DNA of 64,000 nt from an uncultured bacterium (GTDB lineage: Bacteria > Hydrogenedentota > Hydrogenedentia > Hydrogenedentales > CAILVY01): assembly GCA_937951485.1 (NCBI GenBank), contig CALEDJ010000029.1, positions 62,001 to 126,000 on the forward strand. The letters run 5' to 3'. Shown here piece after piece: positions 1 to 64,000 of the stretch. Both the position numbers and the translations under genes were made by a program. The notes beneath the pieces were generated by a model, which was not told the DNA's origin, made no database searches, and saw only the letters and a list, made by a program, of their open reading frames with translations. The first letter of the stretch is position 1. The number at the start of each line of letters is the position of its first letter.

Positions 1-1
1 C

Positions 2-607
2 CGCATCCTCGCCTTCCACATCGTCAGCCAGATCGGCTATATCATCATGGGATTGGGGCTGTACAGCCGGATTGCGCTGGCCGGGGCCATTTTTTTCATC
101 GTGCACAATATCATCGCCAAGTCCAACCTGTTTTTGGTGAGCGGCGTGGTGCATCGGCTGCGCGGGACCGGCGATTTGAAGCAACTCGGCGGCCTCTATG
201 AGCAACAGCCCGCGCTTTCAATTTGCTTCATGGTCTCCGCCATGGCCCTGGCGGGCATTCCGCCCCTGTCGGGTTTCTTTGGCAAACTGGTTCTTGTCAT
301 TGCGGGTATCCAGGCGGGCGCCTATGTCATTGTGGCGGTGTCGCTGCTGGTGAGTATCCTGACGCTGTTTTCGATGACGAAGATTTGGGCGGGGGGCTTC
401 TGGAAACCTGCGCCGGAAGAGCGCGATGTTCCGCCGCCGGGCGACGCCACCCACGCCATCCGGCGCATGATGATACCCGTGGCGTTGCTCGCGGGACTGA
501 ATGTGCTGTTCGGCGTCGGATTTGAGCCGTGTTATGCAATGGCGCTGCGCGCCGCCGATCAACTGCTGGATAAACAGGCATATATCGCCGCCGTATTGGG
601 GACTTGA
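2..607 (+). CDS. mrpD: Mrp/Mnh Na+/H+ antiporter subunit D, 3' part
   Basis: The gene runs in from the left edge; the reading frame is open from base 2, and the first codons give ILAFHIVSQIGYIIMGLGL, the conserved stretch of MrpD/NuoN-type proton-translocating membrane subunits. About 200 residues remain, with several hydrophobic helices and the AGIPPLSGFFGKL motif typical of this family. MrpD is one of the two large ion-conducting subunits of the multi-subunit Mrp complex in the inner membrane, which exchanges Na+ for H+. It is followed at one base by mrpE and then mrpF and mrpG in overlapping order, which fixes the assignment against Complex I homologues. The N-terminal two thirds, and mrpA-C, lie outside the window. 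Confidence 0.93.
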   Translation, partial: RILAFHIVSQIGYIIMGLGLYSRIALAGAIFFIVHNIIAKSNLFLVSGVVHRLRGTGDLKQLGGLYEQQPALSICFMVSAMALAGIPPLSGFFGKLVLVIAGIQAGAYVIVAVSLLVSILTLFSMTKIWAGGFWKPAPEERDVPPPGDATHAIRRMMIPVALLAGLNVLFGVGFEPCYAMALRAADQLLDKQAYIAAVLGT

Positions 608-608
608 G

Positions 609-1082
609 ATGCGCATGTTCCTGTGGAATATCCTGCTTGCCCTGGTCTGGGCGCTGATGAACGGTCGGATCACCCTGGCGAATCTGCTGGTGGGCTTTGT
701 CCTGGCTTATTTCGCGCTCATGCTGTTTCATGGCAGGACGGATTCATCCAACTACTTCAAGAAAGTGCGTCAGATTGTCGGGTTCTTTTTCTGGTTCTTT
801 AAGGAACTCATCATGTCCAACCTGCAGGTGGCCCACGACGTGGTTACCCCGACGCATTACTCCCGGCCCGGTACGCTGGCCATCCCACTCGACGCAAATA
901 CGCCCGCGGAAATCACGCTGCTGGCCAACGTAATCTCGCTGACCCCCGGCACCCTCAGTCTCGATGTTTCCGATGACCAGAAGACCCTCTACATCCATGC
1001 CATGTTTATTGACGATCCGGAAAAACTGCGCCGCGCCATCAAAGAAGGGCTGGAAAAACGGCTGTTGGAGGTGATGCGATGA
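609..1082 (+). CDS. mrpE: Mrp Na+/H+ antiporter subunit E
   Basis: A 157-residue protein with two N-terminal membrane segments and the [13 protein letters not shown] motif of MrpE, then a soluble tail ending [17 protein letters not shown]-like, also family-typical ([13 protein letters not shown] is visible). A longer in-frame reading exists from base 501 inside mrpD, but the ATG at 609, one base after the mrpD stop, gives the normal family length and N-terminus. MrpE is an accessory subunit of the inner-membrane Mrp complex. Its stop overlaps the mrpF start by four bases (ATGA), so translation is probably coupled. Confidence 0.93.
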
Positions 1083-1351
1083 ACATTCTGTCCGTCACCG
1101 TCAACCTGGTCATCATGATGCTTGGGGCCGCGCTGGTCATTTCCTGCATCCGTTTGTTCAGGGGACCCACATTGCCCGATCGCGTCGTCGCGCTCGACCT
1201 CGTCGCCACGCTCGTCGTCGGCTTGATTGCGGCCTACGCCATCGCCACCAACCAATCCGTGTTCCTCATAGACGCCATCGTGCTCACCGTCATCGCGTTT
1301 CTGGGCACCGTGGCCTTCGCCTACTACATCGGAAAGGGAGGGCTGCCATGA
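1079..1351 (+). CDS. mrpF: Mrp Na+/H+ antiporter subunit F
   Basis: A 90-residue protein with three predicted membrane helices. The central RLFRGPTLPDRVVALDL motif is the MrpF/PhaF signature. It overlaps mrpE and mrpG by ATGA junctions on both sides, the usual arrangement of mrp operons. MrpF is a small integral subunit of the Na+/H+ antiporter; MrpF homologues have also been linked to bile-acid or Na+ efflux, but in this operon the antiporter role is the natural reading. Confidence 0.93.
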   Translation: MNILSVTVNLVIMMLGAALVISCIRLFRGPTLPDRVVALDLVATLVVGLIAAYAIATNQSVFLIDAIVLTVIAFLGTVAFAYYIGKGGLP

Positions 1352-1752
1352 ACGACATCATCACCGCGCTGCTGATGATCTTCGGCGCGTCCTTCATGCT
1401 GCTCGCCGCTGTCGGCGTGCTGCGCCTGCCCGACCTCTTCATCCGCATGCACGCCGCCACAAAAAGCGGCACCCTCGGCGTCAGCGGCATGCTGCTCGCC
1501 CTTGCCGTGCATTTCGACGACCTCGGCGTCGCCATCCGCGCCGGACTCGCCATCGTGTTTCTCTTCCTCACCGCGCCCGTCGCCGCGCACTTCATCGGCC
1601 GCGCCGCCTACATCGTCGGGGTGCCCCTCTGGGAAGGCACTGTCGTGGACGAACTCCGCGGAAGATACGACCCCGACACCGCCGCGCTGCAAAGTCCGCC
1701 GGAGGCCAACGACGATGACCCCAACATGCCGAGGTACGATCCGGGCATATGA
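1348..1752 (+). CDS. mrpG: Mrp Na+/H+ antiporter subunit G
   Basis: A 134-residue protein beginning MNDIITALLMIFGASFMLLAAVG with the RLPDLFIRMHAATKSGTLG motif diagnostic of MrpG/MnhG. It has three hydrophobic helices and a hydrophilic C-terminal tail of about 35 residues (GRYDPDTAALQ onward) that is longer than usual. The start overlaps mrpF by four bases. It is the last gene of the operon: the next gene is on the other strand, and only 28 bases separate the two stop codons, with no strong terminator visible. Confidence 0.93.
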   Translation: MNDIITALLMIFGASFMLLAAVGVLRLPDLFIRMHAATKSGTLGVSGMLLALAVHFDDLGVAIRAGLAIVFLFLTAPVAAHFIGRAAYIVGVPLWEGTVVDELRGRYDPDTAALQSPPEANDDDPNMPRYDPGI

Positions 1753-1780
1753 AAGCGGCGTCTCCCCCGCTTCTCCAACG

Positions 1781-2623
1781 CTAGCCCAGGCGCGGAAGCG
1801 TGGGCAGTATCTCGGAGAAATCCCGGGTGATGTCGAGAATGACGCCTGTTAGATAGCAGGCGATGCCAAAGGAGATAATCAATCCGTAGAGCGCCAGCAG
1901 GGCCTCGGCGACGCGTTTGAGCGTGTGGTTCCATCCTTCGGCGACGGGCATGGCGCTCAGTATGGCAAGTGGCAACGTGATTGCCAACGCATAAAACAGC
2001 ACTTCGCCGCTGTGGACCTCCAGCCACCCCCATCCTCCGAGTACGGGCGCAGGGCGCTTGAGGTAGGCATCCATTGCGAAGCGGACTCCCCACAGCGCCA
2101 TCCGGCCGAACACATGCAATGCCAGTGCCGTCAGCAGGATGCATCCAGTGCGCAGCAGCAGGTGTTGCCACGCAATTCTGGGCGCGTTGTCGCCAGCGGC
2201 GCGGTGCATCCTGGCGTAAATGGCCAGATAGGCGACAATCGCGATCGGGCCGGTGAGCAGTCCCAGCAGAAACGCCGCCGCACGCACCAGCCGCACATGT
2301 ACTTCCAGATAGGCGGCCAGCGATGCGCACACACCGAGCCAAACTCTGTTTTCAAGGGAAAGCGCCAATCCCTCTGTGCGGGGCTGTTGCTCTGCCAGCA
2401 CCGCCGCCCGGCGGCGCGGGTCGCCCAAGCGCGCCAACACAGCCCGCAAGTCCGTGTCCTCGATGGTGTCTTTCTGAATGGCGCTCAATTCACGTTTAAT
2501 CTGTTTTTCCAGTCGGGTCAAGGCGCGCTCGCGGATGCGTTCGGGAATTTCCACGTCGAGTTGCATCGCGACTTCATGCACATACCGCGCAATGATGGAT
2601 TCCTGCTTTCTGGTGAGGATCAT
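1781..2623 (-). CDS. PspC-domain membrane protein
   Basis: A 280-residue protein. The first 80 residues are charged and helical (HEVAMQLDVEIPERIRERALTRLEKQIKREL). A PspC-like segment follows (ENRVWLGVCASLAAYLEVHVRLVRAAAFLLGLLTGPIAIVAYLAIY), then three or four more membrane helices. PspC domains occur in phage-shock proteins and other envelope-stress membrane proteins; the function of this architecture is unknown. The frame is open up to 2794, but that extension runs through an inverted repeat. The ATG at 2623 has a good ribosome-binding site (GGAGGGAG four bases upstream), so it is the start. The gene converges on the mrp operon. Confidence 0.75.
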   Translation of the reverse strand: MILTRKQESIIARYVHEVAMQLDVEIPERIRERALTRLEKQIKRELSAIQKDTIEDTDLRAVLARLGDPRRRAAVLAEQQPRTEGLALSLENRVWLGVCASLAAYLEVHVRLVRAAAFLLGLLTGPIAIVAYLAIYARMHRAAGDNAPRIAWQHLLLRTGCILLTALALHVFGRMALWGVRFAMDAYLKRPAPVLGGWGWLEVHSGEVLFYALAITLPLAILSAMPVAEGWNHTLKRVAEALLALYGLIISFGIACYLTGVILDITRDFSEILPTLPRLG

Positions 2624-2741
2624 ACTCCCTCCGCAATTTGAAAGAAAGTATAGCCGAATGCATTCACGCCGCTGAAATCTCACAAGACGACATTTTAGCG
2701 TGTAGTGAAAGAGATCGGTCCGATGTCGGGCCGCATCTCTA

Positions 2742-2825
2742 CTCGTCATTGCGAGCGAAGCGAAGCGTGGCGCGGCAATCTGGACAGGCGGCACGCCTCA
2801 GATTCGCTTCGCTCGCAATGACGAG
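2742..2825. repeat. Palindromic intergenic repeat, CATTGCGAGCGAAGCG family (copy 1)
   Basis: A perfect 23-bp inverted repeat, arms 2742-2764 and 2803-2825, begins CTCGTCATTGCGAGCGAAGC and ends with its complement, enclosing 38 bases. This is a REP-like element. Related pieces appear near 21344, 46808 and 55609 in this window. Confidence 0.85.
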
Positions 2826-2853
2826 GATTCAAAGTTGACGGATAAATTCAAAT

Positions 2854-3290
2854 TCAGTGCTGCCCAGAATATTCTGAGTTCTGAGAAAAGTCTTTTGTCA
2901 TATTAATCTTTCCCCCTCACCCCACCCCTCTCCCGGAGGGAGAGGGGGCAACGGCATGCCTCCGGTTGCGCCATATACTCCCTCTCCCGGAGGGAGAGGG
3001 GGCAACGGCATGCCTCCGGTTGCGCCATATACTCCCTCTCCCGGAGGGAGAGGGGGCAACGGCATGCCTCGGGTTGCGCCATATACCCCCTCTCCCCCCG
3101 GGAGAGGGGTGGGGTGAGGGGGAACAAAAACAGGACACCCTGGCACACGGGTAATGATGCCTCAGAAATTCCCGCAGAGAGGTTTGCGTATAGGACAAGC
3201 CCCCCACATCACCTTGATTCAACAGGATTTTCCAAGGGTTTTGGGCATGGTCTTTCACCATCCTTAATAACCTGTTTTGGACAGCACTGA
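2854..3290. mobile_element. MITE-like element, family A (copy 1), with tripled core
   Basis: The left end TCAGTGCTGCCCAGAATATT is matched by the complement of the right end (TCAGTGCTGTCCAAAACAGG, read from 3290 back to 3271). Inside, the palindromic block CCCCTCACCCCACCCCTCTCCC and its complement (to about 3121) enclose a 54-bp unit repeated three times, with phase points at 2941, 2995 and 3049. No protein-coding signal is credible: all six frames read through the repeat as low-complexity ORFs. A second, shorter copy lies at 30444-30660. Confidence 0.75.
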
Positions 3291-3296
3291 TAAAAA

Positions 3297-3371
3297 TTGT
3301 TGTATTGCTTGAAAAGTGCGCTTCCTTTCTTCAGCGAATCGCCGCCGAAGGCGGTGTGGGACTCGCAATGA
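3297..3371. repeat. 75-bp dispersed repeat, family D (copy 1)
   Basis: The segment starts TTGTTGTATTGC, ends GGGACTCGCAATGA and carries the hairpin CGCCGCCGAAGGCGG. A copy of the same length lies at 55777-55851, about 75 percent identical by eye. It sits directly after MITE family A copy 1. Role unknown; it lies between rplL and the PspC gene. Confidence 0.7.
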
Positions 3372-3453
3372 TTGGGCGAAGAGCAATGATTGCCTCTGGT
3401 GGCCATGCTGTTGCTCCGTCAGAGGTTTCAAATTGGCATCAGAAATTATGAGA

Positions 3454-3481
3454 AAAGGGCCGGTCCAAAGACCGGCCCTTT
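3454..3481 (-). terminator. Intrinsic terminator of rplJL
   Basis: A perfect 12-bp stem (3454-3465 with 3470-3481) around a 4-base loop is GC-rich (GGGCCGGTC core). On the minus strand it ends in TTTTCTC. It lies 20 bases after the rplL stop codon, as expected for the end of the rplJ-rplL transcript. Confidence 0.85.
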
Positions 3482-3501
3482 GTCTTGTACTGTGAATGGA
3501 A

Positions 3502-3903
3502 TCAGGCAGCGCCCACGATCTCGACGACCGCGCCGACGCTCTCCAGTTCTTCCTTCAGTTTGTTCGCTTCGTCCTGGGGGACGCCCTGTTTTACGGGCTT
3601 CGGGCATGCGTCCACAAGGTCCTTCGCTTCTTTCAGACCCAGTCCCGCCAAGTCTTTCACCTTCTTGATCACGGCGATTTTCTGCGACCCGTGCTCCTTG
3701 AGGATCACATCAAAGGAGGTGGGGCCTTCGTCGCCGCCCGCCGCTTCGCCGCCGCCCGCCGCAGCCATGGGCATCGCCGCCATGGCCATCGGGGCCGCCG
3801 CCGTCACGCCGAACTTCTCTTCAAGGGCCTTTACCAATTCGCTCAGTTCAAGCACCGACAATTCCGCGATGCTGTTGATAATGCTTTCCAGTTTCTCGGA
3901 CAT
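3502..3903 (-). CDS. rplL: 50S ribosomal protein L7/L12
   Basis: A 133-residue acidic protein. The N-terminal dimerisation domain ([20 protein letters not shown]) is followed by an Ala/Met/Gly-rich hinge ([20 protein letters not shown], a little longer than usual). The C-terminal factor-binding domain contains [20 protein letters not shown] and ends in [12 protein letters not shown]7/L12 forms the flexible ribosomal stalk that recruits and activates translation GTPases, bound to L10 from the preceding gene. It is last in a two-gene unit with its own terminator. rpoB and rpoC, which usually follow rplL, are absent here. Confidence 0.97.
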
Positions 3904-3965
3904 ATCCGTTCTTTCTCCTCTTCAAGGGACTCCATACGCCTTGTTCAAAACCGCCCGGCGCGCCC

Positions 3966-4499
3966 TCAGGCCGCCGCGGCCCCTTCTTTCTGTTTCCGTA
4001 TTTGATCCAACACGTTGACCAGGTTGCGCGGCAGCGCGTTCAACACGCCCACGAATCCGCTGAGCGGAGCCGCTATCGTGCCCACGACCATTGCCAGCAA
4101 CTGCTCACGCGGCGGCAGACCGGCCAGTGATTCCAGCTGCGCCGCCGTTACGACACGGCCGCTCAATACGCCGCCCGCCATCGAGACGAATTTCACCTCG
4201 CCCGCAAATTGCTTGAGAATCTTGGCGGGGGCCACGGGGTCTTTCGAAAAGGCCCATGCTGTCGGTCCTTCCATAAAATCCGCCGCCGCCTCGACGCCCA
4301 TCTCCCGCAGCGCGCGCCGCGCCAGCGTGTTCTTGTAAACCTTGAACTCGACCCCGGCTTCCCGGAGTTTGTTGCGCAGTTCAGACACCTGCGCCACGTT
4401 GATCCCCACATACTTCGTGATGACCGCCACTTCGCTGTTCTCGAGTCGTTTCTTGAACTCGCTTACGGCTTCGATTTTTTCCGGTTTCGGCAATCGCAC
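3966..4499 (-). CDS. rplJ: 50S ribosomal protein L10
   Basis: A 177-residue L10 with the expected N-terminal rRNA-binding domain (KIEAVSEFKKRLENSEVAVITKY, VYKNTLARRALRE) and a C-terminal helix that binds L12 dimers. L10 anchors the stalk and in many bacteria represses its own mRNA by binding the leader. The start is taken as GTG at 4499, immediately after AAAGGAGGTGA; a TTG six bases further in (4493) has more usual spacing from that Shine-Dalgarno and cannot be excluded. rplL follows after 62 bases. rplK and rplA, its usual upstream neighbours, are missing; the upstream gene is the divergent mdh. Confidence 0.96.
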   Translation of the reverse strand: MRLPKPEKIEAVSEFKKRLENSEVAVITKYVGINVAQVSELRNKLREAGVEFKVYKNTLARRALREMGVEAAADFMEGPTAWAFSKDPVAPAKILKQFAGEVKFVSMAGGVLSGRVVTAAQLESLAGLPPREQLLAMVVGTIAAPLSGFVGVLNALPRNLVNVLDQIRKQKEGAAAA

Positions 4500-4549
4500 T
4501 CACCTCCTTTCCTTTTTCCGTTGCATTGCTGTCGCCCTGCAACAGAAAA

Positions 4550-4575
4550 CCCGTGCCGTCGCGAGACGACACGGG
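4550..4575 (-). terminator. Terminator-like hairpin in the rplJ leader (candidate attenuator)
   Basis: Read on the minus strand, CCCGTGTCGTC pairs with GACGGCACGGG around a UCGC loop (11 bp with one G-U pair), followed directly by TTTTCTGTT. It lies about 50 bases upstream of the rplJ start, with no minus-strand gene upstream to terminate. That suggests an attenuator controlling rplJL, as in the known L10 leaders of Gram-positive bacteria. Confidence 0.7.
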
Positions 4576-4969
4576 AAAGGAGCAATGTTTCCAAAACTCT
4601 ATCATCCCACGGTCTCGGCAGGCGTCATTAAGGCCCGAAGGCCGCCGGCTGTCTATGACACGCGGCAGGTGTTTTCTGTTGTTGTGTCGGAAAGCCTATC
4701 AAAACAGCCCGGAATAAGTCAAACGAAGCCCGGCCGACAAGGTTCTTGACGGCATATAAGGCTCCGGAATATGCCAACACCCTGCAAGTGTTACGGAAAT
4801 ATTGATATGCGTCCGAATCCATTGCGTCACAGGCGAGGGGATCGCATTTGAAGAACTCGCAATAGCGATCTTTCCGTGCAACTTTCTTTTCCGATATACT
4901 GTTCTACGCGATCTTCGTTCGGGCGCCTCATTTGAAATCGAGGGAATGCAGCAGCGTGGGAGAATATTC

Positions 4970-5920
4970 ATGGCGGCTGGAAAAGGATTCAAGATTGCAT
5001 GCATCGGGGCGGGCAATGTTGGAGCGACACTGGCTCAATACTGCCTGGAAATGGAACTGGGCGATGTGGTGCTGACCGATATTGTTGAAGGGATGCCGCA
5101 GGGCAAGGCGCTGGACCTTACACAGGCCGGGCCGATTCGGGGATATAGTTGCACTGCGGTCGGCACGAATGATTATGCGGATATCCGGGGCGCCGATCTT
5201 GTGATGGTAACCGCGGGCTTGCCGCGAAAGCCCGGCATGAGCCGCCTGGACCTGCTGGAAAAGAATGGCGCTATCATCGCCGGCATTTGCGACGAAATCC
5301 GGGCGCATGCGCCCGATGCCGTGGTGATCATCATCACGAATCCGCTGGATGTGATGGTGTACCTCGCCTTCAAGAAACTGGGATTCCCCCCGGCGCGCGT
5401 GATGGGCATGGCGGGCTGCCTGGACAGCGCGCGGATGCGCGCTTTTGTCGCGATGGAACTGGGCGTGAGCATGACCAACGTGGACACGATGGTGCTTGGG
5501 TCACATGGGGACGACATGGTGCCGTTGCCACAGTACACGACTGTTTCCGGCATACCGATTACGCGGCTGCTCCCGCAGGAACGCATAGACGCCATCGTGG
5601 AGCGCACGCGCAAGGGCGGCGGTGAAATCGTACAATTGCTCAAGACCGGCAGCGCGTACTACGCGCCCGCCGCCAGCGCGGCGCGCATGGCGCAGGCGAT
5701 TCTGCGCGATGAAAAACAGTTGTTGCCGTGCGCGGCGTATCTGACTGGACAATATGGTCTCGACGATATTTTCATGGGCGTGCCTTGCATTCTCGGCAAG
5801 GACGGCGTTGAACGCATTCTGGAACTGGAACTTACGGAGCAGGAGCGCCAGTCGCTGCACCGTTCCGCCGGAGAAGTCCGGACCGGCATCGCCGGATTGC
5901 AGGAGCGCGGTATCCTCTGA
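4970..5920 (+). CDS. mdh: Malate dehydrogenase (LDH/MDH family)
   Basis: A 316-residue NAD-dependent enzyme oxidising malate to oxaloacetate in the TCA cycle. It shows the Rossmann motif GAGNVG (residues 13-18), an acidic residue at the end of the second strand (LTDIVEGMPQGKALDL, favouring NAD), the loop AGLPRKPGMSRLDLL with substrate arginines, ITNPLDVM, and the catalytic His of GSHGDDMVP near residue 182. The GMSR loop is that of malate rather than lactate enzymes. The frame is open from 4802, but the ATG at 4970 has GGGAG upstream and gives the normal family start. The TPR gene follows after 15 bases. Confidence 0.95.
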   Translation: MAAGKGFKIACIGAGNVGATLAQYCLEMELGDVVLTDIVEGMPQGKALDLTQAGPIRGYSCTAVGTNDYADIRGADLVMVTAGLPRKPGMSRLDLLEKNGAIIAGICDEIRAHAPDAVVIIITNPLDVMVYLAFKKLGFPPARVMGMAGCLDSARMRAFVAMELGVSMTNVDTMVLGSHGDDMVPLPQYTTVSGIPITRLLPQERIDAIVERTRKGGGEIVQLLKTGSAYYAPAASAARMAQAILRDEKQLLPCAAYLTGQYGLDDIFMGVPCILGKDGVERILELELTEQERQSLHRSAGEVRTGIAGLQERGIL

Positions 5921-5935
5921 AGCGCTGGACATGGC

Positions 5936-6844
5936 ATGGATACACGGCAAACAGTGACGTTGATTGCCATCATGGGGGTGTTTTTCGCCGGCCTGATTGC
6001 CGCCGCGTATTTCGGACAGCGCCAGGCCAGTGATCCCGCCGCCATCAGTACGACCAGGCGTTTTGCGGCCAAGCCGGGCACCATGCGGGAGAAGGCAATC
6101 GCGCTTACGACAAGCAAACGTTCCCTGGAATCCGAGCCCTCTTCCGGCGCGCCTGCGGATGGAGAGGCATTGCGACGGGAACAACCCATGCAGGCGTATT
6201 CCCTCAGCGGACCAAACGATGAACACCGCCCCGCCTCCACTCCAGAGACGCGAACCGCGCGCGCGGCACTGAACGCTGCAAATCCCGAAGAAGGCATGCG
6301 ACAGATCAGGGCGGCGTTGGATATGCCCCATGCCCCGGAGGAAGCCGCCCATCTGTATGCCGCTCTTGGGCAATTGTATTCCCAGTCCGACCCGCCGGAA
6401 CTCGCACAGGCGGTGGCGGCTTTCGATGAGGCCTACCGGCTGACCCAAGACCCCGCCATGCGCGCCGCAATCCTGGAACAACAGGCGTCTATTCTGGCGC
6501 AACAGGGTTCTCCGGCCAAGGCCCTGCAGAGGATAGAAGCACTGATGAAGGAGGCTGTCCCGGAGGACTTCGAAGGCATCCGTTTGCGCGCATTGGCAGC
6601 CCGCATTTACGAAAAGGTCGGCGCGATGGAGAAGGCCCTGGCCGCTTATCAGCAGGCCTTCGAAGATGCGCAACGACGCCAGGATGAAAACCCCGACGCC
6701 GCCGACACCCTGCGCATGACCGGCCTGCGTCTCACCCGCCTGCTTCGCGCCATGGGCCGTATTGAAGAAGCGGAGTCCGTGGCGACACGCGCCCGGAAGG
6801 CATTGGAAAACCATGCGATAAAATCCGCCGATGCCCCCCTTTGA
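5936..6844 (+). CDS. Membrane-anchored TPR-repeat protein
   Basis: A 302-residue protein with one N-terminal membrane segment (TLIAIMGVFFAGLIAAAYFG) and no lipobox, a disordered stretch to about residue 100, then helical repeats of tetratricopeptide type (AAHLYAALGQLYSQSD..LAQAVAAFDEAYRL; RIYEKVGAMEKALAAYQQAFEDA). TPR domains are protein-binding scaffolds, so a periplasmic assembly role is possible but not shown. It lies 15 bases after mdh and is probably co-transcribed. Its TGA stop directly abuts the stop of the convergent FG-GAP gene, with no spacer between them. Confidence 0.8.
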   Translation: MDTRQTVTLIAIMGVFFAGLIAAAYFGQRQASDPAAISTTRRFAAKPGTMREKAIALTTSKRSLESEPSSGAPADGEALRREQPMQAYSLSGPNDEHRPASTPETRTARAALNAANPEEGMRQIRAALDMPHAPEEAAHLYAALGQLYSQSDPPELAQAVAAFDEAYRLTQDPAMRAAILEQQASILAQQGSPAKALQRIEALMKEAVPEDFEGIRLRALAARIYEKVGAMEKALAAYQQAFEDAQRRQDENPDAADTLRMTGLRLTRLLRAMGRIEEAESVATRARKALENHAIKSADAPL

Positions 6845-8350
6845 TCAGCGGCTTTCCTCATGCAGTAATGCATCCAATGCCGCCAGGTCCCGCGAACCAC
6901 GGTCGTCACGCGGAGGAAAAGAAGAAATGTCCGGGGCCGCGGCCGCCAGAAGCATGTAGATGTGGTCTTCGCTTCGCAGGACGATACTCGTGCGGCCGCG
7001 TCCGTCCAGGTCCACCCGCGCTTCCACTTTGGTGATGGGGACTTGGAATTCGTGGTGGAAATCCGGCGCTTCGGAAAACCCTTGATCGGTATGCCGCCAG
7101 ACAGAAAAAGAATATGGCGTAATGCCGCATCCGAAGTCCGCACGCCCGTCCCCGTCCATGTCGCGCATCACCACATGCTGCACGGGCGCGTCGGGAACGC
7201 CCGGCGGAAACCATGAGAGCGGGGCCTCCAATGCGATGCTTCCGGAAGGATGCGGGGAGAAACGACCCTGGTCGGGCAGATAGAGATGGGTGGTGATCCA
7301 GACCGGCCATCTTCCGCCCATGAGTGCCCGCGTCAATACGTCCAGCGTGAGCGCCGGGCTGGGCGTTTTCCACAAGACCATGTCCACGTACCCGTCGCCG
7401 TTGAAATCCGGCAAGTCCTCTTCCTCGGTCAGGATGACTCCCCGATAACTGCGCGCCGGTCCCATGCGCAATTCGCGGTCGGGTCTGTCCGGTCCGCCTG
7501 GGGCGGGGCGCTGAACGCGGAGGACGGTGGTGCGATGGTCGCCCCCGCCGAGGGCGTAAAGGGCGCGTTCCCGGTGCGATCCATCCTTGCGCAATGGGAA
7601 CCATGGCCAAGCCTCAGCGCTGAGGGATATGGTTTCAGGCAACAGACGTTGCGCTACCCGGTGATACAGCGGGTCCATGATCTCCACCGGGATGGTATCT
7701 TCAGGAAAAGTGGGTTTGAAAGCCAATACCCGGCTGATATGCCACTCCAGGGCGTCTTCGGGACCGATCTGCGGGGGGCGCGCCGTCCAACTGCTGAAAG
7801 GCCGGCCATAGCCCACATGACGCGGGGCATCCGCCCCGATGGGAAAAGATTCCACCAGGTCGCCATCCGTGCTGCGCAATTCAAGCGTATCCTCGCGCGG
7901 CAGAGCGAGCAGGGTCGAGCCATCCCGGCGAATCACCAGGGTGGTGATAAAAGGTTGAACCCGCGCATCCACTGAAAACCCGGATACTCCGCCATACAGC
8001 GTGTCCAATCTGAACAATTCCTGTGAAACACCGGAGGCGCCGGGCGCGGTCTTGTACGCGACAATGCGATCGCCATGAATGGCAACGGCTTCACATATGC
8101 CGTCGCCGTCTATATCTGCGATATCCACCGCACTGGTGCCCGGTTGCAGCGCGATCCGCTGTTCCGCGTCGGACTGCGCATCCTCGAAAATGCGCAGCAA
8201 CAGTCCGTCAAGCACGACCAGGTCAGCCGTCTTGTCACCGCTTATGTCCGCAAAGAAACATACGGCGTTGCGGTTTTCCAGTGGAATCATGTGCACCTCG
8301 AAAATCGCCGTCGAAGCGATGCAGACACAGGCGATCGTCGCGCTGATCAT
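6845..8350 (-). CDS. FG-GAP/VCBS repeat protein 2 of the ABC operon
   Basis: A 501-residue protein with an N-terminal hydrophobic export signal (MISATIACVCIASTAIFE). At least four DxDxDG-type calcium loops typical of FG-GAP/VCBS beta-propellers are visible: ADISGDKTADLVVLDG, ADIDGDGICEAVAI, PDFNGDGYVDMVLW, RDMDGDGRADFGCG. Such propellers are usually secreted or surface-exposed binding modules. The ATG at 8350 overlaps the stop of the preceding FG-GAP gene by four bases and has GGAGGAAG upstream. It is the last gene of the four-gene operon with the ABC transporter. The ligand is unknown and I see no catalytic motif. Confidence 0.82.
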   Translation of the reverse strand: MISATIACVCIASTAIFEVHMIPLENRNAVCFFADISGDKTADLVVLDGLLLRIFEDAQSDAEQRIALQPGTSAVDIADIDGDGICEAVAIHGDRIVAYKTAPGASGVSQELFRLDTLYGGVSGFSVDARVQPFITTLVIRRDGSTLLALPREDTLELRSTDGDLVESFPIGADAPRHVGYGRPFSSWTARPPQIGPEDALEWHISRVLAFKPTFPEDTIPVEIMDPLYHRVAQRLLPETISLSAEAWPWFPLRKDGSHRERALYALGGGDHRTTVLRVQRPAPGGPDRPDRELRMGPARSYRGVILTEEEDLPDFNGDGYVDMVLWKTPSPALTLDVLTRALMGGRWPVWITTHLYLPDQGRFSPHPSGSIALEAPLSWFPPGVPDAPVQHVVMRDMDGDGRADFGCGITPYSFSVWRHTDQGFSEAPDFHHEFQVPITKVEARVDLDGRGRTSIVLRSEDHIYMLLAAAAPDISSFPPRDDRGSRDLAALDALLHEESR

Positions 8351-9891
8351 GGTGCTTCCTCCATGGCGAAACAGACGCGACATCCTTCAAAACGCTTGCC
8401 TTCCCGATATTGCACCGTCTGAAGAACCACATCGCTGAGGCCGTCGCCGTTCACATCGGCGATAATGAAATGTTCCTCATCCCTGACGGGGATCACGGCG
8501 CTGGGTTTGACGGAATAAGCGAATCCCGCCGCCAGATGCACGGCGATGCGGTCGGGCCGGTCACGCACCGCCAAATCGCGCCAACCGTTTGCATTGAAAT
8601 CACCGGTGATGCTGATCAATTCCCCCGCACGATAACGTTGATACATCAGATCGTTGAAGACCGGCGGGCGCGTCAGATGAATTCGCGTCCGAAATTGTAG
8701 TGTCGGCTCTTGGGCAAAGCCGCCTGCCGTCTGCCGATACACCGATAATCTGCTGTCCACCGATCGCCGACTGAGCACACGCACCGCCGTGTCCCACCAC
8801 CCGCCTTCCGTCAATAGAAGCGATTCAACGACCATGTCCAGCAGGCCGTCGCCGTCAAAATCCACGAAAGAGGTATGCGGGCGAAAACTTGGCATCGCAG
8901 GAGCGCGGCGCACATGGAAAGTTTTTCCGCCATCCAGAGTGGCCCAAGTCTCATAAATGGTCTTGGGATATGGACCGCCCCGGGAGATTTCCCATCGCCC
9001 GCCGGCAAAATCCACCATCTTATCTTCAGAGATATCGGGGTGAACAAGCGATGCCGTCGTGTTTTTCAAATAACACGGGCGCATGTGCCCGGGAATGTTC
9101 TCCGAAACCTGTTCTTGGGGGGCCGCCGTCGTGGGCGCGCAGTTTTCGTCAAGAAATACGCGGTACGTGAATTGACGGTGGCGAGCAGCGGTCATGTCCG
9201 GCGCATCATCACGCTGCAGAATGCTGATGCGCGGTCCATCCATGAACAGGCGGCAGGCCATATGACGCGCCGGCAGGGCAATCCGCCGGGCGGCCTGCGG
9301 CCACACGCGCTGCGGGGGCATCTGCGCCATACGCAATGGCGGCAGGATGCTCAGATACCCGCAAAACACATAGGCCTCATCATTATGCTTGTAAACATGC
9401 ACTCCTTCTTCATTCACCGCCACGATTTCCGGGAAACCGTCATCGTCAAAATCGTGCAGGAACCGCTGAAATACCCGCGTCGCCGGCAACTCCTCTTCCA
9501 GACGCGCAGTCCAGCCCAACGGGTGCTCCACGACGGGCCAGGGCATGTCCTGTTTCAGCATCATTCTCCAATCGTCATCCCGCCACTGGAAAACCACAAG
9601 CCCTGTTGCGAGGTGATAGAAAATCATGTCGCCCCAGACATCCAGCGCGTGCCTGTCCGGATATCGGGGCAAGGGATGCCGCGCCTCCTCGGGAAAGCCG
9701 CCGTCGCGCTGAAAAACGACCTCATTGGGAAAAATCAGGTCTAGAGCGCCGTCGCCATCCAGGTCGGCCTGGCGGCAGTTGAGGACCGCCCGACCGATAG
9801 CGTCTTTGACAAACGTCGCCCGCAGCCCCGGCAGGTCCTGACACCAGAATGTCACAGCGCCCAGGGCGATGTGCAGCCACACGCCGGTCAT
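8347..9891 (-). CDS. FG-GAP/VCBS repeat protein 1 of the ABC operon
   Basis: A 514-residue protein with a short hydrophobic N-terminus (VWLHIALGAVTFWC, a weak export signal). Five calcium-loop repeats are visible: ADLDGDGALDLIF (from residue 42), HDFDDDGFPEIVA, VDFDGDGLLDMVV, GDFNANGWRDLAV and ADVNGDGLSDVVL. The repeat spacing fits a beta-propeller like integrin alpha-chain N-termini. The longer reading frame to 10035 overlaps the permease gene, whereas the ATG at 9891 forms an ATGA overlap with the permease stop, so that start is chosen. It resembles FG-GAP protein 2 in design, though the two share little obvious sequence beyond the loops. Probably exported; function unknown. Confidence 0.82.
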   Translation of the reverse strand: MTGVWLHIALGAVTFWCQDLPGLRATFVKDAIGRAVLNCRQADLDGDGALDLIFPNEVVFQRDGGFPEEARHPLPRYPDRHALDVWGDMIFYHLATGLVVFQWRDDDWRMMLKQDMPWPVVEHPLGWTARLEEELPATRVFQRFLHDFDDDGFPEIVAVNEEGVHVYKHNDEAYVFCGYLSILPPLRMAQMPPQRVWPQAARRIALPARHMACRLFMDGPRISILQRDDAPDMTAARHRQFTYRVFLDENCAPTTAAPQEQVSENIPGHMRPCYLKNTTASLVHPDISEDKMVDFAGGRWEISRGGPYPKTIYETWATLDGGKTFHVRRAPAMPSFRPHTSFVDFDGDGLLDMVVESLLLTEGGWWDTAVRVLSRRSVDSRLSVYRQTAGGFAQEPTLQFRTRIHLTRPPVFNDLMYQRYRAGELISITGDFNANGWRDLAVRDRPDRIAVHLAAGFAYSVKPSAVIPVRDEEHFIIADVNGDGLSDVVLQTVQYREGKRFEGCRVCFAMEEAP

Positions 9892-10685
9892 GCGCTGAAA
9901 TTCCGACGGTGCAGGACAAGCATGGCGATGGCGGCGAACGCAACGCTGTAGACCGCCGATATGCCCAGGCACTGCCACGCCGCCGGGAACCAACCGACAT
10001 TCATCCCGTCGCACCGGTTGATGAATACCTGCCAAGGACTTTCCAGATAACTCGAAAACACAAAACGATCAATGCCCAACGGGTGCTTCACAATATCCAC
10101 CATCACCCATGCGCCCACCGCGAGGAACATCGCAACCACCGGTTTGCGGGTGAAAGTGGAAACCATCACGCCGTAGGACGCCGCCGCGAAGAGCGGCGCC
10201 AGCGCCAACAGGCTTCCCAAAAGATATGCGTTCAGCATCTGGTCGGATGAAAACAGGAGTTCCCCGCCGAAACTCACACCAATCAGATCCCCCATCGCAT
10301 AGGCCGCGCCCCAAGCGCCGGCAACCGTTATGACGACCAGCAGCAGGGCATAGGTGCAGCCCGCCATCAGTTTTGCGGCAAGGTACTCATGGCGGCGCAA
10401 TGGCCGCACCAGCACCGCACGAATGCTGCCGCCCCCCATTTCCTGTGAGACGAGTCCGGCGCAGTATATCAACAGCAGCATAACACCCAACAGCCCAAGC
10501 GCGAACGGAGTCACATAGGCGATATAGCCGTAGTCGCTGTTCCCGTCTCGTGTGATTCCCTGCACGAACGGAGCGACCACAAGCAGCGCCAACAGCAACG
10601 CCGGTCCCGTAAAGGTTTGCCGGCGTCGGATCGCTTTCCAGATTTCCACGGTATACGCCGTCCAGATGCGTCCCAGCATGTGCAT
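9888..10685 (-). CDS. ABC-2 type transporter permease
   Basis: A 265-residue integral membrane protein with about six helices. It has the ABC-2 permease hallmark after the second helix (AGLVSQEMGGGSIRAVLVRPLRRHEYLAAKL), where the E-x-x-x-G-S/T-x-R-x-x-L-x-x-P segment couples to the ATPase. Start ATG at 10685, with a second ATG six bases in. The matching ATPase lies 54 bases upstream, and the FG-GAP gene downstream overlaps by four bases. ABC-2 exporters move lipids, polysaccharides, drugs or, in Nos/gliding-type systems, support surface assembly. Substrate unknown. Confidence 0.88.
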   Translation of the reverse strand: MHMLGRIWTAYTVEIWKAIRRRQTFTGPALLLALLVVAPFVQGITRDGNSDYGYIAYVTPFALGLLGVMLLLIYCAGLVSQEMGGGSIRAVLVRPLRRHEYLAAKLMAGCTYALLLVVITVAGAWGAAYAMGDLIGVSFGGELLFSSDQMLNAYLLGSLLALAPLFAAASYGVMVSTFTRKPVVAMFLAVGAWVMVDIVKHPLGIDRFVFSSYLESPWQVFINRCDGMNVGWFPAAWQCLGISAVYSVAFAAIAMLVLHRRNFSA

Positions 10686-10739
10686 TATCTCACCCGTCCC
10701 TTGCGTATCGGCCCGGTACGCTTGACATCATTCATTGGG

Positions 10740-11684
10740 TTATCCGTCGCCCTCCGCCGCATCATCTTCCGTATCCGCTGGTGTGGGCTGGTTCAAAACC
10801 CGCATCAGATAGTCCTTGAGCGTGCGCCGACGCGGGACGATTCCCACGATTTGAAGCCCGGAACCCAGCAACAGCGCGGTCAACTGATGCGCCGCGCCGT
10901 CTTCCAGCCAGACATCCAGATGGCCGCTTTTCAACTCCGCGCGCCGAAGCCAGGTCTGGCCGCCCAACCGTTTCAACGCCCGTTCGGGGTGGTCCACAAT
11001 CACTTCAAGGCGGCTTGTGTCGTAAGACAACAGCGGTTTGGCAGGTTCCACTGCGGCCAGACGGCCTTCATTCATGATCGCCACGCGATCGCACACATCC
11101 TGCACTTCATGCAGCAGATGACTGGTAAACAGCACGGTGATTCCGGCTTCGTCCACCAGACGGCGCAACAATTGGTGTATTTCCTGGGTGGACTCGATGT
11201 TCAGGCCGGCGGTCGGTTCGTCCAGCAGCAATAATTCCGGTTCCGTGAGTATCGCCTGGGCGAGGGCAAGGCGCTGCCGCATTTCTTGCGAAAGATTCCG
11301 GGCCAGTTCCCCTGCAAACTCCAGAATACCCGCCATCCCCAGGATGCGGTCCACATTCACCGTTCGGTGCGCCAGCCGCGCCTGAAGTTTCAGATTCCGC
11401 CGCACCGAAAGATGTTCATAAAACACCGGCCGTTCCAGCATCACCCCTGTTTTCTGTGCGATCTCAATGAAATGCCTGCGCACATCCTTGCCAAAGAGGC
11501 ATATCTCGCCGCTTTGCGGACGCACCAGCCCGCATAGCATATTGAGGGTTGTGCTCTTCCCGGCGCCGTTCGGGCCAAGCAGACCGACAATTTCGCCCGT
11601 TTGAATTTCCAGATCAAGATCAGACACCGCCGTTTTTGAGCCAAAACGCCGCGTCACACCGGCCATATGAATGCACGTTGCCAT
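10740..11684 (-). CDS. ABC transporter ATP-binding protein
   Basis: A 314-residue ATPase of the CcmA/NatA type. It has Walker A GPNGAGKST (residues 37-45), a signature region LSQEMRQRLALAQAILTEP in which the usual LSGGQ is LSQEM, Walker B LLLLDEPTAGLN, the H-loop FTSHLLHEV, and about 90 extra C-terminal residues typical of ABC-2 partners. The frame is open to 11843, but the ATG at 11684 gives the normal N-terminus (MATCIHMAGVTRRFGSKTAV). It is first in the operon ATPase-permease-FG-GAP-FG-GAP and energises the permease at the inner membrane. Confidence 0.93.
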   Translation of the reverse strand: MATCIHMAGVTRRFGSKTAVSDLDLEIQTGEIVGLLGPNGAGKSTTLNMLCGLVRPQSGEICLFGKDVRRHFIEIAQKTGVMLERPVFYEHLSVRRNLKLQARLAHRTVNVDRILGMAGILEFAGELARNLSQEMRQRLALAQAILTEPELLLLDEPTAGLNIESTQEIHQLLRRLVDEAGITVLFTSHLLHEVQDVCDRVAIMNEGRLAAVEPAKPLLSYDTSRLEVIVDHPERALKRLGGQTWLRRAELKSGHLDVWLEDGAAHQLTALLLGSGLQIVGIVPRRRTLKDYLMRVLNQPTPADTEDDAAEGDG

Positions 11685-11817
11685 GCCGGCAATTCTAGTG
11701 GATTGATCCGCCCCGTTGCCAATCACCTCAGACTTTCGCCGAACAGCGCGTAAAACGAAACGCGCGGAACGCTTCCGCTCCAGCGGCTTGTGCGTTCCGC
11801 GCGTCTGGAAAACCGGT

Positions 11818-12294
11818 TTACATACGTTTGCCGACCGTGCCATCCACCACGAGTTTCTCCCCGTCCCAGGTGCCGGTCTTGGTCTGGCCGATTGCGCTCA
11901 CTTCCACAAGACCGTCTTTGTACGAGTAGTTTGCGGTCAGGCCGTTCGGCGCAAGCGCGTTCAGCGGGCCACCCTTCAAGACCACCTTTTCAGCGTCGAG
12001 GAATTGCACATGAACATCGCCCAGCATCCAGGCCGTGCCGATAAGTTTCTCATGCAACGGGTCCACGGCCTTCGGGGCCTCCTCGCCCGCTTCTTCCTCG
12101 CCGGTTTCCGCCGCGGGCGCAGTTGCTGTCTCTTCCGCAGGGGGCGAGGGGACGGGAGGAGGAGCAGGAGTCGGGGTGGCTGCGGGGGTGGGCGTTGGCG
12201 TCCGAGGTTTTGCCGCTTCTTCCGATTTTCCGCCACACGCAACCACGGTCGCACTCAAAACCACTACCAACATCAGGGTCAAACACTGTTTCAT
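11818..12294 (-). CDS. Small lipoprotein with Pro/Thr/Ala-rich linker
   Basis: A 158-residue protein with a signal peptide and lipobox (LSATVVAC, lipidated Cys20), a low-complexity linker of T/P/A repeats and acidic residues to about residue 75, and a small globular C-terminal domain (LIGTAWMLGDVHVQFLDAEKVVLKGG..GTWDGEKLVVDGTVGKRM). This domain looks like a compact beta fold testing an effect on a structure or ligand and matches no named family I recognise. The ATG at 12294 has GGAG upstream. It precedes the ABC operon on the same strand with a gap of 133 bases. Confidence 0.75.
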   Translation of the reverse strand: MKQCLTLMLVVVLSATVVACGGKSEEAAKPRTPTPTPAATPTPAPPPVPSPPAEETATAPAAETGEEEAGEEAPKAVDPLHEKLIGTAWMLGDVHVQFLDAEKVVLKGGPLNALAPNGLTANYSYKDGLVEVSAIGQTKTGTWDGEKLVVDGTVGKRM

Positions 12295-12461
12295 GGTCGT
12301 TCTCCTTTTCCTTTCAGGCAGGGCTGCTCCGCCTTCCACATTGATACCAACAGTCTGCATCCGCATCCTGTATGATACCATGCATCCATGCGATGCTTCC
12401 ATCGCCGACCAATGAAGGGAAGAGGCAGCGCGAAAGGATGAGCGCAAGAAGATGCGCCTGA

Positions 12462-13451
12462 CTACGTCGGGCGATTCTGTGTCATGGACCTCTGAATGTC
12501 ACGATGCCAGGCAGTCTTGTAGGTTTCATGAGCGCCGTCAACCGCATTTTGGGCGGTGCGTGCAAGGAGTTCGGCTTTTTCTTCGGCGCTCATGGGGGTG
12601 AAGGTTTTGGCAGTTCGCAGATTCTCGCGCAGGATTTCCATAGAGTCTATGCCGGAGCAGACGGTGGCGACCGGCAGGCTCATCGCGTAGCGCAGGCATT
12701 CAGACACGCTGGCGGCGCCCGTTCTGGGAATCGCGCCCGGACTGCCGCCGAGCGTTTTCATTGCAATGACGCCAATACCGCGTTCCGTCGCCAGGGGAAG
12801 CACCTCCTTCTCGAAACTTCGGAAGTGATGGTCAAATACATTCAACGGCATCTGGATGGCATCCCAGGGAAAACCACGGGTGATCATTTCCGCCTGGATG
12901 AACGGGTAGTGATGTCCGGTACACCCGATATAACGGATTTTACCTTCCTCCTTCGCTTTCAGGGCAACCTCAATCGCTCCGCTGGTATAGATTTCCCCGG
13001 GCTCCTCCGGGCGGATGACTTCGTGAAACTGCCACAGATCAATCACATCCACGTCGAGGCGGCGAAGGCTATCCTCCAGATAGCGCCGCGCGTTCTCCGG
13101 GGTCCGGCCCTTGTGCTTGGTCATCAGAAAGACCTTGTCGCGGTACCCGTCCTTCAGCGCTTTGCCCATGCGCTCCTCGCTCACGCCGTCATAATACGCC
13201 CATGCGTTGTCAAAGAAGTTGACGCCCTCGTCCACCGCCGTGCGCATGATGGCGATGGCGTCCTTCTCGGAGACGCGCCGCTGGCCGATGTGGGAACCTC
13301 CGATGCACAGCAGCGACACCATTTCGCCGGTGCGCCCCAGCGCCCGGTACGGCATCCCATTGCGCACTTCTTCCGCCGCGGGCTTGTTTATGGCCACGGC
13401 GACGGCTCCCGCAGCCGCACTTTTCAAGAATGTTCTGCGATCTATTTGCAT
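12462..13451 (-). CDS. Tat-exported aldo/keto reductase
   Basis: A 329-residue AKR-family oxidoreductase preceded by a twin-arginine signal (IDRRTFLKSAAAGAVAVAI), so it is exported folded to the periplasm. The TIM-barrel motifs are YRALGRTGEMVSLLCIGG, D81 and Y86 or Y87 in FFDNAWAYYDGVSEERMGKAL, K112 and the His of DLWQFHEV, forming the AKR catalytic tetrad. It reduces carbonyls with NAD(P)H in the general family; the substrate is unknown. A start six codons upstream (13469) is possible, but the ATG at 13451 has GAAGGAAG at proper spacing and puts the RR motif near the N-terminus. Monocistronic. Confidence 0.88.
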   Translation of the reverse strand: MQIDRRTFLKSAAAGAVAVAINKPAAEEVRNGMPYRALGRTGEMVSLLCIGGSHIGQRRVSEKDAIAIMRTAVDEGVNFFDNAWAYYDGVSEERMGKALKDGYRDKVFLMTKHKGRTPENARRYLEDSLRRLDVDVIDLWQFHEVIRPEEPGEIYTSGAIEVALKAKEEGKIRYIGCTGHHYPFIQAEMITRGFPWDAIQMPLNVFDHHFRSFEKEVLPLATERGIGVIAMKTLGGSPGAIPRTGAASVSECLRYAMSLPVATVCSGIDSMEILRENLRTAKTFTPMSAEEKAELLARTAQNAVDGAHETYKTAWHRDIQRSMTQNRPT

Positions 13452-13535
13452 CACTATTGCTTCCTTCATCTTGTTTTTGTTCCGGTCACAAAAGAAACAC
13501 CTGTATTTTCTGGACTATTCGCGTGACGCCGCCGA

Positions 13536-16238
13536 TCAGAGCGGCATTTCGGCGATGACCTCGCCGCCGACGGGTTTGTTCAGCGTAAAGCCCAGTTTTG
13601 CGCACATGCGGAGCATGGGCCGGTTGTCCGGCAAGATGGTTCCCACAAGCCGGCGCACGCCTTCGGTGCGGGCGACATGGATGAGCCGGCGCATGAGTTC
13701 GATACCGAGTCCCAATCCCTGGCAGTCATCGCGCACCACAATGGCGAAGTCGGCATCGCCGCCACCGGGCAGTTTGACCAGGCGCGCCACGGCGAGAATG
13801 CGTCGCCCATCGGTCTGCGGGTCGCCTCCCACGGCGATGATCGCCATCGCACGGTCGTAGTCGCAGAAGCAGATTTCCGCGAGGCGATCGTGCCTGATGC
13901 GCTCGTCAAGCGCGAGTTGCTGCAGATAGCGATGGTACACCGTATCGCCGGACAGGCTTTCGTGGAAGGTGACCATCATCGCCTCGTCCTCGGGGCGGAT
14001 GGGGCGCAGAACGACCTCCTCGCCGTTCTTCAGCGTAGCATTCGTGACATATTCGCCGGGATAGGGGCGGATGGCGAGGCGCGGCAACTGGTCTTCCTGA
14101 ACTTCAGGGCCAAAAAGGGTGATGCGCGCATCGAGCGCCACCATCTGGTCCGCGCTGACCAGGAACGGATTGATGTCAATCTCCTTGATCCAACGATGTT
14201 CCACAACCAGGTGGCTGAAGCGCACCAGGAGACGTTCCAAGGCCGCCGTGTCCACGGGTTCGAAGTCCTGCATGCCGCGCAACGCGGTGTAGATGCGGGT
14301 TTGCTCGAAGGTGCGGCGCGCCAGCGTGGTGTTGAGCGGAGGCAGCGCGAGGGCGCGGTCGCGGAAAACGTCGCCGAGCGGGCCGCCGGCGCCAAAGGTG
14401 ATCACCGGGCCGAAATGCGGATCAATGCTGCTGGCAAAGACGACGCGGTAGCCGCCCGCCTTGAGCACCGCGCGGACCGCCACGCTGACCGATGCATCCG
14501 GCGGCAAGCCTTCGACGCCCGCGCGCAACGCCTGATAGGCGCGGCGCACGTCTGACTCCTTGGCGAGGTTAAGATAAATGGCCTCGCCGCGTCGCCGCTT
14601 GAACGGTTTGTAATTGTAGGTCATGGCGACCGGATACCCGATGTCTTCGGCCATGCGCACCGCTTCGTCCTCGCTTTCCGCCACACGCGTGGCGACCACT
14701 GGAATGCCGCAGGCGGCGAGCACCTGCTTCGAGACGTATTCGCCCAGTTCCGTTCGACCGTCGGCGCGGGCCGCCGCGATAATGCGCGCCGCCGCCGCGT
14801 TGTCCATCGTCTCCTCGCCGGCGTCGGGCGCGGGGGTCTCATAAAGCCCGCGGATGTTGTAACTGTAGCGCCACATGGCGTTGAAAATGCGGGCCGCCGC
14901 GTCCGGGTAGGGAAACGCGGGCACACGGTGCCGGTTGAGAATATCCGTACCTTCCGCCACGGCGTCGCCCCCCATCCAACCCGCGATGATGGGCTTGTCC
15001 GCGGATTCCGCAATGTGCGCGACGCGTTGCGCGGTGCCCGTCGGGTCGGTCATCACCTGCGGCGTCAACACGACCAGCACGCCGTCCGTGCCCGGATCGC
15101 GCAACACGGCCTCCAAGACGCGCGCGTAGCGTTCCGGATCGGCGTCGGCGAGAATGTCCACAGGATTCGCACGATTCCAGTACGAAGGGAGAAACGCATC
15201 GAGCGCGGCGATGGTTTCCGGCGCCAACGCGGCCAGTGCTCCGCCATCTGCGATCAGCGCGTCGGTGGCGAGAATACCCGGCCCCGCCGCGTTGCTCACG
15301 ATGGCCAGGCGCGGCCCGCGCGGGCGCGGCTGCTTGCCCAGCACGTCGGCCATGGCGAAGAGGCTTTCGATGTCGTCCACGCGCAGCACGCCGCTCCGCC
15401 GGATGGCCGCCGAGAACACCTCGTCGTCGCACGCTTCCGACGGCGTGTAGTACGCCGTGGCTTTGGCGGCCTCCGCCGCCGGATCGGTGCGGCCCGGTTT
15501 CATCAGGATGATCGGCTTGGTCATCGCCACTTCGCGCACCGACGACAAAAACGACCGCGCATCGCCGATGGTCTGCACATAAAGCACGATGCTCCTCGTA
15601 TTGCGGTCGTTGCCAAGGTAATAGATCAATTCCGGCCAATCCACATCCACCATGGACCCGAACGAGACAAACACGCTGAATCCGACGTTGACATGGAGGC
15701 TCCAGTCGAGGATCGCTGCGCACACCGCGCCGCTCTGGCTGATAAAACCCACCGTGCCCCGGTTCGCGATGCGCGTCGCGAACGCCGCATTCAAGCCGAT
15801 CACCGGGTTCATCACCCCCAGGCTGTTCGGTCCGATGATACGGATGCGGCCCGGCCCGGACCGCTGCCGGATTTGGTCCTCAAGCGCCCGGCCCGACGCG
15901 CCCGTTTCCGCGAAACCCGCCGAAATGATAATCGCCGCCTTCACCCCCGCCGCCACGCATTCCTCGATCACCCCCGGCACCGTCGGCGCGGGCGTCAGCA
16001 CCATCGCCAGGTCCACCGGTTCCGGAACCTCCCCGATATTCGTATAGGCCTTGATCCCCAGCACATTGCGCCGACGCGGATTGATCGCGTACACCGTCCC
16101 CCCGAACGGACTGCTGATCATATTCCACAGAATCGCCCGGCCCACGCTCCCCGCCTTGTCCGACGCACCGATCACCGCCACCGCGCGCGGGCGGAATATC
16201 GCGTCCAGCGGTTGCTCGAATGTGGAGATTGTCGTCAT
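13536..16238 (-). CDS. Pat-type protein lysine acetyltransferase / ADP-forming acyl-CoA synthetase-like, GNAT fusion
   Basis: A 900-residue three-part protein. An N-terminal CoA-binding domain ([23 protein letters not shown]) and succinyl-CoA ligase-like domain ([14 protein letters not shown]) are followed by an ATP-grasp domain from about residue 490 ([30 protein letters not shown]) and a C-terminal GNAT acetyltransferase (from about residue 725; [21 protein letters not shown] is the acetyl-CoA loop). The order and length match PatZ/YfiQ of enterics (about 886 residues), which acetylates lysines such as that of acetyl-CoA synthetase. The phosphohistidine expected for the active synthetase cannot be located with confidence, as in PatZ. 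Start ATG 16238; the frame extends seven codons further. Confidence 0.88.
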
Positions 16239-16263
16239 GCGGTTGTGTCTCCGTAACATAACA

Positions 16264-16302
16264 CAGGCGGTCCGCCTGCATTCACCACAGGCCGAAGCCT
16301 GT
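16264..16302. repeat. Two adjacent small palindromes
   Basis: CAGGCGGTCCGCCTG (16264-16278) is a perfect palindrome with one central base. ACAGGC-CGAA-GCCTGT (16287-16302) is a second hairpin. They sit in the divergent region between the Pat-like gene and the SGNH hydrolase and look like small intergenic repeats. Confidence 0.6.
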
Positions 16303-16352
16303 ACTTCAGAACCTGCACAAGCCTAACATGACGCTGGAGAAACATCAACGCA

Positions 16353-16381
16353 TTGACGGTCCCTTATAGGTGTGCTATACA
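16353..16381 (+). promoter_or_regulatory. Sigma-70-type promoter of the SGNH hydrolase gene
   Basis: TTGACG at 16353-16358, a 17-base spacer and TATACA at 16376-16381. It lies 52 bases before the chosen ATG (16434), giving a short leader. Confidence 0.6.
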
Positions 16382-16433
16382 TAGGGCGAGATTACAGATT
16401 GACCCCTCGGTGGCATATGCAGGAACCGGTAAC

Positions 16434-17600
16434 ATGACGGAAGGAGTGCGGAAACCAATCGGTCGTTTGGGATGGGGAAAGACCGTGGTGTTTTCGCTGA
16501 TACCATTGGCGACGCTGCTGGCGGTGCTGGAGGGCGGGGGGCGCATCATCGAGTTGTGGATTCCGCCACGTATCGTGGACTTGGGGCAGGGATTCCTCCC
16601 CGGCAGCCGTCTCTTTGTGCCGGACCCCGACGACCCCGCCATGCTCATCACCAACCCGGATAAACTGGTCTCATTCCAGAAGCAGCGTTTTCCCCGCGCG
16701 AAAACGCCGGAAACCATGCGCCTGTTCATCCTGGGCGGTTCCTCGGTAAATTATCTCCAGTACGAACTGCCGCATATGGCGGAAAGGCTGCGACAGGCGC
16801 TCGCTCCCCGTTTTCAAAACGTGGAGATCATCAACTGTGGCGGTCTTTCTTACGGCACGCACCGGCTCGTGCTGATTGCCGCGGAAGTGCTGGACTATGG
16901 CCCGGACGCCCTGCTCATTTACTCCGGCCACAACGAATTCGAGGAATTGGAGCAATTGGATTTGGCGCATCTGCGGTTCCTGCCGCTGCAACGCTTCCTT
17001 TCCCATTTCGCCACGTACCGCTTCGTGCGCGACCGTATTGCGGCCATCCAAATCGCCCGGCTGGAAGAAGACCGGCGGCGGCGCGAACTTGCCGACAGCG
17101 TGCCGGACACCTCGCGCACATGGAACCGCATCTTCAGTCCCGAGGAAATCCGGGAGCGGATGATTTCATATGAGCGCAATCTGTCAACAATCATCGAACT
17201 GTGCACAGCGCGCCGTGTGCGGGTGGTCATCGGCACCGTTCCCTCCAACCTGATCAAACCGAACCTCCCCGGCGAGGCGGGCACGCGGTATCAGCAGGCG
17301 TTGGCCCTGATCCAGAAGGGACAGCGTGAAGAAGGTTTGCGTCTCGCCCGGCGGATTCTCCGCGACGCGCCGCGTCACCAGGCATCAGATTCGGAAAATG
17401 AGATCATTCGGGCCCTCGCCGCCAGATACCGGATTCCCCTGGCCGACGTGGAGGCCGCTGTCATCGCCGCAGAACCCAACGGTATTCCCGGCGAAACACT
17501 CTTCAATGACCACTGCCATCTGACACCCGACGGCAACAGCCTCCTTCTCGCCGCTTACGAGCGCGAAATTCTTCGCCTGTTCGGCGCTGATGCGTTGTGA
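16434..17600 (+). CDS. Membrane-anchored SGNH/GDSL-type hydrolase
   Basis: A 388-residue protein with one N-terminal membrane helix (VVFSLIPLATLLAVLEGG) and an SGNH-like hydrolase domain. LFILGGSSVNY supplies the nucleophile block, GLSYGTHR follows, IYSGHNEFEE is block III with Asn, and NDHCHLTPDGN is block V with Asp and His. The family hydrolyses esters, often O-acetyl groups on cell-surface glycans, but the substrate here is unknown. Between residues about 300 and 340 there is a TPR-like stretch (YQQALALIQKGQREEGLRLARRIL). The promoter at 16353 lies inside the longer frame, so the ATG at 16434 (AGGA upstream) is the start. Confidence 0.8.
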   Translation: MTEGVRKPIGRLGWGKTVVFSLIPLATLLAVLEGGGRIIELWIPPRIVDLGQGFLPGSRLFVPDPDDPAMLITNPDKLVSFQKQRFPRAKTPETMRLFILGGSSVNYLQYELPHMAERLRQALAPRFQNVEIINCGGLSYGTHRLVLIAAEVLDYGPDALLIYSGHNEFEELEQLDLAHLRFLPLQRFLSHFATYRFVRDRIAAIQIARLEEDRRRRELADSVPDTSRTWNRIFSPEEIRERMISYERNLSTIIELCTARRVRVVIGTVPSNLIKPNLPGEAGTRYQQALALIQKGQREEGLRLARRILRDAPRHQASDSENEIIRALAARYRIPLADVEAAVIAAEPNGIPGETLFNDHCHLTPDGNSLLLAAYEREILRLFGADAL

Positions 17601-17613
17601 CAGGCCCGCTGCG

Positions 17614-18210
17614 CTATTTCCCTTTTTTCTCCCGGACGGCACGATGCCCGCTCGTCGCCAGATGCGCCTTGGACAGCGGAAAGACCCCGCCGCTCGCCGC
17701 ACGCACGTCGTCCACCGTGACAAATGCGTTCGGCATACACTCCTTCAGCATCCGCGCCACATACGGCAGGTTCTTCCGCTTGATGACCATGAAGATGATG
17801 TGCACCTTGCCTTCCGCGCCGCGCCCGTCCATGATGGTTACGCCGAAATGCGACCCCTTGAGGCGAGAAACCAGTTCGGCGGGGTCCTTGTTGGAAATGA
17901 CCCTGAGCGCGATCAGGCCCATGGCGAGCCTGTGTTCAATGGCCATGCCGATGTAATTGCCCATGGCATAACCTGCGGCATAGGAAAGATAGTTTATCCA
18001 TGAGTCCAGGTTCTGCATGATCTGACTGATGGCCAAGAGCCAGACGAGTACTTCGAAGAAGCCGCAAAGCGGCGCGAGGTATCGGAGACCGCGCGACAGG
18101 AAAATAATGCGGAGCGTGCCGATGCTCACGTCCACGACTCGCGCCGTGAAGATCAGCAGCGGCATAAGCCAGAAAACGTTCGCCTGATAAAAAACGCCGA
18201 TAGTTTCCAT
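17614..18210 (-). CDS. DUF2179/UPF0316 membrane protein
   Basis: A 198-residue protein with three N-terminal membrane helices (FWLMPLLIFTARVVDVSIGTLRIIFLSRG is the UPF0316 signature) and a C-terminal DUF2179 domain (LRVISNKDPAELVSRLKGSHFGVTIMDGRG..VHIIFMVIKRKNLPYV). The same domain ends the YitT family. Function is unestablished in the family. Convergent with the SGNH gene (13 bases between stops). Confidence 0.88.
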   Translation of the reverse strand: METIGVFYQANVFWLMPLLIFTARVVDVSIGTLRIIFLSRGLRYLAPLCGFFEVLVWLLAISQIMQNLDSWINYLSYAAGYAMGNYIGMAIEHRLAMGLIALRVISNKDPAELVSRLKGSHFGVTIMDGRGAEGKVHIIFMVIKRKNLPYVARMLKECMPNAFVTVDDVRAASGGVFPLSKAHLATSGHRAVREKKGK

Positions 18211-18320
18211 GACTGGTATCCGTGCAGCCCCAACGCGCCAATATCATCGGACAACCGCGTGTACATTCTAGACCCACAGGGTATCAGAGACAACCGAACG
18301 GCCCTTTCGCACCTCTCCGT

Positions 18321-18350
18321 TTGCGCTTCCCCGGGATGATCCTCTAAACT
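18321..18350 (+). promoter_or_regulatory. Possible promoter of the nucleotide-sugar genes
   Basis: TTGCGC at 18321 and TAAACT at 18345, with an 18-base spacer, 43 bases before the epimerase ATG. The match is only moderate. Confidence 0.35.
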
Positions 18351-18392
18351 GAAGGCCGTGTGTGCTGTTATCTTTCCTCCTGGATGACCGCG

Positions 18393-19346
18393 ATGAAAAG
18401 AGTGTTGATAACCGGTGCGGCGGGATTTATTGGATCGCATCTTGCCGATGCCCTGCTCGCGCGGGGCGACCGGGTATTCGGACTGGATGAATTCAATGAT
18501 TACTACGATCCGGCGGTGAAGCGTCGCAACCTCGCCGGGGCGCTGCGATCAGACCGCTTCACGCTGTATGAGGCGGACATTTGCGATGAGGCGCGGCTGC
18601 GGGAAATCTTCGAGAAAAGCCGCCCGGAGGTGGTGGTGCATCTGGCGGCGCGCGCCGGCGTGCGGCCGTCCATCCGGGAACCCAACCTCTACCATCGGGT
18701 GAATGTCATCGGTTCTCAGCATGTGCTCGACGCATGTCGCGATTTCACGCCGTCGCACCTGGTGTTTGCGTCCAGTTCGTCGGTGTACGGCGGCAGCAGG
18801 GCGGTGCCGTTTTGCGAAAGCGATCCGGTAATGCGGCCGATCAGCCCCTACGCGGCGACGAAGCGCATGAACGAATTGCAGGCGCATGTGTACAGCCATC
18901 TCTACGGGGTGCGGGTGACAATGCTGCGTTTTTTTACGGTCTATGGACCGCGCCAGCGGCCGGACATGGCCATCCACAAATTCACCCGCGCGATCCTCCG
19001 GGGTGAACCGGTGCCGATGTTCGGCGACGGCTCCACCCGTCGCGATTACACCTATATTGACGACATCATAGACGGGGTGGTCCGCTGTGTGGACACGCCG
19101 TTTGATTATGAAATTTTCAACCTCGGTGAACAAAGGACCACCACCCTGCGCGATTTGATCGCGATCATCGAAAAGGCGGTCGGGAAAGCCGCCGTGATTG
19201 ATTGCAAGCCGCTGCAGCCGGGGGATGTGGAGATCACCCACGCCGATATTTCCCATGCGCGGACACATCTCGGTTACAATCCGCGCTTTGACATGGAAGA
19301 GGGCGTGCGCCGGTTCGTGGAGTGGTTCCGCGTCCAGGAGCAATGA
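18393..19346 (+). CDS. NAD-dependent UDP-sugar 4-epimerase (UDP-glucuronate epimerase type)
   Basis: A 317-residue extended short-chain dehydrogenase. NAD binding is by GAAGFIGSHLADALL, the catalytic Ser/Tyr/Lys are in ASSSSVYGG and SPYAATK, and the specificity region RRDYTYIDDIIDGVVRCVD and the C-terminal ISHARTHLGYNPRFDMEEGVRRFVEW match the UDP-glucuronate 4-epimerase (CapI/LpsL) group better than GalE. Conserved fold residues MNDYYDPAVKRRNL-like (FNDYYDPAVK) also fit. It would supply UDP-galacturonate for surface glycans. First of three co-directional nucleotide-sugar genes; the alternative start at 18384 is less well placed. Confidence 0.82.
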   Translation: MKRVLITGAAGFIGSHLADALLARGDRVFGLDEFNDYYDPAVKRRNLAGALRSDRFTLYEADICDEARLREIFEKSRPEVVVHLAARAGVRPSIREPNLYHRVNVIGSQHVLDACRDFTPSHLVFASSSSVYGGSRAVPFCESDPVMRPISPYAATKRMNELQAHVYSHLYGVRVTMLRFFTVYGPRQRPDMAIHKFTRAILRGEPVPMFGDGSTRRDYTYIDDIIDGVVRCVDTPFDYEIFNLGEQRTTTLRDLIAIIEKAVGKAAVIDCKPLQPGDVEITHADISHARTHLGYNPRFDMEEGVRRFVEWFRVQEQ

Positions 19347-21304
<1,958 letters not shown>

Positions 21305-21343
21305 ACCTTTCTTCAGTCTGCTTTTTGTGTATATAGTCCGCAT

Positions 21344-21366
21344 TGCGCCGCTTCGCTCGCAATGAC
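21344..21366. repeat. Short fragment of the CATTGCG repeat family
   Basis: GCGCCGCTTCGCTCGCAATGACG matches one arm of the palindromic repeat at 2742-2825. The rest of the interval between rmd and ruvB (21305-21523) shows nothing I can identify. Confidence 0.55.
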
Positions 21367-21523
21367 GCATCCCTATATGCTTCTTTTGTCCGAATTTTCA
21401 TGATGGGTCCCGCACACTTCAACCCTTTACATCGTTTTCTTGGCAACACCGTGAAGCAATCCGGCATACGCGATGCCGTTCGGTCCTGTCGTGATTGCTT
21501 TGCTCAACGGCGCAGGGCGCTTT

Positions 21524-22549
21524 TCAGAACAATTGCTGCCGGGGGGTGGGAGGCGGTTGGAGTCCGAAGTGCTTGTAAGCGAGCGAGGTGGCCATTCGGC
21601 CCTGGGGGGTGCGCTTCAGGAAGCCTATCTGGATGAGGTAGGGTTCATGGACTTCTTCGAGGGTCTGGCGTTCTTCGCCGACGGCGACCGCCAGGGAGGA
21701 AAGTCCGACGGGGCCGCCGCTGAATTTTTCGATGACGGTGGAGATGATAAGGCGGTCCATATCGTCAAGCCCGAGATCGTCAATACGAAGGAGTTTCAAC
21801 GCGGCGGCGGCCACTTCGCGGGTGATGACGCCGTCGCCTTTGACCTGGGCGAAGTCGCGCACGCGGCGCAGCAGCCGGTTGGCGACGCGGGCGGTGCCCC
21901 GCGATCGCGTGGCGATTTCGCCGGCGCCTTCGGTTTCAATGGGCACGTCGAGGATGCGCGCGGAACGCAGGAGGATACGCTCAAGTTCGGCGGGGGTATA
22001 GAACTCGAAGCGGCAGGTGTCGCCGAACCGGGCGCGGAGGGGCGGGGTGAGCAGGCCGGCGCGGGTGGTGGCACCGATCAGCGTGAAGGGTTTCAGGCCG
22101 ATTTTCATCGAACGCGCAGTCGGGCCGCGCCCCAACATGATGTCCACCTCGAAATCCTCCATGGCGGCATAGAGCGTTTCCTCCACGGCGTGGTTGAGGC
22201 GGTGGATTTCGTCAATGAACAGGATGTCGAAATCTTCGAGGCTGGTGAGGATGGCGGAAAGGTCCGCCTGGCGCTCGATGACCGGCCCGGCGCTCTGCTT
22301 GATGTCCACGCCCATTTCGTTGGCGAGGATGCGGGCGAGAGTGGTCTTGCCGAGTCCCGGCGGACCACTGAGCAGCAGGTGATCGAGCGGCTCTTTGCGC
22401 TGCTTCGCGGCCTGGATGGCGATCGTCAGTTTCTCCTTGATGGGGTCCTGGCCGGGGAAATCCGCCAGCCGCTGCGGGCGAATCTGGTCGTCAAACGCGC
22501 GGTCATCGTCGAGCGGGGTCGGCGTGAGTATGTCGTCCCTGGGTGTCAC
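21524..22549 (-). CDS. ruvB: Holliday junction branch migration ATPase RuvB
   Basis: A 341-residue AAA+ motor, the usual length. Motifs: [11 protein letters not shown], Walker [12 protein letters not shown], Walker [12 protein letters not shown], sensor 1 GATTRAGLL, arginine finger region PLRARFGDT, and the C-terminal winged helix ([16 protein letters not shown]). Two RuvB hexamers pump DNA through the RuvA tetramer during recombination repair. The start is GTG at 22549, a few bases after the ruvA stop, with AGGA upstream. Last in the yebC-ruvC-ruvA-ruvB order. Confidence 0.98.
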
Positions 22550-22551
22550 AA

Positions 22552-23157
22552 CTAAATCCTCGCCATGGAGCGCAGGGCGGCGCGCACGAGGTCCTCATCG
22601 CGCGCGTCCGCGCCCAGTTGCCTGCGTGCGGCGGCGGCGGCCTTGCGCGCTTCTGCGGGGGTACAGCCCAGTGAAATCAACGCCTCGTACACGTCGTCGC
22701 CTTCCGGGGGTGTTTCTGCTTCCTTCGTTTCACCGAGGATGGCGCTCAACTCCGGCGCCTGGCCCATGCGTGTCCTGGTTTCCAGCACGATGCGCTGGGC
22801 CAGTTTCTTGCCGATGCCCGGCGTCTTCGCCAGCGCCGCCACGTCACTGGTCATGATTGCCTGGCCGAATTGCGCCACAGACATGCTGGAGAGGATCGCC
22901 AGCGCCGCCCGGGGGCCGACGCCGTTGATGTCGAGCAGCGCGATAAACAGCGTCCGCTCCTCTTCCTTCAGGAACCCGAAGATTTTGAAGTCGTCTTCAC
23001 GGATGTGGCAGTAAGTATGCAGCAGGGCATCCTGGTTGACGACAAGTTTGCGATATGTGGATTCCGGCACATACACTGCAAATCCGACCCCGCCCACATC
23101 CAAGGCAACATAATCCAGCGGCTTCGCCGCCACCGTTCCGCGCAGAAAGGCGAACAT
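22552..23157 (-). CDS. ruvA: Holliday junction DNA helicase subunit RuvA
   Basis: A 201-residue protein: N-terminal OB domain ([33 protein letters not shown]), two helix-hairpin-helix motifs ([34 protein letters not shown]) and the C-terminal domain III ([18 protein letters not shown]) that contacts RuvB. It binds four-way junctions as a tetramer. The ATG at 23157 gives the family-standard N-terminus; the frame extends 11 codons upstream. ruvB follows with two bases between. Confidence 0.97.
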
Positions 23158-23485
23158 GTCCTTTTCCCCGCACGCCGCACGGGCGCGCATTGCAGCACTA
23201 CGGTTTCACGCCGGGAAAGGCCGCGGACGCTGTGCAAGGCGTCTTGAATAAAAGGTCAGCAAGGACACCATAGACAGCAAGAACAACAACCACATCAAGG
23301 ACAGTTTCGGCAGATTCTGCCATTTCGTACGTGTTGTCTTTGTCCTTTTGTCCTTTATATCCTTTGTGTCTTTTCAGTCCTTTTCTTCAAAGCGCCCTCG
23401 GACAACAAACCTTCCCGATATCCGCGACGCTCCCCGGGAACCATCGCACGGCTGAGATTGTACGGCAAAGGGACGGGGCGTTTCA
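23158..23485. other. Gap between ruvC and ruvA with degenerate AAGGAC/GTCCTT repeats
   Basis: No gene is visible. The left part has AGCAAGGACACC, ACAGCAAGAAC and TCAAGGACAG. The right part (about 23335-23390) has repeated TCCTTT units, giving inverted AAGGAC/GTCCTT sets. A similar AAGGACGGCAAGAACGACAG block appears near 35463. This interrupts an otherwise tight ruv cluster. Confidence 0.5.
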
Positions 23486-23977
23486 TCAGCCGCGCAAGCG
23501 CGCCTGGGTGACGCCGGTCTGCGCATGGCAGATGGCAAGGCCGAGCGCGTCGGCGGCGTCATCGGGTTTGGGCAGGGCGTCGAGATTGAGCAGGCGCTTG
23601 ATCATCTCCTGCATCTGGCGCTTATCGGCCTTGCCGTAGCCGGTGACGGCGGTTTTGGTTTCGGTGGGGCTGAATTCGCCGATGGGTTTGCCGGCCTGCG
23701 CGGCGGCCAGCGCCAAAACGCCGCGCGCCTGGGCCACGGTGATGCCCGTGGAGACGTTCTGCTTGAAATACAGGCGCTCGATGGCGATGGCGTCGGGCTG
23801 ATATGTTTCGAGCAGGCGCACCGCCTCGTCGAAGATGATTTTCAGGCGGTCGGCGAAAAAGGCGTCAGACGGCGTGGCGATGACTCCATGGGCGATATGC
23901 CGCAGGCGTCCGCTCCGGATTTCCACCACCCCGTAGCCGGTGGTCGCGGTGCCCGGATCGAAACCGAGCACACGCAT
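23486..23977 (-). CDS. ruvC: Holliday junction resolvase RuvC
   Basis: A 163-residue RNase H-fold endonuclease cutting Holliday junctions. Catalytic acidic residues are in LGFDPGTATTGYG (Asp7), AIERLYFKQN (Glu) and PDDAADALGLAICH (two Asp). The glycine-rich GYGKADKRQMQ loop is also present. It begins right after the yebC stop with no gap, so the two are surely co-transcribed. ruvA lies 328 bases downstream. Confidence 0.97.
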   Translation of the reverse strand: MRVLGFDPGTATTGYGVVEIRSGRLRHIAHGVIATPSDAFFADRLKIIFDEAVRLLETYQPDAIAIERLYFKQNVSTGITVAQARGVLALAAAQAGKPIGEFSPTETKTAVTGYGKADKRQMQEMIKRLLNLDALPKPDDAADALGLAICHAQTGVTQARLRG

Positions 23978-24730
23978 TCATTCCTCCATGGCCGCGGCCA
24001 TGGCCTCGTCGGTGATGTCGGCGTTCGAGAACACGTCCTGAACATCGTCGTTGTCTTCCAGTGCTTCGGTCAGTTTGATCAGCGAGGAGAGCGATTTTTC
24101 ATCCAGCGAAACTGTGGTCTTGGGAACCATCGTCAATTTGACTTCCTCCGGAATCAGCCCCATCGCTTCGAGCGCTTCGGATACAGCGTGTAATTCGCTC
24201 GGAGCGGTCATCACTTCATAGCGGTCGCCGTCGGTATCCACATCCTCCGCCCCCGCTTCGATGGCCTTCTCGAATATCTCCTCTTCTGTGAGGCCCTCTT
24301 TGGGGAGCGTTATGACGCCGCGCTGATCAAAATTCCAGCGCACCGCCCCGGTTTCCGCCATGCTGCCGTTGAATTTCGTGATGATATGCCGAATCTCGGC
24401 GACTGTCCGGCGCTTGTTGTCCGTGAGCACGTCCACCAGCATGGCGACACCACCAGGGCCGTAGCACTCATAGCGGACTTCTTCATAAGCGACGCCCGGC
24501 AGTTCGCCCGTGCCTTTCTTGATCGCCCGTTCAATATTATCCTTGGGCATATTTGCAGCCTTGCAGGCAATCAGTACGGTGCGCAATTTGGCGTTGCTTG
24601 CGGGATCGCCACCGCCCGCGCGCGCCGCAACGGCCAATTCCTTGGCGAGTTTGGAAAAAATCTTCCCCTTCTTGGCGTCCAACGCGCCCTTTTTCCGTTT
24701 AATCGTGCTCCATTTGGAATGGCCGGACAT
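23978..24730 (-). CDS. yebC: YebC/PmpR-family protein
   Basis: A 250-residue protein beginning MSGHSKWSTIKRKKGALDAKKGKIFSKLAKEL, the YebC signature, with YECYGPGGVAMLVDVLTDNKRRT in the middle domain. YebC proteins were annotated as transcriptional regulators and more recently as ribosome-associated factors easing translation of proline stretches. The genomic link with ruvC is widely conserved. Start ATG 24730 gives the exact conserved N-terminus. Its last base abuts the ruvC start. Confidence 0.96.
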   Translation of the reverse strand: MSGHSKWSTIKRKKGALDAKKGKIFSKLAKELAVAARAGGGDPASNAKLRTVLIACKAANMPKDNIERAIKKGTGELPGVAYEEVRYECYGPGGVAMLVDVLTDNKRRTVAEIRHIITKFNGSMAETGAVRWNFDQRGVITLPKEGLTEEEIFEKAIEAGAEDVDTDGDRYEVMTAPSELHAVSEALEAMGLIPEEVKLTMVPKTTVSLDEKSLSSLIKLTEALEDNDDVQDVFSNADITDEAMAAAMEE

Positions 24731-24909
24731 ACAGGCTGATCTCCCTGAGTGAAAAGGTCAGTGAATTGAATAGACGACGCATGACTCGACTGTGTGACAT
24801 TATATCAAGAGGCGCTGGATGCGCGCAATGACCCCCGAAATACATCGGGGCGGCTGGAACCCTTCGGTCCGGCCGCCCCGCCTTGCACATCATGGGGTGG
24901 GTCAGGTCG

Positions 24910-27432
24910 TCATCCAGGAAGTCCGACGCAGAAACCGTCCTCGGTGGGCGGCACCGCATCGGGACAGGCGTAATAGCCACCAGCGTTGTAGAACTGGATT
25001 ACGCGAAGCAATTCGGAGAGACTTATCACCCAGTTCTGCGGATTGTAGTCCGATGCGTGCGGCGCGCAGCCATGTTGCGCGGGATTTGCGCCGGGCACAT
25101 ATCCATCCTCGGTGCCATCGGGCGGGTCGGCGCAGTGGTAGCCGCCGGAGTTGAAGAACTGGATCACGCGAAGTAGTTCGGACAGGTTGATCCGATTATC
25201 TCCGTTCTGGTCCGCGGAGTGAAATTCTCTCTCGCCCTCGCCTTCGCCTTCACCCTCGCCCTCGCCTTCACCCTCGCCTTCGCCTTCGCCTTCACCTTCG
25301 CCTTCGCCTTCGCCTTCGCCTTCACCCTCGCCCTCGCCCTCGCCTTCACCTTCGCCCTCGCCTTCACCCTCGCCTTCGCCTTCACCCTCGCCTTCGCCTT
25401 CACCCTCGCCCTCGCCTTCACCTTCGCCTTCACCCTCGGCGGCTTCACACACAACGCCGCGTATTTCGCCATCCGGATACTCTGTGCTGGTGATCAAGTA
25501 GTAATACTGCTGACCCTCGACAAATAGCGTCAGTTCTTCTTCAGTCATCCCGTATTCTATGGGACTGGTCGGATCACCCAAGTCAATCAAGAGCGGCCCG
25601 TTTTCACCTGGAGCGCCTTCGTAAATCCCAACAGAGATTGGATTAGCGACAGTATGCTCAATGTATATGGAGAGAACCAGGTCCCATTCGGGAAGAAACA
25701 GTCGGGGCGTGACGATCGCGTGGCCTGTTGCGTCAGTCACAACCGGCGGCACAACCTGGTCGCCGGAAAGCATGTCGTCACAGGCTGGGGCAAAGTCACA
25801 ATACGGGGGGTAGATTGCGGGATTCAATGCCGCGGTCACAAAGCCAATCCCTGGATCCGCAACTTCTTCCTTCTCGCCCTCGCCTTCGCCCTCGCCTTCA
25901 CCCTCGCCTTCACCCTCGCCTTCACCCTCGCCTTCACCCTCGCCTTCGCCTTCGCCCTCGCCCTCGCCCTCGCCTTCGCCTTCACCCTCGCCAGATTCAG
26001 GACAAAGGACAGGCGTGAAGTATGCGTATTCACAGATATTGGGTGCTCCATCGCCGTCCGCATCGCCATAGGGCAACAGATTGAAAAGCGATACGTAGTC
26101 ATCAGGGTCCAGATTTGGGTTGGCGAAACCACCGGGCACCAACTCGCCCACCTGATCATTCAGGAGCGCGACCAAGGCGGCCACGAAACCAAAAGAACCG
26201 GTGCCCGTCACGATGAACGGGGCATCAGGGTCTTCGGGCGTGGGTTGAGAAGAAACCTCAAAGCCGCCATCGCCAAGGGTCAGATATGCCGTCAGTATGG
26301 GAATCAATTCCGGTACAAGGACATTCAGCAGGGCTGCCGCCGTCTCGCCGAGGTCCGCTTCAAATTGCGTCATATTGCCTTCCCATGCTTCGCGCACGTC
26401 CCCATGGATAAAGACGCCGTTGTTGAATAGCGGATAGACCAGTATCGCCTGAAGCAGACCGAGTTCATTGGCCGCGTCCAGGACGCCGTTGCCTTGAACC
26501 TCGACGAGCAGGTTTTCCGGGTCTGAGGTGTCAATCAGGAACGATCCGTTGATGTCGGCGTTGTTCGGCTGGAGCATGCCGACGAGAAACTGCCATTCTT
26601 CGCCAAGATCACCAAATACCGGATTGTCAACCAATCCCTGGAACAATTCGCAGAAATTGATGTCAAGCCCGGGTTCGGGGACCGTGGGGTTCAGGGCGGC
26701 GGCGACATAGGCCACAGGACCGTCTCCGGCATAATAGTTATATTCTTCGCGGTTCGAATACCCATCACCGTCCGCATCGGATTCCGCGCCGAACCATTCC
26801 CCCATGGTCACAAAATCCTCCGGGTCGGGGGGCGTTACACCGATATCGGCAAGCAACCCAATCAGTTCTGTAATGGCATCCATCGTGTTGTCATCGCCGA
26901 GGATCGCATATCCCGCGAGCGTGTACGACAGCGAATCAATCAGGAAAGGCGCCAGCAAGTTCACGAGCGCCAGATAGCCGACCGCGTTCAGCGCATCCAC
27001 AACGGTCGTCTTGATGAGCGTAAAATTGGCATTGAAAGCCGCTAACACGTCATCATGAGTGAGCCCGTTCTGATCGAAGCCCGGTGTGTTCAATACATAC
27101 GCGATAAGCCCCAACTCATACTCCGCATCCAGCATGCCGTTGGGCTGCACGTACGGTTCCTCTTCAATGACGGCCCCGTTGATGTCTGCCTGATCACAGG
27201 CGATAAGATTGGCAAAATCATTGATTTCCGGAACCAACGGCGCTACGGGGGCCAGTGAACAGAAAATGGTGTCCATGGCGCCGCAGAAGTTGAAATTGCC
27301 CACACTTGGGGGTAGCGGCGTAAAAGGAGTGTTGAATGGCGCAGGGCACGCAGGCACAGCGTGCGCCTCCCCGCTGAACACTCCTATCGCAGCGATTGCA
27401 GCGATACACAGGTATGTTACTTGCTTTTTCAT
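24910..27432 (-). CDS. Secreted Gly-Glu-linker protein with duplicated domain, CHRD domain and paired EF-hand modules
   Basis: An 840-residue exported protein. Signal peptide to about residue 25 (ending GEAHA). Two related domains of roughly 150-190 residues follow, each opening with ADINGx, then NGxLDAxxELGL, and closing with a calcium loop ([28 protein letters not shown]). A (Gly-Glu)n linker spans residues about 480-520. A CHRD-like domain ([29 protein letters not shown]) covers about 545-660. A second (Gly-Glu)n linker runs from about 665 to 730. Two dockerin-like EF-hand units ([32 protein letters not shown]) complete it. GGAGG precedes the ATG. Likely cell-surface or matrix protein; function unknown. 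The linker DNA is a hexamer microsatellite. Confidence 0.85.
25240..25440. repeat. Hexanucleotide microsatellite, Gly-Glu linker 2
   Basis: About 33 units of a GGNGAR hexamer (read on the minus strand) encode alternating Gly-Glu. The unit is a multiple of three, so slippage changes linker length without breaking the frame. Confidence 0.9.
25872..25991. repeat. Hexanucleotide microsatellite, Gly-Glu linker 1
   Basis: About 20 units of the same GGNGAR hexamer on the minus strand, between the duplicated domains and the CHRD domain. It mixes GGCGAG, GGCGAA and GGTGAA units. Confidence 0.9.
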
Positions 27433-27627
27433 GATCGGTTTTCCTCCTGACTTGTTTTCATACTACAGTTCTTTTCGAGGTCTTTCTGCAAAGATGAATC
27501 CTATTGGTCATGCAACGATGTGCTTGGATATCGAATACGTCCGGACAACAGACACATCATCCTTCTCGCTTCCCATTCCAAATGCCCTGCATAAACCATT
27601 ACACACCCTCATGGCGCTCTCAGTAAA

Positions 27628-27656
27628 TTTATCTCATGCTGTCAGGAAAAAGTCAA
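27628..27656 (-). promoter_or_regulatory. Possible promoter of the Gly-Glu protein gene
   Basis: On the minus strand TTGACT (27656-27651), a 17-base spacer and GATAAA (27633-27628). This gives a leader of about 190 bases before the ATG at 27432. The rest of the 435-base divergent gap (27433-27867) shows nothing else. Confidence 0.4.
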
Positions 27657-27867
27657 GTTTTTCGCGTTTTCAAGACACATGTGAACGCATTTGGGATATC
27701 CCTGACGGGGTAAGGCGGCACATTCCGAGCGATCATGCCGCCCACAGCGCCTCTCACCTTACTTGCGCGGAGTTGAAGCAAGAAGGTCATCAATACCCTT
27801 GAATTTCTCGTTTCTGGAGAAGATACTATTACCAGATTGACATAAGACGTGGATTGGAGCGTGGGGA

Positions 27868-29358
27868 ATGACCGATACAAGCGGTTCAGAGGCCGGGGCA
27901 TACTGGCGCAGTGCCGCGTATTGGGTGGCGGTGTTGACGCTTTGTCTGGCGATGCCCGCAGGTTGTCTCTCGTCCTGTGGTGGTTGCCGGAGGACGGAGC
28001 GGATTGCCCCCGCCGTTGGCGTTCCCGGCGCGCAAACACCGCTCGCGCCGATGCTGGCCCCCGGCGCGCAGACGCCGCTCTCCCCGATGCCGGCCCCCGG
28101 CGCGCAGACGCCGTTCACCCCGATGCCGGCCCCCGGCGCGCAGACGCCGTTCACCCCGATGCCGGCCCCCGGCGCGCAAACACCGCTCGCCCCGATGCCG
28201 GCGCCGATTGCCCAGAGTCCTGTGGCCCCGATGCCCGCGCCGAGGCCGGGCGGTGTATCTCCCAAGGCTTCGATAGAGGAGCCGCCCGCCCTTACGGCTG
28301 AACGCCTGGAACAACTTCAGGAAGGGATGAGTTTTGACGAGGTGATGCATCTGGTGGGACGCCCGGAAGTCCTGGTGGCGCAACGGGGGGATGATAGCCT
28401 GATTTATCGTTGGTCGCAGGATGGAACGAGCCTGCTGGGGCGTTTCGAAAAAGGCGTTCTCGTGCGAAAATCGGTACAGGCTGCGCCTGATGCGGCGCCC
28501 GCCGAGGGCGAACCCCGCCGCATTACGCATGAGCAATATGAGGAAGTCCAGGAGGGCATGACGCTGGACGAGGTGTTGGCCTTGTTGGATGTTGAGGGCC
28601 GTCCGGTCAGCCAATCATCGGAAAGCGTCTTTATCTACAAATGGACGGACGACATGGGGTCCAGTTTCACGGCGCGCTTCGAGGACGGCGTACTGGTGCG
28701 CAAAACCGGCCTTCATATCGCGGCATTGCCCAAAGAAGATAAGAAGACGCCCGTGCCGACACCGACGGGCGCAGTGGAGACCGTTGCGGAGGAAACGGCG
28801 ACTGCCGAGCCGATGTCCGAAGCGGTGGCCGAGGACATGCCGCCGCAGCCTGTACGGCGGCCACGCCGGGATGTGGACTGGGAGGCCTATGTGCGGGAAG
28901 AAGCGCCGCCCGCCATGCCGCCTGAACCGGAAGCCGCATACGAAAAAATACCGCAGCAAACCGTGCCGCCGCGCGTGACGGTGGCGCGGGGCGACCGGCG
29001 CAGCAGGGAGAATTCCCAGTTGCCGCCGGAACTGCAGGGACGCTCCTATCGGCCCAAGGCCAGATTGCCCGATTACACCTATTCGTTACGGCGCGGCGTG
29101 TATGAAGTGCGCGTACACAACGCCGGCGACTCCGCCGTGCAGGTGGGGCTGCGCGCGGAAAGACGCGGCCTCGATGCGCGCATCCCGCCGGGCGGAACGA
29201 GATCCTTCCATGTGGATCGGGGCAACTATGCCGTATATTATATCTATGACAGCGCGCCGTACACGTTGCGCCAGGGAAGTACGCTTGCAATTGACGGCAT
29301 GTTCATGGCCGATCTGAGCCTCACGATCTTCGATACGCCCGGCGGCGAAGCGCCGTAA
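27868..29358 (+). CDS. Proline-repeat envelope protein with two BamE/BLIP-like modules
   Basis: A 496-residue protein. The hydrophobic N-terminus (AYWVAVLTLCLAMPAGC) may be a lipoprotein signal, though the lipobox is imperfect. About five copies of a 12-residue P-G-A-Q-T-P-x-x-P-M-P-A repeat follow (residues 50-125). Two SmpA/BamE-BLIP-like units come next (LEQLQEGMSFDEVMHLVGRPEVLVAQ; YEEVQEGMTLDEVLALLDVEGRPVSQ, each with a YxW strand and FEKGVLVRK or FEDGVLVRK). After a long Pro/Glu-rich linker there is a C-terminal beta-rich domain (YEVRVHNAGDSAVQVGLRAERRG). Paired modules of this kind bind other envelope proteins in known cases. Function unknown. Divergent from the Gly-Glu protein. Confidence 0.75.
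   Translation: MTDTSGSEAGAYWRSAAYWVAVLTLCLAMPAGCLSSCGGCRRTERIAPAVGVPGAQTPLAPMLAPGAQTPLSPMPAPGAQTPFTPMPAPGAQTPFTPMPAPGAQTPLAPMPAPIAQSPVAPMPAPRPGGVSPKASIEEPPALTAERLEQLQEGMSFDEVMHLVGRPEVLVAQRGDDSLIYRWSQDGTSLLGRFEKGVLVRKSVQAAPDAAPAEGEPRRITHEQYEEVQEGMTLDEVLALLDVEGRPVSQSSESVFIYKWTDDMGSSFTARFEDGVLVRKTGLHIAALPKEDKKTPVPTPTGAVETVAEETATAEPMSEAVAEDMPPQPVRRPRRDVDWEAYVREEAPPAMPPEPEAAYEKIPQQTVPPRVTVARGDRRSRENSQLPPELQGRSYRPKARLPDYTYSLRRGVYEVRVHNAGDSAVQVGLRAERRGLDARIPPGGTRSFHVDRGNYAVYYIYDSAPYTLRQGSTLAIDGMFMADLSLTIFDTPGGEAP
28022..28240. repeat. 36-bp tandem repeat inside the proline-repeat gene
   Basis: Five full and one partial in-frame unit of the form CCCGGCGCGCAGACGCCG plus an 18-base half encode the 12-residue PGAQTP repeat. 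Units differ mainly at third positions, and two middle copies are identical, pointing to recent duplication. Confidence 0.8.
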
Positions 29359-29427
29359 CCCCTGGACACGGTTTCTTCGCCCCAAGTATCCTTGCCCCCG
29401 TAGGCCGTATATTGTTCACGAGGCCGC

Positions 29428-29511
29428 ATGTTGTTCACGCTTTAGCGTGCCGGGAGGGACTGCGACCTTGGGCATGCATCCCTCCTCTGCATGCTGAAGC
29501 ATGAACAACAT
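29428..29511. repeat. Inverted repeat, ATGTTGTTCAYGCTT family
   Basis: Arms of 23 bp at 29428-29450 and 29489-29511 (ATGTTGTTCACGCTTTAGCG and its near complement, three mismatches) enclose 38 bases. It is MITE-like, with no ORF. The remaining non-coding interval 29359-29848 shows a possible extended -10 (TGCTACACT near 29752) and nothing else. Confidence 0.7.
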
Positions 29512-29848
29512 ACGGTGTTCATTCGTCGGCATGCCAAGCCGTTTTCCGCACGTATAAGGGTTGGGATGTCATTTCTCAGGGAAATATGAAGACTTGGTCC
29601 CATTTTCTCCACTACCTTCAGGCTTGCCTTTGACTTATCGGGCCGGATCAGTCTGAGTCTTTGGAGTGGAATCGGCCGATGCTGCTTGGGGCGGCTTGCG
29701 AAATGCAGGCGCAGGGCTTTGCCGGTTTCTGCGCCGCCGCATCGGAATCTGCTACACTGGGGCCGGTGTGGTACAGTGCTGCGAATGATTTGCCGCACTA
29801 TGGCCTTGGGGCAGTGGACTTGGCTTTGTCCACATGGAGGAATTGCAG

Positions 29849-30442
29849 ATGCTGGTGTTGATTGCCGACGATGATGCGATTTCGCTGCAGATGCTGCAAG
29901 CGTTGTTGCCGAAATGGGGGTTTGCATCCATTTCGGCATGCGACGGCAATAAAGCATGGCGCGTTCTTTCCGAACCTGACGCACCGCGCATCGCAATTCT
30001 GGATTGGAATATGCCGGGCATTGACGGGGTGGAGGTGTGCCGGCGCGTCCGTAATGTGCTTCGCGACGACACCGTTTATCTGATGTTGCTCACGGCGCGC
30101 GAGGCCAAGGCGGACATCGTGACCGCCCTGGACGCCGGCGCGAACGACTACCTCACCAAACCGTTCAACAGCGATGAACTGTGCGCGCGTCTGCGGGTGG
30201 GACAGCGCATGGTCGAATTGCAGCAGATGCTGAAACTGCGCGTGGCGGATTTGCAGGCGGCGCTGGCGCAGATTCATCGCCTGGAGGGACTGCTGCCGAT
30301 GTGCGCGAAATGCCGGCGCATCCGCGACCAGGAAAGCACATGGATGCCGCTGGAGAGTTATCTGCATCGCTATTCGGATGCGCGGATCACCCACGGGTTG
30401 TGTCCCGAGTGCCTGAAAGAGGAACTGGACCAAAACCTCTGA
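29849..30442 (+). CDS. Response regulator with C-terminal Cys-pair domain
   Basis: A 197-residue protein. The receiver domain (residues 1-120) has the acidic pocket at 7-9 (ADDDA), phosphoacceptor D52 (ILDWNMPGIDG) and K104 (YLTKPFN). A coiled coil (MVELQQMLKLRVADLQAALAQIHRLEGLL) and a short domain with two Cys pairs follow (PMCAKCRRIRDQESTWMPLESYL..THGLCPECL), likely metal-binding. This C-terminal type occurs in many orphan regulators and is not a DNA-binding output. The ATG at 29849 has GGAGG at good spacing, unlike the ATG five codons upstream. No kinase gene adjoins it. Confidence 0.85.
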   Translation: MLVLIADDDAISLQMLQALLPKWGFASISACDGNKAWRVLSEPDAPRIAILDWNMPGIDGVEVCRRVRNVLRDDTVYLMLLTAREAKADIVTALDAGANDYLTKPFNSDELCARLRVGQRMVELQQMLKLRVADLQAALAQIHRLEGLLPMCAKCRRIRDQESTWMPLESYLHRYSDARITHGLCPECLKEELDQNL

Positions 30443-30443
30443 A

Positions 30444-30660
30444 CAGTGCTGTCCAGAATATTCTGAGTGCCGAGAAAAGCCTTTTGTCATATTAACCGTT
30501 CCCCTCACCCCACCCCTCTCCCACCGGGAGAGGGAGCGACAGCATGCCTCAGGTTTCGCCATATTACTCCCTCTCCCTCCGGGAGAGGGGTGGGGTGAGG
30601 GGGAAGGTTAATATGATAAAAGCCTTTTCTCGGGACTCTGAATATTTTGGACAGCCCTGA
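30444..30660. mobile_element. MITE-like element, family A (copy 2)
   Basis: A 217-bp palindromic element starts one base after the response regulator stop. The left end CAGTGCTGTCCAGAATATTC and the complement of the right end (TCAGGGCTGTCCAAAATATT) match over about 40 bp, including a shared GAGAAAAG and TCATATTAA block. The core is the CCCTCACCCCACCCCTCTCCC palindrome with a single inner unit, against three units in copy 1 at 2854-3290. Confidence 0.85.
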
Positions 30661-30742
30661 TGCGGCATCTACATTGACGAAAAGGCAGACGCGGCATCCT
30701 GTCGCGTTCCTCAGGTGCGGATTCGGCGCTTGCGCGCAATCG

Positions 30743-30771
30743 TTGAAATGCGGGGAGGCGCGCACTACAAT
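30743..30771 (+). promoter_or_regulatory. Promoter of nikR
   Basis: TTGAAA at 30743, a 17-base spacer and TACAAT at 30766, ending 36 bases before the nikR ATG. I see no clear NikR-type palindrome overlapping it. Confidence 0.6.
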
Positions 30772-30806
30772 CAATGGCGGCAATGCAATGAAGGGAGCAT
30801 GGAACA

Positions 30807-31223
30807 ATGCCCGGGGTGGAACGAGTCAGCATTTCCCTGGAGCGTCCCCTGCTGGAGCGCCTGGAGCGGCTGGTGCGCGAAGGACACTACGCCAACCGCT
30901 CGGAATTCATCCGCGACATGATCCGCGACCGGCTGGTGGAGCGGGAATGGCGGCGTGGCGAGGAGGCTGTCGGCACGGTCACGCTGATCTACAATCACCA
31001 CACGCGCGGTCTGATCGAGAAACTGATGGGCGTGCAGCACGACTACCACCATGTGATTCTGGCGAGCACGCACGTGCACCTGGATCACGACCTGTGCGCG
31101 GAAACGGTGGTGGTGAAAGGGCAGGCGCTTCAAATCAAACTCCTGGCCGACCTGCTGCGCCAGCAGAAGGGCGTGCTCCACGCCAGCCTCTCGATCAGTT
31201 CGACGGGCAAAAACCTCGTCTGA
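30807..31223 (+). CDS. nikR: Nickel-responsive regulator NikR
   Basis: A 138-residue protein with an N-terminal ribbon-helix-helix domain (VERVSISLERPLLERLERLV..NRSEFIRDMIRDRL) and a C-terminal ACT-like metal-binding domain. Likely nickel ligands are H78, H89, H91 and C97 (QHDYHH, THVHLDHDLC), matching the three His and one Cys of known NikR. As a tetramer it represses nickel uptake genes when nickel is bound. No nickel transporter or urease lies in the window, so its targets are elsewhere. An upstream GGGAG supports the start. Confidence 0.94.
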   Translation: MPGVERVSISLERPLLERLERLVREGHYANRSEFIRDMIRDRLVEREWRRGEEAVGTVTLIYNHHTRGLIEKLMGVQHDYHHVILASTHVHLDHDLCAETVVVKGQALQIKLLADLLRQQKGVLHASLSISSTGKNLV

Positions 31224-31243
31224 CCCGCCGCCAAACGGGATGT

Positions 31244-32173
31244 TCATCCGGGGCGCATGAATTTCGGCAAGAGGCGTTTCCATCCGCGCCGGTGTTTTCC
31301 GGGAGCGGCGCTCTCGGTGCAATTGCGGCAGATTTCCGGAAGTTTGGATGCATCGCCTTGCTCGAATCCCTCGCGGATGCGCTTTACGACAGGGCCGTTC
31401 CACACCTCGCGGATGGATTGCTTGCTGAGATCCCCCAGAATCACGGTGCGGAACCAGTCCACGCAGCACAGGACCACCTGCCCGTTGAACAGGATGCACA
31501 TCTCGCGGAAGGGACGGATGCAGTCGGTGCGCGGGCGCATGGCTTCGCCGGCGTTGAGTTCCTGCGCGTTGGCAATATTGCCCCCCCGGTTCTCGAGCAC
31601 TGATGTGACCAAGCGCACCCCGTGTTTTTTCCAGAATCGGCGCGCGTGTTCCACCTCCTCCCGGTTATTGCCGTGCACGATCATCGAAACGCGCAGGTCC
31701 AGCCGCGACCGCTTCTTGCGGATAAGCCGCGCACATTCCAATATGTTTTGCACCACCTTCTCAGCGCCGTAGCCCATGATGCGCCGGTTCGTTTCGTCAT
31801 CCAGGGATTGCAGGCTCACTTTGATACGCTTCAGTCCGGCATCCATGAGCGCCTCGCTCATTTCCGGCGTCAGGGCGGTGCCGTTCGTCGTCACCAAGGT
31901 GGTGGTTTCCGGGATGCGCCCGGCCACATGCCGCACCCAGTCCGGCATGCGCTTGTCATTGAGCGGCTCATTCTGCAGGTACATCATGATGCGTTCCGGG
32001 CGCGTCTGCGCCAATTCGTCAATGATTTTGTGGAAAAGGGTCTCGGTCATCCGGCCGTGTTCCAGTTGTGATCTGAGGACGGCCTCGTTTGGGCAGAACA
32101 CGCAGCGGCCGTTGCAGCCCGCCTGGGTCTGAATCTGTACCCGCCTGGGGCCGGGTAATGTTCCAATCTCCAT
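31244..32173 (-). CDS. Radical SAM/SPASM-domain protein
   Basis: A 309-residue enzyme. The [4Fe-4S]-SAM motif CNGRCVFC (C20, C24, C27) is at the N-terminus, followed by YLQNEPLNDKRM, TTNGT and KVSLQSLDDETNRRIMG in the barrel. A C-terminal SPASM-like Cys cluster (DCIRPFREMCILFNGQVVLCCVDW..EICRNC) would hold extra iron-sulfur clusters. Such enzymes modify peptides, proteins or sugars; no precursor peptide is visible next door. ATG 32173 follows GAGGTGAAA; a GTG two codons upstream is the alternative start. Confidence 0.88.
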   Translation of the reverse strand: MEIGTLPGPRRVQIQTQAGCNGRCVFCPNEAVLRSQLEHGRMTETLFHKIIDELAQTRPERIMMYLQNEPLNDKRMPDWVRHVAGRIPETTTLVTTNGTALTPEMSEALMDAGLKRIKVSLQSLDDETNRRIMGYGAEKVVQNILECARLIRKKRSRLDLRVSMIVHGNNREEVEHARRFWKKHGVRLVTSVLENRGGNIANAQELNAGEAMRPRTDCIRPFREMCILFNGQVVLCCVDWFRTVILGDLSKQSIREVWNGPVVKRIREGFEQGDASKLPEICRNCTESAAPGKHRRGWKRLLPKFMRPG

Positions 32174-32272
32174 TTTCACCTCAATCGCTCGGAAAAGGGT
32201 CTCTGTTTATGAGTATCAAGCATACTATGCCAGACCTTGCTGATGGCTGCAAACCGACCTGGAACGGCATGA

Positions 32273-32368
32273 GGCATTTGCGAAATGGACTGTTTGCGCG
32301 CATTAGAACACGAAATATCCCGGCTTTTGGCCGGGACTCAGGTTCCTGAGGCCTGTTTCGCAAATGCC
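32273..32368. repeat. Nested inverted repeat between the radical SAM gene and glnA
   Basis: A 13-bp perfect inverted repeat (32273-32285, GGCATTTGCGAAA, with 32356-32368) encloses a smaller 7-bp hairpin at 32318-32336 (TCCCGGC/GCCGGGA). It could be a small mobile repeat or a bidirectional structure. No gene is present in 32174-32453. Confidence 0.65.
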
Positions 32369-32407
32369 CCAGTATGAACGCGGCGGGATCGTTTCAACGA
32401 AGCGGAA

Positions 32408-32442
32408 TACCGGGCGATTCCCTGACAAGGGATCGCCCGGTA
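32408..32442 (-). terminator. Stem-loop after glnA
   Basis: TACCGGGCGATTCCC pairs with GGGATCGCCCGGTA, 12 bases after the glnA stop. The stem is strong but the following tract is not U-rich, so it may act as a terminator or 3'-end stabiliser. Confidence 0.55.
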
Positions 32443-32453
32443 CTCAACAGGGA

Positions 32454-33878
32454 TCAAATGTCGAAGTAGAGGACGAATTCGTAGGGGTGGGGTCGGAGAT
32501 TGACTGCTTCGACTTCCTTGACGCGCTTGTATTCTATCCAGGTTTTGAGGACGTCGGCGGTGAAGACATCGCCGCGCGTCAGGAAATCGTGGTCGGCCTT
32601 GAGGGCGTCCAGCGCCTCGCCGAGACTTCCGGGCACTTGCGGCACCTTGGCCTTTTCTTCCGGCGGCAGGTCGTAGAGGTCCTTGTCCATCGGCTCGCCG
32701 GGATCGATTTTGTTCTGGATGCCGTCAACGCCCGCCATGAGCAGGGCCGCGAAGGCCATGTAGGGGTTGCACGAGGGATCGGGCACGCGGAATTCGACGC
32801 GCTTGGTCTTGGGGTTGGGGGAGTACATGGGGATGCGGCAGCAGGCGCTGCGGTTGCGCGCGGAGTATGCGATGTTGACCGGGGCCTCGTAGCCCGGCAC
32901 CAGGCGCTTGTAACTGTTGGTGGTGGGGTTGGTCAGCGCCACCAGGGCCGGGGCGTGTTTGAGCAGGCCGCCGATGAACCACAGCGCCTCCTGGCTGAGG
33001 CCGGCGTACTTGTTGCCCGCGAAGATCGGCTTGCCTTCCTTCCACAACGAGATGTGGCAGTGCATGCCGGAGCCGTTGTCGCCGAACAGCGGTTTCGGCA
33101 TGAAGGTCACCGTCTTGTTGTGGCGGTGCGCCACGTTCTTGATGATGTATTTGTACAGCGTCAACTGGTCCGCCATCGCGGTCAGCGGCGCGAAGCGCAT
33201 ATCAATTTCCGCCTGGCCCGCCGTGGCCACCTCGTGGTGGTGGCATTCCACGTTCAGCCCGCAGTCCAGCATCGTGGCGACCATCTCGCTGCGGATGTTG
33301 TGCGTGGCGTCCGCAGGCGGAATGGGGAAGTAGCCTTCCTTGTGGCGCAATTTGTAACCGAGATTGGGATTTTCCTCGCGGCCGGTGTTCCATGCCGCTT
33401 CGATACTGTCAATGTAATAATACCCGGAATGCGCCGTCTGATCGCAGCGGATGTCGTCGAAGATGAAAAACTCCGCTTCCGGGCCGAAATAGGCCGTGTC
33501 CGCGATGCCGGTGGAAATGAGGTAATTCTCCGCCTTCTGTGCGATGTTGCGCGGATCGCGCGTGTAACGTTCCTTGGTAATCGGGTCAAGAATGTTGCAA
33601 TAGAGGATCAGCGTCGGAATGGTGGAAAAAGGGTCCACCGTTGCGGTTCGCGGGTCCGGCATCACGAGCATATCGCTTTCGTGGATGCCCTGCCAGCCGC
33701 GAATGCTGGAACCGTCGAAGCCCAGCCCTTCTTCGAACAGTTCCTCGGAAAGTTCCGTCGCTGGAATGGTGAAGTGCTGCTGCAATCCCGGAAAGTCCAT
33801 GAACCGGAAGTCAATGAATTTGATCTTCTCGTCTTTGGCGAGTTTGATCACATCTTTGGGTGTGAAATTCTTCTGCAT
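32454..33878 (-). CDS. glnA: Glutamine synthetase type I
   Basis: A 474-residue enzyme making glutamine from glutamate, ammonia and ATP in the cytoplasm. Motifs: [19 protein letters not shown], the metal/ATP region [44 protein letters not shown] and the C-terminal [10 protein letters not shown] with the tyrosine that is adenylylated in GS-I-beta enzymes. Two starts are possible (33884, 33878); the ATG at 33878 has better spacing from AAGGGAA. It follows glnB on the same strand after 155 bases, the classic PII-GS pairing for nitrogen control. Confidence 0.98.
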
Positions 33879-33986
33879 TGTCATTTCCCTTGTCTTGGCG
33901 CTGTCGGGCGCGCCGCCGAAAACCACTGTAACAACTATGTCTGCTGATCATGCCCCGCCGTCGGGGCGGCTTACTGTTTCTTGTGG

Positions 33987-34014
33987 CGCGTCGCATGGGA
34001 CGGTAAGCGACGCG
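33987..34014 (-). other. Stem-loop in the glnB-glnA intergenic region
   Basis: Perfect 8-bp arms CGCGTCGC (33987-33994) and GCGACGCG (34007-34014) with a 12-base loop. A second GC-rich hairpin (CCCCGACGGCGGGG) lies near 33955. Neither is followed by a U tract, so processing or partial termination between glnB and glnA are both possible. Confidence 0.45.
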
Positions 34015-34033
34015 TTTGTTTCATTTCCTCCCC

Positions 34034-34684
<651 letters not shown>

Positions 34685-34873
34685 TTACGGTGGATTATGA
34701 AATCAGATACGAAATGAAAAGAGACCACTTGGCCTTTGCCCGGCAGGGATCGCAGCGATGCGCATCACGAAAACATCGTATCGTTCGATTCGGCAAGAAA
34801 CTACACATTGGTAGGATTATGCGCTGAAATCACACCGTTCGGTCTGTTGTTCCATGTCCGTAAAGGCCCCGAT

Positions 34874-35200
34874 TCATGACATCGGCGCGGCGCCTGATCC
34901 CGACGAAGAGGATGCCGCGGCAATGACGGCGGTATTCTCCGCAATGCGGAACACCACCACCACCAGTTCCAACCAGATACGGCAAAGCAGAACGTAAATC
35001 AGAAATGCGATGGGCGTAAGAACGATACAGACCAATGCCATCAACACCGAATCAGAGGACAGACCTCCCACCAGGATCATCAGGGCGAGCAATGCGCTCA
35101 GCGCCACACCCAGAACATACAGAACCTTGACGATTTTCGTTGTGACGAATGTCGAAAACGAAAAGTCGAACAACGCGCCCAAAAGTCCTTCGCTGTTCAT
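34874..35200 (-). CDS. DUF4282 membrane protein
   Basis: A 108-residue protein with two long membrane helices. The opening LFDFSFSTFVTTKIVKVLYVLGV and the end IWLELVVVVFRIAENT are the DUF4282 signature. It ends in a Ser/Gly/Ala tail. AAAGGAG before the ATG supports the start. Function unknown in the family. It sits upstream of glnB on the same strand but is separated by about 500 bases and the sigma-54 site, so it is probably a separate unit. Confidence 0.85.
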   Translation of the reverse strand: MNSEGLLGALFDFSFSTFVTTKIVKVLYVLGVALSALLALMILVGGLSSDSVLMALVCIVLTPIAFLIYVLLCRIWLELVVVVFRIAENTAVIAAASSSSGSGAAPMS

Positions 35201-35271
35201 CGTTTCTCCTTTCTTCTTGCTTTTCCGGTCCGCATCCCGTGCGCGGAGCAGTCATTATTATAGCGTATTTT

Positions 35272-35418
35272 TGTTACATTTCAGCGGAGTGGCGTGCAGC
35301 GGGGAATGTTGCGTTCTTTCCATATCCTCCGGCGCTTCGCGCCATCCCCTTCAAAGGAGGATGTAAAAGGCCATATAGTGCGCCCCTTCGGTCTATGCCA
35401 TTCCGCTAAAATGTTACA
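35272..35418. mobile_element. MITE-like element, family B (copy 1)
   Basis: A 147-bp element with 22-bp terminal inverted repeats (TGTTACATTTCAGCGGAGTG on the left; TGTAACATTTTAGCGGAATG as complement of the right end; three mismatches). The core has one GGCGCTTCGCGCC palindromic unit. The second copy is at 55059-55306. The remainder of the gap up to the enoyl-CoA hydratase contains an AAGGACGGCAAGAAC-type degenerate repeat near 35463. Confidence 0.82.
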
Positions 35419-35619
35419 TATGTTTATTATTTTCACAGGGTGCATTTTGGCAGTGATTTTTGGCAAGGACGGCAAGAACGACAGGGACGGCAAGGAGGAG
35501 ATGTGGGGCCGAGACGGTGTAGTTTCGAGAAGGACAAGACAATTGCGACGTTTTTTCGGATATACTGAGGACAACGCAATGTGAGCGAGCGTGACCCGCA
35601 ACAGAGAGAGGCTGAGCCG

Positions 35620-36444
35620 ATGGACTTTGAAGAAATTCGTTATGAAGTGGAGGAGGGAGTCGCCGTCATTACGCTGCACCGTCCGGAGAAGATGAATGCG
35701 TGGACGCTGAAGATGGACGCGGAATACCGCGCGGCGATGGAGGATGCGCGGGTGCGGGGGGACGTGCGGGCGATCATCGTGACGGGGGCGGGGCGGGCCT
35801 TCTGCGCGGGGGCGGACATGGGGCTGCTCGCCCAGGCGCAGCAGGGCGACATTGACGCGGCGCGGAAACAGATGGTGGAATCCGCCGGGCGGCGCGTGGA
35901 CATCCGCGAGGACTTCGCGAAGCCCTGCACATTTCCCCCGGCAGTGGCAAAACCCATCATCGCGGCCATCAATGGCCATGCGATGGGGCTGGGACTGGTG
36001 CACGCGCTGTTCTGCGACATCCGGATCGCCGGTGACCAGGCGAAACTCAGCGTGCTGTTTCCCCGGCGGGGCCTGATCGCGGAGCACGGCATCGCGTGGA
36101 TATTGCCCCGCCTGACAGGTCTGGAAAACGCGCTGGACCTTCTGCTCACCGGGCGCACCGTTGACGCGCAGGAGGCGCTGCGCATCGGACTCGTCAGCCG
36201 GGTCGTGCCGCAGGAGCGCCTCATGGACGAGGCGCGCGCCTATGCGCGGTTGCTGGCGGATGAATCTTCGCCGCGCTCGACTGCCGTGATCAAACGGCAG
36301 GTCTGGGAGGGTTTGTTGACCGGTCTTGCCGAGGCGGTGGATGTGGCGAACCGTGAAATGCTGGACAGTTTCACCTCGGCCGACTTCGCCGAAGGTCTGA
36401 TGGCATTCCTGGAAAAGCGCCCGGCAAGGTTTTCGGGGAAATGA
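35620..36444 (+). CDS. Enoyl-CoA hydratase/isomerase family protein
   Basis: A 274-residue crotonase-fold protein. CoA/oxyanion-hole motifs: VITLHRPEKMNAWT, GAGRAFCAGADMGLL and INGHAMGLGLVHALFCDIRIA. The glutamate positions typical of true hydratases are partly altered: RRGLIAEHGIAWILPRLTG retains one acidic residue, so hydratase or isomerase activity are both possible. It would act in fatty acid or aromatic acid breakdown. A GTG at 35581 opens the frame, but the ATG at 35620 with AGAGAGG upstream gives the usual N-terminus. Stand-alone gene. Confidence 0.87.
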   Translation: MDFEEIRYEVEEGVAVITLHRPEKMNAWTLKMDAEYRAAMEDARVRGDVRAIIVTGAGRAFCAGADMGLLAQAQQGDIDAARKQMVESAGRRVDIREDFAKPCTFPPAVAKPIIAAINGHAMGLGLVHALFCDIRIAGDQAKLSVLFPRRGLIAEHGIAWILPRLTGLENALDLLLTGRTVDAQEALRIGLVSRVVPQERLMDEARAYARLLADESSPRSTAVIKRQVWEGLLTGLAEAVDVANREMLDSFTSADFAEGLMAFLEKRPARFSGK

Positions 36445-36569
36445 CAGGCATTTCCAAAATGAGCGATATGGCGCGTCCTTTCATCGAAATTCCTTGATGT
36501 TTCTGCTGCGAACAGTCTTCACAAAAGCAAAAAACTACATTTCCCACCTGCCCGGGCGATGGAATATTA

Positions 36570-36598
36570 TTGAAATCCTGATGCATTCCGAACATAAT
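36570..36598 (+). promoter_or_regulatory. Promoter of the first pseudopilin gene
   Basis: TTGAAA at 36570, a 17-base spacer and CATAAT at 36593. The leader would be about 120 bases. The operator-like palindromes of the second pseudopilin locus are not found here. Confidence 0.5.
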
Positions 36599-36723
36599 GG
36601 TGTTATCGTTGCCGGCATTGTGCAACAGCGCGTGACGTGTTTGCCGGCCATCGGCCGGGGGCGGGCGCTGATTCAGTGATAAATTGTGTTTTTTTCAGAG
36701 GTACTAGCAGCAGGAGAGGAAAA

Positions 36724-37737
36724 ATGAGAAAAGGTTTTACACTGATCGAGTTGTTGGTTGTGATTGCAATCATCGGTATCCTTGCAGCGATTTTGCTGCC
36801 CGCGTTGGCGCGTGCGCGCGAAGCGGCGCGTCGTTCCTCGTGCCAGAACAATCTCAAACAGATGGGCGTCATTCTCAAGATGTACAGCAATGAAGCGAAA
36901 GGAGAGAGATTCCCTCCAATCCAGTTGATTGCGCCTTATTACACGGACGGATCGGGGGGCTTGCCCGGCACCTGCACCCGGCAGGATGAGCCGGAACTTG
37001 GCCCTTCGATTACGGCGCTTTATCCTGAATACCTGACTGATTGGCAGGTGCTGGTGTGCCCGTCCGCGCCTGATGCGGGCCCCTGGGAGGATGCTTTGGC
37101 CGTCATCGGGGACCGCCCGGGACAAGTCTGCACCAGTCCATACAAGGGTCTGGCCGATAACCATTCCGACCACTACCACTATTTCGGCTATGTAGTGGAT
37201 CGGGCGACCAACCAGTATCCGACGACCGACCTTGCGCCGATTGGCGGCGCCATTGGGGTTCCGCTGCCCTCGGGCACCTATGGGTCATCGCAACTCCTGG
37301 CGATGGCGCTGCCGTTCTTCTCGATTGGCGCATTTGAGCGTTCGCCCGTCTCCAACGGGACGCAAATCCGTCAGCGTTTGGACAGCGACATCAATGTCAC
37401 CGCCGATCCCATGTCCGTGATCATCAATGGCGTCGCAATCTCAGGCAATGCCGGCGGCACGACGATCTACCGCCTGCGGGAAGGTATCGAGCGTTTCCTG
37501 ATCACGGATATCAACAATCCCGCGGCCAGCGCCATGGCCCAGTCCACGGTCCCCATCTACTGGGACAGCGTGAGCAGCACGCCGGGCGCGTCGGCGGCGT
37601 TCAACCACGTGCCGGGCGGCGCCAACACGCTGTACCTGGACGGCCACGTGACGTTTATCCGGTATGAAGAGAACGGCGAGTTTCCCGCCAACGCGCTCTG
37701 GGCGAATGTGTACGGTCTCATCGCGGCGCGCTTCTGA
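36724..37737 (+). CDS. Type II/IV pseudopilin-like protein (DUF1559-like, H..DG C-terminus)
   Basis: A 337-residue protein with a prepilin N-terminus: a five-residue leader MRKGF cut before or at F, then [32 protein letters not shown] with Glu at position 5 of the mature protein. The large C-terminal region ends in [19 protein letters not shown]. That motif has ten residues between His and Asp-Gly, one more than the H-X9-DG family name. [23 protein letters not shown] is shared almost word for word with the two pseudopilins at 53-55 kb. Such proteins are abundant in planctomycete/Lentisphaera-type genomes; their function is unclear. GGAGAGG precedes the ATG. Confidence 0.9.
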
Positions 37738-37852
37738 TTTCATGCCCATTGTGGTCGGTCTTGTGGCCGGCCCATGGCCCTACTAAGAAGCCTATCACCA
37801 TAGCCTTGATTTCATGCCCGTTGTGGTCGGTCTTGTGGCCGGCCACAACGGG
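37735..37852. repeat. Direct repeat plus hairpin downstream of pseudopilin 1
   Basis: TGATTTCATGCCC(A/G)TTG followed by TGGTCGGTCTTGTGGCCGGC occurs at 37735-37772 and again at 37808-37845. The first copy includes the pseudopilin stop codon. The second copy folds as CCCGTTGTGG/CCACAACGGG (37817-37852) with an inner perfect palindrome TTGTGGCCGGCCACAA, and may terminate transcription. A related TTGTGGCCGGTCT motif recurs twice at 47588-47672. Confidence 0.6.
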
Positions 37853-38099
37853 ACCATAAAGCGCCATCGGTCCCGATAGGCGTGTTTTTTATTGGAGTGC
37901 AGGGGGGCGCGCAGCGACCGGCAACGTGAAAGGCCACATGGCATTGCCTGACCGTTTGCGTCATTCCGACGAAGCATGGCAAGGTTTTGTTATTGGACCG
38001 CACTGTTTTCCACATGTGCGGCTGCACCGGCGGGGGTGCAACCGACAGGGCAAGGTGTTATACTGCGTACCGGCGGCGTGACCGAAACGGGTGCGGAAG

Positions 38100-38495
38100 A
38101 TGGCCACGGAAAAACTCGTGCTGTTCGTGGACGATGACGAGAACGTAAGGATGTTCGTCCGAGCGATCATGGAATCGGAGGGGTGGGGCGCATTGGAGGC
38201 GCGCCATGGTCAGGAGGCGGTGGATCTGGCGGAAGCGGAGATGCCGGACCTCATCATCATGGATGTCATGATGCCGGTGATGGACGGCTTTGAGGCGTTT
38301 CGTCGTCTTCGTGGATCCCCGTTCACGGACCGGATGCCCATTATTATATTGACCGGCTATGATGCCGGGAAAGGGACGAAGTACACGCGGGAAGACCTGG
38401 AGGCGGCGTTCGGGGTGTCTGCGCCGGAGGCCTTCGTGGACAAGCCGGTGGATGCGGCGCATCTGCTCCACTGCGTCCTGGGAGTGATGGGGTGA
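38100..38495 (+). CDS. Single-domain response regulator
   Basis: A 131-residue CheY-like receiver and nothing else. The acidic pocket is at residues 11-13 (FVDDDENV), phosphoacceptor D55 (IIMDVMMPVMDGFEAF), Thr in ILTGY and Lys in AFVDKPVDA. It has an insertion (DAGKGTKYTREDLEAAFGVSAPE) between the Thr and Lys strands, longer than in CheY. It overlaps the kinase gene (TGATG), so it is surely the partner of that FHA-GAF kinase. A GTG at 38091 is an alternative start. An extended -10 (TGTTATACT near 38056) may be its promoter. Confidence 0.9.
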   Translation: MATEKLVLFVDDDENVRMFVRAIMESEGWGALEARHGQEAVDLAEAEMPDLIIMDVMMPVMDGFEAFRRLRGSPFTDRMPIIILTGYDAGKGTKYTREDLEAAFGVSAPEAFVDKPVDAAHLLHCVLGVMG

Positions 38496-40102
38496 TGGCG
38501 GAATATGATCTCATACTGATTGTATCGGGGAAAACCGCGGAACGGTACCAGGTCAGTTCGGAAGGGCTGTTTATCGGGCGCGGTCCTAATAATCAGGTTT
38601 GCATCCAGGACCAACTTATATCGCGGCGCCACGCGCGGGTGTGGCTGGAAAACGGGGAACCGCATATCGAGGATCTGGGTTCCCGCAATGGCGTGCTGGT
38701 GAACGGCAAGTCCGTGCAGAGAACCCTGTTGCGCGCGGGCGACATCATCAATTTGGGGAATGCGACGCTGCACCTGCGATCCCATCCGGGTTCCACGATA
38801 GGCCACACCGTCATCGGTCCGGAAATGGCGGAGGATGTGCATGCCGCCATCCTGCGGGAGGCCGCCGGCGCGCGGCTGCCCGTGTTGTACAAGGCGGCGC
38901 AATTGCTGGGGGCGGTTTTCGACGCCGATGTGCTGATGCGGGAAATTCTGGCGATTATTTTCGAGGCCTTGCCGGTGCGCCGGGGCTTTGTCCTGGTATG
39001 CGATCCGGAGAGCGGCGAACTGGAAATCCCCGCCGCGTTTTCCAAGGAGTCGGTTGAAGAAGGGCCGCCACTGAGCCGCACGCTGATCCAGCATGTGCTG
39101 GACAGCCGCGAGGCGATACTTACCGTGGATGCGCAGGCAGACAGCCGTTTCGACGCCGCCGACAGCATCGTGGGCCACGATATCCATTCCGCGATGTGCG
39201 CGCCGCTCATCGGACGCAACGCGGTGGTGGGGGCGATCTATGTGGATTCCGGCAGCAGTTCCGAGGCCTATACGGGGGATGACCTCGGCCTGCTTACCGC
39301 CATTGCGCGCGTGGTGGGGGTGGCGGTGGAGAACGCGCGGCTCTATGAAGAAAACGTGCGCCGGGCGCGCCTGGCCGCCATCGGCGAAGCCACGGCGGGG
39401 TTGGGCCATTGTGTGAAGAACATTCTCACAAATCTGCGCGGGGGGTGCGAATTCATCACCAAGGCGCTTGAGGACAGGGAACTGTTCTATCTCGAGAAGG
39501 GGTGGCCCGTCTTGTCGCGCGCCATCGAACGTATTGACGCGCTCGTGATGAACATGCTTACCCTGTCGAAGGACCGCCCGCCGGACCGCCTTCCCACCGA
39601 TATCAACGCCCTGGCCCGCGAGGTGCTGGATACGCTGCGTCCCCGCGCGGACCGTTACAAGGTCGCGCTTGAATTTCACCCCGCCGATAACGGCGTTTTC
39701 AATGTTGATTCCCAGGAGATTTACCGCCTTATTCTCAATCTGACGACGAATGCCGTGGAGGCCTGCGCTATGCAGGGCGGAACGGTTACGGTGGCGTGTT
39801 CCCAGAATTCCGACGGCTTCCGAATCCAGGTGGCCGACACCGGCTGCGGTATTCCCGCCGAATTCATGCCAAGACTTTTTCAGGTTTTTACCAGCAGCAA
39901 GGGGTCCACCGGCACGGGATTGGGGCTGGCGTGCTGCCGAAAGATTGCACAGGAACACGGCGGGGCGATTGAAGTGGAAAGCGGGGTGGGCAAAGGGTCT
40001 GTGTTCAGCGTATTTCTTCCGCATGCGCCGAATGGGGAAAAGCCGTCGCGCATGCCGTTGGGAAGGCCCGTTACCGCGATTGCCGTCAATCCAAAGACGT
40101 GA
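38495..40102 (+). CDS. FHA-GAF sensor histidine kinase
   Basis: A 535-residue soluble kinase. An FHA domain (residues 5-95; LFIGRGPNNQVCIQDQLISRRHARVW, EDLGSRNGVLVNG) binds phosphothreonine. A GAF domain follows (about 130-290). A dimerisation/H-box region (RLAAIGEATAGLGHCVKNILTNLRGG) has the presumed phosphorylated His before CVKN, then the ATPase domain with NLTTNAVEAC, DTGCGIP and GTGLGLACCRKIAQEHGG. There are no membrane segments, so it senses cytoplasmic signals, possibly Ser/Thr kinase output via FHA. Translation starts at the ATG overlapping the response regulator stop. Confidence 0.92.
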   Translation: MAEYDLILIVSGKTAERYQVSSEGLFIGRGPNNQVCIQDQLISRRHARVWLENGEPHIEDLGSRNGVLVNGKSVQRTLLRAGDIINLGNATLHLRSHPGSTIGHTVIGPEMAEDVHAAILREAAGARLPVLYKAAQLLGAVFDADVLMREILAIIFEALPVRRGFVLVCDPESGELEIPAAFSKESVEEGPPLSRTLIQHVLDSREAILTVDAQADSRFDAADSIVGHDIHSAMCAPLIGRNAVVGAIYVDSGSSSEAYTGDDLGLLTAIARVVGVAVENARLYEENVRRARLAAIGEATAGLGHCVKNILTNLRGGCEFITKALEDRELFYLEKGWPVLSRAIERIDALVMNMLTLSKDRPPDRLPTDINALAREVLDTLRPRADRYKVALEFHPADNGVFNVDSQEIYRLILNLTTNAVEACAMQGGTVTVACSQNSDGFRIQVADTGCGIPAEFMPRLFQVFTSSKGSTGTGLGLACCRKIAQEHGGAIEVESGVGKGSVFSVFLPHAPNGEKPSRMPLGRPVTAIAVNPKT

Positions 40103-40112
40103 GGGTGAGGGG

Positions 40113-41435
40113 TTATTGGCGATTGTCTGCCGGCGGCCAGTGTCGCCGGACGAAGGCGCGGGCTTCCGCCGTGTTCTGAAGCGTCCCTTCCAACTGAGCG
40201 TCTTCCACCGCGGTTAACATCTCCCTGAAAAGTGGTCCCGGGGCGTAGCCCATCGCAATCAAATCGTCGCCGCTTAGCAGTGGTTTTGGGCGCACCGTCT
40301 CCGGGGGAAGTTGGGAAAGGTAGTTCTCTATCCAGTCAATGACGGAGATGTCGCGGTGGCTCGCCATCGCATCAATGCGGCACAACTGCACCAATTCCTG
40401 AAAGCCTGCTTCGCGCACAAATCGCTTCCTGCGGCTCTCGCGCATTTCCGGTATGTCGGCCAGTCGCATGTGGTTTTCCACCAGCCACACGATCCGATCG
40501 AACATGGCGTTGGGCATGTTCAACCTGCGGCAGATGGCTTCGCTCATGCGGGCACCGACCTTGTGGTGAAAATTGAAGCGGATGCGATCATCGAGCGACT
40601 GTGTCGGCGGCTTGCCGACATCGTGCAGCAGCACCGCCCAGGCCAGCGTGGGCGATGGGGCTTCCAGGAGTTCCAGCATCAACAGCGTGTGCGTGAAAAC
40701 GTCGCCTTCGGGGTGGTACTCGGGGGGCTGCTGCACGCCTTTCATGGCCGACACCTCCGGGAGGACATGTTGCAGCAGGCCGGTGCGGTCCAGCAGGGAG
40801 AAGGCGCGGGCCGCGCCCTTTTCCGTAAGCATCAGGGTCAATTCCTCCCGGATGCGTTCGGCGCTGGTGTGGAGGATGCGCGGCGCGAGTTCGCGCATGG
40901 CCGCTTCGGTGTCGGGTGTCAACGAGAAATCGAAGCGCGCCGCGAAGCGCGCGCCGCGAATCATTCGGAGGTAGTCCTCTTCAAAACGCCGGCGCGGATC
41001 GCCCACGGCGCGGACGATGCCCCGGCGCAGGTCTTCCCGTCCGCCGACGTAGTCCAGCACCGTCTCGCTTTCCGGGTCCAGGAACATGGCATTTATCGTG
41101 AAGTCGCGGCGGCGGGCGTCTTCGCGTTCATCCACAAATTCGACGGAGAGGGGATGCCGTCCGTCGAGGTAGGGGCCGTCGCGGCGGAATGTGGCGATTT
41201 CGATGCGTCCTTCGGGGATCGGCAGCGTGATCACGCCGAACGCCGCCCCGATTGCCAACGCGCCGGGAAACAGCGTCAGGATGTGATCGACCCGTGCGCT
41301 GGTCGCCACGTCGAAGTCCTTGGGCGTGATGCCGAGCAACTTGTCCCGGACGCAGCCTCCCGCGAACAGTGCGCGATGCCCCGCCCTCCGCAACACGGCG
41401 CAGACATGCCGCGCGGTTTCCTCGCGTTTATCCAT
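40113..41435 (-). CDS. CCA-adding enzyme / poly(A) polymerase family tRNA nucleotidyltransferase with HD domain
   Basis: A 440-residue class II nucleotidyltransferase. It has head-domain motif LFAGGCVRDKLLGITPKDFDVATS with the two catalytic Asp, RRDFTINAMFLDP, GDPRRRFEEDYLRMIRGARFAARFDF, and a C-terminal HD domain (AVLLHDVGKP). It either repairs tRNA 3' CCA ends or adds poly(A); family members with this layout do both or one. The frame extends to 41558 inside the DUF2339 gene. The ATG at 41435 is preferred: it overlaps the DUF2339 stop by eight bases. The ATG at 41444 is possible. Confidence 0.9.
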   Translation of the reverse strand: MDKREETARHVCAVLRRAGHRALFAGGCVRDKLLGITPKDFDVATSARVDHILTLFPGALAIGAAFGVITLPIPEGRIEIATFRRDGPYLDGRHPLSVEFVDEREDARRRDFTINAMFLDPESETVLDYVGGREDLRRGIVRAVGDPRRRFEEDYLRMIRGARFAARFDFSLTPDTEAAMRELAPRILHTSAERIREELTLMLTEKGAARAFSLLDRTGLLQHVLPEVSAMKGVQQPPEYHPEGDVFTHTLLMLELLEAPSPTLAWAVLLHDVGKPPTQSLDDRIRFNFHHKVGARMSEAICRRLNMPNAMFDRIVWLVENHMRLADIPEMRESRRKRFVREAGFQELVQLCRIDAMASHRDISVIDWIENYLSQLPPETVRPKPLLSGDDLIAMGYAPGPLFREMLTAVEDAQLEGTLQNTAEARAFVRRHWPPADNRQ

Positions 41436-44094
41436 CGCGGGCATCGGGTTCGTGGTCGCCGGACGCGGTCGTCTTGCCCGGCGTTTCGTCGCCCGGCGCG
41501 GCGGCCTGACCTTCGGGGGTCGCCTTGCGCCACATGCGCGAATAGGCCCAGGAAACAATGAGCAACACCACCGCCGCCGCCCCGAAGGTGAGCACCTGGT
41601 GGATCGGTTCCAGGTTGCGCAGCAGCATGAACGCGCGCGCGGTGATGATGGCGAAGAGCGCCAATGCGCCCCATCGGTACCGGCTTTCGCGGAACAGCGC
41701 CCCCAGCGTAATCAAGGCCACCGATACGGCGAGCAGGTAGAGCACAAAAAGATTTTTCGGCGACCACATGTAGAAACCGATAAAGGCGAGGACCACCAGC
41801 AACGTCACCATGCCTGTGCGGAGGACGTCGTTCGTTCTGGCCGCGTCAGGTTCGCGGTGGTTCAGGAAGACGACAATGCGCTCGGCGGCCGCGAAGGTTC
41901 CCAGAAAGATGAGGAAATATGGAAGAAAGCCGTCCTGCTTAAAGAGTGGCGCGGCGGGATTGTACAATTCCCAGTAGAATTGGACAACGCCTGCGCCCAT
42001 GGCGACCAGCCCGCTCGTTTTCACGCCGAAATAGCCCGTCAGCAAACCAATCAGCAACAAGGCCGCCGCGAGGCCGCCGTGGATCGCCGGCGCATGCACC
42101 GCATCCACCCGCTGATAAATCAGCGTAATCAACATCACGGTCGCCGCGAGATAGGGCGCCGCCGCCACTGCATGATGCTCCCATTCCTCGCCCTCCCGAT
42201 GAAAGCGTTTCAGGTACCGCTCCCATGCGTGCGCGCCGCCGTAGGTGAAGGCCGCGAGCAGCAGGGTATAGACCACGAACCCCTCCTGTTGCGCGAATCC
42301 GCGAATCTCCGGCGGTGGAATCCACAGGAACACGTGGTAGCACATGTGCGCCGCCGCGAGGAGCAGCACGCTCGCCACTTCGATTTGGGGGGTGAACAGC
42401 GCCATCCCCATCGCGGCGAGAAGCAGTCCTTCGCCGGCCAGCAGGAACGGCAGCGCCGGGTCATCGGCGCGTTCGATTACCGTGATGGCCAGCAGCACCA
42501 TCGCGCCCGCCGCCGCATGCAACACCGCCATGGACATGCCGTGCAGGTCCAGAAAAGTGTCCGCAAGAAATGACTGGCCGCCGGATGTCCGTTGCTCGCG
42601 TCGAACCGGCCTTATGAATTTCTCATAGAACCAGGCCACTATCTGGAAAACAAAAGCGACGCCCACTGCGGAAAACCAGTTTGAAGGCGCCGTCAGCGGC
42701 CCCATGGCGATGACGCTTTCCATGCGGATGGAGAAAAGGCATCCCAGGAAGACGATGATCATGAGGAGGAGACCCAAGACCTTGAACACCACGATACCGC
42801 TGCGCTTGTAGGAGAAGGCGAGAGCGAGACACTCGATGGCCATGGCCACCAGCAGTTTTTCCCCGGAATCCGAGAGATAGGCCTGGAGGGCCAGCGTCAG
42901 CATGATGACCACTTTGGCGATGTAAATCTGGAAGAGGTAATTCCGCCGGGGTCCTGTCATTTCCACCAGCACGGCGAAAATCAGGAACAGCCCTGCCGTG
43001 CCCAGCCGGAACATCCATTGCTCCAGCGGATACTCGGCGCGGATGGCCAGCCAGGTCAGCACCAGGAAGAAACCGGAGTTCACGCCGGACATGGGAGCCA
43101 CCGTCCGCCGGTATTCCCCGGTCTTCCACGCATCCGTGATGGAGGTCAACGAGAAGAGAATAAAGCAGACCGTGAGAAACCCATTGGAAATCCAGAAGTA
43201 AACGTTGGAGGGGATGTCCAGTCCGGCGGGCTGTTTGAAAAAAAAGAAGATGTAGGTCACATGCGTGGCGATCAGGGCCAGCCAGGTGAAGAGAATCCAA
43301 CGGTGCGCCGCATGAAATATCAGCGTCGCCACGGCCACGCCGGCGCAGGTGATCAGCGCATAGACCATGTTCTCCAGACCGGGCGTCTGTTGCGTGCAAC
43401 TCACCACCACCGTGTAGTAGGCGAGGAAGAAGGCGATGCCCGCCACGGTCTGGCTGCGCCTCAGATGCGCCACCGCGGCCATGAACGCCAGGCAGCCCGC
43501 CAGTACGGGGATGGCCCGGAGGGACGGGGGAAACACCTGCATCTGCTCGATAAAGAACGCCGCATATGTCGTGAAATACAGGCCGGCAAGCCCGCCGCCG
43601 AGGATAATCTGCCCGAACAGGTCCCGCCCCTTCCGCGAGAGACAGCCATAGCCGATGAAGGCCAGCGCCATGACGTAGCCGATCATGATCTTTTCGGGCG
43701 GACCGATATTTTCCGACCAGAACGTCGTGCGCGCCGCCAGCGCCACCGCCGTCATGAACACCACAATCGCCAGACGGCTCAGCCAGACCGACCCGATATG
43801 CACCTCGATGGTTTCGTTCGGGTTCACGCGCAGCGCGCGGTCCAGCCGGTGCCGCACGGTGCGGACCAGCGGCTTTTCCCCCGGCGCGGTATCCGGATGT
43901 GCGGCGCGGGGAAGGGGCGGAGATTGCGCCGCCGGCGCGGCGTGTTCTTGGTGCGCCGCCGGCGGCGGCGCTGGCGGTTGCGCAGGCGGCGCTTCTACTG
44001 ATGCCCTTTTCTCCATCAGCAGGCGCTCCACCAACGTCGTCAGGTGGCGCACCTGCGATTCCAAATCTCTGAGCCTTTGTTCCGGGTCCATCAT
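41428..44094 (-). CDS. DUF2339 giant membrane protein
   Basis: An 888-residue protein. It has an N-terminal coiled coil (MMDPEQRLRDLESQVRHLTTLVERLLMEK), a Pro/Ala-rich stretch to about residue 90, and then more than 20 predicted membrane helices covering the rest (NETIEVHIGSVWLSRLAIVVFMTAVALAARTTFW is the DUF2339 signature). The C-terminal tail is short and charged. Role unknown; some relatives are near glycan or stress genes. The start is the ATGATG at 44094, with GGGAA upstream. Divergent from the C45 gene, and translationally coupled to the tRNA nucleotidyltransferase gene. Confidence 0.88.
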   Translation of the reverse strand: MMDPEQRLRDLESQVRHLTTLVERLLMEKRASVEAPPAQPPAPPPAAHQEHAAPAAQSPPLPRAAHPDTAPGEKPLVRTVRHRLDRALRVNPNETIEVHIGSVWLSRLAIVVFMTAVALAARTTFWSENIGPPEKIMIGYVMALAFIGYGCLSRKGRDLFGQIILGGGLAGLYFTTYAAFFIEQMQVFPPSLRAIPVLAGCLAFMAAVAHLRRSQTVAGIAFFLAYYTVVVSCTQQTPGLENMVYALITCAGVAVATLIFHAAHRWILFTWLALIATHVTYIFFFFKQPAGLDIPSNVYFWISNGFLTVCFILFSLTSITDAWKTGEYRRTVAPMSGVNSGFFLVLTWLAIRAEYPLEQWMFRLGTAGLFLIFAVLVEMTGPRRNYLFQIYIAKVVIMLTLALQAYLSDSGEKLLVAMAIECLALAFSYKRSGIVVFKVLGLLLMIIVFLGCLFSIRMESVIAMGPLTAPSNWFSAVGVAFVFQIVAWFYEKFIRPVRREQRTSGGQSFLADTFLDLHGMSMAVLHAAAGAMVLLAITVIERADDPALPFLLAGEGLLLAAMGMALFTPQIEVASVLLLAAAHMCYHVFLWIPPPEIRGFAQQEGFVVYTLLLAAFTYGGAHAWERYLKRFHREGEEWEHHAVAAAPYLAATVMLITLIYQRVDAVHAPAIHGGLAAALLLIGLLTGYFGVKTSGLVAMGAGVVQFYWELYNPAAPLFKQDGFLPYFLIFLGTFAAAERIVVFLNHREPDAARTNDVLRTGMVTLLVVLAFIGFYMWSPKNLFVLYLLAVSVALITLGALFRESRYRWGALALFAIITARAFMLLRNLEPIHQVLTFGAAAVVLLIVSWAYSRMWRKATPEGQAAAPGDETPGKTTASGDHEPDARDG

Positions 44095-44160
44095 TGTCTT
44101 GTTCCCGCTGCGTTGGCGCGACAGCCGCCATTCTATTCCAAGCGCGCACGCTTTCCAAGA

Positions 44161-44189
44161 TTGACGCTCTGCGTCAACCTGAATATACT
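44161..44189 (+). promoter_or_regulatory. Promoter of the C45 gene with overlapping palindrome
   Basis: TTGACG at 44161, a 17-base spacer and TATACT at 44184, each one base from consensus. The -35 hexamer is half of a perfect palindrome TTGACGC-TCT-GCGTCAA (44161-44177), which could be a repressor or activator site. The leader to the ATG is about 75 bases. Confidence 0.65.
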
Positions 44190-44270
44190 GCTTACACGGC
44201 GAACCAAGGGCGTGAAGCGCGTCCGTTCGGAAGGACGGATCGTGTTGCATACCTGAGAGGAAGGAGAATG

Positions 44271-45758
44271 ATGCCGCGTCATTTTAAGGCGGATTCCAGG
44301 GAAACCGTGCGGCGTTGCGGTGCTGGACGCCTGGATATCTATCGGTCTGCGCAAGGCGAATTGCCGGTAGTTCACATATCAGGTGATGCCCGGGAATTGG
44401 GCCGCCAATACGGCGCGCTGGTCGGCGACTGTATTCGCCGCATTGCCGACCGCCTGGTCGGACTGTTCACGGGGCTGGGACTGCCCGAAGCGGTGGCGCT
44501 GTTGTTCATTGACAGCGCGTGGAATCGTCTTGCGCCGCACGTGCCCGCGCAATACCTGGAGGAAATGGCGGGCATCGCTTCGGGCGCGCAGGAAGCAGGG
44601 TTTCCGGTGGCCATGATTGACTTGCAGCGCATTCTCGCCGTGACCAATCTCGACATGTACAAACGCGAAGAGCGTTTTCTGGACGTTGTGGGCATGGAAG
44701 CGCTGGCGCAACTGGATGAGGAAACCCGAAACGCGCTGGCCGCCATGCTGCCAGGGGAGGCGATGTCCTGCACCATGTTCGCGGTGTGGGGTTCGCGCAC
44801 GGTGGACGGCAAATGCTTCGCGATTCGCAATCTGGACTGGATATCCCAGAGCGGCATGCACGAGGAACGGCTGTTGACGGTCTGCCGACCGGAGGGCCGC
44901 CATGCCTTTGTCAGCATGGGCTACGCAGGGGTTATCGGGTGTCTCGCGGGCATGAACGAAAAGGGGATTTCACTGTCCGAAGTCGGGGCGTTCAGCGTGC
45001 GCGAGGAACTCGACGGCGTTCCCTGGGTATTGATGGCGAGACAGGTGCTGGAAGCATCGGACTGCCTGGAGGATGCGGTGGCGATTGTCACGTCGGCCAA
45101 ACATACGCTCGGCTACAACTATCTCGTGGCCGACGGCGACCCGGACCATTTCGGGACGCCGCAGTTCCGGCCGCGCGCCGCCGCCTTTGAAACCAATGCC
45201 GCCTGCTGCGAGGTGTTCTTTGAGGACGACCCCCAGGAACACGCCGCCGCCTGGACCAGTCCGGAAGGCGAAACCGTCCATTATGGCGTGCCGCTGCGCG
45301 AAGCCGTCATGCGCGCGGACATCGCCTTCGGCGCGACGGCGCGCGCCCTGCAGGCGACGGATGACGGCCCCGGCGATCCGGAAAACACCGGCAACCCGCG
45401 CGGGCGCGACAATGCGGGCAGCACCTACACCACCTGCCACCTGCCGATGCACGACATGATCCGCGCCTATGAAACCGGCGCGGAGTATGTGTTTCCTGTG
45501 CGCAATACGAAGGTTATCGAGAAGGGCGCGCCGCGTAAAATCGGCCCGGAAGAAACCCTGACCATTGCCGCCACTGTGGCGCACAATACCGAAATGCTGC
45601 ACGAGAACGACTGGAATGTCATGAGCGTGGCCTACGCGCCCACCGACCTCGATTTCTGGGTCGCCTATGAATCCCGCGATGCCCGTGGCGACTGGCGCAA
45701 CGCGCCGGACTCCGGATACTGGCAGTTTAACCTGAAAAAACTTTTGGAAAGCGCCTGA
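44271..45758 (+). CDS. C45 peptidase / acyl-coenzyme A:6-APA acyltransferase-like Ntn hydrolase
   Basis: A 495-residue protein. LPVVHISGDARELGRQYGALVGD is the conserved start of this group. Cys near residue 167 (EAMSCTMFAVWG) is the expected N-terminal nucleophile after self-cleavage. CFAIRNLDW, GYAGVIGCLAGMNEKGISLSEVG and ICHLP-like CTTCHLPMHDM complete the fold. Family members hydrolyse amide bonds of varied substrates, so a specific one is not claimed. No signal peptide is obvious. ATG 44271 has AAGGAG four bases upstream; the preceding in-frame ATG at 44268 is the alternative. Confidence 0.85.
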   Translation: MPRHFKADSRETVRRCGAGRLDIYRSAQGELPVVHISGDARELGRQYGALVGDCIRRIADRLVGLFTGLGLPEAVALLFIDSAWNRLAPHVPAQYLEEMAGIASGAQEAGFPVAMIDLQRILAVTNLDMYKREERFLDVVGMEALAQLDEETRNALAAMLPGEAMSCTMFAVWGSRTVDGKCFAIRNLDWISQSGMHEERLLTVCRPEGRHAFVSMGYAGVIGCLAGMNEKGISLSEVGAFSVREELDGVPWVLMARQVLEASDCLEDAVAIVTSAKHTLGYNYLVADGDPDHFGTPQFRPRAAAFETNAACCEVFFEDDPQEHAAAWTSPEGETVHYGVPLREAVMRADIAFGATARALQATDDGPGDPENTGNPRGRDNAGSTYTTCHLPMHDMIRAYETGAEYVFPVRNTKVIEKGAPRKIGPEETLTIAATVAHNTEMLHENDWNVMSVAYAPTDLDFWVAYESRDARGDWRNAPDSGYWQFNLKKLLESA

Positions 45759-45820
45759 TGGAAGCAAAAGGACTTTCTTCAAGTCAATCGAGGACAATCT
45801 GAAACGAGGGGAACGAAAGA

Positions 45821-45994
45821 ATGACTATCGTAGGTGTTATCCTCCTGATCGCGGGGGGCGTGATGAGCACGCTCCTGTTCACCGGCAATGCGCCCGCCGC
45901 CGTCAGCAATCTTCCCGTGCCGTTCTGGGCATGGGTCGTCATGGCCGCCATCGGGGTAATCCTCATCTACTTCAATCGCCGCCCCGCTGACTGA
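45821..45994 (+). CDS. Small membrane protein, 57 residues
   Basis: An ATG with GAGGGGAA upstream opens a 57-codon frame (MTIVGVILLIAGGVMSTLLF..VPFWAWVVMAAIGVILIYFNRRPAD) with two hydrophobic helices and a positively charged end. It lies 62 bases after the C45 gene and may be co-transcribed. It resembles small DUF-type membrane peptides, but I cannot name a family. The codon use and RBS support a real gene. Confidence 0.7.
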   Translation: MTIVGVILLIAGGVMSTLLFTGNAPAAVSNLPVPFWAWVVMAAIGVILIYFNRRPAD

Positions 45995-46155
45995 AATCAC
46001 TGCGGGCGGTCGGACTGCGGTGTTTTTCCGGACCTGTAGATTGCTCCGGTGTTGCCCAAGCCGGATGCCGGAAGATTTTGGGAAAGTGGATGGGAGTGCC
46101 GGTGACATTCTGGCCTCTTTGATTGTATTTGCTGTGCGTTTCGCGCAGAAGTTCG

Positions 46156-46779
46156 ATGAAGGTTGTCGTCTCCGGATCGCGAATCAATCTCGACCGCGTC
46201 AAGAAACGGAACCAGAACCGGTCCACCGTGACAGGCTGTCACGGCATGGTCTGCGCCAGCCAGCCGTTGGCCAGTCTCGCGGGACGGAATATCCTGCAGG
46301 CGGGCGGCAACGCCGTTGAGGCGGCCATCGCCGCGAACGCTATGATGGCCCTTGTCGAACCGATGCACTGCGGTCCCGGCGGCGATCTTTTCGCCATCCT
46401 GTGGATGGAAAGGAAGGGGCGGCCCTTCGGGCTGAACGCCAGCGCGGGCGCGCGCCAAAGGACCGAACGCTGCTGTATTTCATGAACTGCTCGCCCGCGA
46501 CGCTTTCCGGGCCTTTTACGAAGGTGACCCCGCGGTGCGTATCGTCAAATACTCCGAAGAGAACGGCGGGCGCTTCACCCTTGCCGATTTTCTCGGGAAC
46601 ATCAGCCGGAGTGGGTGGACCCCGTGTCCGCGCAATACCGGGGCTACGGCGTCTGGGAGATTCCCCCCAACAGCCAGGGTATCGGCGCGCTGCAGATGCT
46701 GAACATGCTCGAAACCTTGGATATTGGCGCCATGGCGCCGGAAAAGACGGCTGCGCAATGGGATACCGAGGAATCCTGA
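46156..46779 (+). pseudogene. Gamma-glutamyltransferase remnant
   Basis: Frame 1 (46156-46485) encodes CHGMVCASQPLASLAGRNILQAGGNAVEAAIAANAMMALVEPMHCGPGGDLFAILW..GLNASAGA, the start of a GGT large subunit. The reading then shifts: ARDAFRAFYEGDPAVRIVKYSEENGGRFTLADFLGN is in another frame, and VDPVSAQYRGYGVWEIPPNSQGIGALQMLNMLE in a third. About 130 residues of the large subunit between these parts and the entire small subunit with the catalytic Thr are missing. It is a decayed fragment, not a working enzyme. Confidence 0.85.
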
Positions 46780-46807
46780 CAAACACAAGAGGTGCATCAG
46801 CCGTCCG

Positions 46808-47554
46808 TCATTGCGAACGCAACGGCGCTTTGCAGCGGCCGACCGCGAAGACGGACAATCCGAAGGGCATGGGAAAAAAGCGCGCCGCCCGGCGTTCCGC
46901 GCAGAGGATGGCGTGCAGGCGCCGGTTGAGGACGCCGCCGGATGCCAGGCGAAGATCGGAGGTGCTCCGTTTCAGCGCGCGTTTGACCAAGCGCACCAGA
47001 ACCGCCAGGGGAAACAACGCCGTGTTCCAGTAGTTCGCCTCCACGACCTCGAAACCCGCCGCGCTGATCAGTTCCCGGCATTGACGGCGGGTGTAGCGGC
47101 GGGCGGTTGAAACGGCGACGTCATGCGGCGATCGGAGCCACGCATAGGCGGGCAGATTGACCAGCACCACCCCGCCGGGACGCAATACGCGCCGCACTTC
47201 ACGAAGCGCCTCATGCGGGTCGGTCACGCCGCTGTCCGACAGCACATCCAGGAACAGCACGGCGTCAAAGGAGGCGTCGGCAAACGGGAGCGCCGTGGCG
47301 GAGCCGCGCGCGAGGCGCGTCAGATTGCGCATGCGGCAAAAGCGCAGGGCGTCCGCGGAAAACTCCATGCCGGCGGCGGGGCCGTGCGCCTGCAAGCGTT
47401 GCAACATCGCGCCCGTGCCGCAGCCGGCGTCCAGCACCGCGCCGCCCGGTGCGCCATGCCGGCGCAATCCGTCTTCGACCATCTCATGCAGCGTCCGGTA
47501 CCACCAATGGGCGGTTTCCGCATGAAACATGATCTCGTATTCTTCGGGGCGCAT
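46808..47554 (-). CDS. SAM-dependent methyltransferase (class I)
   Basis: A 248-residue enzyme. It begins MRPEEYEIMFHAETAHWWYRTLHEMV; SAM-binding GAVLDAGCGTGAMLQRL, then DAVLFLDVLSDSGV and LREVRRVLRPGGVVLVNLPAYAWLRSPHDVAV. The HWWY start and this layout are seen in methyltransferases of surface-glycan or lipid clusters. The last nine codons (RCKAPLRSQ) overlap the CATTGCGAACGCAACGGCGC piece of a dispersed repeat, so the original C-terminus may have been replaced. First-to-last order: GT2, DegT and this gene are all on the minus strand. Confidence 0.87.
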   Translation of the reverse strand: MRPEEYEIMFHAETAHWWYRTLHEMVEDGLRRHGAPGGAVLDAGCGTGAMLQRLQAHGPAAGMEFSADALRFCRMRNLTRLARGSATALPFADASFDAVLFLDVLSDSGVTDPHEALREVRRVLRPGGVVLVNLPAYAWLRSPHDVAVSTARRYTRRQCRELISAAGFEVVEANYWNTALFPLAVLVRLVKRALKRSTSDLRLASGGVLNRRLHAILCAERRAARFFPMPFGLSVFAVGRCKAPLRSQ

Positions 47555-47581
47555 GCGTCAATATGCTCCAGGCATCAAGGG

Positions 47582-47700
47582 TTGCCGTTGTGGCCGGTCT
47601 CCCATCCGCGCCACCCTCTTTGGCGTGCGCAAGCCACGCTTGCGCTTTTCCTGTTGTGGCCGGTCTCCGGATCGCGCCACCGACGCGACCAAAGGTCTCC
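47582..47700. repeat. TTGTGGCCGGTCTCC paired repeat
   Basis: TTGTGGCCGGTCTCC followed within a few bases by CGCGCCACC occurs at about 47588 and again at 47652, in the gap between DegT and the methyltransferase. The inner stretch GGCGTGCGCAAGCCACGCTTGCGC is also a hairpin. The same motif appears near 37745. Confidence 0.5.
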
Positions 47701-47742
47701 AATGTGTCGGGGGGGCAGTGCAGCGGAACCCACGGGGGTTGC

Positions 47743-48846
47743 CTAACGTTTATCGAAAAAAGCGATGACGGCATCGGCGATCTGGTCCACGGTTTCCGGC
47801 GGGAGTTCCGGGTAGAGCGGCAGCGACAGGGTTTCATTGCAGATTTTTTCGGCGACCGGAAACGCGCCGCGCGTCCATCCGAGAGAAGCGTAGGCAGGCT
47901 GCAGGTGAATGGGGATCGGGTAGTGCATCAACGTGCCGATGCCCCTTTCCTTGAGCCAGGCCGCCAACGCGTCGCGATCCGGCGTGCGCACGGGGTAGAG
48001 GTGGAAATTGCTGCGCGCCCACGGCGCCTCCTCGGGCAGGGCCAGCGGCGTTACGCGGAGTCGCTCGCGGTATTGCGCGGCGCGCGCGCGGCGCGCATCG
48101 TTCCACGCATCCAGGTGGCGCAGTTTCACGCGCAGAATGGCCGCCTGCATTTCGTCCAAGCGGCTGTTGACGCCGTGCGTGACGTGATAGTATCGGCGGT
48201 CTTCTCCGTAATTGCGCAGTTTTCGGACGCGGTCGGCAATTTCCGGATCATTCGTCGTCACCGCGCCGGCGTCGCCGAACGCGCCCAGGTTCTTGGTGGG
48301 ATAGAAACTGAAGGCCGCCGCCGCGGACAGCACGCCGCAATGGCGACCCTTGTATTGCGCGCCATGCGCCTGCGCGCAGTCCTCCACTACGTACAGACCG
48401 TGACGTGCTGCGACGGCATTGATTGCGTCCATGTCGCAGGGATGTCCATAGAGGTGCACGGGAAGCACGGCTTTGACGGGCGGTGTTATCGTGCGTTCCA
48501 TTGCGGCGGGGTCAAGGGTCAGCGTGGCGGGGTCCACATCCGCGAGGACGGGGGTCGCGCCCGCCGCGACCACGGCCGCCGCCGTGGGCACGCACGTGTT
48601 TGCGGGGATGATGACGCCATCGCCCGGCCCCACGCCTGCGGCGCGCAGCGCCAGGTGAATCGCATCGGTGCCGGAGCCGACGCCGACGGCCTGCGATGCG
48701 CCGACATAGGCCGCGAATTCTTTCTCGAACGCCTGGAGTTGTGCGCCCAGGATAAACCAGCCGCTTTCGAGCACCCCGTCCACGGCGGCGCGGATTTCCG
48801 CCTCGATGCTCCGGAACTGCGACTTCAGTTCTGAGAAGGGAATCAT
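47743..48846 (-). CDS. DegT/DnrJ/EryC1 PLP-dependent aminotransferase
   Basis: A 367-residue sugar aminotransferase. N-terminal [43 protein letters not shown] (cofactor phosphate), [11 protein letters not shown] and the PLP lysine K185 in [19 protein letters not shown]. It ends [12 protein letters not shown]. The family makes amino sugars from nucleotide keto-sugars for O-antigen or capsule. It lies one base after the GT2 stop (ATG 48846; GT2 stop at 48848), so the two are translationally linked. Confidence 0.94.
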
Positions 48847-48847
48847 C

Positions 48848-49561
48848 TCACGCAGGCCTCCGCAGGAGCACCAGCCGCACCCACAGGCCCGAGAGTTGCC
48901 AAGCGACCAGCGCGATCCGGCGGAAATTGAAGAACTGAGATTTGCCGTGCGCGCGCTGGTAATGGTGCACGGGCGTCTCGACGATCCGGCATCCGGCCCG
49001 TTGCATCTTCGTCATCATCTCACAGCAGATGACGCCGCTGTCGCTGAGCAACGTGATGCTGTCGAAGAGGGAGCGCCGGATCAGGCGGAAATCGCAGTCC
49101 ACGTCGCGGATTTTCAGCCCGAAGGCGACCTTGACCATCCAATGGTAGATGCGCCCGATGACGATGCGGTGCAGCGGATCATGGCGGGTGATTTTGTAGC
49201 CCTGCACCACATCCACCTCCGGGCCGGCATGCTGCACCAGTTGCTCCAGTTCGCGCACGTCGTATTGCGCGTCGCCGTCGGTGTAGAAAATCCACTCCCG
49301 CGTGGCTGCGGCGAAGCCGCTGCGCAATGCGCCGCCATAGCCCCGGTTTTTCTCGTGGCGCAGCACCTTTACCTGCGGGAAGCGCCGCTCGATTTCCTCC
49401 AGCAATTCAAGTGTATGGTCATTGCTGCCGTCGTCCACGATGGTGATGTCATAATCCAACCCCAGTCGTTCGGCGGTCCGTACGGTCAAGAGCACCATGC
49501 TGCCCATCGTTCCCCAATCCTGGTGGCAGGGAAAGAAAATGGATATCGAACTGCACGCCAT
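48848..49561 (-). CDS. Glycosyltransferase family 2
   Basis: A 237-residue protein. N-terminal [18 protein letters not shown], then [19 protein letters not shown] with the conserved DDGS and [12 protein letters not shown] with the DxD-type motif. Near the end, [20 protein letters not shown] is typical of GT2 dolichol-phosphate mannose synthase-like enzymes. It has a C-terminal basic end but no clear membrane helix. It would transfer a sugar from a nucleotide or lipid donor. A longer frame reaches 49693 but the ATG at 49561 is supported by the family start. Confidence 0.9.
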
Positions 49562-49715
49562 GGCGGTTTCATCCCCTTGATATGCTTCGGACTGCGCTGC
49601 GCGCAGTATAACAGCATCCCCTGGAAGCCCACAAGAACAGCCGCCAGCCGAACCGGAAAAGCCGAACGCATCGGGGGAGATCAACTTCCCCAAGCCTCTG
49701 CCGGCGTATTTGCCG

Positions 49716-50324
49716 CTATTGCTGATATCTCCCCTTCTTCAGGCCGTATTTTGCGATCAATTCCTGCGCTTCCTTCAATTTGTGCGGCGGCACGCCTTCC
49801 GTGCGGTGTGCGATCTTCCTGGCGGGCGCGCCCGCCCAGATTTCGAGCGGACCGACCTGCGTGTCCTCGGTCAACACGCTGCCGACGCCAATGATGGCGC
49901 CGTCGCCGATCCTCACGCCGGGGTGAATGTAGGTGCGGCTGCCGACGAATACATTGTTGCCGATGATGATGGGTTTGGTGATGTGCGGGGTATAGACCCA
50001 GTGATGGTCCGTTCCGTAAACCATGTGATTGGTGTCACGAATCACACAGAATTCCGTAATCGCGGTGTCGTTGCCGATTTGAATCAGTTCCTCCGCCTCC
50101 AATATGCAGTAATAACTGCACCCGGAATGATTTCCGAAGATGATTTTCCCCTTGCCGCTCGTTCGCATGATCACATGGTCGCGAAACCGGCAGTTGCTCC
50201 CCACCTCCACATGTCCCTCGATGACCAACTCCCTTCCTTGAAAACGGTTGTGCCTGCCCTTCTTGGCGAACTTCAATCCATGCCGCCACGACCGCAGCAT
50301 GCGTACTACGTTTCTCATCGTCAT
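49716..50324 (-). CDS. Left-handed beta-helix acetyltransferase (hexapeptide family)
   Basis: A 202-residue protein with hexapeptide repeats (IEGHVEVGSNCRFRDHVIM, IFGNHSGCSYYCIL, IGNDTAITEFCVI) and the WbbJ/LacA-type stretch IIIGNNVFVGSRTYIHPGVRIGDGAIIGVGSVLTEDTQVGPLEIWAGAPARKIA. The nearby DTNHMVYGTDHHWVYTP carries the catalytic-type His. It acetylates sugars in O-antigen, Nod or capsule assembly in known cases. Part of the glycan-type minus-strand cluster. Confidence 0.9.
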   Translation of the reverse strand: MTMRNVVRMLRSWRHGLKFAKKGRHNRFQGRELVIEGHVEVGSNCRFRDHVIMRTSGKGKIIFGNHSGCSYYCILEAEELIQIGNDTAITEFCVIRDTNHMVYGTDHHWVYTPHITKPIIIGNNVFVGSRTYIHPGVRIGDGAIIGVGSVLTEDTQVGPLEIWAGAPARKIAHRTEGVPPHKLKEAQELIAKYGLKKGRYQQ

Positions 50325-50348
50325 CTTTCCTTTGTTTCGACTTTTCTT

Positions 50349-51386
50349 TCAGAATCGCGCTTTCATTTCCTCCAGGGCGCCAAACTGCTCTTGGATGGCA
50401 TACTCCGTTCCCTGCTCATCCACAACCACGCCGTCGTATGGGCCGAAATGCTGCGCATAGTCCATCGCGATGATTCCGTAATGGCGTTTCTCCGCTTTGG
50501 CATCCCGACCCCGGAAGCGCAGGCGGACGCGGCCTTCCTTGTCCTCAATGCGAAACGTGCGCGCTTCTGATTCGCGTATGAACGCTACAGGCCCCATCAA
50601 CATGATGCGGCCATCCACCCACAGAGCGTCCTCATCGGGCGCTCCTTGCTCCGTCATCTGATTGACAAAATTGACCATCACCTCGCGCCCTTGGGCGGAG
50701 AAACCCGAAAAACACCCCCACAGCCACTGGGTGCGATAGGGATAGAAAGTTTTCTGTTCGTCGAGATTCCCGCGATCCCGGGCGGAATCGAAGCGATACT
50801 CTTCGCGGTCAATTCGGATAACCCCTTCAATACGCAAAGGCGATTTATGCGTGTACGTGTGATGTTTGGGCGGAATGGGCAGGCTGACGACCAGGGGGTC
50901 CACATCGTTCAGATTCTGGTGGAAAACCAGGTCGGCATACATGGCCGGCGCGGTTCGGGTTTTCAACAAATCCGCTTTGACCCGGTGGCAGCCATCTTCC
51001 AGGTTGTGCTCGAAAATGATCCATCCGCCCCTGGAAACACACCGGGCGCTCCCGCGCCAGAGGGTTTCCGGCAAATGGACACGGAAAGGATTTGCGATCA
51101 TGGTCTGTTCGCACATACGCGCACGTTCCTTGTCGTAAACATAAAACGTGCCGCTTGCGGCATACTTGGCATTCTGAATGAGCACTGAGCCATACATACG
51201 GGGATGATTGATGCCGAAGCCAATCCATTCCTTCAGCCGAAACCAGCGGAACGGTCTCCCCACAGGGCCTCCGGGATTTCGCGCGTCGAGCAGATTGGCG
51301 TATCGAAAGGGCGTCTTGAAAAAGCCGCAATGGATGTTTCCGTTCTCCACAAGCGCAGGCGGTGTTTCCACAATGGCGGCGGACAC
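50349..51386 (-). CDS. DUF2804 family protein
   Basis: A 345-residue protein. The motifs RLKEWIGFGINHPRMYGSVLIQNAKYAASGTFYVYD and YRTQWLWGCFSGFSAQGREVMVNFVNQ are DUF2804 hallmarks; its fold resembles lipocalin-like/YesU barrels. Role unknown. Start is GTG at 51386 with CAGGAG at good spacing. The gene precedes the acetyltransferase on the same strand but with a 24-base gap, so it could be the first gene of that cluster. Confidence 0.82.
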   Translation of the reverse strand: MSAAIVETPPALVENGNIHCGFFKTPFRYANLLDARNPGGPVGRPFRWFRLKEWIGFGINHPRMYGSVLIQNAKYAASGTFYVYDKERARMCEQTMIANPFRVHLPETLWRGSARCVSRGGWIIFEHNLEDGCHRVKADLLKTRTAPAMYADLVFHQNLNDVDPLVVSLPIPPKHHTYTHKSPLRIEGVIRIDREEYRFDSARDRGNLDEQKTFYPYRTQWLWGCFSGFSAQGREVMVNFVNQMTEQGAPDEDALWVDGRIMLMGPVAFIRESEARTFRIEDKEGRVRLRFRGRDAKAEKRHYGIIAMDYAQHFGPYDGVVVDEQGTEYAIQEQFGALEEMKARF

Positions 51387-51572
51387 AGGGATTTTCTCCT
51401 GACAAACATTCGCGTCTGCGGGATTTTACCTGAAATTTACGGGCGCGTGCACATGTTCCGGGGGGGCATGCCGTTTTTCCCAGTCAGGCCATCATGTATC
51501 GGTGGGGAATAGCGCAATTGAAAAAGGTGTTTGCTTTGACACCGTCGGGCAACGGGTTCTACCGGAAAGAGC

Positions 51573-52895
51573 ATGACGCGATGGGGCAGGCAGAATATGT
51601 TGTTTCGCAGAGGTGCAATCGGTTGTTTCTTTGACGCGATCAGGGATCGTCTCACCCATTTCTTCACCAACTCCAGGAATACGCCCCAGTCCCGGGATGC
51701 AAACGGGGTTGCGTATGAGTCCTCAGTCCCTGCCGTCGAAGCGCGGATGAGCCGCAAAACGGGTGTGGACAGTGAAAGCCTTACCACAGCGATCGAGTGC
51801 GCGGGGGAAGCGGTGCTTATCACGGATGGGAACGGCGTAATTCTGTATGCAAACCCGGCGTTCACTGCGCAAACCGGCTATGCCCGAAAAGAGGTATTGG
51901 GCAAGACGCCGAAAATACTGAAAAGCGGACTTCAGGGCGCCGCGTTCTACGCCAATCTCTGGGACACCATTCGTTCGGGAAAAACGTGGCGCGGCGAACT
52001 GGTGAATCGGCGCAAGGACGGCGCGCTCTACGAGGTGGAACAGACCATTGCGCCGGTGAAAGATGGTTCGGGCGCAATCACCGGATACGTTTCCATCAAG
52101 CGGGACGTGACGGAACGGCGGCGCGTGGAGCGCGAGGTGGCCGAGCACCAATCCCGCATGCAGGCTTCTGCGCGGATGGCTGCGTTGGGGCTTGTAGCGG
52201 GAAACATCGCACACGAAATCAAGAACCCGCTCACGGTCATCAGCGGCGACGCCGAACTGCTTGCGAGCATGTACAGCGCCGGCAAGTGGAATGAAAAAAT
52301 CTGCCTGGAAGCAGCGGAGCGGCTTGTGCGCAATGCCGAGCGGCTGGAACGCATTGTGCGGGGGTTGATAAACCTTTCGCGGGAAGGCTCACGCGATCCC
52401 TTCCGTTGCGTCCCGATGCGAACGCTGATGGAAGAGGCCATTGAGTTGTGCCGTCCAAGATTTGCCTTGAAGGGCGTGCGACTGGAGTGCCCCACACCAG
52501 GCCCGGATATGCGTGTGGAATGCCGTCCCACCCAGATTTCCCAGGCATTGCTGAACCTGCTTACCAACGCGTTGGATGCCGTGTCGCGGCTTCAGGACCC
52601 TTGGGTCTGCATAGAATGCGCCGACGACGAGGATGCCGTCATCCTTGCTGTCAGCGACAGCGGCTGCGGCATTCCCGCGCCGGTCCGCGCAAACATTTTC
52701 AATGAGTTCTATACCACCAAGAACGACGGCGCATCCTGCGGTCTGGGATTGAGCATTTCCCGCGCCATCGTGGAACAGCATAACGGGGCGTTGTTCCTGG
52801 ACGAAGACGCGCCGCACACCCGCTTCGTCATGCGCTTGCCGAAGACACAAGCCAGGCCACTGAAATCAAACTCCTCCGAGGCATGTGCGCCGTAA
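51573..52895 (+). CDS. PAS-domain sensor histidine kinase
   Basis: A 440-residue soluble kinase. A PAS domain at residues 67-180 (AIECAGEAVLITDGNGVILYANPAFTAQTGY; ERRRVEREV as linker) is followed by the H-box with H214 (GNIAHEIKNPLTVISGDAEL) and an ATPase domain (LLNLLTNALDAV, VSDSGCGIPAPV, CGLGLSISRAIVEQHNG). No membrane helix or response regulator is adjacent. NtrB-like in form, so it might work with sigma-54 regulators elsewhere; that is inference. The start is uncertain: ATG 51573 opens the frame, and ATG 51747 (MSRKTGV) just before the PAS domain is possible. Confidence 0.88.
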   Translation: MTRWGRQNMLFRRGAIGCFFDAIRDRLTHFFTNSRNTPQSRDANGVAYESSVPAVEARMSRKTGVDSESLTTAIECAGEAVLITDGNGVILYANPAFTAQTGYARKEVLGKTPKILKSGLQGAAFYANLWDTIRSGKTWRGELVNRRKDGALYEVEQTIAPVKDGSGAITGYVSIKRDVTERRRVEREVAEHQSRMQASARMAALGLVAGNIAHEIKNPLTVISGDAELLASMYSAGKWNEKICLEAAERLVRNAERLERIVRGLINLSREGSRDPFRCVPMRTLMEEAIELCRPRFALKGVRLECPTPGPDMRVECRPTQISQALLNLLTNALDAVSRLQDPWVCIECADDEDAVILAVSDSGCGIPAPVRANIFNEFYTTKNDGASCGLGLSISRAIVEQHNGALFLDEDAPHTRFVMRLPKTQARPLKSNSSEACAP

Positions 52896-52899
52896 CGCT

Positions 52900-53850
52900 T
52901 CAGCGTTCAACGTCGAACATGTGCATCAGTTCGGCCATGGCGCGGTTGATGGGGGCCGGTCCGGGATAGCGCACAAATTCCACATGACCGTCCATGAACA
53001 GCAGATTGCTGCCGCCCGGCACATGATTGAAATGGGACACGATACTGGCGACATTGTCCCACATGACGAAAATGCCGCTCTGGGCCTTGGCGCTCGCGGC
53101 GGGATTGTTGATATCGGTGATCAGGAAGCGCTCGATGCCTTCCCGCAGGCGATAGACCGTTGCGCTGGCGCCGCCGCCGTTGCCGTTGCCGGGTGAGACG
53201 CGCCGGTCGCTGTCCGTCACCGCCAGAAAGGCCGCGTAATCATTCGCGAGGAACGGGTCCCGATGCGATCGCATCATGTCTTCAATCATTTCCACGAACT
53301 GCGCGGGACCTTCGGTGTATTCCGGGGCAGGTTCGTTCAGCCCCAGGATTTGCGCCAGCAAACGCAATGCGCCGATGTCTTTCTTGGGAAACTCATCCTG
53401 CACCCGGTCAAAAACATAGGACGCATAGGTATAACTGGCGTCAATCCCCTCCACGCCTTCCTGGCGGTTGCCGTCTATGCGCAGCGTCAGCGTGAGATTG
53501 CCGTCGGCGTCACGGAAATCATTGATGCTGTCCATCGGGTCGGAGGGACAGAACACGATGGCGGGGTCGGTCAGGTATTCGGGGTATATTGCCGAGACCA
53601 GCGGCCCGAAGGCGATGCAGGGCCGTGGCCCGCAACCCAATTCCACCTGCGACGGCGGGAACCGTTCCCCAGGCGATTCCCCCGAATACATTTTGAAGAT
53701 CAGCCCCCATTGTTTCAGGTTGTTCGCGCAGGAAGCGCGCCGCGCCGCTTCGCGCGCGCGCGCCAGCGCGGGCAGCAGAATCGCGGCCAGAATCGCGATG
53801 ATGGCAATCACGACCAGCAGTTCAATCAACGTGAAACCCTGCTTCTTCAT
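52900..53850 (-). CDS. Pseudopilin-like protein (second of tandem pair)
   Basis: A 316-residue relative of the other two pseudopilins. Leader MKKQG, then [66 protein letters not shown] and [22 protein letters not shown] close it. The tract [19 protein letters not shown] is also shared. ATG 53850 is preceded by AGGAGGTAGATCAA. It lies 56 bases after the first pseudopilin of the pair and is probably co-transcribed. The two are clearly recent paralogues with divergent middle sections. Confidence 0.92.
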
Positions 53851-53906
53851 TTGATCTACCTCCTGTTGCGTTTTCGAACTATCAGTCCCGTCCGGTGTTT
53901 TCGTCG

Positions 53907-54878
53907 TCAATCTCCCGAAAAAACCCCGGTCATCTTGGCAAGTGTCCGTCCGGCGGGCGGCTTGCCCGGATAACGAAGAAACGCCACGTGGCCGTCCATG
54001 TACAGCACGTTGGCCCCGCCCGGCGCATGGTTGAAATCCCTGACGTTCGTCCGAATATGGTCCCAGACAATATAGATTTCGCTTTGGGCGCGCGCAGATG
54101 CGGCGGGATTGTTGATGTCGGTGATCAGGAACCGCTCGATGCCTTCGCGCAATCGGTACACGACTTCGCCGCCGGCGTTTCCGTTATATCCCTGCGGTCC
54201 GGTGTAGTTCGGATCTTCGTAGTACGGCAGGCGGCGATCATCGTCTGCCGCCCGCTTGAAGGCATCCGGACCTTGAAAAGCGGCGCTGGTCAATGCCCGG
54301 ATCATTTCTTCCATCACCTGCACATACTGCGCGGGACCCGGTTCTTCGGGATTCTCGATATGGTAACCCATGGCCGCAATGAGCAGCGCCAGGGCGCCGA
54401 GGTCCTTTTTGGGGAACTCATCCCCGCAGCGGTCGAAGACGAACTGGGCATACACATAACTGGCGTCAATGGCCTGTACATAGTCGCGTCGTCCCGGGCG
54501 GTCCTTGATCCCGAAGCGAATCATTCCATCCACATCCGGAAACATGTCCAATCGGTCCCCGGCGTCTGATGGACAGAACAGAATTGCGGGATCGGTCAGA
54601 TATTCCGGATACACCGCGTTAAACTCAGGCATGAAGGCGATGCAGATGTAATCCGATCCGCAGCCCATTTCCAACTGCATGGGGGGATACTTCCCGCCGC
54701 CCGACTCGCCGCTGTACATTTTCAGCAACAACCCCCATTGCTTCAGGTTGTTTGCGCATGAGGCGCGCCGGGCCGCCTCGCGCGCCCGCGACAGCGCCGG
54801 CAGGAGAATGGCTGCCAGGATCGCGATAATGGCAATCACGACCAGCAACTCGATCAGCGTGAATCCGCGTCTTGCCAT
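53907..54878 (-). CDS. Pseudopilin-like protein (first of tandem pair)
   Basis: A 323-residue protein: leader [74 protein letters not shown]. The C-terminus is [21 protein letters not shown] and [22 protein letters not shown], again with ten residues between His and Asp-Gly. Prepilin peptidase and a Gsp/Pil assembly system are needed but are not in the window. It has its own strong promoter and two operator-like palindromes upstream. Confidence 0.92.
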
Positions 54879-54913
54879 GACCCGCTCTCCGTGACTATGC
54901 CCCGCCTTCGTTC

Positions 54914-54928
54914 ATTGGTACAACCAAT
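54914..54928. promoter_or_regulatory. Operator-like palindrome O1 of the pseudopilin pair
   Basis: ATTGGT-ACA-ACCAAT, a perfect palindrome with three central bases, lies directly downstream of the -10 box and covers the expected start site (about 54922). TTGGT..ACCAA half-sites are typical of GntR/FadR-type repressors. No regulator gene is adjacent. Confidence 0.6.
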
Positions 54929-54957
54929 ATGATAACAGCAGATAATCATTTTGTCAA
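54929..54957 (-). promoter_or_regulatory. Promoter of the tandem pseudopilins
   Basis: On the minus strand a perfect TTGACA (54957-54952), a 17-base spacer and TATCAT (54934-54929). The start site would be near 54922, with a 44-base leader to the ATG at 54878. It is one of the strongest housekeeping promoters in the window. Confidence 0.8.
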
Positions 54958-54976
54958 TGTATCCTTAGCATAAGAT

Positions 54977-54991
54977 ATTGGTTGAATCAAT
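54977..54991. promoter_or_regulatory. Operator-like palindrome O2 of the pseudopilin pair
   Basis: ATTGGT-TGA-ATCAAT matches O1 except for one half-site base. Its centre (54984) is 63 bases from that of O1 (54921), six turns of B-DNA, an arrangement suited to looping or cooperative binding. Confidence 0.5.
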
Positions 54992-55058
54992 TTAGTTCTG
55001 TCGGGGTGATTGACAAAGATTCAGTGATTGTTTCAGTCGGCTGAAATGTTGCGAGATC

Positions 55059-55306
55059 TGTTACATTTACATTTAAGCCGAATGGCGTGCAGCGGGGAAT
55101 GTTGTGTTTTTTTACATGCCCCGGCGCTCCGCGCCACCCCCTTCCAAGGGGGATTGGGAACACATGCCCCGGCGCTCCGCGCCACCCCCTTCCAAGGGGG
55201 ATTGGGAACACATGCCCCGGCGCTCCGCGCCACCCCCTTCCAAGGGGGATGTAAAAGGCCATATAGTGCACCCCGACAGTCCATGCCATTCCGCTGAAGT
55301 GTTACA
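55059..55306. mobile_element. MITE-like element, family B (copy 2), with tripled core
   Basis: A 248-bp element ending in TGTTACA..AGCGGAATGGC-type terminal repeats like copy 1 at 35272-35418 (with six extra bases in the left arm). The GGCGCTCCGCGCC-containing core is repeated three times with a 48-bp period (55115, 55163, 55211), against a single unit in copy 1. No gene. Confidence 0.82.
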
Positions 55307-55447
55307 GAGATTTCAAATTTCAGATTTGAAATCACAGCCATCGCAAAGGCCTTGATTTTCCCTTGTATATTCTTTGTTTTCCTCGCCTGAATGATCGCTC
55401 AAGGACATCAGGTGTGCAGCGTTTTTTACAGCGCCTGTGCTGCCCGC

Positions 55448-55615
55448 AACCCAGTCCACGTCATTGCGAACCCAGTCCACGTCATTGCGAATCCAGTCCA
55501 CGTCATTGCGAATCCAGTCCACGTCATTGCGAATCCAGTCCACGTTATTGCGAATCCAGTCCACGTCATTGCGAACCCAGTCCACGTCATTGCGAACCCA
55601 GTCCACGTCATTGCG
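55448..55615. repeat. 21-bp tandem repeat array, eight copies
   Basis: Eight contiguous units of AACCCAGTCCACGTCATTGCG with a few substitutions (C/T at position 4; one TTATTG). The unit contains GTCATTGCG, the start of the palindromic repeat that follows, so the array looks like local amplification of that edge. In three frames it reads as an open low-complexity ORF. Confidence 0.92.
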
Positions 55616-55745
55616 TGTCAAACGAAGCAATCTGAAACAAGGGCGGCCTCATGATGTCCGAGATTGCTTGTATGTTCCTCTTGCGGCGTATTTGCGTAGC
55701 GAAAGTCGTCACAGCAGCAGTTTTCTTCGCTTCGCCCGCAATGAC
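55609..55745. repeat. Palindromic intergenic repeat, CATTGCG family (copy 2)
   Basis: CATTGCGTGTCAAACGAAGC on the left and CTTCGCTTCGCCCGCAATGA on the right, with a nested CAATCT/AGATTG pair inside, are related to 2742-2825. It directly joins the 21-bp tandem array. Confidence 0.65.
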
Positions 55746-55776
55746 GAGGATTTGCGGTCGGCTGGTAAATTCAGGA

Positions 55777-55851
55777 TTGTTGTGTTGCCAAGCAAGTGCG
55801 TTTTCTTTCTTTTTTGAATCGCCGCCGAAGGCGGTGGGGAACTCGCAATGA
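55777..55851. repeat. 75-bp dispersed repeat, family D (copy 2)
   Basis: Same length and order of features as 3297-3371: TTGTTGTGTTGC start, GAATCGCCGCCGAAGGCGGT hairpin and ACTCGCAATGA end. The remaining sequence up to the transketolase ATG holds an extended -10 (TGTTATACT near 55970) that may serve the transketolase gene. Confidence 0.7.
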
Positions 55852-56051
55852 CGACAAGGACGTGTTATGTGTGCTGATTCCAAAGGTTACGCCAGTTGGC
55901 AGAATGTCAGGAAATTTCAGATTTGAAGACCGCGTGACTCGGGCAATGGTGATTGTCGTCGCCTGCATGTTATACTGCGGCGATCAAGCGCCGTTGTTCC
56001 CGGCGCGGTGTGCATCTTTTCCACGCAACCCAAACCATGAGGGCGATCACC

Positions 56052-57950
56052 ATGAGTTTTCCAATTGATGTCGGCCAGTACAAGCCGGTGGCGATTGATC
56101 CGTTCAAAGGGGTCATTACGCCGGAACAGCGTCAACAGTTGCTCACGAACATCCAGGTGGTGCGGGACACGATCATTTTCTTTACGGCGGCGGCGGGGGT
56201 GAAGGGGCTGGGGGGCCATACGGGCGGCGCGTACAGCATCGTTCCGGAGGTGTTGATCGCCGACAGTTTCATGAGGGGCGCCGACAGGGTCTATCCGGTC
56301 TATTTCGATGAAGCGGGCCACCGCGTGGCGATTCAATACGCCATGGCGGCGTTCAACGGCGAGATGCCGTTTGAGAAACTGCTGCAATACCGCGCGGCCG
56401 ATGAGGGATTGTATGGCCATCCGGAACTGGACCCGGCGCTTGGCATCAAGTTCGCCTCCGGTCGCCTCGGCCACCTCTGGCCGTTCGTCAACGGGGTGGC
56501 CCTCGCCAATCGCGACAAGGTGGTTTTCCTGTTCGGCTCCGACGGTTCGCAGCAGGAAGGGGACGACGCCGAGGCGGCGCGGCTCGCGGTGGCGCAGCGG
56601 ATTAATGTTAAACTCTGCATTGACGACAACAATGTGACGATCTCCGGCCACCCCTCGGAATATCTGCCGGGCTTCAACGTGGCGAAAACACTGGAGGGGC
56701 ACGGCCTGCGCGTGGATGTCGGCCAGGGCGAGGATTTCGACAGTCTCTTCGCGCGCATGGTGAAAGCGGTGCAGACGCCCGGGCCGGTCGCGTTGGTGAA
56801 CCGGCGCCCCATGGCGCCGGGCGTGCCGGGCATTGAAGGCAGCCACGCGGGCCATGATGTCATCGCCAAACAGCCCGCGATTGACTACCTCACCCAACGC
56901 GGCCTGACGGAAGCGGTGGAATATATCAACAGCATCGGGAAACCGAAAGACGGCCGGGTTTACAAGGGTTCTTCCAAGGAAACCGCCAGCAACCGCACGG
57001 AATTCGGGGTGATTGTGAACGGCATTCTCGACGCCATGCCGGAATCCGAGCGCATGGCGCGCGTGCTGGTGGTGGACTCCGACCTCGAAGGGTCCACCGG
57101 CCTGAAGGGCATCCGTGTCGCGCATCCCGAAGTTTTCATCAACGGCGGCGTGCAGGAGCGCGGCAATTTTTCCGCCGCCGCCGGATTCGGTTTTGAGAAG
57201 GGCAGACAGGGCATCTTCAGCACCTTCTCCGCCTTCCTGGAGATGATCATCTCCGAAGCGACCATGGCGCGGCTCAACGGGGCCAATGTCATCTGCCATT
57301 TCTCGCATGCGGGGGTGGACGATATGGCCGACAACACCTGCCATTACGGCGTGAATATCTTTCTGGCGGACAGCGGCCTCCCGGAAGGCGACAGAACGCG
57401 GCTCTACTTTGCGGCCGATGCCCTGCAACTCAAGCGCCTGGTGCATGCCATCTGGGATGATCCCGGCATGCGGTTCGTTTTTACGACGCGAAGCAAGGTG
57501 CCGTTCATTTTGAACGAGGACGGGTCCCAACGCTACGGCGGTGATTATCAGTTTATTCCGGGGAAGGACGAAGTCATCCGGGAAGGATCGGCGGGATATG
57601 TCATTTCCTATGGGGATATCCTCTATCGCGCGCTGGATGCCGTCGAGCGGGCCCGCGAAGAGGGACTGAACGTCGGCCTGATCAACAAGCCCACGCTCAA
57701 TGTGGTGGATGAGGCCATGATGGCGAAGATCGGAAAAACGCCGTTTGTGCTCGTGGTTGAAGCGCAGAATCGCCTCACCGGCCTTGGATCGCGCTTCGGG
57801 TCCTGGCTGCTGGAGCGCGGTCATGCCCCCCGATACGCCTGGCTCGCCGTCACCCGGCCCGGCCACGGCGGTCTTGGCGAACATGTATTCCATCAGGGCA
57901 TTGACCCCGACAGTATTCTGAGCAAAATCAAGAGCATGGCGCGCGACTAG
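56052..57950 (+). CDS. tkt: Transketolase
   Basis: A 632-residue thiamine-diphosphate enzyme moving two-carbon units in the pentose phosphate pathway. TPP/Mg motif FLFGSDGSQQEGDDAEAARLAVAQRINVKLCIDDNNVTISG; AAGVKGLGGHTGGAYS in the active site; central pyrimidine-binding region ERGNFSAAAGFGFEKGRQGIFSTFSAFLEM; C-terminal domain WLAVTRPGHGGLGEHVFHQGID. It resembles the atypical transketolases of about 630 residues rather than E. coli TktA. ATG 56052 has GAGGGCG upstream; 56037 is an alternative. Confidence 0.9.
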   Translation: MSFPIDVGQYKPVAIDPFKGVITPEQRQQLLTNIQVVRDTIIFFTAAAGVKGLGGHTGGAYSIVPEVLIADSFMRGADRVYPVYFDEAGHRVAIQYAMAAFNGEMPFEKLLQYRAADEGLYGHPELDPALGIKFASGRLGHLWPFVNGVALANRDKVVFLFGSDGSQQEGDDAEAARLAVAQRINVKLCIDDNNVTISGHPSEYLPGFNVAKTLEGHGLRVDVGQGEDFDSLFARMVKAVQTPGPVALVNRRPMAPGVPGIEGSHAGHDVIAKQPAIDYLTQRGLTEAVEYINSIGKPKDGRVYKGSSKETASNRTEFGVIVNGILDAMPESERMARVLVVDSDLEGSTGLKGIRVAHPEVFINGGVQERGNFSAAAGFGFEKGRQGIFSTFSAFLEMIISEATMARLNGANVICHFSHAGVDDMADNTCHYGVNIFLADSGLPEGDRTRLYFAADALQLKRLVHAIWDDPGMRFVFTTRSKVPFILNEDGSQRYGGDYQFIPGKDEVIREGSAGYVISYGDILYRALDAVERAREEGLNVGLINKPTLNVVDEAMMAKIGKTPFVLVVEAQNRLTGLGSRFGSWLLERGHAPRYAWLAVTRPGHGGLGEHVFHQGIDPDSILSKIKSMARD

Positions 57951-58063
57951 GGCCGTCAACATGCTATTGTGATGGCGCCGGCAAAGCGCGCATGTTCTGT
58001 AAGGTGTTTTGTATCGTGTCCGGACAGGTCCATTGTTGCGGCATATACGATGGGAGGTTTGCC

Positions 58064-59515
58064 ATGATGCGGTCAGGGTTTTCTGCATGGGCGCAGTCGG
58101 CATTCTGTTGCGCCGTGGTGCCTTTGGTGCTGGCTGCGGCGCCGGCCAAAGGGGATGCGCTTTCGCCCACGGACTGGTTTCGAGACGCAGGCTTCGGCGT
58201 GTTCGTGCATTACCTGGAATCCCTCCAGAACAATCCTGAGAAAGTGCACAGCCTGGGGAAATGCACTTCGTGGGATGAGTGCGTGCGGGATTTCGATACG
58301 GAACGTTTCGCCGATGCCATGGCCGAGGCAGGGGCGGGCTATGTGATTTTCACGGCCATGCAAATCACCCGCCATATGATTGCGCCGAATGCAACCTTTG
58401 ACAGAATTTCCGGATACGGGCCGGGAGAAGCCTGCGCCACGCGGGACCTTATTGAAGACCTCCATGCATCCCTCAGCAAACGAAAAATCCCCTTGATGAT
58501 TTACTGGACCGGCGACGGGCCGCGCGGGGATGACCGGGCCGGAAAGGCGTTCGGGTGCGGCAGCCCTGTCAGTCGTGCGTTCGTGCAGAAATGGGCCGAT
58601 GTTTTCCGGGAATACGGGGAACGGTACGGCGAGAAAATCGCCGGCGTCTGGACGGACGGCTGCTATGAGGGCATCGGATATGACGAAGAGAAACTCGCCA
58701 TCCTTGCGGCGGGGCTTCGCGCAGGAAACCCCAAGCGTATCATAGCGATGAATTCCGGCGTCGGAGACGAGGTCCGCCCCCACTTCTCAGGGGAGGACTA
58801 TACCTGTGGTGAACAGAATCGTTTTTTTGAGGTTCCACCCCAGCGTTTCATCGAAGGCAAGCAGTGGCATATTCTGTCCTTCCTGAGCGGCACCGCATGG
58901 GCCGAACCGGGCACGGGTTACAGCAAGAACGAATTGGCGGATTATGTCTGGGCGGTGCATCAGCGCGGCGGGGTGGTTTCGATTGATGTGGCGCTGTTTC
59001 GGGACGGATCGCTGGACAGGTCGCAGATGGAGATGCTCAAAGCGGTGCGCCGCGCGCTTCGCGAAGATGCCGTGCGCCCGCCGGTGCCCCCGGGCAACCT
59101 CGCCTATCGGCGGCAGGCCAGATTGTTGAGCCTGGATGGCGGCCGTCCGTTGGAAGTCAACAGCGGCATCCACCATGCCCGGCTGGGTGTGGACGGGAAC
59201 CCCGACACGTTTGCCCAAGCCGGCGGCGAGTGGCCGTGGACGTATGAGGTGGATCTTGTGGATACGGTGCGGATACGCCGGGTGAAAATTGTGTTTGGTC
59301 CGGGCTATGCCACGCATTTTGCGTTGCGTGTTTCCGCCGACGGGACGTCGTGGGAAACCGTCGTAGAAGAAACCGGCCATAACGGCGCACCGTGGGAAGC
59401 GATTCTTGATGGGGTGGTCGCGCGGCATGTGCGGGTGTGCGGCATAAAGCCGGATGGTCCGGGCCAGGTCGGCACCCAGATGTCCGTCGCCTCGCTGGAA
59501 GTCTATGCGGAGTAG
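58064..59515 (+). CDS. Secreted GH29-like alpha-L-fucosidase with C-terminal F5/8-type domain
   Basis: A 483-residue protein. Signal peptide (MMRSGFSAWAQSAFCCAVVPLVLAAAPAKG), then a TIM barrel opening with DWFRDAGFGVFVHYLES, a GH29 N-terminal motif, AGYVIFTAMQ and GVWTDGCYEG with candidate nucleophile D198. From about residue 345 a discoidin/F5/8-like domain (PLEVNSGIHHARLGVDGNPDTFAQAGGEWPWTYEVDL; VRIRRVKIVFG) would bind carbohydrate. Removal of fucose from external glycans is likely, but divergence from characterised fucosidases leaves the sugar uncertain. GGGAGG precedes ATGATG at 58064. Confidence 0.8.
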   Translation: MMRSGFSAWAQSAFCCAVVPLVLAAAPAKGDALSPTDWFRDAGFGVFVHYLESLQNNPEKVHSLGKCTSWDECVRDFDTERFADAMAEAGAGYVIFTAMQITRHMIAPNATFDRISGYGPGEACATRDLIEDLHASLSKRKIPLMIYWTGDGPRGDDRAGKAFGCGSPVSRAFVQKWADVFREYGERYGEKIAGVWTDGCYEGIGYDEEKLAILAAGLRAGNPKRIIAMNSGVGDEVRPHFSGEDYTCGEQNRFFEVPPQRFIEGKQWHILSFLSGTAWAEPGTGYSKNELADYVWAVHQRGGVVSIDVALFRDGSLDRSQMEMLKAVRRALREDAVRPPVPPGNLAYRRQARLLSLDGGRPLEVNSGIHHARLGVDGNPDTFAQAGGEWPWTYEVDLVDTVRIRRVKIVFGPGYATHFALRVSADGTSWETVVEETGHNGAPWEAILDGVVARHVRVCGIKPDGPGQVGTQMSVASLEVYAE

Positions 59516-59560
59516 CCGGTGAATTTCCGGCGTCATGGGTCAAAGGGACGGCGACATCGG

Positions 59561-59590
59561 TTGCGGTCCGGTTTGAAACGATTTTAGAAT
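59561..59590 (+). promoter_or_regulatory. Possible promoter of metF
   Basis: TTGCGG at 59561, an 18-base spacer and TAGAAT at 59585, about 100 bases before the metF start. I see no SAM or B12 riboswitch core in this leader. Confidence 0.35.
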
Positions 59591-59689
59591 AGGGTAATGT
59601 TTTTTTCCCGGGCGGCATGATTGAGGCCGGGCGCGGGCATAAACGCAGCGTTCCCGAGTGTTTATGAGGGCGCCGGTGAAGGGTGAGCG

Positions 59690-60580
59690 GTGAAACTGGC
59701 GGATTTGTACAAGGAACAGGGGCTGGTCGTTTCCTTTGAATTGTTTCCCCCGAAGAAATGGCGGGGAATGGCAAACCTCTTTGAGCATTTCAATGAATTG
59801 GCCGCATGCCGTCCGTCTTTTGTCACGTGCACCTACGGGGCGGGCGGCAGCACCAGCACCCGTACGCTGGAAGTGCTGGAGTGGATACGCGGCGACTATC
59901 CGAAAATCCCGGTGGCCCTGCATCTCACTTGCGGCGGCGCCACGGTCGAGGAGTTGAAGGGGTTCGTGCGGCAGGCGGTGGACCGGGGGGCGTGCGGCAT
60001 TGTCGCGCTGCGTGGCGACGCTCCCGCTGGTGAAAACTTTGCACCGACCCCCGGCGGGCTGCGCCATGCCAACGAGTTGGTCGCACTGGTCCGCGCCACG
60101 TATCCGGATTTGACCATTCTGGTGGCGGGATATCCGGAGGTGCATCCCGAAGCGCCCAGCCCCGAAGCGGACCTGGAGAACCTGAAGCGCAAGGTGGACG
60201 CGGGCGCGGATGTGGTCCTCACGCAGTTGTTCTATGACAATGCGCTGTATTTCCGATTCCGCGATCGCTGTGAGAAAGCGGGCATACGGGCGCCCATCGT
60301 GCCGGGCATTCTGCCGGTGACCAATCTTGCCCAGGTCAAGCGGATCACGGGCCTGTGCGGAGCGACGCTGCCGCAACGGCTCACCCAACGCCTGGAAACG
60401 TACAACAATGATGAAGAAGGGCAATTCGCGGTGGGGGTGTATTACGCCACGCGGCAGGTGGAGGAACTGGTGGAGCAGGGCGCGCCCGGCATCCATTTCT
60501 ATGTGCTCAACAAATCGCGCGCCGCCGCGCTGATCTGCCGCGCGCTGACGCTTGACCGTTTCGCTCCGGTGCTGTCCTGA
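59690..60580 (+). CDS. metF: Methylenetetrahydrofolate reductase
   Basis: A 296-residue FAD enzyme that reduces 5,10-methylene-THF to methyl-THF for methionine synthesis. It begins VVSFELFPPKKWRGM with the conserved catalytic Glu, CTYGAGGSTSTRTLE, ALHLTCGG, ALRGDAP, VAGYPEVHPEA and TQLFYDNALYFRFRDRCEKAGI. The end is family-typical (GIHFYVLNKSRAA). GTG start at 59690 after GGGTGAGCG. Stand-alone gene in a 180-base gap after the fucosidase. Confidence 0.96.
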   Translation: MKLADLYKEQGLVVSFELFPPKKWRGMANLFEHFNELAACRPSFVTCTYGAGGSTSTRTLEVLEWIRGDYPKIPVALHLTCGGATVEELKGFVRQAVDRGACGIVALRGDAPAGENFAPTPGGLRHANELVALVRATYPDLTILVAGYPEVHPEAPSPEADLENLKRKVDAGADVVLTQLFYDNALYFRFRDRCEKAGIRAPIVPGILPVTNLAQVKRITGLCGATLPQRLTQRLETYNNDEEGQFAVGVYYATRQVEELVEQGAPGIHFYVLNKSRAAALICRALTLDRFAPVLS

Positions 60581-60589
60581 TCGGCGCTT

Positions 60590-61129
60590 CTATTTGCCTG
60601 CCGGAACGCCCTCCGCGACGCCGCGCGACGCCGCTTCCAGCCGCTTTACTTCTGCATGCAGTTCCTGCTTGAATCCCAGCAGGAAATAGACTTCGGCCAC
60701 CATGAAAATGGGGCCGATGAACATCTGGAACAGGTTGTCGGTAAGCGCCGGGCGGCGCTTTTCAAACATTCCGTGGCCGATCAACTGAAAAATCCAGCCC
60801 CCGACGAAAAAAATGAGGAACAGCGCCATGCCCGCGCCATAGGGCCACTGCGCCGCAAGATGTGCGGCATAGAGCACCGGGACAATGAACAAGGTCATGC
60901 CGATCGCCAGCGCCGCATCCAGGGCGTAATAATACGCCAGCACTATCGCCACAAACACCATGGCGGCGGTGATGCCGTATCCGCCGATTTCCACGGAGAT
61001 CCATCCCATCGGGATCAGTATCGAGAAAATGATGGACGGAATGCCGATAAAGTGGGTGGCTTTGTTCCACGGGTTCTTGTGATAGGCCTCATAGAACGAC
61101 ATCTGATCGGCGATGCTTTTCATGGTCAT
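60590..61129 (-). CDS. Mpo1/YGL010w-like (DUF962) membrane protein
   Basis: A 179-residue protein with four membrane helices and the DUF962 opening MSFYEAYHKNPWNKATHFIGIPSIIFS. The His-containing HKNPWNKATHFIG and GWIFQLIGHGMFEKRRPAL motifs match the Mpo1 family of iron-dependent 2-hydroxy-fatty-acid dioxygenases. A lipid alpha-oxidation role is thus possible. ATG-ACC-ATG at the start leaves 61129 or 61123 as the first codon. It converges with metF. Confidence 0.85.
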   Translation of the reverse strand: MTMKSIADQMSFYEAYHKNPWNKATHFIGIPSIIFSILIPMGWISVEIGGYGITAAMVFVAIVLAYYYALDAALAIGMTLFIVPVLYAAHLAAQWPYGAGMALFLIFFVGGWIFQLIGHGMFEKRRPALTDNLFQMFIGPIFMVAEVYFLLGFKQELHAEVKRLEAASRGVAEGVPAGK

Positions 61130-61208
61130 GATCTCCGCAAGTGTTTCCGGGTTCCGCAGTTTTCTTTGCTTGAAAGAACACTGGGCGCAACCGGGAACAT
61201 TCCCGCGA

Positions 61209-61568
61209 TCAGTCCGCAGACTTTAGTCCTTCGAAACGGTCTTCTTCATCGCGAAAGAGGATGTTGAATGTTGTGAGGCTGCCGTAGGCGCGGGTGATGA
61301 GGGTCTGCATTTCCGCGCGATCCACATCGGAAAGTTTGGGATGGCTATTGATTTTTTGTTCGAGAACGCGCAGTTTCTCCCGCACTGATGTGATTTTCCT
61401 GAAGAATGTCTCGATCGGCAGTTCTTTGCTTTTCAGGGTGGCGTCCCTCGGTTGGAGGATCAATTTGCCGCCTTCAAAACGGGGCGCCATGGCGTAGCGC
61501 CCCATCGCCATTTCCTCTTGAATCACTTCCCGCAATATGGCCTTCACAGTCTGCCACGAGAGTTCCAT
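61209..61568 (-). CDS. Conserved hypothetical protein, 119 residues
   Basis: A small soluble protein with long helices (MELSWQTVKAILREVIQEEMAMG; ETFFRKITSVREKLRVLEQKINSHPKLSDVDRAEMQTLITRAYGSLTTFNILF). No catalytic motif or known domain is recognised. It resembles small all-helical hypothetical proteins found in Deltaproteobacteria/PVC genomes. Codon use is like that of its neighbours, and cysH lies 103 bases upstream on the same strand. Confidence 0.75.
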   Translation of the reverse strand: MELSWQTVKAILREVIQEEMAMGRYAMAPRFEGGKLILQPRDATLKSKELPIETFFRKITSVREKLRVLEQKINSHPKLSDVDRAEMQTLITRAYGSLTTFNILFRDEEDRFEGLKSAD

Positions 61569-61670
61569 CTTTCCGTCTCCTGTCGGGTTGAAACGCAGGG
61601 GAACGATAGCATGGATTTGCAGGCGCGGGCGACTGGCGGCTTGGCGGATGGAGGCGTATCGGCGGCAATA

Positions 61671-62405
61671 TCAGATGCCTGCGCCGTGGATGTGGATGCC
61701 GCATTCCTTTTTGTCGCCCTTGTGGAACTGGTTGAACCAGCGCCATCGTCCGGCGCGTTTGTCCTCTCCGGGCAGGGTGGGCGTGGTGCAGATGACGCAG
61801 CCGATGCTGGTATAGCCTTGATCGTAGAGCGCGTTCTTCGGCAGGCCGTGTTCGCGGATGTAGGCATCCACCATTTCCTGGGTCCAATCCGCGAGCGGCG
61901 CGATTTTCAGCAGTTTTCGACCGCTCGGCTGCGCGATGCGGGACACTTTCGGGGTGGCCTTGCGGAATTCAGACTGGTCGCGCCGCAACCCGGTGAACCA
62001 GACGTCCAGCGTGGCCAGCGCGCGCTGGTTTGGGTCCACTTTCCGGACGGTGCAGCAGTATTCCTGTTTTTCCTTGGAATCAAAGAAGAGATATTCGCCA
62101 TGTTGCTTGATCATGCGCTGGAGATGTTCCGGGTCAGGCTGAAAGCGCTCGATCTGGATGCCGTAGCGCTTTTCAATGGCGTCCATCAGCGCATAGGTTT
62201 CGGCGTGAAGGCGCAGCGTGTCCACCGTGATCACCCGCAGGCCCGGAGCGACCCGTTGCGCCATGTCTATCATGACGCAGCCGGTGTCCTGGAAACTGGT
62301 GATGATTCCCGTGCGTTCGCCATAGTTCTCGTGCGCCCAACGGAATAATGCCTCGGCGTCCAGCGCTTCCAGCGTCTCCGGTGATACCTGTTCCACAGTC
62401 TGCAT
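61671..62405 (-). CDS. cysH: APS/PAPS reductase (assimilatory, iron-sulfur type)
   Basis: A 244-residue enzyme reducing activated sulfate to sulfite. P-loop-like SFQDTGCVMIDMA and TVDTLRLHAETYALMDAIEKRYGI bind the nucleotide. Cys pairs CCTVRK and GCVICTTP provide four cysteines for a [4Fe-4S] cluster, so adenosine phosphosulfate is the likely substrate rather than PAPS. The active-site Cys is in KKECGIHIHG at the C-terminus. The frame is open to 62585, but ATG 62405, with AAGGGAA upstream, gives the family length. No sulfite reductase or ATP sulfurylase lies nearby. Confidence 0.93.
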   Translation of the reverse strand: MQTVEQVSPETLEALDAEALFRWAHENYGERTGIITSFQDTGCVMIDMAQRVAPGLRVITVDTLRLHAETYALMDAIEKRYGIQIERFQPDPEHLQRMIKQHGEYLFFDSKEKQEYCCTVRKVDPNQRALATLDVWFTGLRRDQSEFRKATPKVSRIAQPSGRKLLKIAPLADWTQEMVDAYIREHGLPKNALYDQGYTSIGCVICTTPTLPGEDKRAGRWRWFNQFHKGDKKECGIHIHGAGI

Positions 62406-62673
62406 GACATGTTCCCTTTCGCCTTGGGTGCGCATCGTAGCGAAGGAACAGGGGATCAATCTCCCTGATGCGCCCGCCCTGCAGTCCGACATTTCTACAA
62501 GGAATCCCCCGTGATTTTCAACATGTGCGGATACAATCAGTATCATGTAAACGTAGAAAACGGGGATGATATTCCCGCATGCCAACGCATTGCGGGTTGC
62601 AGGTCAGGGTGTGCGCCCGATATGGTATGGGACGCTGTCGCCCGCGCATATATTACCCATCCAAAGGAGAACG

Positions 62674-63630
62674 ATGCCACTGAGGATTCGGATAGGCAGC
62701 CGGGGCAGTCGCCTGGCCCTGGCGCAGACGGCGCGGGTGAAGGCATTGCTGGTCTCTCGGCTGCCGGAGGCGGCGTTGGAAACTGTCGTCATAGACACCG
62801 AAGGCGACCGCATGGGCGCGGCGGCGCCGGCGGCGCCACGGCCGCCGGGCGCATTCACTTGCGCCGTGGACCGGGCGCTGCTGGAGGGACGCATTGACGC
62901 GGCGGTGCATAGCCTCAAAGACATGCCAATCCGCCTGGACCCGGCCCTGACCATTGCGGCGACGCCTGAACGTGAAGACCCCCGGGACGTATTTCTTTCC
63001 AGGAATAACGCAGGGCTTGCGGAATGTCCTTCAGGATGGGTGGTCGGCACGAGCAGCCCGCGTCGGCGGGCCTTCCTGCGGGCCACGCGCCCCGACCTGC
63101 GCGTCCGTCCCATCCGGGGAAACGTAGACACGCGCATACGCAAGATGCGCGAAGCAGGGGAGGTGGACGCCCTGATTCTCGCGGCCGCTGGTATGCGCCG
63201 CCTGCGTGCGGATGCGCCGCAAGCGGCATATCTTGACCCTGTTGTGTGGCCGCCCGCGCCTGGTCAGGGCGCGCTGGCCGTGGTCGTCCGGGTCGGCGAT
63301 ACATCGTTGCTTCCGTTGGTCCGGGGTATCGAGGATGAGGCGGTCCGGTGCGCAATTACGGCGGAGCGCGCCGTACTGATGGGGTTGGGCGGCGTATGCG
63401 GTGCGCCGCTGGGGGCTTATGCGGTCCTGGACGGCGGGCGCGTCGTGCTCCATGCCGCGCTGGCGGACCCGTGGGAAGGAACGATGGTGCGGGGCATGCG
63501 CGAAGGCGGGGCAGCCGAAGCGGAAGTGCTCGGCAAGACGCTGGCCGCCGAGTTGCTCCAGGGTGGCGGACAGGCCATTATGGACCATGTGCGGCAACAT
63601 CATGGAAAACCGTGGGATGAAGAAGGCTGA
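62674..63630 (+). CDS. hemC: Porphobilinogen deaminase (hydroxymethylbilane synthase)
   Basis: A 318-residue enzyme joining four porphobilinogens into hydroxymethylbilane. RIGSRGSRLALAQTARVK, HSLKDMP with catalytic Asp region, GTSSPRRRAFLRATRPDLRVRPIRGNVDTRIRKM, and the cofactor cysteine C242 in LGGVCGAPLGAYA that holds the dipyrromethane. Two Ala/Pro-rich stretches (AAAPAAPRPPGAFT) are unusual near residue 50. AAAGGAG precedes the ATG. The next gene overlaps by 14 bases. Confidence 0.96.
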   Translation: MPLRIRIGSRGSRLALAQTARVKALLVSRLPEAALETVVIDTEGDRMGAAAPAAPRPPGAFTCAVDRALLEGRIDAAVHSLKDMPIRLDPALTIAATPEREDPRDVFLSRNNAGLAECPSGWVVGTSSPRRRAFLRATRPDLRVRPIRGNVDTRIRKMREAGEVDALILAAAGMRRLRADAPQAAYLDPVVWPPAPGQGALAVVVRVGDTSLLPLVRGIEDEAVRCAITAERAVLMGLGGVCGAPLGAYAVLDGGRVVLHAALADPWEGTMVRGMREGGAAEAEVLGKTLAAELLQGGGQAIMDHVRQHHGKPWDEEG

Positions 63631-64000
63631 AGAAACAAACGCCCCGGCGTGTGCCGGCGGAATGGTGTGGCTTGTGGGGGCCGGTCCCGGCGATCCCGGG
63701 CTGTGCACCCTGCGCGCCGCGCAGTGCATTGGGGAAGCCGATGTGATTTTGTATGACGCCCTGGTGCATCCCAGGCTGCTGGACCACGCCGCCCCGGGCT
63801 GCGAATGCATTGCCACAGGCAAGCGCGCGGGCGGCGATGCCATAGATCAGGACGCCCTCAACGCCATGATGGCCGATTTTGCGCGGGCCGGGAAACGCGT
63901 CTGCCGCCTGAAAGGCGGCGACCCGTTTGTGCTGGGGCGCGGCGGGGAAGAGGCCGCGTATCTGCGCGCGCAGGGCATCCTTTTCGAGATTGTTCCGGGC
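63617..64000 (+). CDS. cobA: Uroporphyrinogen-III C-methyltransferase, 5' part
   Basis: A partial gene running off the right edge; 128 codons are visible. GMVWLVGAGPGDPGLCTLRAAQCIGEADVILYDALV is the SUMT N-terminus, followed by KRVCRLKGGDPFVLGRGGEEAAYLRAQGI. It adds two methyl groups from SAM to uroporphyrinogen III, giving precorrin-2 for siroheme or cobalamin. It may be fused to hemD, as often seen after hemC, but that lies outside the window. Start: ATG 63617 or 63602 are in frame; neither has a good ribosome site, and the stop of hemC overlaps. Confidence 0.9.
   Translation, partial: MKKAEETNAPACAGGMVWLVGAGPGDPGLCTLRAAQCIGEADVILYDALVHPRLLDHAAPGCECIATGKRAGGDAIDQDALNAMMADFARAGKRVCRLKGGDPFVLGRGGEEAAYLRAQGILFEIVPG

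Follow-up and report, generated by a model that had tools for sequence, protein, structure and literature searches.

A conserved operon of an ABC-2 transporter and two FG-GAP propeller proteins in Hydrogenedentota points to an undescribed cell-envelope machine

In Hydrogenedentota, the genes for an ABC transporter ATPase, an ABC-2 permease and two FG-GAP propeller proteins, here designated FG1 and FG2, form a conserved operon. The arrangement suggests a machine of the cell envelope that has not been described so far. This order of genes was identified in 46 of the 68 Hydrogenedentota genomes analysed. It is more than a chance arrangement, since it is conserved in these 46 genomes and since ATGA overlaps recur between the genes. 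A homologous cassette is also present in Planctomycetota, and in this comparison the cassette behaves as a unit in the two phyla: its genes have stayed together, and have been acquired or lost jointly. In the literature, no paper was found which joins Hydrogenedentes with FG-GAP proteins.

Organization and conservation of the operon

The window, a stretch of 64,000 nucleotides from an uncultured member of the Hydrogenedentota, contains the cassette on the minus strand. The ATPase (314 amino acids, 10740..11684; Pfam ABC_tran, 2.1e-31) is separated by a gap of 54 bases from the permease (265 amino acids, 9888..10685; ABC2_membrane_2, 1.5e-14), for which six transmembrane segments are predicted. 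These genes are followed by FG1 (514 amino acids, 8347..9891; FG-GAP_3, 1.8e-16), with a hydrophobic segment at its N-terminus and five calcium-type loops, and by its paralogue FG2 (501 amino acids, 6845..8350; FG-GAP_3, 3.1e-10), with three such loops. The Pfam matches of all four proteins exceed the cut-off. Two ATGA stop/start overlaps can be read directly from the minus strand, one between the permease and FG1 (9888..9891) and one between FG1 and FG2 (8347..8350). The four co-directional genes, the two overlaps and the gap had been described in an earlier note on this DNA, and all were borne out by the coordinates and the Pfam matches. A promoter scan found nothing, and terminator-like sites occurred at chance level.

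Among the 46 genomes with FG1, the permease gene immediately precedes it in 46, an ATPase orthologue in turn immediately precedes the permease in 45, and FG2 is adjacent in 44; the missing neighbours are explained by contig ends. The contig scan was carried out with a subset of 12 FG1 sequences, the alignment of 39 FG1 sequences being too diverse. Overlaps of the ATGA type were identified at the three junctions of the cassette in 36 of 45 genomes, 36 of 46 (permease-FG1) and 36 of 44 (FG1-FG2), and the linkage to the permease persists at protein identities of 24-47%. FG1 apart from the permease was not found among the 68 genomes, and in all 22 genomes devoid of FG1 the permease orthologue is also absent (at most 23 bits, compared to at least 195 bits). 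Whether FG-GAP orthologues stay beside the ATPase and the permease was the check proposed in the earlier note, and its core idea, a functional unit of an ABC-2 transporter and two FG-GAP propellers, has survived it.

Convergent to the cassette, a gene on the plus strand (5936..6844) codes for a TPR protein with an N-terminal transmembrane segment. A TPR homologue is found in the same convergent place at about 15 of the 46 loci, where malate dehydrogenase also recurs, and the gene was not recognised at the cassette loci of Planctomycetota. On these grounds, and because of its opposite strand, the suggestion that it is a companion of the cassette was not upheld; it is a frequent neighbour with conserved synteny and is not counted as a component.

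The ATPase and the permease

The presence of ABC_tran and ABC2_membrane_2 assigns the pair to the ABC-2 (type V) transporters. For the ATPase, the best two-subunit solved relative is NosF (2.7e-39), and for the permease profile the best solved match is NosY (9.8e-8). A search of the PDB with the single permease sequence found nothing. For the ATPase, the assignment also draws on the Walker A, Walker B and signature motifs in 45 orthologues. In the window copy, the signature reads LSQE in place of LSxG and the D-loop reads GLN, and two relatives carry worse changes, so that some lineages may hydrolyse ATP weakly. In the permease, the loops 128-151 and 199-236, which are predicted to be periplasmic, show a conservation at least as strong as that of the transmembrane segments, with G132, G136, G140, K200, Y213, W218 and F221 as conserved residues.

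The FG-GAP proteins

Both proteins were assigned to the FG-GAP/integrin-alpha type of propeller by their FG-GAP_3 matches, by the conserved calcium-type loops of the DxDxDG pattern (residues 43, 147, 344, 431 and 479 in FG1; 79, 315 and 397 in FG2) and, for FG1, by structural comparison. The model of FG1 (pLDDT 82.7) has an integrin-alpha propeller as its best structural match (Z 11.8, 4.6 A over 231 residues), which suggests an integrin-alpha-like propeller; this likeness is one of fold only and implies no integrin function. The model of FG2 is less confident (pLDDT 73.8). The Foldseek lists consisted mostly of unrelated WD-type propellers with low TM-scores, and nothing was found in the PDB with the single FG1 sequence.

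FG1 and FG2 had been described as sharing design but little sequence. A profile comparison refines this statement, since the two are homologous over 422 columns (probability 99.2, E 1.5e-19), which identifies them, as judged from their profiles, as diverged paralogues. In the tree, FG1 and FG2 each form one clade, and the pair is therefore old. The stems are long and the second planctomycete FG copy does not form one clade; the FG1/FG2 duplication and that in Planctomycetota are not resolved as the same event.

Outside Hydrogenedentota, FG homologues in ABC cassettes carry ordinary Sec signal peptides, for example MKKTLFSIAALLAPVFSLA, which suggests that the propellers are located outside the cytoplasm. 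In Hydrogenedentota, the N-terminal segments are without basic residues in 44 of 46 FG1 and 41 of 45 FG2 sequences, so that export and a periplasmic location are only presumed there. Among the three roles offered in the earlier note (exported substrate, surface receptor or periplasmic partner), an extracytoplasmic partner fits best, because of the signal peptides of the homologues in the other groups.

Relatives outside Hydrogenedentota

Of 43 Planctomycetota genomes searched with a permease profile built from Hydrogenedentota only, about 21 gave the FG-adjacent permease as their best match. Cassettes with one propeller (ATP-PERM-FG, PERM-FG or ATP-FG-PERM) were identified in at least four other families. 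FG homologues are also common at loci that have no ABC gene in the vicinity, and the propeller family is therefore not exclusive to transporters. Apart from the Planctomycetota locus L129, the named matches beyond Hydrogenedentota were generic FG-GAP proteins. T2SSK (PF03934) could not serve as a marker of presence or absence, since many unrelated proteins are matched by its helix-hairpin-helix part.

Possible functions and comparison to known systems

The four genes may encode one ABC-2 membrane machine of the NosFY-like type with a dedicated pair of extracytoplasmic propellers, a reading to which we give about an even chance. In such a machine, a dimer of the ATPase would drive a dimer of the permease in the inner membrane, and the two paralogous propellers would act with the permease outside the cytoplasm. 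They would most likely dock to the conserved loops on the periplasmic side of the permease, with the calcium loops keeping them rigid. The propellers would cap the transporter and would receive, select or pass on the transported material, or transmit movement to an envelope structure; any direction of transport is presumptive. In many Planctomycetota, the machine would probably serve a pseudopilus-type apparatus, because there the gene for a GspK-like minor pseudopilin accompanies those for the propellers.

The NosDFY system, which is involved in the copper-site maturation of nitrous oxide reductase and contains in NosD a beta-helix protein and not a propeller, is similar in that the transporter genes are accompanied by one for a dedicated partner outside the cytoplasm, and in that NosY and NosF are the top solved matches named above. 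It differs in that the cassette has two FG-GAP propellers in place of NosD. No Pfam match to a NosD-type domain was found in the operon proteins, and neither NosD in the operon nor an adjoining nos gene was identified. The earlier statement that the accessory proteins of known ABC-2 systems are all of other kinds was too strong, because NosDFY includes the periplasmic accessory protein NosD (PMC7558416) and PedA1A2BC a propeller of the YVTN type (PMC6839425).

An alternative would place the propellers at the tip of a pilus or pseudopilus, as PilY1-like calcium propellers on minor pseudopilins in a tip or priming complex, with the ABC-2 pair as a PilGHI-like assembly factor. In type IVa pili, the calcium-dependent propeller PilY1 is encoded with the minor pilins of the priming complex, of which PilX corresponds to GspK (PMC7541494), and in 21 Planctomycetota genomes a gene for a GspK-like protein (a type II secretion pseudopilin) is located directly 3' of the FG pair; at the loci L129 and L158, prepilin genes lie directly upstream. 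ABC transporter-like genes, pilGHI, are also tied to the pilus system of Myxococcus xanthus (PMC6060248, PMC5544727), where their deletion impairs motility and exopolysaccharide (PMC5544727); in this comparison, made by published description only, the difference is that no FG-GAP propellers are described there. This alternative is conceivable but doubtful, as the cassette of Hydrogenedentota has no pseudopilin gene next to it, and as GspK-like genes are present both in genomes that have the cassette and in genomes that lack it. The cassette GspK, in addition, is usually a single gene unaccompanied by a complete secretion operon, and it reaches 111 bits versus the GspK equivalog cut-off of 130. 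With Pfam matches considered up to E 1, neither FG1 nor FG2 gave a PilY1 domain, and the cassette differs from the PilY1 system by its paired FG-GAP proteins of about 500 amino acids, by its ABC-2 genes and by an operon without pilin in Hydrogenedentota.

A role in uptake is conceivable by comparison to the lanthanide system PedA1A2BC (Lut), a four-gene operon for an ABC-2-type ATPase, a permease, a periplasmic YVTN beta-propeller and a substrate-binding protein, which is required for growth when lanthanide is low (PMC6839425). By analogy, the propellers, with the five calcium-type loops of FG1, could bind a periplasmic ligand or metal ion, which the ABC-2 pair would import or whose presence it would signal. 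The ATPase matches the PedA1A2BC/PQQ-associated family TIGR03864 at 4e-47, but with 160 bits versus a cut-off of 302; no match to the YVTN propeller family TIGR03866 was obtained up to E 0.1, and a binding protein is missing from the cassette, which makes this analogy quite improbable. PQQ alcohol dehydrogenase (TIGR03075) exceeded the cut-off in only 5 of 100 genomes, the window's own not being among them, and a lanthanide or PQQ role is not supported by this test. The operon linkage and the unusual N-terminal segments in Hydrogenedentota would also agree with FG-GAP proteins as cargo, namely surface proteins exported by the ABC-2 pair rather than by Sec. This is very improbable in view of the ordinary Sec signal peptides of the homologues in Planctomycetota and other groups; moreover, the substrates of ABC-2 exporters are lipids, polysaccharides, drugs and small peptides, and large folded proteins are not known among them. 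That the ATPase and the permease, which resemble many exporters, form an ordinary drug or lipid exporter with two merely co-transcribed passenger genes is hardly credible given the linkage in 46 of 46 genomes at the low identities noted above, the joint loss in 22 genomes and the recurrence in another phylum.

Conclusions

On the level of sequence, the operon, its translational coupling, its conservation across phyla, its all-or-none inheritance and, in Planctomycetota, its linkage to a pseudopilin are established, as is, in the form of a model, the propeller fold of FG1. A broader proposal, which we consider unlikely, is an undescribed class of envelope machines, in which an ABC-2 transporter would power or load a complex of paired calcium propellers, and this complex would cap a pseudopilus-type filament or be passed on to it, with a Hydrogenedentota form without pseudopilin. 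The link to pseudopilins is testable. Few ABC-2 transporters have dedicated partners in the periplasm, and those which do, like NosDFY and PedA1A2BC, are instructive. The four-gene machine would extend this group by a widespread type that has two paralogous propellers with calcium loops, in phyla whose envelopes are little studied, and two hypothetical 'VCBS repeat' proteins would become parts of a defined four-gene unit.

Organization and conservation of the operon

In the window, all four genes of the cassette are located on the minus strand and code for an ABC ATPase (11684-10740; Pfam ABC_tran), an ABC-2 permease (10685-9888; ABC2_membrane_2) and the two FG-GAP propeller proteins FG1 (9891-8347) and FG2 (8350-6845; both FG-GAP_3), each Pfam match being above the cut-off. 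The permease-FG1 and FG1-FG2 junctions are ATGA overlaps, and 54 bases separate the ATPase and permease genes; re-reading the window showed that every coordinate of this operon in the earlier note was correct.

Of 68 genomes belonging to the Hydrogenedentota order, 46 carry FG1 and 45 carry FG2. When all 46 FG1 loci were read, the permease gene was directly upstream of FG1 in every case, the ATPase gene was upstream of the permease gene in 45 (the remaining locus being a contig end), and FG2 directly followed FG1 in 44 (the other two being contig ends). It had been asked whether the FG orthologues stay beside the transporter genes, and these counts show that they do. Four-base overlaps were found at 36/45 ATPase-permease, 36/46 permease-FG1 and 36/44 FG1-FG2 junctions, to which the 54-base gap of the window is an exception. 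Since the identity of FG1 orthologues falls to about 24%, the linkage is old. A permease orthologue was absent from all 22 genomes lacking FG1, at least nine of which are more than 90% complete (best score 23 bits, versus at least 195 in carriers). The permease is thus missing wherever FG1 is missing, and therefore the cassette is inherited or lost as a whole.

The cassette was also identified on a contig of 7663 bases labelled Nitrospiraceae OTbin.67 (L123, JAACEL010000232.1). By its length this contig corresponds to one of G054, a genome from the Hydrogenedentota order, and its public name is probably wrong.

The convergent TPR gene (5936-6844, plus strand) had been suggested as a companion. 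It adjoins the cassette in about 15 of the 46 loci, as malate dehydrogenase does in some; this adjacency represents shared synteny and gives no evidence for a common function.

The transporter

The nearest solved relatives of the ATPase/permease pair are NosF and NosY. The ATPase retains the Walker A and Walker B motifs and the H-loop. In the window copy, residues 130-142 and 151-162 contain the signature LSQE and the D-loop GLN; nearly all orthologues have LSxG and GLD. In genomes G004 and G012 the signatures are more degenerate than in the window, and the H-loop histidine is replaced by arginine. Judged from these motifs, ATP hydrolysis may be weakened in such lineages. The permease has six predicted transmembrane segments, and its predicted periplasmic loops are conserved at least as well as these, with G132, G136, G140, K200, Y213, W218 and F221 near-invariant, a pattern that hints at a periplasmic partner.

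The two propellers

FG1 and FG2 each form one clade in the tree. Profile comparison showed them to be homologous (probability 99.2%, E 1.5e-19, 422 columns), and they are therefore diverged paralogues. FG1 contains five DxDxDG loops and FG2 three, with aspartates that are invariant or nearly so among the orthologues. The FG1 structure model (pLDDT 82.7, pTM 0.81) aligned best with integrin-alpha propellers (Z 11.8, 4.6 A, 231 residues); the FG2 model is weaker (pLDDT 73.8).

Both proteins have a hydrophobic N-terminal segment, which is free of lysine and arginine in 44/46 FG1 and 41/45 FG2 sequences. Such Lys/Arg-poor N-termini across the 46 Hydrogenedentota loci (L069-L116) are unusual for Sec signals; lysine or arginine is present in the corresponding segments of neighbouring TPR proteins and of FG homologues from other groups. 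Because homologues in the ABC cassettes of other groups carry ordinary signal peptides, the propeller family is extracytoplasmic, and we infer this location for FG1 and FG2 in Hydrogenedentota themselves.

A second FG-GAP family of about 470 residues was identified at L227 (9763-11097, G000:C8), L235 and L236 and in many Hydrogenedentota genomes, including genomes without the cassette; no ABC genes were near it in the loci read.

The cassette outside Hydrogenedentota

FG homologues were found in 78 of 294 Planctomycetota genomes, and the cassette, whole or mostly, at 16 Planctomycetota loci read in detail. On one contig (L129), the ATPase, the permease and an overlapping FG pair are interrupted by one opposite-strand gene. 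A profile built from Hydrogenedentota permeases alone was run against 43 Planctomycetota genomes; in about 21 of them, its best match was a permease that shares contig and strand with an FG gene and lies no more than about 7 kb from it. In the other bacterial families sampled, one-propeller versions occur as ATPase-permease-FG (L212, L221), permease-FG (L209) or ATPase-FG-permease; in the last of these (L216 6301-9361, G417), the single propeller gene sits between the ATPase and permease genes. FG homologues that stand alone, with no ABC genes nearby, are also common.

A gene for a GspK-like minor pseudopilin, scoring under the cut-off of the GspK equivalog, is located directly downstream of the FG pair in 21 Planctomycetota genomes (19 read directly, two from coordinates), and prepilin-type genes lie directly upstream at L129 and L158. 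Linkage to a pseudopilin gene suggests that the Planctomycetota cassette serves a pseudopilus-type apparatus. The linkage is absent in Hydrogenedentota and so cannot explain everything. The Planctomycetota locus L194 (1402-12909, G271) comprises two ATPase genes, one a 624-residue frame also matching the permease profile, a permease gene and four consecutive FG-GAP genes, which are followed by a GspK-like gene.

Comparison with known systems and proposed mechanism

The earlier statement that known ABC-2 systems use partners of other kinds has to be softened, since PedA1A2BC includes a YVTN propeller (PMC6839425) and NosDFY includes NosD (PMC7558416). In its way of working, the cassette resembles an ABC-2 transporter that has a dedicated partner outside the cytoplasm; it lacks the defining features of both systems and belongs to neither. 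A Ped-like lanthanide role was not supported when tested. For Planctomycetota, the suggested role in a pseudopilus-type apparatus would follow a logic similar to that of PilY1 and its minor pilins (PMC7541494) and to that of PilGHI (PMC5544727).

We favour the reading that the cassette products probably form a single membrane machine. ATP hydrolysis by an ATPase dimer would drive a permease dimer. Placed outside the membrane, the two propellers would receive, select or transmit. In Planctomycetota, this machine would serve a pseudopilus-type apparatus.
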